Source: Basidiobolus heterosporus B8920
Lineage: Eukaryota; Basidiobolomycota; Basidiobolomycetes; Basidiobolales; Basidiobolaceae
Direction: 5' to 3'
DNA: 27,153 nucleotides
NCBI GenBank assembly: GCA_000697455.1
Contig: JNET01033829.1
Coordinates: forward strand, 1 to 27,153
Positions 1 through 27,153 of the stretch are shown here, one piece after another. The notes under the pieces were generated by a model. It was not told where the DNA came from and searched no databases. It was given only the letters and a program-made list of their open reading frames with translations. Both the position numbers and the translations under genes were made by a program. Position 1 is the first letter of the stretch, and each line of letters starts with the position of its first letter.

Positions 1-321
1 TTGGTATCTTTCTCAGCACATTCTGCATGTTGCTTTGTTTACTTCTTGACAAAAGTATAAATGGCAACTTTACATTCAATAAATCTACAAGTGAAAAGCA
101 CATATTCCTCTAATTCTCCAAATCGCTTCCAACAACTCCCAGAATCTCACTACACACATTGTACAAGTGATTTCCAAGACCTCCACCGTGCAACATTATT
201 AGACTATACCAAGTGTTAGTAAATCCCACGCATGGATAAGCCTCTTTACTAATACGATGCAAGAGATTTTATTAACAAGTATAATAACAGTGATAATAAT
301 AATGAAGGATCGCGTATATGA
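1..321. other. 3' flank of the murQ-like gene, no gene seen
   Basis: No open frame with coding character and no splice-linked exons were found on either strand. The stretch is AT-rich and lies downstream of the minus-strand murQ-like gene, so it probably holds its 3' UTR and the edge of the next intergenic region. Confidence 0.4.
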
Positions 322-1334
322 TCAACTCTTTTGAAGGAATGCCACAGCTCTACGGATGATTCCATCAGCATTGTCCAGGGCAGCTTTGGCAGTAGCGAAA
401 TCCACTTGAGCCATGACCATCACAATGGCAGGGGCCAATTCGTTATTTGTCTCGAGGAGACATCTTTCCGCCTCCGAGACATCGCATCCACTGGTCTGGG
501 TCACAATACGGACTGCTCTGACCTTTTGTTTGTAGTTTCGCGGCTGAAGATTTACCATAAGATTGCCATGGACCTTCCCTAATTTGATCATAACGCCATT
601 GGTGATCATATCTAAGATCAACTTTTGAGCAGTGGTGGACTTCAATCTTGTGCTTCCAGTAATGATCTCTGGTCCGGTCAATGCCTCAATACAAAGGTCA
701 GCAGTCTTTGAGATGATGGTGCCAGGGTTAGTAACGATGGCTACGGTCAAGACCTCGGAAACCAACTTCTTGGCTTCAGACAGAGCTTGAAGAACATATG
801 GTGTACGACCTAGCAAATAAGAAATCGGTTACTCTTACTCTTACTTCACGATACAACAACTGGCCATTCTACTATTATCATACCGGATGCTGAAAGACCA
901 ATGATCGTGTCCTCTTTAGTGAGATTAAGACTCTCCATATCCTTGACTGCCAAGTTAGGATCATCCTCCAAATGCTCCAACGCTCCCAGCATAGCAGCGT
1001 TTCCCCCTGCCATGAGAGCGACACAGCACTTAGGATCCAAGTTGAAGGTAGGTGGCATTTCAGCAGCTTCAGTTACACCAATACGGCCACTTGCCCCGGC
1101 ACCTAACATGATGATCCGTCCGCCACGTTGGAATCTCGGGTACATAGCGTCTACGGTCTCGGCAATCTTTTCGTTGGCTTCTTCGATAGCCTTCAAGACG
1201 TAGTAATCTTCATTGTTCAGCAGCTTCATTAGCTCGGCGGTAGAAAGAGTATCCATATCTGAAGTACGAGGATTCCGTTGCTCGGTATCAAGATTGGCTA
1301 GCATTTGAGTGTCATTGTAGTCAAGGTGATCCAT
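322..1334 (-). CDS. MurQ-like N-acetylmuramic acid 6-phosphate etherase (SIS domain), 2 exons
   Basis: Predicted 312-residue protein. Exon 1 is 1334-884 and exon 2 is 809-322; the 74-nt intron (donor GTATGA, acceptor TAG) splits a Gly codon, joining SASG to RTPYV. In bacteria MurQ cleaves the D-lactyl ether of MurNAc-6-phosphate in peptidoglycan recycling; it is related to the animal glucokinase regulator. Visible family motifs: TEQRNPRT near residue 18, the SIS-domain loop GAGASGRIGV at about 78-87, AEMPPTF at 91-97, HLEDD at 121-125, and GPEIITGSTRLK plus RLGKVHGNLMV-like segments in exon 2. Glu92 and Glu123 align with the two catalytic glutamates of E. coli MurQ. The length matches bacterial MurQ (about 300). 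The intron and eukaryotic neighbours argue against contamination. A bacterial origin by transfer is an inference. The substrate in a fungus is unknown; it could act on scavenged bacterial wall sugar or be regulatory. Confidence 0.9.
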
Positions 1335-1724
1335 GTTTGTAGAGTAGAGTTTCCGATATCACTGCCTAAGCGCTTGGTCATTTTATACAGTACTCTGGTG
1401 AAGCTGGAATTCCACTCTCCCAATGACCACCAATATGATTTCGTCACATTCAGTGGATTCTCAGTGCCTGATACGTGGGTATCAGGCTTGTGATGGAGTA
1501 TCGTTTTGACTGTACATGGATGCAGTTCAGCTAAAATTAGGTTGAGTTTCCAGTAACTGTAGCCAACCACGCACAGCCTCAGAGAGTAAGGAAATATGCG
1601 ATTTAAGATATTATCCAATGAATGTTTTCGGTGTGGATGTCTCATTGAATGTTTACTATTAAGTAATTACCTAACTTAAATCCATTAACAATGTAAAATG
1701 CTATTATATTATTATTCTTAGTTA
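1335..1724. other. Intergenic region between XRCC4 and murQ-like gene
   Basis: This 390-nt gap should contain the XRCC4 3' UTR and the murQ-like promoter. An apparent 115-residue frame on the minus strand (1645-1298) overlaps the murQ start and has no recognisable content, so it is not called. The notable element is a perfect inverted repeat at 1466-1487. Confidence 0.5.
1466..1487. repeat. Perfect 9-bp inverted repeat upstream of murQ-like gene
   Basis: Left arm GCCTGATAC (1466-1474), spacer GTGG, right arm GTATCAGGC (1479-1487). It sits about 130 nt upstream of the murQ-like start codon. It could be a hairpin or a dimeric transcription-factor site; nothing else in the sequence decides this. 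Confidence 0.6.
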
Positions 1725-3561
1725 CTAAGGACTACGTAAAACTGTCTGAGCATAACTAAGAAAACTAACCGGCGATTTGGAAGGTTTACTCCTTTTGGGG
1801 AACAACTCTGGTGATATGTCTACGTGCTTTCGTTTAGGGAATAGATCGGGTGATACACTGGGTCGATCTGTAGGGAATAATTCGGGAGAAATATCAGTCG
1901 GCTGAGGATTCCATTTCTTAGGTGTGGTTTGACAGGGCAGTCGCTCCTCGATGGGTGTTGAGGCTGAGGTGGAGGTGGAGGTGGAGGTGGAATTGTGGTT
2001 CTTTGAGGAAGGCGGAGATGGTTCTTTTGTTGGGGAATCATCGAAATTTAAAAGTCGTTGAATAGATGTTTGGATTCGTGTTTTTGAAGTAAGAAAAGTG
2101 GGAGAAATTAAAATTGGTGATGAAGATTGGGAAGATTTGGGAGGTTTGGGAGGTTTTTTACAATCATACGATAAGGAAGTCTCGTATTTCGAGTGCAACT
2201 TTTCTTTGCAAATAGTTTTGTAAATTGTGTCACTTTGCGCACACTTCGAATCTTCGTGGTTTGATTTTTCTGGCTCAATAGTGTTACCAGGTGGCTTTAC
2301 GGGGTCATTTACTGCCGTTGATGGAATATCTCTACTAGGTCTGAGTGTTTTGTTTACTGGTCTATCAACCGGGTTCTTGTCGCTGATTTCACATTCACCG
2401 CTGATCGTTGTGATAGCTGGGCAGTGTCGGTTTACTCGTTTGGTATCTGATTTGGGAATAAATGAGGTTTTATTCTTCACTGCCTCCTTGAACATAGATG
2501 GAGTTGAGCCATGGTCAGGCTCTGTAGATACCACCAGATTACCTAAGATAAGGTTAGCTTGAGGGGGAACATAGAAGAATGAAATCAACTTTACCTTCTT
2601 TTACTTTCATTAGTTTTTTGATCTTACGCTTCTTGGCATTGAGGAGATCTGTGAACTAAATGGGCGGTGTGAGTTGGCGAAATGAACAACAGAAGCAAGG
2701 CCCGAGAAGTTACCTTGTGGATCATAATCAACTCCATTTCGTTCTTATCCTTAACCAAGGATTCTAATTTTTGGTGTAACAGATGATTGGTGTTCTTAAG
2801 TGAGTCAAATTGCTGTTGAATTCTTTTGTTCTTCTCCTAAAGTTAATGAAAATACACACTGGTAAATGTTAAGTTTTCCTTGATGCGGGTGTAAAAATTA
2901 GGTGCAACCTTGTAATTACTTTGTTCACACATCCATGCATCCAGCCAGTTTCTCCACTCAGTTAGAGTAGTCTGCTCTTCTAACCGAGGAAGCATTAGGC
3001 AGCCCAATGTGTACTGCCAAAGAGAGACACGTTCAATCATTGTAGTGAGGAACTTTACGCTGCTCATCATTACAAACCTTATTCCCTTTCTCAAACACAA
3101 GACTCCATTTCAGGATTTTCTTTGTAGCGAACAAGTAAACTATTAGAAAACGTCCTGGGGTAGAGTAGACAACCAAAATCTTACCGAAGACCCATAGGGT
3201 GCATCCGTATGATTTTCCTCGATCGTGCAATAGACCTCTTCCTGGTGTTCACTTGGTAGTCCAGAGAATGTCTGTTCAGTCAAGTTTAGGTAGTCTTCAG
3301 GCTTCATATGACCTGGTTTCCCTTTGAGCAGCTCATCTATACTAACTAAGCCCCATATTAGCCAAACAAGAGACCGCTGGTTACGTAGAATTTCGTCCAC
3401 CGACCTGTTTGCTTCCAGAATGACGTACAATTTGTCAATGTTAAGGCCAACGAGGAGGGTCTTTCAACATGGTTCATCCAGACTGTTCGCAGATAATAAG
3501 TCTCATGATTGACTATCAGTCTGATGAGGGAATTTCGGGTAACAGGTGAAGGAAGGCTCAT
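1725..3561 (-). CDS. XRCC4: XRCC4/Lif1-family non-homologous end-joining protein, 7 exons
   Basis: Predicted 488-residue nuclear scaffold for DNA ligase IV in non-homologous end joining. Exons: 3561-3405, 3345-3185, 3119-3078, 3013-2909, 2836-2714, 2655-2595, 2542-1725. The head domain (about 1-140) follows the XRCC4 pattern: a LIRLIVNHETYYLRTVW strand, TNCTSFWKQTVSIDELLKGK, then YTLGCLMLPRLEE matching the SFRLGSFNLEKVE strand of human XRCC4. A coiled coil follows (EKNKRIQQQF..., about 142-203). It ends in KFTDLLNAKKRKIKKL, the counterpart of the conserved LNEKKTKI segment next to the ligase IV site. The 280-residue tail is disordered, with a Ser-Thr run and three SPELFP-type motifs. Intron 1 has a weak donor (GTCGGT) and intron 4 a GTTGCA donor, so those joins are less certain. 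The last intron could also end 15 nt earlier in the same frame. Confidence 0.82.
1969..1992 (+). repeat. Hexamer repeat (GGTGGA)x4 inside the XRCC4 tail
   Basis: Four exact GGTGGA copies. On the coding (minus) strand they encode an alternating Ser-Thr run in the disordered C-terminal tail. Such in-frame hexamer tracts often vary in copy number between strains. Confidence 0.85.
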
Positions 3562-3757
3562 GAGAAATTCATTCAGTCAACATCTCTTTTGTAAATCTCA
3601 CACTTCCCCTGTCCCGAATGTTCATGGGGAAAAATCCAAATTATAAACAAATGTTGAACCAATCAATTAGAGTTAAGAATATTTTATTATTTTACAATTT
3701 CGGCTCGGATCTGAAAAAAGAAGAGTCAATAAAAGGATTTCTAGTATATGGATTCGT

Positions 3758-3859
3758 ACAACAAACAGTCAGAAAAACCAAAAAGGCTCAAAATTTCTCG
3801 GCATCGTGTTTCCGAATTAGCATGGAATATTTTGATTGTATCATCATACCATGTGTTGT
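3758..3859 (-). ncRNA. C/D-box snoRNA 3 (intron C), predicted 18S rRNA guide
   Basis: C box ATGATGA (3847-3841), D box CTGA (3772-3769), terminal stem ACAACA (3859-3854) with TGTTGT (3763-3758). A D'-like CGGA (3814-3811) follows a guide complementary to ATTAGCATGGAATA (plus strand 3816-3829). That is a 14-nt exact match to conserved fungal 18S rRNA, in the segment preceding GAATAGGACG. The fifth-nucleotide rule predicts methylation of the A in AUUA-GC. This is the region of yeast 18S Am796 (snR53), but I could not count the position to prove identity. A C'-like CGATGCC lies between D' and D. About 102 nt. Confidence 0.72.
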
Positions 3860-3989
3860 GTATCGCAGTATTGAACAAAGATAATTACCTCTAGTCAAGA
3901 TCTTGGAATCACCTCAGTAGGCATATTTCAGTAAATATCTACAAATTCTAAGGAATAGTTAGTAAGGAAATTCAATTATAGGCATATTA

Positions 3990-4077
3990 AATGTCGGTTG
4001 GATCAGGGAAATGATTTTTTCAACCTTATGGTTCAGTATTTGATAGTACTTTTCCAAGCATCATATCGACCGACATT
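3990..4077 (-). ncRNA. C/D-box snoRNA 2 (intron B), predicted 18S guide equivalent to human SNORD4 site
   Basis: A perfect 9-bp terminal stem, AATGTCGGT (4077-4069) with ACCGACATT (3998-3990), brackets C box ATGATGC (4064-4058) and D box CTGA (4006-4003). An internal D' box CTGA (4036-4033) directly follows a guide whose complement, TATTTGATAGTAC (plus strand 4037-4049), equals 13 nt of fungal 18S rRNA near position 120. The nucleotide opposite the fifth guide position is the last U of UAUUU. By alignment this is the site of human 18S Um121, guided by SNORD4A/B; S. cerevisiae 18S has no methylation there. The C box deviates at its last base (C for A). About 88 nt. Confidence 0.75.
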
Positions 4078-4218
4078 CAAAGCAAATTAGACTACCACTT
4101 ACATTAGACTGGAATGAATTGGAGCATTCGAGCAGATAGAAATCTAGGTAAAGATCTGTAAGCAAAGAAAATGGAAGTTAATACATGGTAAAAGAGTAGC
4201 ACTGTTTCCAATTGTGTA

Positions 4219-4308
4219 AGTGGACTCAGATTTTTGGCTGTGTGCTTATAGTATCGCCATGGATAAGATAGTCCGACTGGGGCGGCAAAGCAATCATCAT
4301 ATCACACT
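4219..4308 (-). ncRNA. C/D-box snoRNA 1 (intron A), predicted 25S rRNA guide, snR190-like
   Basis: C box ATGATGA at 4300-4294 and D box CTGA at 4229-4226. Terminal stem AGTG (4308-4305) pairs with CACT (4222-4219); beyond it, CCATTGT upstream and ACAATTGG downstream extend the pairing with one bulge. A D'-like box CGGA (4275-4272) directly follows a guide CCGCCCCAGT(C), perfectly complementary to GACTGGGGCGG, a conserved string of large-subunit rRNA domain V. A G-U pair and further matches may extend it. The fifth-nucleotide rule points to the second G after ACU in that string. Yeast snR190 is known to pair with this part of 25S, so this is a possible functional equivalent. About 90 nt. The D-box guide (GCACACAGCCAAAAAT) has no target I recognise. 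Confidence 0.7.
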
Positions 4309-4353
4309 GTACAATGGTAAAATAAAGTGTAAAATAAATGAAGGACACTTACC

Positions 4354-4728
4354 AAGCTGCAAAGAATGATAGAGAATAGCTTACAGGATCTACAGATATA
4401 TATAGTACTATTTGAAAATCAGGGTTCCCCTGCTGAACGGTATTCGTTCTTTTTTTCCGATGAAAAAAATTTGAGATGTGAAAGTGATTGGCTATGATGT
4501 CTCTTGCTTATTAAAGCAGGGTTTATTGATATTTGTAGGTCTCTAAGGTTAGGGTGTTCATGGTTAAGACTTATGTTAATGTGTATGTACAATAAGCTTG
4601 GAATTCGCGCATTCAATCAAATCATATATATTTCCATACATTTTCCCGTACATTCCTCCCGTAAAATGCCAAACAGAATCAAAAATGCCATTCCATGTAG
4701 TTTGTATAGGTGCCATGTATAATAGTGA
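4354..4728 (-). promoter_or_regulatory. Promoter region of the snoRNA host gene (telobox, CCAAT, TATA)
   Basis: No protein gene is seen here; it separates the ARFRP1 stop from host exon 1. On the minus strand, in order: telobox-like CACCCTAACC (4556-4547), CCAATCA (4491-4485) and TATATATA (4404-4397), ending about 45 nt before the first splice donor. Tbf1, which binds RCCCTAA, is a known activator of snoRNA genes in yeasts, so the telobox fits the cargo. Factor binding is inferred. Confidence 0.5.
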
Positions 4729-5626
4729 CTAACGTAAAACTGGGGGTCTATGTTCAACGTTGCGTTCCAAACGAAAATGTAGCCAATCGATAGCCTCCTT
4801 AACTCCTTCACTGTGAATTAATATGGTACCAATTTTAAAGAATTGTAAGGGAGAAAGAAGGCAACTACTAAATCTACTTACCCAGTGAGTGCTGAGATGG
4901 GCATGACTTTACTATCACGAGCATCTAGACTTAGTGCAATTTTGTTAAAAATCTCCTTGATTTCCTCTACTTTGAGTGCATTGGGTAAATCTTGTTTGTT
5001 AGCCAACATGATAACGGGAACTCCTTCAGTGGAATCGTGTGCTACCATACTCTCTACACGAAGTAATAAAAAAGTAATGCGATAACTGAGTATTCTGAAA
5101 TGCAATCAGCCCAAGCAAAGATGGCTAGTTACCGAATGCTTCACGGCACTCTTGAAGTCTTGAAGAGTCGGTTGAATCAACCACGAATACTATGCCATGA
5201 CATTCCTTATAATATTTTTCCCACAAAGTACGCAAGTCCCTTTGTCCTCCCAAATCCCAAAAATTCACTCGACTTTTTCCAACAACAATCTTTCCAACTA
5301 ACGTAGGACTGCGTTAACCATCAATAACAAAAGAACACGGCCATCAACCAACTCGTGACAAAGAGAGTAAGCCACTTACTATTTAAACCCACTGTGGGGG
5401 CAATCTTTTCTGGCGCAAGACCCTTGCTACCTGTAAAGATGTTTTTAATCCTCTCTAAAAGGGTCTTGAGAAGTAAGAGGTAAGCAAGAAGTTTAGTGTG
5501 TACTCTACAAAAGGAAATATTCTGCTTGCTTACAGTTTTCCCGGCATTGTCTAAACCCAGAATGATCACATAGTATTCTTCAGTTCGAGTCATGTATTTA
5601 TAGAAGCCATTGAGTAATGTATACAT
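4729..5626 (-). CDS. ARL3: ARFRP1/Arl3-type small GTPase, 5 exons
   Basis: Predicted 198-residue Arf-like GTPase acting at the trans-Golgi, where the yeast and animal members recruit Arl1 and its golgin effectors. Exons: 5626-5534, 5464-5380, 5297-5133, 5053-4882, 4810-4729. The start MYTLLNGFYKYM is typical of ARFRP1/Arl3: there is no Gly2 for myristoylation, and the family is N-acetylated on Met followed by Tyr. G motifs: P-loop GLDNAGKT at 24-31, switch 1 APTVGLN at 53-59, WDLGGQ at 73-78, NKQD at 133-136, SALTG near 170. The C-terminal helix ends in RNVEHRPPVLR, resembling the RNVHRPPRQR tail of human ARFRP1. Human length is 201. Every junction keeps the frame and the family alignment. 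UCH lies 207 nt upstream on the same strand. Confidence 0.93.
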
Positions 5627-5793
5627 GGTATAAGTAAAGGTTTCTCAAGCGATATTGTAGAAAAGAAGTTGGTTTTGTTTGTGGTGAAAGTAAGTCACAA
5701 TGGTAGATGCAAAGGAGGAAAGGATGTTTTCTGCTTAATTATTTGTTCAAAGGTGCATCATAAATTGATTCATTGAAACGTAAGCAAGCAAAG

Positions 5794-5801
5794 TCACGTG
5801 A
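5794..5801. promoter_or_regulatory. Palindromic E-box TCACGTGA upstream of ARFRP1
   Basis: An 8-bp palindrome 168 nt upstream of the ARFRP1 start, in the 207-nt gap after the UCH stop. It matches the Cbf1/USF-type bHLH core. Similar TCACGTG sites occur at 7108-7114 (between UCH and peroxiredoxin) and 17985-17991 (upstream of INO80). Function is inferred from the motif only. Confidence 0.4.
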
Positions 5802-5833
5802 GACGTACATTTTATTGATCATGGAAAAGCAGA

Positions 5834-6963
5834 CTAGAAATCTTGACTTGGTGCTAACGCCATTACAGTGAATTGCAACTGATCTGGATCACGCTCCATG
5901 AATTTTTTCATCACCTTGGCACCATCCTAATCAAAGGTTAATAGATCAGAAATACACTGCAATAGCTAATGATATTTACCTTTAAAAGAGAGTCACACTT
6001 TCCATGATTAATGGGAAAAGGCTTACGACCATCGAGTTCATAAATCTCTCCATCATGTTCAACAAAGCAAATAAAGTGAAGATCGACGTCGTCCTCAGCA
6101 CTTGGAGCCTACAAACCTAGGTTAATTCTATACACCAAGATTTCTCAAGAAACTCAAGTATACCTCGGTTTGTCCGCCTTGTGCAGTTGCTTGGTGTGCT
6201 TGAGCAATTTCTTTAGCAGACTCCAAAACCTTGGCTCTTTCCTCGGAACTGAGCGTTTGAGTTTTGGAAAGAAACTCTTTTAATGGACCATCCACTACAA
6301 CAAGTGAATATTAGATTAACACTCGAAACGGTCGATGCGATGCATTTGGTTTTGACATACGAATTTCAATCTTATCTGCTGTGTTAGCCAAAGAGTGTAG
6401 CACCGCGATAGACCCACAAGCGTTTCTAATAGTTTGTTTCATGAAGTAGACTTTATCACTAATATGCTGTCCTTTCTCTATCAATTTTTGACTTTCCTCG
6501 AGGCGAAATTTCTCGTACTAAAGGGAAGGAACAGTGTGAAGTTAAAGTAAATGTTCCTACACGTCTTAATATGTAAAGTTATAAAAATCTCATACTTACT
6601 CCTGGAGTAATGGGGAATAGCAGAAGAAGTGAAACACATGGTTGAGGAACCATTTGTAACAGATCCTCGTCAAGCCCTAGAAAATCTGGAATTAGCTAAC
6701 AAATCTTAGAGTTCAAGTATCAAGATCAAAGAGTTTACCCCAAACATCGGTAAATCCCCACATTTGGCTAACATTTAGATTATGAATGAACTAGGAGAAG
6801 GGTTGCCGATTAGTTTTTGGGTTAAGTAGAGAGCAGACAGCATAGGGAATAGTAGGTTTGCAACACATGAAGGCATATTACAAAGGGATGCACTTACTTC
6901 ATTCAGAACTGTAGGATTTGATTCCAAGGGAACCCAAGCGATTTCATTCTTTCTATCAGTCAT
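5834..6963 (-). CDS. YUH1: Ubiquitin C-terminal hydrolase, UCHL3/Yuh1 family (peptidase C12), 7 exons
   Basis: Predicted 234-residue cytosolic/nuclear cysteine protease that removes small adducts from the C terminus of ubiquitin or Nedd8/Rub1. Exons: 6963-6898, 6790-6739, 6676-6600, 6517-6361, 6294-6164, 6108-5980, 5926-5834. The catalytic set is complete and spaced as in UCHL3: Gln93 ([11 protein letters not shown]), Cys99, His172 (DLHFICFVE), Asp187 ([10 protein letters not shown]). The start [22 protein letters not shown] fits the family N terminus. The crossover loop (about 150-166) is Gln/Ala rich. Length matches human UCHL3 (230) and yeast Yuh1 (236). Intron 1 is 107 nt, the longest in this gene; the rest are 53-82. 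The gene diverges from the peroxiredoxin gene across 584 nt. Confidence 0.95.
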
Positions 6964-7547
6964 AGGTAACTTGGTGATTGAAGTAAGGAATGACTAATTA
7001 ATTACTTCGTAAGGTGTCGGGAATCTATAGCTTGTTATTACGTAGTCGAAATTAACTGTAATAAAATGGCTAATTCCCCTAGAGCCGATAGTAGCCATTC
7101 TTCAATGTCACGTGGCGTACTTTCAACAACTAGATTTGCAGCATAGGTTCATAAATTCGTAACAACTCGAGTGGTACGATAGAAGCTAATTGCTCTTCTC
7201 GATTATGTGTATCATTCATTAGGTTTCAAGTAGAATTCAAGAAATCCTAATGATTAAATCAATACTCAAGATTCCGCCATTTGACTACCGAATGAGATTC
7301 AAGTAGTGTATACGGATTACCAGGTACTTTGGTCTTACCTAACTAAATGAGGGGTAGATCAAGTTTTAACGAGCATTGAGCGTAGGATATGCACTTTAGG
7401 TTTCTCACACAATCTCTACTCACGTATGTATAAATAGGTGACTGTCTCAATTTGATTCAATGTGCACTTTACATCTGTTCTAACCAGTAGTTTAATTCCC
7501 ATCTTCATAACCAATTGTACCCACTCCAATCCTGACACAACATAAGC
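6964..7547. promoter_or_regulatory. Divergent promoter region between UCH and peroxiredoxin
   Basis: This 584-nt gap has no coding frame. It holds a TATA box at 7429-7436, a CACGTG core at 7109-7114, and a TGACTAA heptamer (6991-6997) that resembles an AP-1/Yap1 site but lies only 28 nt from the UCH start. AP-1 control of a peroxiredoxin gene would be expected; here it is only a motif match. Confidence 0.4.
7429..7436 (+). promoter_or_regulatory. TATA box of the peroxiredoxin gene
   Basis: TATAAATA lies 112 nt before the start codon. This fits a strongly expressed, stress-regulated fungal gene. Confidence 0.55.
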
Positions 7548-8210
7548 ATGTCTGCCCTTCGTCTCGGTAGTGTTGCCCCAGATTTCGAAGCCAAGACCAC
7601 TAAAGGTCCCATCTCCTTCCACAAGTGGATCGGTGATTCCTGGGCTGTCTTATTCTCCCACCCGGCTGACTTCACTCCGGTGTGCACCACTGAACTCGGC
7701 GAGGTGGCCAAACTCTCCCGCGAGTTCGAGAAGCGTGGAGTGAAGGCCATCGGCCTGTCCACCAACGACTTGGGTGACCACGAGAAGTGGATCGAAGATA
7801 TCAATGAGGTCGGTAACGTTGACGTTCAGTTCCCCATCATCGCCGATGCTGACCGTAAGGTAGCCACACTCTACGATATGCTGGACTCTGAGGAACATGA
7901 CGCTAGTAACGTCGTGAACGGTATCCCATTCACCGTTCGTAGTGTGTTCATCATCGACCCAGCCAAGAAGATTCGCCTGGTCATCGTTTACCCGGCCAGC
8001 TGCGGACGCAACTTTGACGAGATCCTTCGAGTCATCGACTCGCTTCAGCTCAGCGACAAAAAGAAGATCGCCACTCCCGCCAACTGGACACCCGGAAAGG
8101 ATGTGATTGTTCATGTGAGCGTGAGCAACGAGGAGGCTGAGAAGGAGTTCCCCGGGTTCAGAGAAGTGAAGCCCTATCTTCGCTTTGCCTCTCTACCCGA
8201 GGACTCCTAA
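7548..8210 (+). CDS. 1-Cys peroxiredoxin (Prx6/Prx1 type), intronless
   Basis: A 220-residue thiol peroxidase that reduces hydrogen peroxide and organic hydroperoxides. Complete in one exon from ATG to TAA. The active site DFTPVCTTELG places the peroxidatic cysteine at Cys46, with the conserved Pro and Thr before it. The Prx6 C-terminal signature (PANWTPGKDVIV, then KPYLRFASLPEDS) is present. No mitochondrial presequence is seen, so a cytosolic location is likely, unlike yeast mitochondrial Prx1. A second cysteine (Cys152) lies in YPASCGRNFDEI, where most family members have Ser or Thr. The gene stands out because it is the only complete gene without introns and has strong C/G-ending codon bias, which suggests high expression. 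An AATAAA signal follows at 8311-8316. Confidence 0.96.
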   Translation: MSALRLGSVAPDFEAKTTKGPISFHKWIGDSWAVLFSHPADFTPVCTTELGEVAKLSREFEKRGVKAIGLSTNDLGDHEKWIEDINEVGNVDVQFPIIADADRKVATLYDMLDSEEHDASNVVNGIPFTVRSVFIIDPAKKIRLVIVYPASCGRNFDEILRVIDSLQLSDKKKIATPANWTPGKDVIVHVSVSNEEAEKEFPGFREVKPYLRFASLPEDS

Positions 8211-8975
8211 ACATTGGCACCAATTTACTGTAACACTTTAACTGTAGCATCCAATAGTGTGGCATCGAATAGTCGGCATCCAATACGTCCAGATACATGA
8301 AAATCTAATCAATAAATAGTTTACATATTAGTAGCGTATAATCATAAGCTCGGTGCTCTTGTCGATGTTTAAGCAATCGACTAGTAGTAATTGCTAGAGA
8401 AGATATCATTACATCCTTTAATAGATTAAGTAACCCTTATTTGTACTATATTTGCGGTATTTTGGATTCTGAGGATCATTAATCCAATGAGATGCCATCC
8501 CATTCACTGCTCATAGTGTATTCATCGATCCAGCCAAGAAGATTCGTTTGATCATTCCATGCCCCGCCAGTTGTGGACGCCACTTTGAATAAACTGTACC
8601 AAGCTTGTAATTGGCAATTAAAAATAGCGAGCTTACATTTATAGATGATTGGTCTAATTTGTTCGGTTAACCACTCCCACACATAAACCTAACTCTAATG
8701 GTATCGTTCTTATCGCTAACCAAATCGAGGTAAACATCCAGAAATAAGGTCAATGACCCTAAATAGAGAGAGCTTGGGTTATCTTCTCGCCTCAAATCGA
8801 CGCGCTTCACAACTTTAGAGATGTCCTGAAAGGTACATGTGTTTGGTGATTTATTTCTATGCAGAGAGCGTGTCGGTGTATTCAACAATAATTAATAAGA
8901 TGTTACAAGAAACCATGTGATATATGGTAAGTGTATCTAAATCTACGTAAATCTACGTTATGGATGGAATGCTAA
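8211..8975. other. Intergenic region with peroxiredoxin 3' UTR and gene debris
   Basis: It contains the peroxiredoxin 3' UTR (AATAAA at 8311-8316), a peroxiredoxin pseudogene fragment at about 8463-8592, and a 73-codon minus-strand frame at 8888-8667. That frame has protein-like composition (KRVDLRREDNPSSLYLGSL) but opens with TTG and has no recognised family or splice partners. No intact gene is supported. Confidence 0.5.
8463..8592 (+). pseudogene. Decayed partial copy of the 1-Cys peroxiredoxin gene
   Basis: The core at 8491-8592 reads DAIPFTAHSVFIDPAKKIR then LIIPCPASCGRHFE and a TAA stop. This aligns to residues 124-157 of the intact gene 0.5 kb upstream (NGIPFTVRSVFIIDPAKKIR, then LVIVYPASCGRNFD). 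One Ile codon is missing. Weaker similarity continues upstream (GGATTCTGAGGATCAT against GGACTCTGAGGAACAT), with a deletion between. It lacks the active-site half and any start codon. It shares the unusual ASCGR cysteine with the intact gene, which points to a local duplication. Confidence 0.85.
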
Positions 8976-10807
8976 TCATATGGAGGTTCCTAAAAGTGCA
9001 GTTCTTTCGTTTGGCTTTTCTGTACTCTCTCTATATTCGTCGTAGCCAAGACTCGAGTTGGACCTTGCATGCATAGGGTGCTTGTGTTTTAGATGGTCCG
9101 GAACATCGTTACGATTGGAACTAAACGACAATCCTTTGGGCCATTTTTTGTTTTCCGTCGGAACACTCAATAAGTCAGACTTGGCGTGGGGGGTGATCAT
9201 GTTCGTATCAGAGCGACGACGCATTCTTGGCTTAATGCTCCTGATAACTCGTACTTTCTTAGCCACATCAACAAAAACATCTGTTTCGTCAACAATCTCT
9301 TCTTGTATGATTTCTTCGAGTACGTCTTCTAAGGTAATAATTCCGATAGGGCTAGAGGGATTGGCCGAATCAATCACCTGAGCCATATGGCCTATTTTGA
9401 GAAGTGAACCGGTTAACTCAACGAAGTCTGGTCAAGCAAGGGGCCATGTCACAACTTACTTCCTCCCTCTTGGAATCTATTCAATAAATCGAACAACGAC
9501 TCTTGCAGATTCACCTTGGGGCTATCAAATATCTTCACCTCGCTAATAGGAACAGCATCTTCGGGGTTGAGGAGGATCAAATTCTACGAAGAAACGAGGC
9601 TATTAATATCATCTTAGAACGTCACTGGAATCAGTTCATACTCACCTTGACCAACAACACACCAATGATATTGTTCTCACTTCCTTTGAAGATAGGAATC
9701 CGGCTGTGACCAGCACGTAGGATATTAGTCATTGTCTCGCGATCCAACTTGGATTCGTAGCTAAGAGAGAAAACAAATTTCATGGGTGTCATGACATCCT
9801 TAACCGTTTTACTACCCAAATCCAGAGCTCCCTGAATGATAGTCACTTCATCGTGGGTCAATGACCCGCCCTGGGTACTCTCATGCAAGGAGACGAGTTC
9901 TCGAAGCTCTGTATAAACCGCTGTTTAGTAAAGACACCAATGCCAAAGAGAAGAAGTAAGAAGTCCAACAATTACCAGCACGACGGTAAATCACACCATG
10001 GTGTTCACCAAGAACCCAGTCAAGTAGAGAGGCAATCGGATAGGCAATGATCCACTAAGAAAACATGATATTCCCAAGTCAATACTTCAACAACCAATTC
10101 AAGCTAAAATCACGAAGTCTTACCATAATCCATATGAGAATTCGAACGGGCCTATATGAAAAAGGAGCGGTTCGATTTAGTTAGGGAATAATCCATATCA
10201 ATAATAAATACGCAAACACTTGCCACGCGAAGAAAGCCCCAATTCTCAAACCATGACGAGAACACACTGACTGAGGAATGATTTCACCAAACAATACAAT
10301 CAACCCAGTCGAAACTAGAATGGCCGTGAATCCACCACCGCCAAATAGAGAGTCAAACAAAATGGGTAGAGTTTCATTCACCAAAGTATTGGTCAACAAC
10401 AGCGTTACCAACAGAAGGTGTCCATTTTCACGGATCGGTTGGATTCTTGCCGCATACTTCTTCTGTTTTTCGTCTCCAGAAGTAGCAAGAATATGTAGGT
10501 TGGTTTGATCCAAAGACATTAAACCAAGGGTTAAACCTACCGGATAGGTTAAAAACACCGGATATAACCAATAGATCTATACAAAAAAAGAAAGCACTTT
10601 ACCTGCCACCAAACCGCCCAACAGAACCAGAAAAATCGCACCGCTAAGGTAAAACCAAAACAAGGGACCGGATATGACCTCATGCTTCAACGGCTTAACC
10701 GAAAGGACCGACGAGGGGATAGGCGTTGCCCATGCTGAGGCAATAGCTTTAGCTATAAGGACCGCTATTCCTGAGCCCTTTAATAAAGGCAATCGAGGAG
10801 TACTCAT
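8976..10807 (-). CDS. MAM3: CNNM/Mam3-family membrane protein (DUF21 + CBS pair), 7 exons
   Basis: Predicted 479-residue integral membrane protein of the vacuolar/organellar Mam3 and animal CNNM family, linked to magnesium and manganese handling. Exons: 10807-10603, 10536-10212, 10151-10124, 10054-9976, 9908-9646, 9583-9460, 9391-8976. A hydrophobic N terminus (SGIAVLIAKAIASAW, near 12-26) may be a signal sequence. The DUF21 region (about 45-215) contains GLTLGLMSLDQTNL, NTLVNETLPI, FGEIIPQSVCSRHGL and AYPIASLLDWVLGEHHG. The CBS pair (about 235-370) contains DVMTPM, GHSRIPIF and GIITLEDVLEEIIQEEIVDETD. The Arg/Ser-rich tail ends in NERTALLGTSI. The exon 2/3 junction is uncertain: donor GTATTT keeps the frame but leaves about five extra residues (QVFAP) compared with relatives. 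A second, in-phase choice was not found. Confidence 0.9.
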
Positions 10808-11620
10808 GTGAAGTATCGAAAGTGGACTAGCAGAATAAGATAGAGGTTTTCAGATAGAAGGACCGCCCTTCAGTTCATATTTAGCTCACAATGAATGCAC
10901 GCAAATTCCCGAATGATCAAACGAATTGATTACATTCAGATAAACCGGAATTTACCTGGACTCATCCACCCATTTCCAATACAAGTAAACCACTTGAAAC
11001 CGGTCAATCAGATTTGAAAGTTGGATTTACGAAGTCCAACGCACCTTTTTTACTGGCTTTACTCAAATAGGTAGCATCACCACACTACGAGACAACCCAG
11101 TGGTGCATTTGAACGAAAGGAAAGATGCCTTATTTAGCATATCAAGGCCATACTAGATAGCTCAACCCACTGTAGGGTCACAAGCAGGGCCTATTCAACT
11201 TTATGCAAGGAACCTGGTCTATCGTAGAGTCTGAGTAACAATGTAAGCTTCAATATCCTGAGCCTGTTATAGGGAGAGTGCGGTTTAGCATATTGACTAC
11301 AAACAGGCAAATTGGGAAGCTATACCATGTGTGACAATTCTCTATGTAGCACACAACCCATTCCGATTATCTTAGTGTTATCTTGTATAACTATGACCAC
11401 TGTAGTCATTGTGATTACCTCTCTCCGCTGTGTAATACAAATCACAACAGCAACCATTCCATAGTTCATGATACAAAATTGCGGTGTTTATTTTGAAGAC
11501 TTGAATATGTTCATGATTTACAAATAAATAGATCAATTTGTGGAACACTAGAGGGAATAATAATTAAACAAACTCGGATACAGAAAAGGGGCAGAAATGA
11601 AAATACACTAGCAAAATTGC
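10808..11620. other. Long convergent/upstream gap with no gene seen
   Basis: The 813 nt between the CNNM start and the INO80 stop have no long frame on either strand and no exon chain I could build. Small inverted repeats are present (CACCAC with GTGGTG near 11091-11109; ATGAC with GTCAT near 11393-11409), none long enough to call an RNA. It must include the CNNM promoter and the INO80 3' UTR. Confidence 0.4.
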
Positions 11621-17728
<6,108 letters not shown>

Positions 17729-18324
17729 AACAACGATTCAAGCAGATAAGATTCAAGGATACTCTCCCAAATCTAGGTCGGCTTGATGTAGGTAGTAGGT
17801 AATCCGGAATATCCTTTCTCAAGATTACCGACGTACGCTTTCTTTAAGGGAACTAAAGAATCTAGCTTTAATCAGGAGAAAAGTCAAGGAAATATGGCAG
17901 GCCTTGTTCTAAATAGTAAACTTCTTAAACTGCCATTGAAGCCATCAGAATGCACATTAAAGTGAATCACTCGAAATCCAAATATCACGTGGATGTCGCG
18001 CCTTTGATAACGCCCTCTGTTCATGTTCTAAATATTTTTTTTCAATAACTCATTTGGGAAGGATCGATTCAGCATGCGATTAAACATACACATGATCCAT
18101 CTCAACCTCACCAAGCTCACATTAGAAATACAACAATAATGATCAGTGAAGTGGCTTTTCCAATGACCAGTGCTACAGTTGTATCTTCTAGTCAAGTCCC
18201 AAACAGTACAAGACATATATCCATCAAAGGTACATACAAGTGAAAGATGATGTATCTAACAAAGATGTACACAGGATTTCTATTTGCAAATCGTGTTGTT
18301 TATATGAATGGTTTATCTCAAATT
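17729..18324. other. Intergenic region between INO80 and the HAD phosphatase
   Basis: About 600 nt without a supported gene; the 62-codon minus frame at 18216-18028 shows no family features. It includes the INO80 promoter with an E-box core CACGTG at 17986-17991, about 258 nt before the INO80 start, and the 3' flank of the HAD gene. Confidence 0.4.
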
Positions 18325-19298
18325 TCACATGCAATTATTGGGAAAATATCTGATCACTTTCAAGAGTTCACTCCAGTTTTCGATGCTGTAGATTACCTTG
18401 GGTCGAGGCTCCTTAACAGCATGTGATAAAGGTTCGAGTTGAATATCGTACACTCGAAGCTTTTGACGAAGGGATGTATTGTTACCAATAACAATGCCAT
18501 AATCAGCCTCAACTAGAATAGAAAATGTATGAGCACTCGTGATAACGCTTACTAAAACTCGTATTCAAACTTACGAAGGCATTCCAAGTCAGTGGAAGAA
18601 TCACCAATATACATAGAGGCAGTTCCTTTAGGTTTGTGTAGCTTCTTAAAAGCCTTCAGTTTATCACCAGCAACTACAACACTTGGTACAATCTCTCCAA
18701 TAGAAACTCCATTTTGGTCAAACTCTAGATCGTTAGCTATCACTGAAATTGGTATTTTGGATATAGATTTTAAAGCACCAGTAATCCAATCTTTTGACCA
18801 GTTTACTGAGAGTACATGGAACTCTCTCCCCTTATCCTTGACATAGTGTTTCAAAACCTCCAATGAATTGGGTCGAAGCATGAGTTGGCTACCCCCGTTT
18901 CTTAACTCCTCTCTGGTCACTCCGGATAAAGCTCGACCCTTACTTACGCGCTGCAAGGAACGTAACTCAACTTCTTTCAAAGCATCCAAAAAGTAATAAA
19001 GCTGGGATAAAGTTCCGTTTTGTGTCGGTTGGGGAGGAAGCTCTTTTGCAGCTTCTGTGTAGTCTTTTCCATAGGCTTCCTCAAAATATGACCAAGAGGG
19101 AATTGAGGAAACGTCTGTACGTTTGCGACTTTCACGTACGCTATAAGCGGTCTTTGCTAAAGGTGTAATGGAATCGTGCTGAGATATAGTCTCATCAAAG
19201 TCGGCTACTAGCAATCCAATAGGACGAATTCTACAGGAAGTGGTCATATTGCGCAAGCAAAGTAGTGGTAGTAATGTCGGCAATTTAAGCAACTTCAT
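18325..19298 (-). CDS. HAD-superfamily phosphatase-like protein, 2 exons
   Basis: Predicted 303-residue hydrolase. Exons 19298-18575 and 18512-18325, with a 62-nt intron (donor GTAAGT, acceptor TAG) that splits a Leu codon. HAD motif I is DFDET (Asp33 and Asp35, nucleophile and acid/base). Motif II lies in HVLSVNWS, and motif IV is YIGDSSTDLECL. This is the layout of phosphoserine phosphatase-like HAD enzymes with a helical cap, similar to fungal proteins related to yeast Cto1 (YCR015C) and to PHOSPHO-type enzymes. The substrate cannot be read from the sequence. The ATG at 19298 is the first in frame; an internal Met (residue 18) just before SCRIRPIGLLVADFD is an alternative start. The leading segment MKLLKLPTLLPLLCLR is hydrophobic and basic, so it could be a weak mitochondrial or membrane signal. 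Confidence 0.88.
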
Positions 19299-19347
19299 AC
19301 CCAAAGATAATTCCAAGCTTAACAACCGGGCTGTATTTACATCTTTG

Positions 19348-19358
19348 TTAGGGTTAGG
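19348..19358 (+). promoter_or_regulatory. Double telomere-like repeat (telobox) in the HAD/PHS1 divergent promoter
   Basis: TTAGGGTTAGG lies in the 266-nt gap between the divergent HAD and Phs1 genes. Its complement contains AACCCTAA, a full match to the Tbf1 consensus ARCCCTAA. A half-site version occurs in the snoRNA host promoter at 4547-4556. Confidence 0.45.
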
Positions 19359-19385
19359 TAATGAGTAAACTAAGTAATTGTATGC

Positions 19386-19404
19386 ATATATATATATATA
19401 TATA
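19386..19404. repeat. (AT)n microsatellite
   Basis: An uninterrupted AT dinucleotide run of about 19 nt, followed by an imperfect ACATATAT continuation, in the divergent HAD/PHS1 promoter. Confidence 0.9.
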
Positions 19405-19564
19405 CATATATGATACGCCTACCTAACATAACGATCTCAAATAATTCGTATTGGTGAAAAGTTTCCAAAATGATTTGGGGATATTTCGAAGGCTTAATAT
19501 TCAAAAGCCTATAAACCCCCAGTAACCTTTCTAGAGTTCGACTCCTTTTGCAATAGTGAAGACC

Positions 19565-20524
19565 ATGTCACCTAGGAGAAATCGAGAGCCTTCAATCTTA
19601 ACAAAATCATATCTGGTTGGATACAACACAGTATCATGGTTTTCCTGGACTTATGTACTCGTTTGGACTTTGAATGAAATATGGAAGTCACCTAGTGAAT
19701 ACTCCCAAATGTGTAGCAAGATTGGTTGGGTTCTGACTCTTGTACAAACTGGTGCCGTACTAGAGGTATGTTACCACGGATTTTTTTCTATAGAAAAGCT
19801 CTAACCTCATTTTTTTAGATATTTCACTCCATCATGGGTAACATTTGTTGTGTCGTATGCTAAACTGATGTGGCCTTAACTTCTTTGGCACAGGCATTGT
19901 TCGTTCTCCCGTTTTAACCACCACCGTCCAAGTATTCTCTCGCGTCATGCTTGTTTGGGGCATCCTTTTTATGTTCCCTGTTCGCGAGGTACTGATAATA
20001 TAGCATTTCACAACTGGACTGTAGATTTTTATTGATGTCCTTACTTAGGTGCATGAACATTGGGCCTTCACTACGATGACTATTGCCTGGTGTATCACTG
20101 AGTCTATTCGCTACTCGTACTACGCCATTAACCTTCTGAATATTCATTCCAATCTCCTCGTTTGGGCGCGGTCCGTTTACTTTGTTTATAGGTTTGTGTT
20201 TCTATGGTGTAATAATACGGTTACTTTCATTTTAGATACACATTTTTCTACGCTCTTTATCCTCTCGGAGCTACTAGTGAAGCTATTCTTATTTATCAAT
20301 CGTTGAGTGCAGCCAAAGCTTACAATGTCTACTACTACTATTATCTCATCTTCCTTCTGTTCACATATCCTCCTGGTTAGTATTTATTCACCGGCCCATA
20401 TAATCACTCCAAAAACTAATGAGCATTTTTAGTGTTCCTTCATATGTACACACACATGATGATCCAACGAAAGAAATATCTTAGTCCCAAGAGTAAGAAA
20501 ACCGAGAGCCAGAAAACCGAATAA
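19565..20524 (+). CDS. PHS1: 3-hydroxyacyl-CoA dehydratase Phs1/HACD (very-long-chain fatty acid elongation), 6 exons
   Basis: Predicted 222-residue polytopic ER membrane enzyme that removes water from 3-hydroxyacyl-CoA, the third step of the elongase cycle. Exons: 19565-19765, 19819-19837, 19894-19988, 20049-20170, 20236-20375, 20433-20524. Exon 2 is only 19 nt (IFHSIM plus one base), but the family motif AVLEIFHSIMGIVRSPV requires it. Landmarks: SYLVGYNTVSWFSW, FSRVMLVWGI, ESIRYSYYA, RYTFFYALYPLGATSEA. The catalytic pair Tyr154 and Glu161 has the same seven-residue spacing as Tyr149 and Glu156 of yeast Phs1. A lysine-rich end (QRKKYLSPKSKK) may help ER retention. Intron 4 uses a GTCCGT donor, preferred because it gives WARYTFFY exactly; a downstream donor would add seven residues. 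The start is the first ATG. Confidence 0.95.
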
Positions 20525-21062
20525 CCACAATTATTCCAAACAAGTCGGAATGATTTTGTTTCCTTCGCTAAACATCTTAGTCATTAAACATTTCAAAAGC
20601 ATTATTTTTATTACTACTTACCATTTCACGGCCGAAACTGTTCCGAAACTACACCGAAACCATACTTGATTCGGTCAAAAGATCCAGAGTCAATCATTTG
20701 TTTACATCTGCTCTTTTAGAAATCTATTCCAGCAAGCATTCGGCTATTATATTGGCATTTTTGTCGTGACTGGCCAGCTTGACTAGTATAGGTAACAAAG
20801 TGCACAACCCTCATCCGGAGACACGCCAAACGGATGCAATCAAATCATCAAGCGCGTAACAAATAGTATTACCTGGCAATGACCAAGGAATGATTTAATC
20901 ACCACACATTTCCATTTTCTGATTACTGAGTACTATTCCTAACGTGAATGAAACTTGCTTTTTCTTTCTTGGATTTTCTCTGAAACGTTCTTCTTATTCT
21001 CTTCCTACCCTCCTCGTTTTTGTTCTTTCTCTCTTTTTCCGTACAAAATATTCTTCTCAGAG
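20525..21062. other. PHS1 3' flank and Syp1 promoter/5' leader
   Basis: No coding exon is seen. It contains three CCGAAAC copies at 11-nt spacing (20632-20660) and a strongly pyrimidine-rich tract (about 20951-21060) just before the Syp1 start, as is common at fungal transcription starts. Confidence 0.5.
20632..20660 (+). repeat. Three CCGAAAC direct repeats with exact 11-bp period
   Basis: Copies at 20632-20638, 20643-20649 and 20654-20660, separated by CTGTT/TACA-type spacers. One helical turn apart, all three would face the same side of the DNA. They lie 108 nt after the PHS1 stop and about 400 nt before the Syp1 start. A transcription-factor array is an inference. Confidence 0.6.
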
Positions 21063-23955
21063 ATGAGATACGTTGACGTGTTTCTGGTAGGACTTGAGGT
21101 GGATTTTTTGCAAGTGCATTTATCTAACGAAATACCGACAGAACGATAGACCAAGAGAAAGTTTTGATCTTCTTTCTTATCGACTAAAGAAGGCAAAGGG
21201 TTTAAATGAAGAGTTAGCTGAGTTTTTTAAAGAAAGGTACTTGTCTTTGCCAGCAATCGAGAAACAACACCCAATAAACCTTGTTCATTTCAATAAGAGC
21301 TCTTATCGAAGAAACATATTCCAAGGCTCTATCAAAGCTAGCAAACAAAAAATTCGTTTCAGACAAAGCCATTTTTGGGTATGTACTTGGTTTGCCTTTA
21401 TTTTGTTCTGTAGAGTTCTATTCACTTTGTGTGTTCTTTGCCCAATCTAGTTCTCTTGGTCCTGTATGGAGTCAAATAGTATACGAATTGCAACAGACTA
21501 GCAATCTACACGCTAGTTTCGGTCGAAAGGTATTGGACGAAGTGTCTAAACCTCTTCGCGAATTCCACGTTACAGATCCCGGGTGGAGTAGCCTCAAGAC
21601 GGTAAGCTCTCGAGTAACTCTTGTTTAGTCACGTTTTCGCTAATCTGTATACAGCATGAGGCCTCTATCTCAAAAATCATCAAAGATTATGACGATATGA
21701 ATGCGAAAATGAATAAGGTAACAAGCCTTCATCTTTCATCGCTGGAATAGTCATTAACACCAACTACAGCATAAGAGAAATGCGGATAGGAACTCAGGAA
21801 AGAAAGCAGTAACCGCTGGTACATGGCCATGTCAATTGTTATCATGTTGTAAGATTTAATCACTAATTCAAATCTGTATCCATGTAGCGAAAAAACTAGC
21901 CGATTCTTCTAAAGGATTAGACGACGCTGTTCGTAACTGGATGCAAGATGCTCCTGCATTATTCAATGTAACACATAACTTAATATCCATATTGATCCAT
22001 GTACCTTATTGACTGAGTATTTGAAAAGAAATACAATCAAATTGACGAGAACAGATTGGAATGCCTCCAGACAACATTTGGCAGATATGTGGAGCTTGAG
22101 ATTGAGCAGAGCAAAGCTCAAACTGAGGTAAAGGGTTAACCAGATTGATAACTCAACCCCGACTAATGGCTTTGGAGTAGCAATCTGGCAAAACACTTGA
22201 TTCCGTGCTTCAATTCAATATTCAGGAGGAAATTGATAACTTCTGCGCCGACAAGCCACTAGACTTAGAGAAGATTGGTAACTATTTATGCCTAGTCCTT
22301 GACGAGCCAAAATTAACTAATCACCTTTCTAGTCACTCCTAATGAGAGTGTCAGCAGTAAGTATATTTGTAGTTTGTCTTCACGTTGAAGTGGCTCTAAC
22401 AAAACCCTAGACGGGAGACCAACCCAGGCCATTCCATTCAATGAGCAATTGAATCGAACTGGTACAGATCAAAGGTAACCTTCTAGATAAGGCTTAAATA
22501 GAAATCTGCTAACTGTTCTATAATGCTAGTACTTCATATGCGCAACCATCGCAATCGAACACTTTTAACTTCGACGAACCGGCAAGTATAACTCGAGGAC
22601 TTGAAGATTGATGTTGTATTTATATCCCGCCTCACTTGTAGGTAAATGTCACGACTAACGGCAACAGCAACCCATTCGCTGATGGTACACCTGCTGCACC
22701 TGTGACAGATTCGGAGGGATTTTCGGTTCCCCCAGAGGAACCTACTCCTTGGACTCAGATATCCAGAGAAAACAGTGCTCATATAGAGGATAGCCATGAT
22801 GCCAATGGCCCCTTAATGAGAATCAATATTAAAGACAAGATTATTACCGAAGAGCCTGCGGAAGCTTCCATAGCTCTCACTCGAGTGAGCAGCACACTAA
22901 AATTAAAAAATACCATCAAGAGGAATACCATCCGGGGCAGAAGAGACACCAGAAGTAAGCCATCTTCGCTCGATCGGATAGAACCCAATCTGATGAACGG
23001 AATGCAAATTTCACCCAGCTCTACCCTGACCGGAACTTCAGTAGATAGTGCTATTAATGGATCTATCAGTAGAAACGGTACATTCAAGTACCAAGAGACC
23101 AGACATGACACTTTAGCGCGACATGATAGTGTAATGCCGCGAGTCTCAATGTTTCCATCGAATTTGAGCCTTTCCTCTGGGAACTCGGAAAACACAGGTA
23201 CCTCAGAGTCGAATGGGTTAAACGGGTTCGTATCTGAAGTCGTAAATGTTCTATTCAGCAATGGCCAAATATCCAAAGTGTTTATCACCGGAGAAGTGTG
23301 CATCTCGGGAACTACATCTGTACCTTTCCATGCTTTGCGAATGACTATTAGCAACGCAAAATCCTTTGAGCGTCTCATTCCCAACCAATCTCTTGTTTCG
23401 GCAGTAGACGAGGAAAACGGTGTTTATGAATTGAATGCCGCAGTATTAGCTCAAAGCAACGCTCCCAAAGTCACCATCTTTAAGTATCAATTGCACATCA
23501 ATGAATCACAAAGATCGCAGTACGTCCCGGTTTTACTGAACTCCGCATGGAAATGTGAGGAGGCACTGACTTCATTAATGATCACATACCAAGCAAACCC
23601 CGAATGTTTGTTGAAGGGCAGAGTATCTGAAGCATCGATTGTAGTTCCAGTTGATGAGAACGTTACTCACGTACAATCCAAACCGCTCGGCATATGGAAT
23701 GTCGAAAAGCAACGCCTGTTGTGGCAGACTGCGGATATCGATTTTGACTCGCATGAGTCGCATAAATTACTCGCTCGTTTTGAGACTAAATCTCAAGGAC
23801 ATCCCGCTTCGGTAGCCCTTAAATTTGCACATAAAGAAGGCATTTTGTCTCCCATGCATTTTGAGTTATCAGACTTAGAGAATGGATCAATCAATATGCA
23901 CTACAAGCTAACCTCTGGAAAATACATTGCTGCACCTGGTGGTGTCTCGCAATGA
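21063..23955 (+). CDS. SYP1: Syp1/FCHO muniscin endocytic adaptor (F-BAR + mu-homology domain), 13 exons
   Basis: Predicted 730-residue early endocytic protein that bends plasma membrane and gathers cargo. Exons: 21063-21086, 21142-21236, 21298-21378, 21451-21601, 21655-21717, 21770-21818, 21888-21967, 22029-22127, 22181-22277, 22333-22356, 22411-22474, 22530-22581, 22642-23955. The F-BAR domain (about 1-245) begins MRYVDVFLNDRPRESFDLL and includes LKKAKGLNEELAEFFKERALIEETYSKAL-type spacing and LGPVWSQIVYELQQ. A linker has NPFAD near 300. The mu-homology domain (about 480-725) starts at VSEVVNVLFSNGQI and contains WKCEEALTSLMITYQ and KFAHKEGILSPMHFELSD. All but the last exon are short; the whole linker plus mu domain is one 1.3-kb exon. 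Intron 12 appears to be GC-AG (donor GCAAGT at 22582), the only phase-consistent choice. Exon 6's donor was chosen for phase. Confidence 0.92.
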
Positions 23956-24260
23956 TCTTTCGCATTGCCTGTGCTTCTAAAAGTGTATATAACATCCCAA
24001 AGATCGCCTCACTTTGTTAACCTCTTTCGCTCGGCGCTCACCTCCCGTGAAGCGTATTTCGTTACTTTACATCGGCGCATCTTTGGCTTTCACCGTCTAC
24101 ATCTCCTTGAGTTATGTCACCCAGTGTTTTATTCGCGAGGATTGTAGCTAACCCCCAGTAATTAAGTTATGGTCTGGAATACTTCAAAATAGAACTACGA
24201 TTTATTTTACAAAGTCCACAATGCAACACAAGGCATTGTCTAATAATGAACAAAATTAAA
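23956..24260. other. Convergent 3' region between Syp1 and Rrn7
   Basis: About 300 nt shared by the 3' ends of two convergent genes. The 60-codon plus frame at 23965-24147 has no recognisable content and is read as UTR. Confidence 0.5.
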
Positions 24261-26392
24261 TTAAATGGTTTGGTCGTTGGCGTTTAACGCAACTGGAAGT
24301 TCTCGCATTTTTTCTTTCATTTTGATTTCGACTAGAGCCACCGAGCGGTGTATACTATATGGATGTACACCCACTAACTTACTAGCAATTTCAAGTAATC
24401 TCCCATACTGAGGATGGAACTCTCCCAAAGGATCAAACAAATACGAATAAGAAACGTACTTGTCCCCGGCATCCAAGCATTCAGCACTTCTATCTCGATA
24501 AAGAGAAGAAGACTCTTCATCAGCTTGTGCGGGGCGTATTAAAGGATCAAAGATCGGAGTTGATTTAGTAGCTTGGTTGATCGACTCGAAATGTCTCATG
24601 ATATCGTCGACTCCCTTCTCGCCTCCCTCTTTGACAAACTCTCGACAAAATTCCACAAATTCATCGAGGTTCTTCCCCGCATATTCACGAAGATTGCTGC
24701 AATCAAAACAAAGAATTGGTAACTAGACAAAATGAGATAGTGCGAGAAGTAACAACAAGTAACCTGTAGTCGCTGGGTACGTGCTTTCGCGAGAGTCGAC
24801 CTGTTTGCTGGCTTATCGTCTGGAACCATTCGTGAACCTTTGGAAGGTTTTCAGCTATGTTTAACGGGTCTCCCGCTCTGAGATGAATGTGAATTAGAAT
24901 AAGCGATGTGAGGATTGAGGCATCTACCACGGTACCTGGAAGTCTCATCAAGTCCATAAAACAATTTCACTGAGGCTACCAACGCTCCCATGATCAAGCA
25001 GCTAGGTGGGAGTTCGGCTTTATGAAGGTGCAAGCTGAATTTGGACAATCCGATCAACTCCAACGCATAAACAAAAAACTCGGCTAAAAGATATAAGTCA
25101 TGGCTTTACAGTTCGCAAAGGCTGTAGAGAAACCTACGTGGTAAGACAAGTTCTCGGATAAAGCGGTAAAGCACTGGTGGTGAATTGATTTCTGGGATAA
25201 TAATGGAAAACCGGGTTTCGTAGAATTTCGCGAATAGAGCAGCGGTTCGGTGCAATTTGTCGCAGCTTGGGATTGTCTATATGTAAAGGTGTGTTCATTG
25301 AACTATCTTCAGGAAATATTGGCAGATCTAAACAACCTCATACCTTTGCGCGCAGCATCAGCGATTGTTCTCTACTGATATGGATCAGTAGCCTCTGAGG
25401 CAGTGTGTTATATGCCGTAAGATAGGCTATTTGTTTACTCGAAGCCAATCTGATGGACGAGTTAGTAGAATGTTTTGAAGCAATACCTTGTGCATTGTCT
25501 AACCTGTGAAGATCCACCAGTAATAGTGGTAATTTTAGCCACTGTGCTCCTAAATAACACAATATCAAGGACCACTCTAAGCGCAGCAAATCCTTCGGAT
25601 CAAGACCTGATGAAGTTGAGGTTGCAATATCAGACTCGCTCTGTAGGGCTTCTGTGGTTGGCTTTGGTAGATCTTCCTCGAGGTCAACATCATCTTCATT
25701 TTGTTCTAAAGTATCATCGTATGCCTGATCTATCTCTTCTTCTAACTTCGTAATTTCATCCTTGTCGACCACTTCTGTTTTTTGAATATTATCGAAGAAT
25801 TGGATATCGCTCTCATTTATGGTCAAGCCAGCTTGCGACACATATAAAGTCCATAATTCTTGAACTATTTTCTAGAGGTATAAAGTGGGTACTAAGTACT
25901 AGCGAGCTAAAAAGAGTTTAGTTTAATTAGGTACCTCAAGCTCTGTAGGCAAGCCAAAATCCGTGATTAGAGTGGTCAACTGCTTTCGAAGTATAATTTG
26001 GAAACATTGGAACAACAAGAAGCGACCACGTTCACCATATAAGACTGTAGCAAGGAATATTCGTCGGTGAATATACTTTTGAAAAAGGCCAGCTGTTGAC
26101 TAACAAAGAAAACCAACGTTGCTGAATGCTCTAACCTTCTACTTTTCTATCTTCTTCAGTATGACCAAGACGTTTTTTTCTAGTCGTACGACCACCTCGG
26201 ACATCCTCAATGTCTAATTCTTCCTCTTGATGTCCCTAACAAAAAGGTTCTACTAAATGGGAAGTTTTTGAACGAGGGTGATAGCGTTAAAATTCATACT
26301 TGAAGTTGATGGCCAAACTCGCAAATCAAGAAACCGAGATCGTTTCGAAACCATCGACGCGATTTACATATGGGGCAGGTGGGCTTTTTCAT
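24261..26392 (-). CDS. RRN7: Rrn7/TAF1B, RNA polymerase I core factor subunit, 8 exons
   Basis: Predicted 571-residue TFIIB-related factor that helps recruit RNA polymerase I to rDNA promoters. Exons: 26392-26300, 26235-26143, 26099-25935, 25871-25344, 25276-25138, 25083-24936, 24877-24764, 24696-24261. The N-terminal zinc ribbon is CPIC (Cys6, Cys9), then LICEFGH (Cys24, His28), the CxxC...CxxxH pattern of the Rrn7 zinc finger. A basic linker (GGRTTRKKRLGH) and the conserved block LLFQCFQIILRKQL follow. Two cyclin-like regions are interrupted by an acidic stretch (about 135-185, EEEIDQAYDD, EEDLP). The region around ALELIGLSKFSLHLH resembles the second cyclin fold. The C-terminal part is less conserved. 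Intron 2 is only 43 nt, the shortest called here; it was chosen because it alone keeps the frame into STAGLFQKYIHRR. The start is the first ATG, five codons before the zinc ribbon. Confidence 0.88.
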
Positions 26393-26850
26393 TGCTACAA
26401 CCTAGAAGACGTTAAAGCCCGGGAAACTGACTTGGTTTGCATATCATTCACAAAAAAAACTGGATCTATTTTTCTTGCCTAAATTAGCCCTTGTAGCTGT
26501 CACATTCAAACCAACTTGAATATCAACAAATCATTGAAAAACATCAACAGCAAGCAGCACACCCCTAACTGGATATAATTCTGAAATTCAGTCAAAATAC
26601 CTATTCAATGGATTATTGGCTTTTTTTTGAATGTCAAATCAATCACTAGACTTTGTAATGTGGCTCAATTGGCTAAAATCCCCTTTAATCATGTGACGCG
26701 GTGCAACCTCGGTTACATTTAGCATACATTGCATTCATTATAGAGATCTGAGATTGACAGTCACCAACACTGCCATTTGTCAAGTTTGTTCTGAGCAAAT
26801 ACCTTATCACACTGCTCTCTGTAGTATACTTTTCGTAAATAGATTTCTTA
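26393..26850. promoter_or_regulatory. Divergent promoter between Rrn7 and the TPR gene
   Basis: This 458-nt region has no supported frame. An inverted CCAAT (ATTGG) occurs near 26617 and 26669, and a TGACGCG string lies near 26695. No clear TATA box was seen. The minus frame at 26906-26685 is the antisense of the TPR exon and is not called. Confidence 0.35.
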
Positions 26851-27153
26851 ATGTCCAGATCTGTTTCCTTAGACAGTAACCTGTATCGCATTGCTAACCG
26901 CGCCAATGATTATTTCTCCAGAGCTCTATACAAGGATGCAGCTAATGAATATACCAAAGCTTTGACTCAAACGGCCCCTGATTATGCTACTGTTGAATCC
27001 GAACTTTCCGAATTCGTTGCTTTGCTGCTGTCTAAAAGAGCAGCTTCCTACTGTAAATTGGAGCAGTATGAGCAAGCCTTAAATGATGCCATTGCTGTTA
27101 CTCAATTAAAGCCGGAGTGGAGCAAGGTTAGTCCAAATGAAGGTCTTGATCTA
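26851..27153 (+). CDS. TPR-domain protein, 5' end only (continues past the window)
   Basis: Exon 1 (26851-27126, 92 codons) starts at an ATG followed by SRSVSLDSNLYRIANRAND and ends at a GTTAGT donor, so the rest lies outside the window. Two tetratricopeptide repeats are visible. Helices ANRANDYFSRALYKDAANEY and AALLLSKRAASYCKLEQYEQAL follow the TPR spacing (small residues at positions 8 and 20, LKPEW at the end). This resembles the first repeats of Hsp70/Hsp90 co-chaperones or of TPR proteins with later catalytic domains. Which one cannot be told from 92 residues. The gene diverges from Rrn7. Confidence 0.8.
   Translation, partial: MSRSVSLDSNLYRIANRANDYFSRALYKDAANEYTKALTQTAPDYATVESELSEFVALLLSKRAASYCKLEQYEQALNDAIAVTQLKPEWSKVSPNEGLDL

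Follow-up and report, generated by a model that had tools for sequence, protein, structure and literature searches.

In Neurospora crassa, 45 of the 55 box C/D snoRNA genes are intronic, and five clusters lie in host genes likened to UHG and gas5 (excerpted text of PMC2780460). Three further clusters in non-coding hosts, all of them intronic in Euascomycetes, Basidiomycota and Rhizopus oryzae, are described in the excerpted text of PMC3596301. Since the layout has been published for Neurospora, other Ascomycota, Basidiomycota and Rhizopus, it is already known in fungi, including fungi outside the Dikarya.

The locus reported here was found on the minus strand of the window, which is the whole stretch of 27,153 bases that was analysed, and no earlier description of it was found in the papers searched on Basidiobolus snoRNAs or on intronic fungal snR67/snR53 clusters. 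Like Neurospora clusters I-V, it would carry intronic C/D snoRNAs in a host with short open frames only, but its snoRNA content is different, and the excerpted text of PMC2780460 describes no cluster with this trio. It also resembles fungal clusters I-III (snR78-72, snR57-55-61 and snR41-70-51), which are intronic snoRNAs in non-coding polycistronic hosts, also outside the Dikarya; in contrast, its snoRNAs are different ones, and Basidiobolus is not among the fungi described in the same excerpts of PMC3596301. In NCBI taxonomy, Basidiobolus stands in a phylum of its own, Basidiobolomycota. An earlier reading of this DNA, made from the sequence only, had set the layout against that of baker's yeast, where most such genes are independent or polycistronic; that contrast holds, but among fungi such a layout was to be expected (PMC2780460, PMC3596301, both in excerpt). 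The locus would add a member from a Basidiobolus-like fungus, with a different set of snoRNAs that includes a predicted 18S U122 guide. It would extend the one-snoRNA-per-intron non-coding host to a Basidiobolus-like lineage, which is consistent with a layout that is old in fungi and a yeast arrangement that is derived.

The predicted spliced unit between two neighbouring genes

The unit spans about 4370-3665 and lies between an Arf/Arl-like gene, in which all three pieces at 5644-4881 match Pfam Arf (two above the cut-off), and a gene weakly resembling XRCC4. Three candidate introns, all with GT...AG borders, separate four short exons that have no open frame, and TATA-like and AATAAA motifs bracket the whole:

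4396..4404, minus strand: TATA-like element (TATATATAT), candidate host promoter
4353..4370, minus strand: exon 1, 5' end approximate and placed from the TATA-like element, donor GTAAGT at 4352
4156..4352, minus strand: intron 1, 197 nt, GTAAGTGT...GCTTACAG (GTAAGT...CAG)
4103..4155, minus strand: exon 2, 53 nt, non-coding, with stops in every frame of the spliced models
3948..4102, minus strand: intron 2, 155 nt, GTAAGTGG...TTCCTTAG (GTAAGT...TAG), branch-like CTAAC at 3962
3889..3947, minus strand: exon 3, 59 nt, non-coding, with stops in every frame of the spliced models
3711..3888, minus strand: intron 3, 178 nt, GTAATTAT...TTTTTCAG (148 nt with the alternative acceptor 3741)
3665..3710, minus strand: last exon, after acceptor 3711, 3' end approximate, including the poly(A)-like signal
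3683..3688, minus strand: AATAAA, putative poly(A)-like signal, one of two AATAAA in 4735-3550 of this strand

Each of the two spliced models, which measure 191 and 221 nt at our choice of ends, has stops in every frame. The sequence-only reading had described a chain of splice sites without an open frame, and the sites were found as it gave them. Of its intron lengths, 148-197 nt, those of 197 and 155 nt stood, whereas the third intron probably ends at acceptor 3711 (TTCTTTTTTCAG) and measures 178 nt rather than 148 nt. We prefer 3711 because it lies 58 nt from the D box, close to the 70 and 55 nt found in introns 1 and 2; a pyrimidine-rich run is present at this acceptor, and acceptor 3741 would leave 28 nt after the D box of snoRNA 3. 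As reference introns, we used those of the INO80 gene: two Basidiobolus INO80 proteins were aligned to the window by intron-aware dynamic programming, with introns of 40-260 nt allowed. The two alignments agreed on 12 introns, each 53-77 nt long, with 9 TAG, 2 CAG and 1 AAG acceptors. Because TAG acceptors are so common here, the TAG at 3741 is also a legal acceptor, and because all 12 INO80 introns are so short, the host introns appear longer by about a snoRNA. The distance from donor to C box is 52, 38 and 41 nt in introns 1, 2 and 3. Such spacing, with 38-52 nt before the C box and 55-70 nt after the D box, suits a route in which splicing is followed by trimming.

The candidate promoter is a weak guess, since another TATATA is present at 4630-4625 on the same strand. 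The presumed host start (4353-4375, minus strand) is pyrimidine-rich, reminiscent of the 5'TOP starts of vertebrate snoRNA hosts.

One snoRNA candidate was found per intron, in a chain of exons without a long open frame, as in hosts of the UHG/GAS5 type. A non-coding spliced host is thus supported as the best reading of the sequence, and we consider it highly probable that RNA polymerase II transcribes the locus as a small gene of its own, with non-coding exons and three intronic guide snoRNAs. Alternatively, the snoRNAs might be genuine but lie in introns that the downstream XRCC4-like gene carries in its 5' untranslated region. This gene is on the same strand, with a possible first ATG at 3561, about 150 nt from acceptor 3711. 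Such an arrangement is improbable: the AATAAA at 3688-3683 falls between that acceptor and the ATG, and there is little support for the start of the gene or for its identification (Pfam XRCC4 below the cut-off, E=0.16). Still less probable is that the upstream Arf-like gene has a long 3' untranslated region with these introns in it. The open frame of that gene ends at 4729 on the same strand, about 380 nt before donor 4352, but the other AATAAA, at 4527-4522, and the TATA-like element at 4404-4396 both intervene.

Box C/D candidates in the three introns

The separate host gene remains the preferred reading, and every intron in it contains a single candidate box C/D snoRNA with a C box, a D box, a terminal stem and a guide next to D' of at least 10 pairs on surrogate RNAs:

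4221..4305, minus strand: snoRNA 1, ends approximate (C 4300-4294, D' CGGA 4275-4272, D 4229-4226), from Rfam snR67 and the scan
4276..4286, minus strand: predicted snoRNA 1 guide for the LSU P-loop, 10 Watson-Crick pairs and one G-U to E. coli 23S (ACUGGGGCGGU), with G at +5
3989..4078, minus strand: snoRNA 2 including its terminal stem of 10 pairs (C 4064-4058, D' CTGA 4036-4033, D 4006-4003), from the scan, fold energy (z -3.62) and inverted repeat
4037..4047, minus strand: predicted snoRNA 2 guide for 18S U122 (yeast numbering), with 11 Watson-Crick pairs on the 18S in record L004
3764..3852, minus strand: snoRNA 3, ends approximate (C 3847-3841, D' CGGA 3814-3811, D 3772-3769), from the scan and guide match
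3816..3829, minus strand: predicted guide of snoRNA 3 to 18S A796 and U6 snRNA, 14 Watson-Crick pairs to yeast-type 18S

D boxes are present in all three candidates (at 4229, 4006 and 3772) and an exact C box in two, ATGATGA at 4300 and 3847; that at 4064, ATGATGC, is off consensus in its last base. This base lies outside the k-turn core, hence ATGATGC may still work. The boxes thus stood in every intron where the sequence-only reading had placed them. Its inverted-repeat flanks were recovered as terminal stems with an unbroken run of 6, 10 and 6 pairs (G-U pairs counted), but introns 1 and 3 have short ones, and a general inverted-repeat search listed the flanking repeat of intron 2 only. The guides of 11-14 nt that it had proposed next to D', all to rRNA, came to 11 (one G-U), 11 and 14 pairs on the surrogates, that of intron 3 fitting U6 as well.

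We scanned both strands of the 27,153 bases for a C box, a D box, a terminal stem (5 pairs or more) and a Watson-Crick guide (10 nt or longer) by D or D' (at most one change from CUGA). The last base of the C box could be A, C or T, a relaxation made because intron 2 requires it. The scan returned three matches, all in the host introns, whereas 100 dinucleotide shuffles yielded 0.07 on average and never more than 2, a result in favour of the intronic, one-snoRNA-per-intron non-coding host proposed earlier. With a laxer scan (stem 4, guide 9), the same three matches were obtained and the shuffles then gave a mean of 0.65 and a maximum of 4. Under a strict RTGATGA, introns 1 and 3 only retained a guide of at least 10 nt and candidate 2 was lost. 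When the guide condition was dropped and any last C-box base accepted, six candidates with C and D boxes and a stem of at least 5 pairs were found, and the best guides of the other three measured 8, 8 and 0 nt. The target RNAs were also shuffled: none of 300 sets equalled all three guide lengths, and 13, 4 and 0 of 300 reached those of snoRNAs 1, 2 and 3 singly. The guides of snoRNAs 3 and 2 are therefore the stronger evidence, and snoRNA 1 leans more on its Rfam match. Fold energy compared with shuffles was strong for unit 2 (z -3.62) and unremarkable for units 1 and 3 (z 0.07 and -1.43).

An Rfam check of the locus had been suggested. The search gave 17 matches listed up to E=10 (1201 bases searched), and only snR67, for intron 1, fell below E=0.5; the other 16 were at chance level (E 0.66 to 8.2). 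At curated cut-offs there was no Rfam match in the whole window, so routine annotation could miss the locus. That the motifs fell together by chance in intergenic DNA and encode no snoRNAs is scarcely credible: the folding of units 1 and 3, no better than shuffles, the lack of an Rfam match above a curated cut-off and the shuffle counts of the lax scan would fit it, but the sequence and target shuffles, the snR67 match and the landing of guides on published methylation sites speak against it.

Predicted rRNA and U6 targets

In intronic C/D snoRNAs, fibrillarin methylates the target nucleotide opposite guide position 5. As surrogate targets, we used a yeast-type 18S of 1800 nt (record L004), E. 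coli 23S and C. elegans U6 as printed in the excerpted text of PMC10516052. The 18S of L004 covers Rfam positions 1-1831 of 1831 and was taken as that of S. cerevisiae by its length and sequence. No D-side guide was reported for any of the three snoRNAs on these 18S, 23S and U6 surrogates at the threshold used. Motifs of eukaryotic U6, 18S and 28S gave no match in viral contigs in any of three scans. Records L003 and L004, named Brenneria and Planomonospora, look contaminated, because they are bacterially named and carry eukaryotic 18S rRNA.

SnoRNA 1 matched Rfam snR67 with 31.9 bits and E=3.1e-4, a value that covers 1201 bases and would be roughly 20 times larger for the whole window. We call it snR67-like because the score is below the curated cut-off (gathering score 55). 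With the snR67/U31/AtsnoR35 family (Rfam clan CL00053), it shares the D' guide, the CGGA D' box of the family consensus and the P-loop G target; in contrast, it scores 31.9 bits against a cut-off of 55, and the Rfam alignment shows divergence at the yeast snR67 D-side guide, which is not clearly kept. Its +5 nucleotide is position 2252 of rrlA, a gene whose 2905 bases are one more than in the usual numbering, and is probably E. coli G2251. E. coli Gm2251 is equated with yeast Gm2619, with an Arabidopsis C/D guide named, in Table 1 of PMC11542601 (in excerpt), and U31, AtsnoR35 and snR67 are grouped for the P-loop G site, with numbering off by a few nucleotides, in the excerpted text of PMC3511168. 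The P-loop G of the LSU (yeast Gm2619) is thus the predicted target. A 19-pair match of snoRNA 1 by CTTA at 4267 was set aside, as it includes four G-U pairs and a poor D' box.

The +5 nucleotide of snoRNA 3 is 18S A796, the snR53 site (PMC3511168; PMC11542601, Tables 1-2; PMC2780460, Table 1; all in excerpt). Like that of snoRNA 1, it coincides with a yeast-methylated site listed in the excerpts of these three papers. SnoRNA 3 shares the D' guide to A796 with snR53/AtsnoR53Y (Rfam clan CL00080). Unlike snR53 itself, it had no Rfam snR53 match among those listed up to E=10, and we name it snR53-like because homology rests on the guide. The Rfam snoU6-53 alignment to it is at chance level (E=0.66) and shares CCAUGCUAAU. 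On the C. elegans surrogate, the same guide forms 10 Watson-Crick pairs with U6, or 11 with one G-U, and U6 snRNA is probably an additional target beside 18S. The Neurospora snoRNA CD11, which is intronic and has both 18S Am793 and U6 Am47 listed for it by D', is a direct precedent for such a double target (excerpted text of PMC2780460). The U6 nucleotide of CD11 would be the same as that of snoRNA 3. A role as U6 and not rRNA guide was overruled by the longer 14-pair 18S match at the snR53 site, and the rRNA target of the sequence-only reading is upheld. A 23S match of 12 pairs that lies upstream of the snoRNA 3 C box was rejected, as it does not adjoin a D box.

The +5 nucleotide of snoRNA 2 is 18S U122 on the yeast-type surrogate, and by eye two further bases of its guide match the 18S of record L001. 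By our count along the sequences, we take human Um121 and plant Um123 to correspond to yeast U122, and the human guide of 18S Um121 is presumably SNORD4. SnoRNA 2 would act on the same nucleotide as these human and plant guides, but no such family was recognised among the Rfam matches listed up to E=10. Arabidopsis Um123 is listed together with human Um121, and the yeast entry is blank, in Table 2 of PMC11542601 (in excerpt); no 18S site near 120 is listed for Neurospora in the excerpted Table 1 of PMC2780460. SnoRNA 2 is a predicted fungal guide for the Um121/Um123-equivalent 18S site, which is mildly new and predicts a testable fungal 18S methylation. We suggest tentatively, at a little short of even odds, that an early-diverging fungus has kept the guide for this human and plant site, which the lists for baker's yeast and Neurospora lack; such a site would go back to the ancestor of fungi and have disappeared, together with its guide, in the line to the studied Dikarya, and one host transcript would tie ribosome and U6 modification together.

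Proposed maturation and other genes of the window

We infer that the unit is transcribed, that the host pre-RNA would be spliced and the lariats debranched, and that exonucleases would trim each debranched intron to an expressed box C/D snoRNA protected by core proteins on the C/D k-turn, the exon chain being a by-product. Fibrillarin would then be guided to 2'-O-methylate the P-loop G of 28S (snoRNA 1; yeast Gm2619), 18S U122 in yeast numbering (snoRNA 2; human Um121) and 18S A796, probably also the matching A of U6 snRNA (snoRNA 3).

Several other genes of the window were observed. The XRCC4-like candidate (about 3561-1725, minus strand; Pfam E=0.16 as above) has a later coiled-coil-like piece and repeated SPELFPKR-type motifs near its end. 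At 846-1334 on the minus strand, a SIS-domain protein resembles the N-terminus of glucokinase regulatory protein (Pfam GKRP_SIS_N), in a fungus. The INO80 chromatin-remodelling ATPase gene, with its 12 introns of 53-77 nt, occupies 11624-17728 (minus strand); identity over its N-terminal frame reaches 79% with B. meristosporus and 74% with B. ranarum. For the peroxiredoxin at 7548-8210, identity with a Basidiobolus ranarum protein is 93%. These values place the window in Basidiobolus or a near relative of it. INO80 is nearer to B. meristosporus, whereas the peroxiredoxin stands closer to B. ranarum entries (93% vs 80%).
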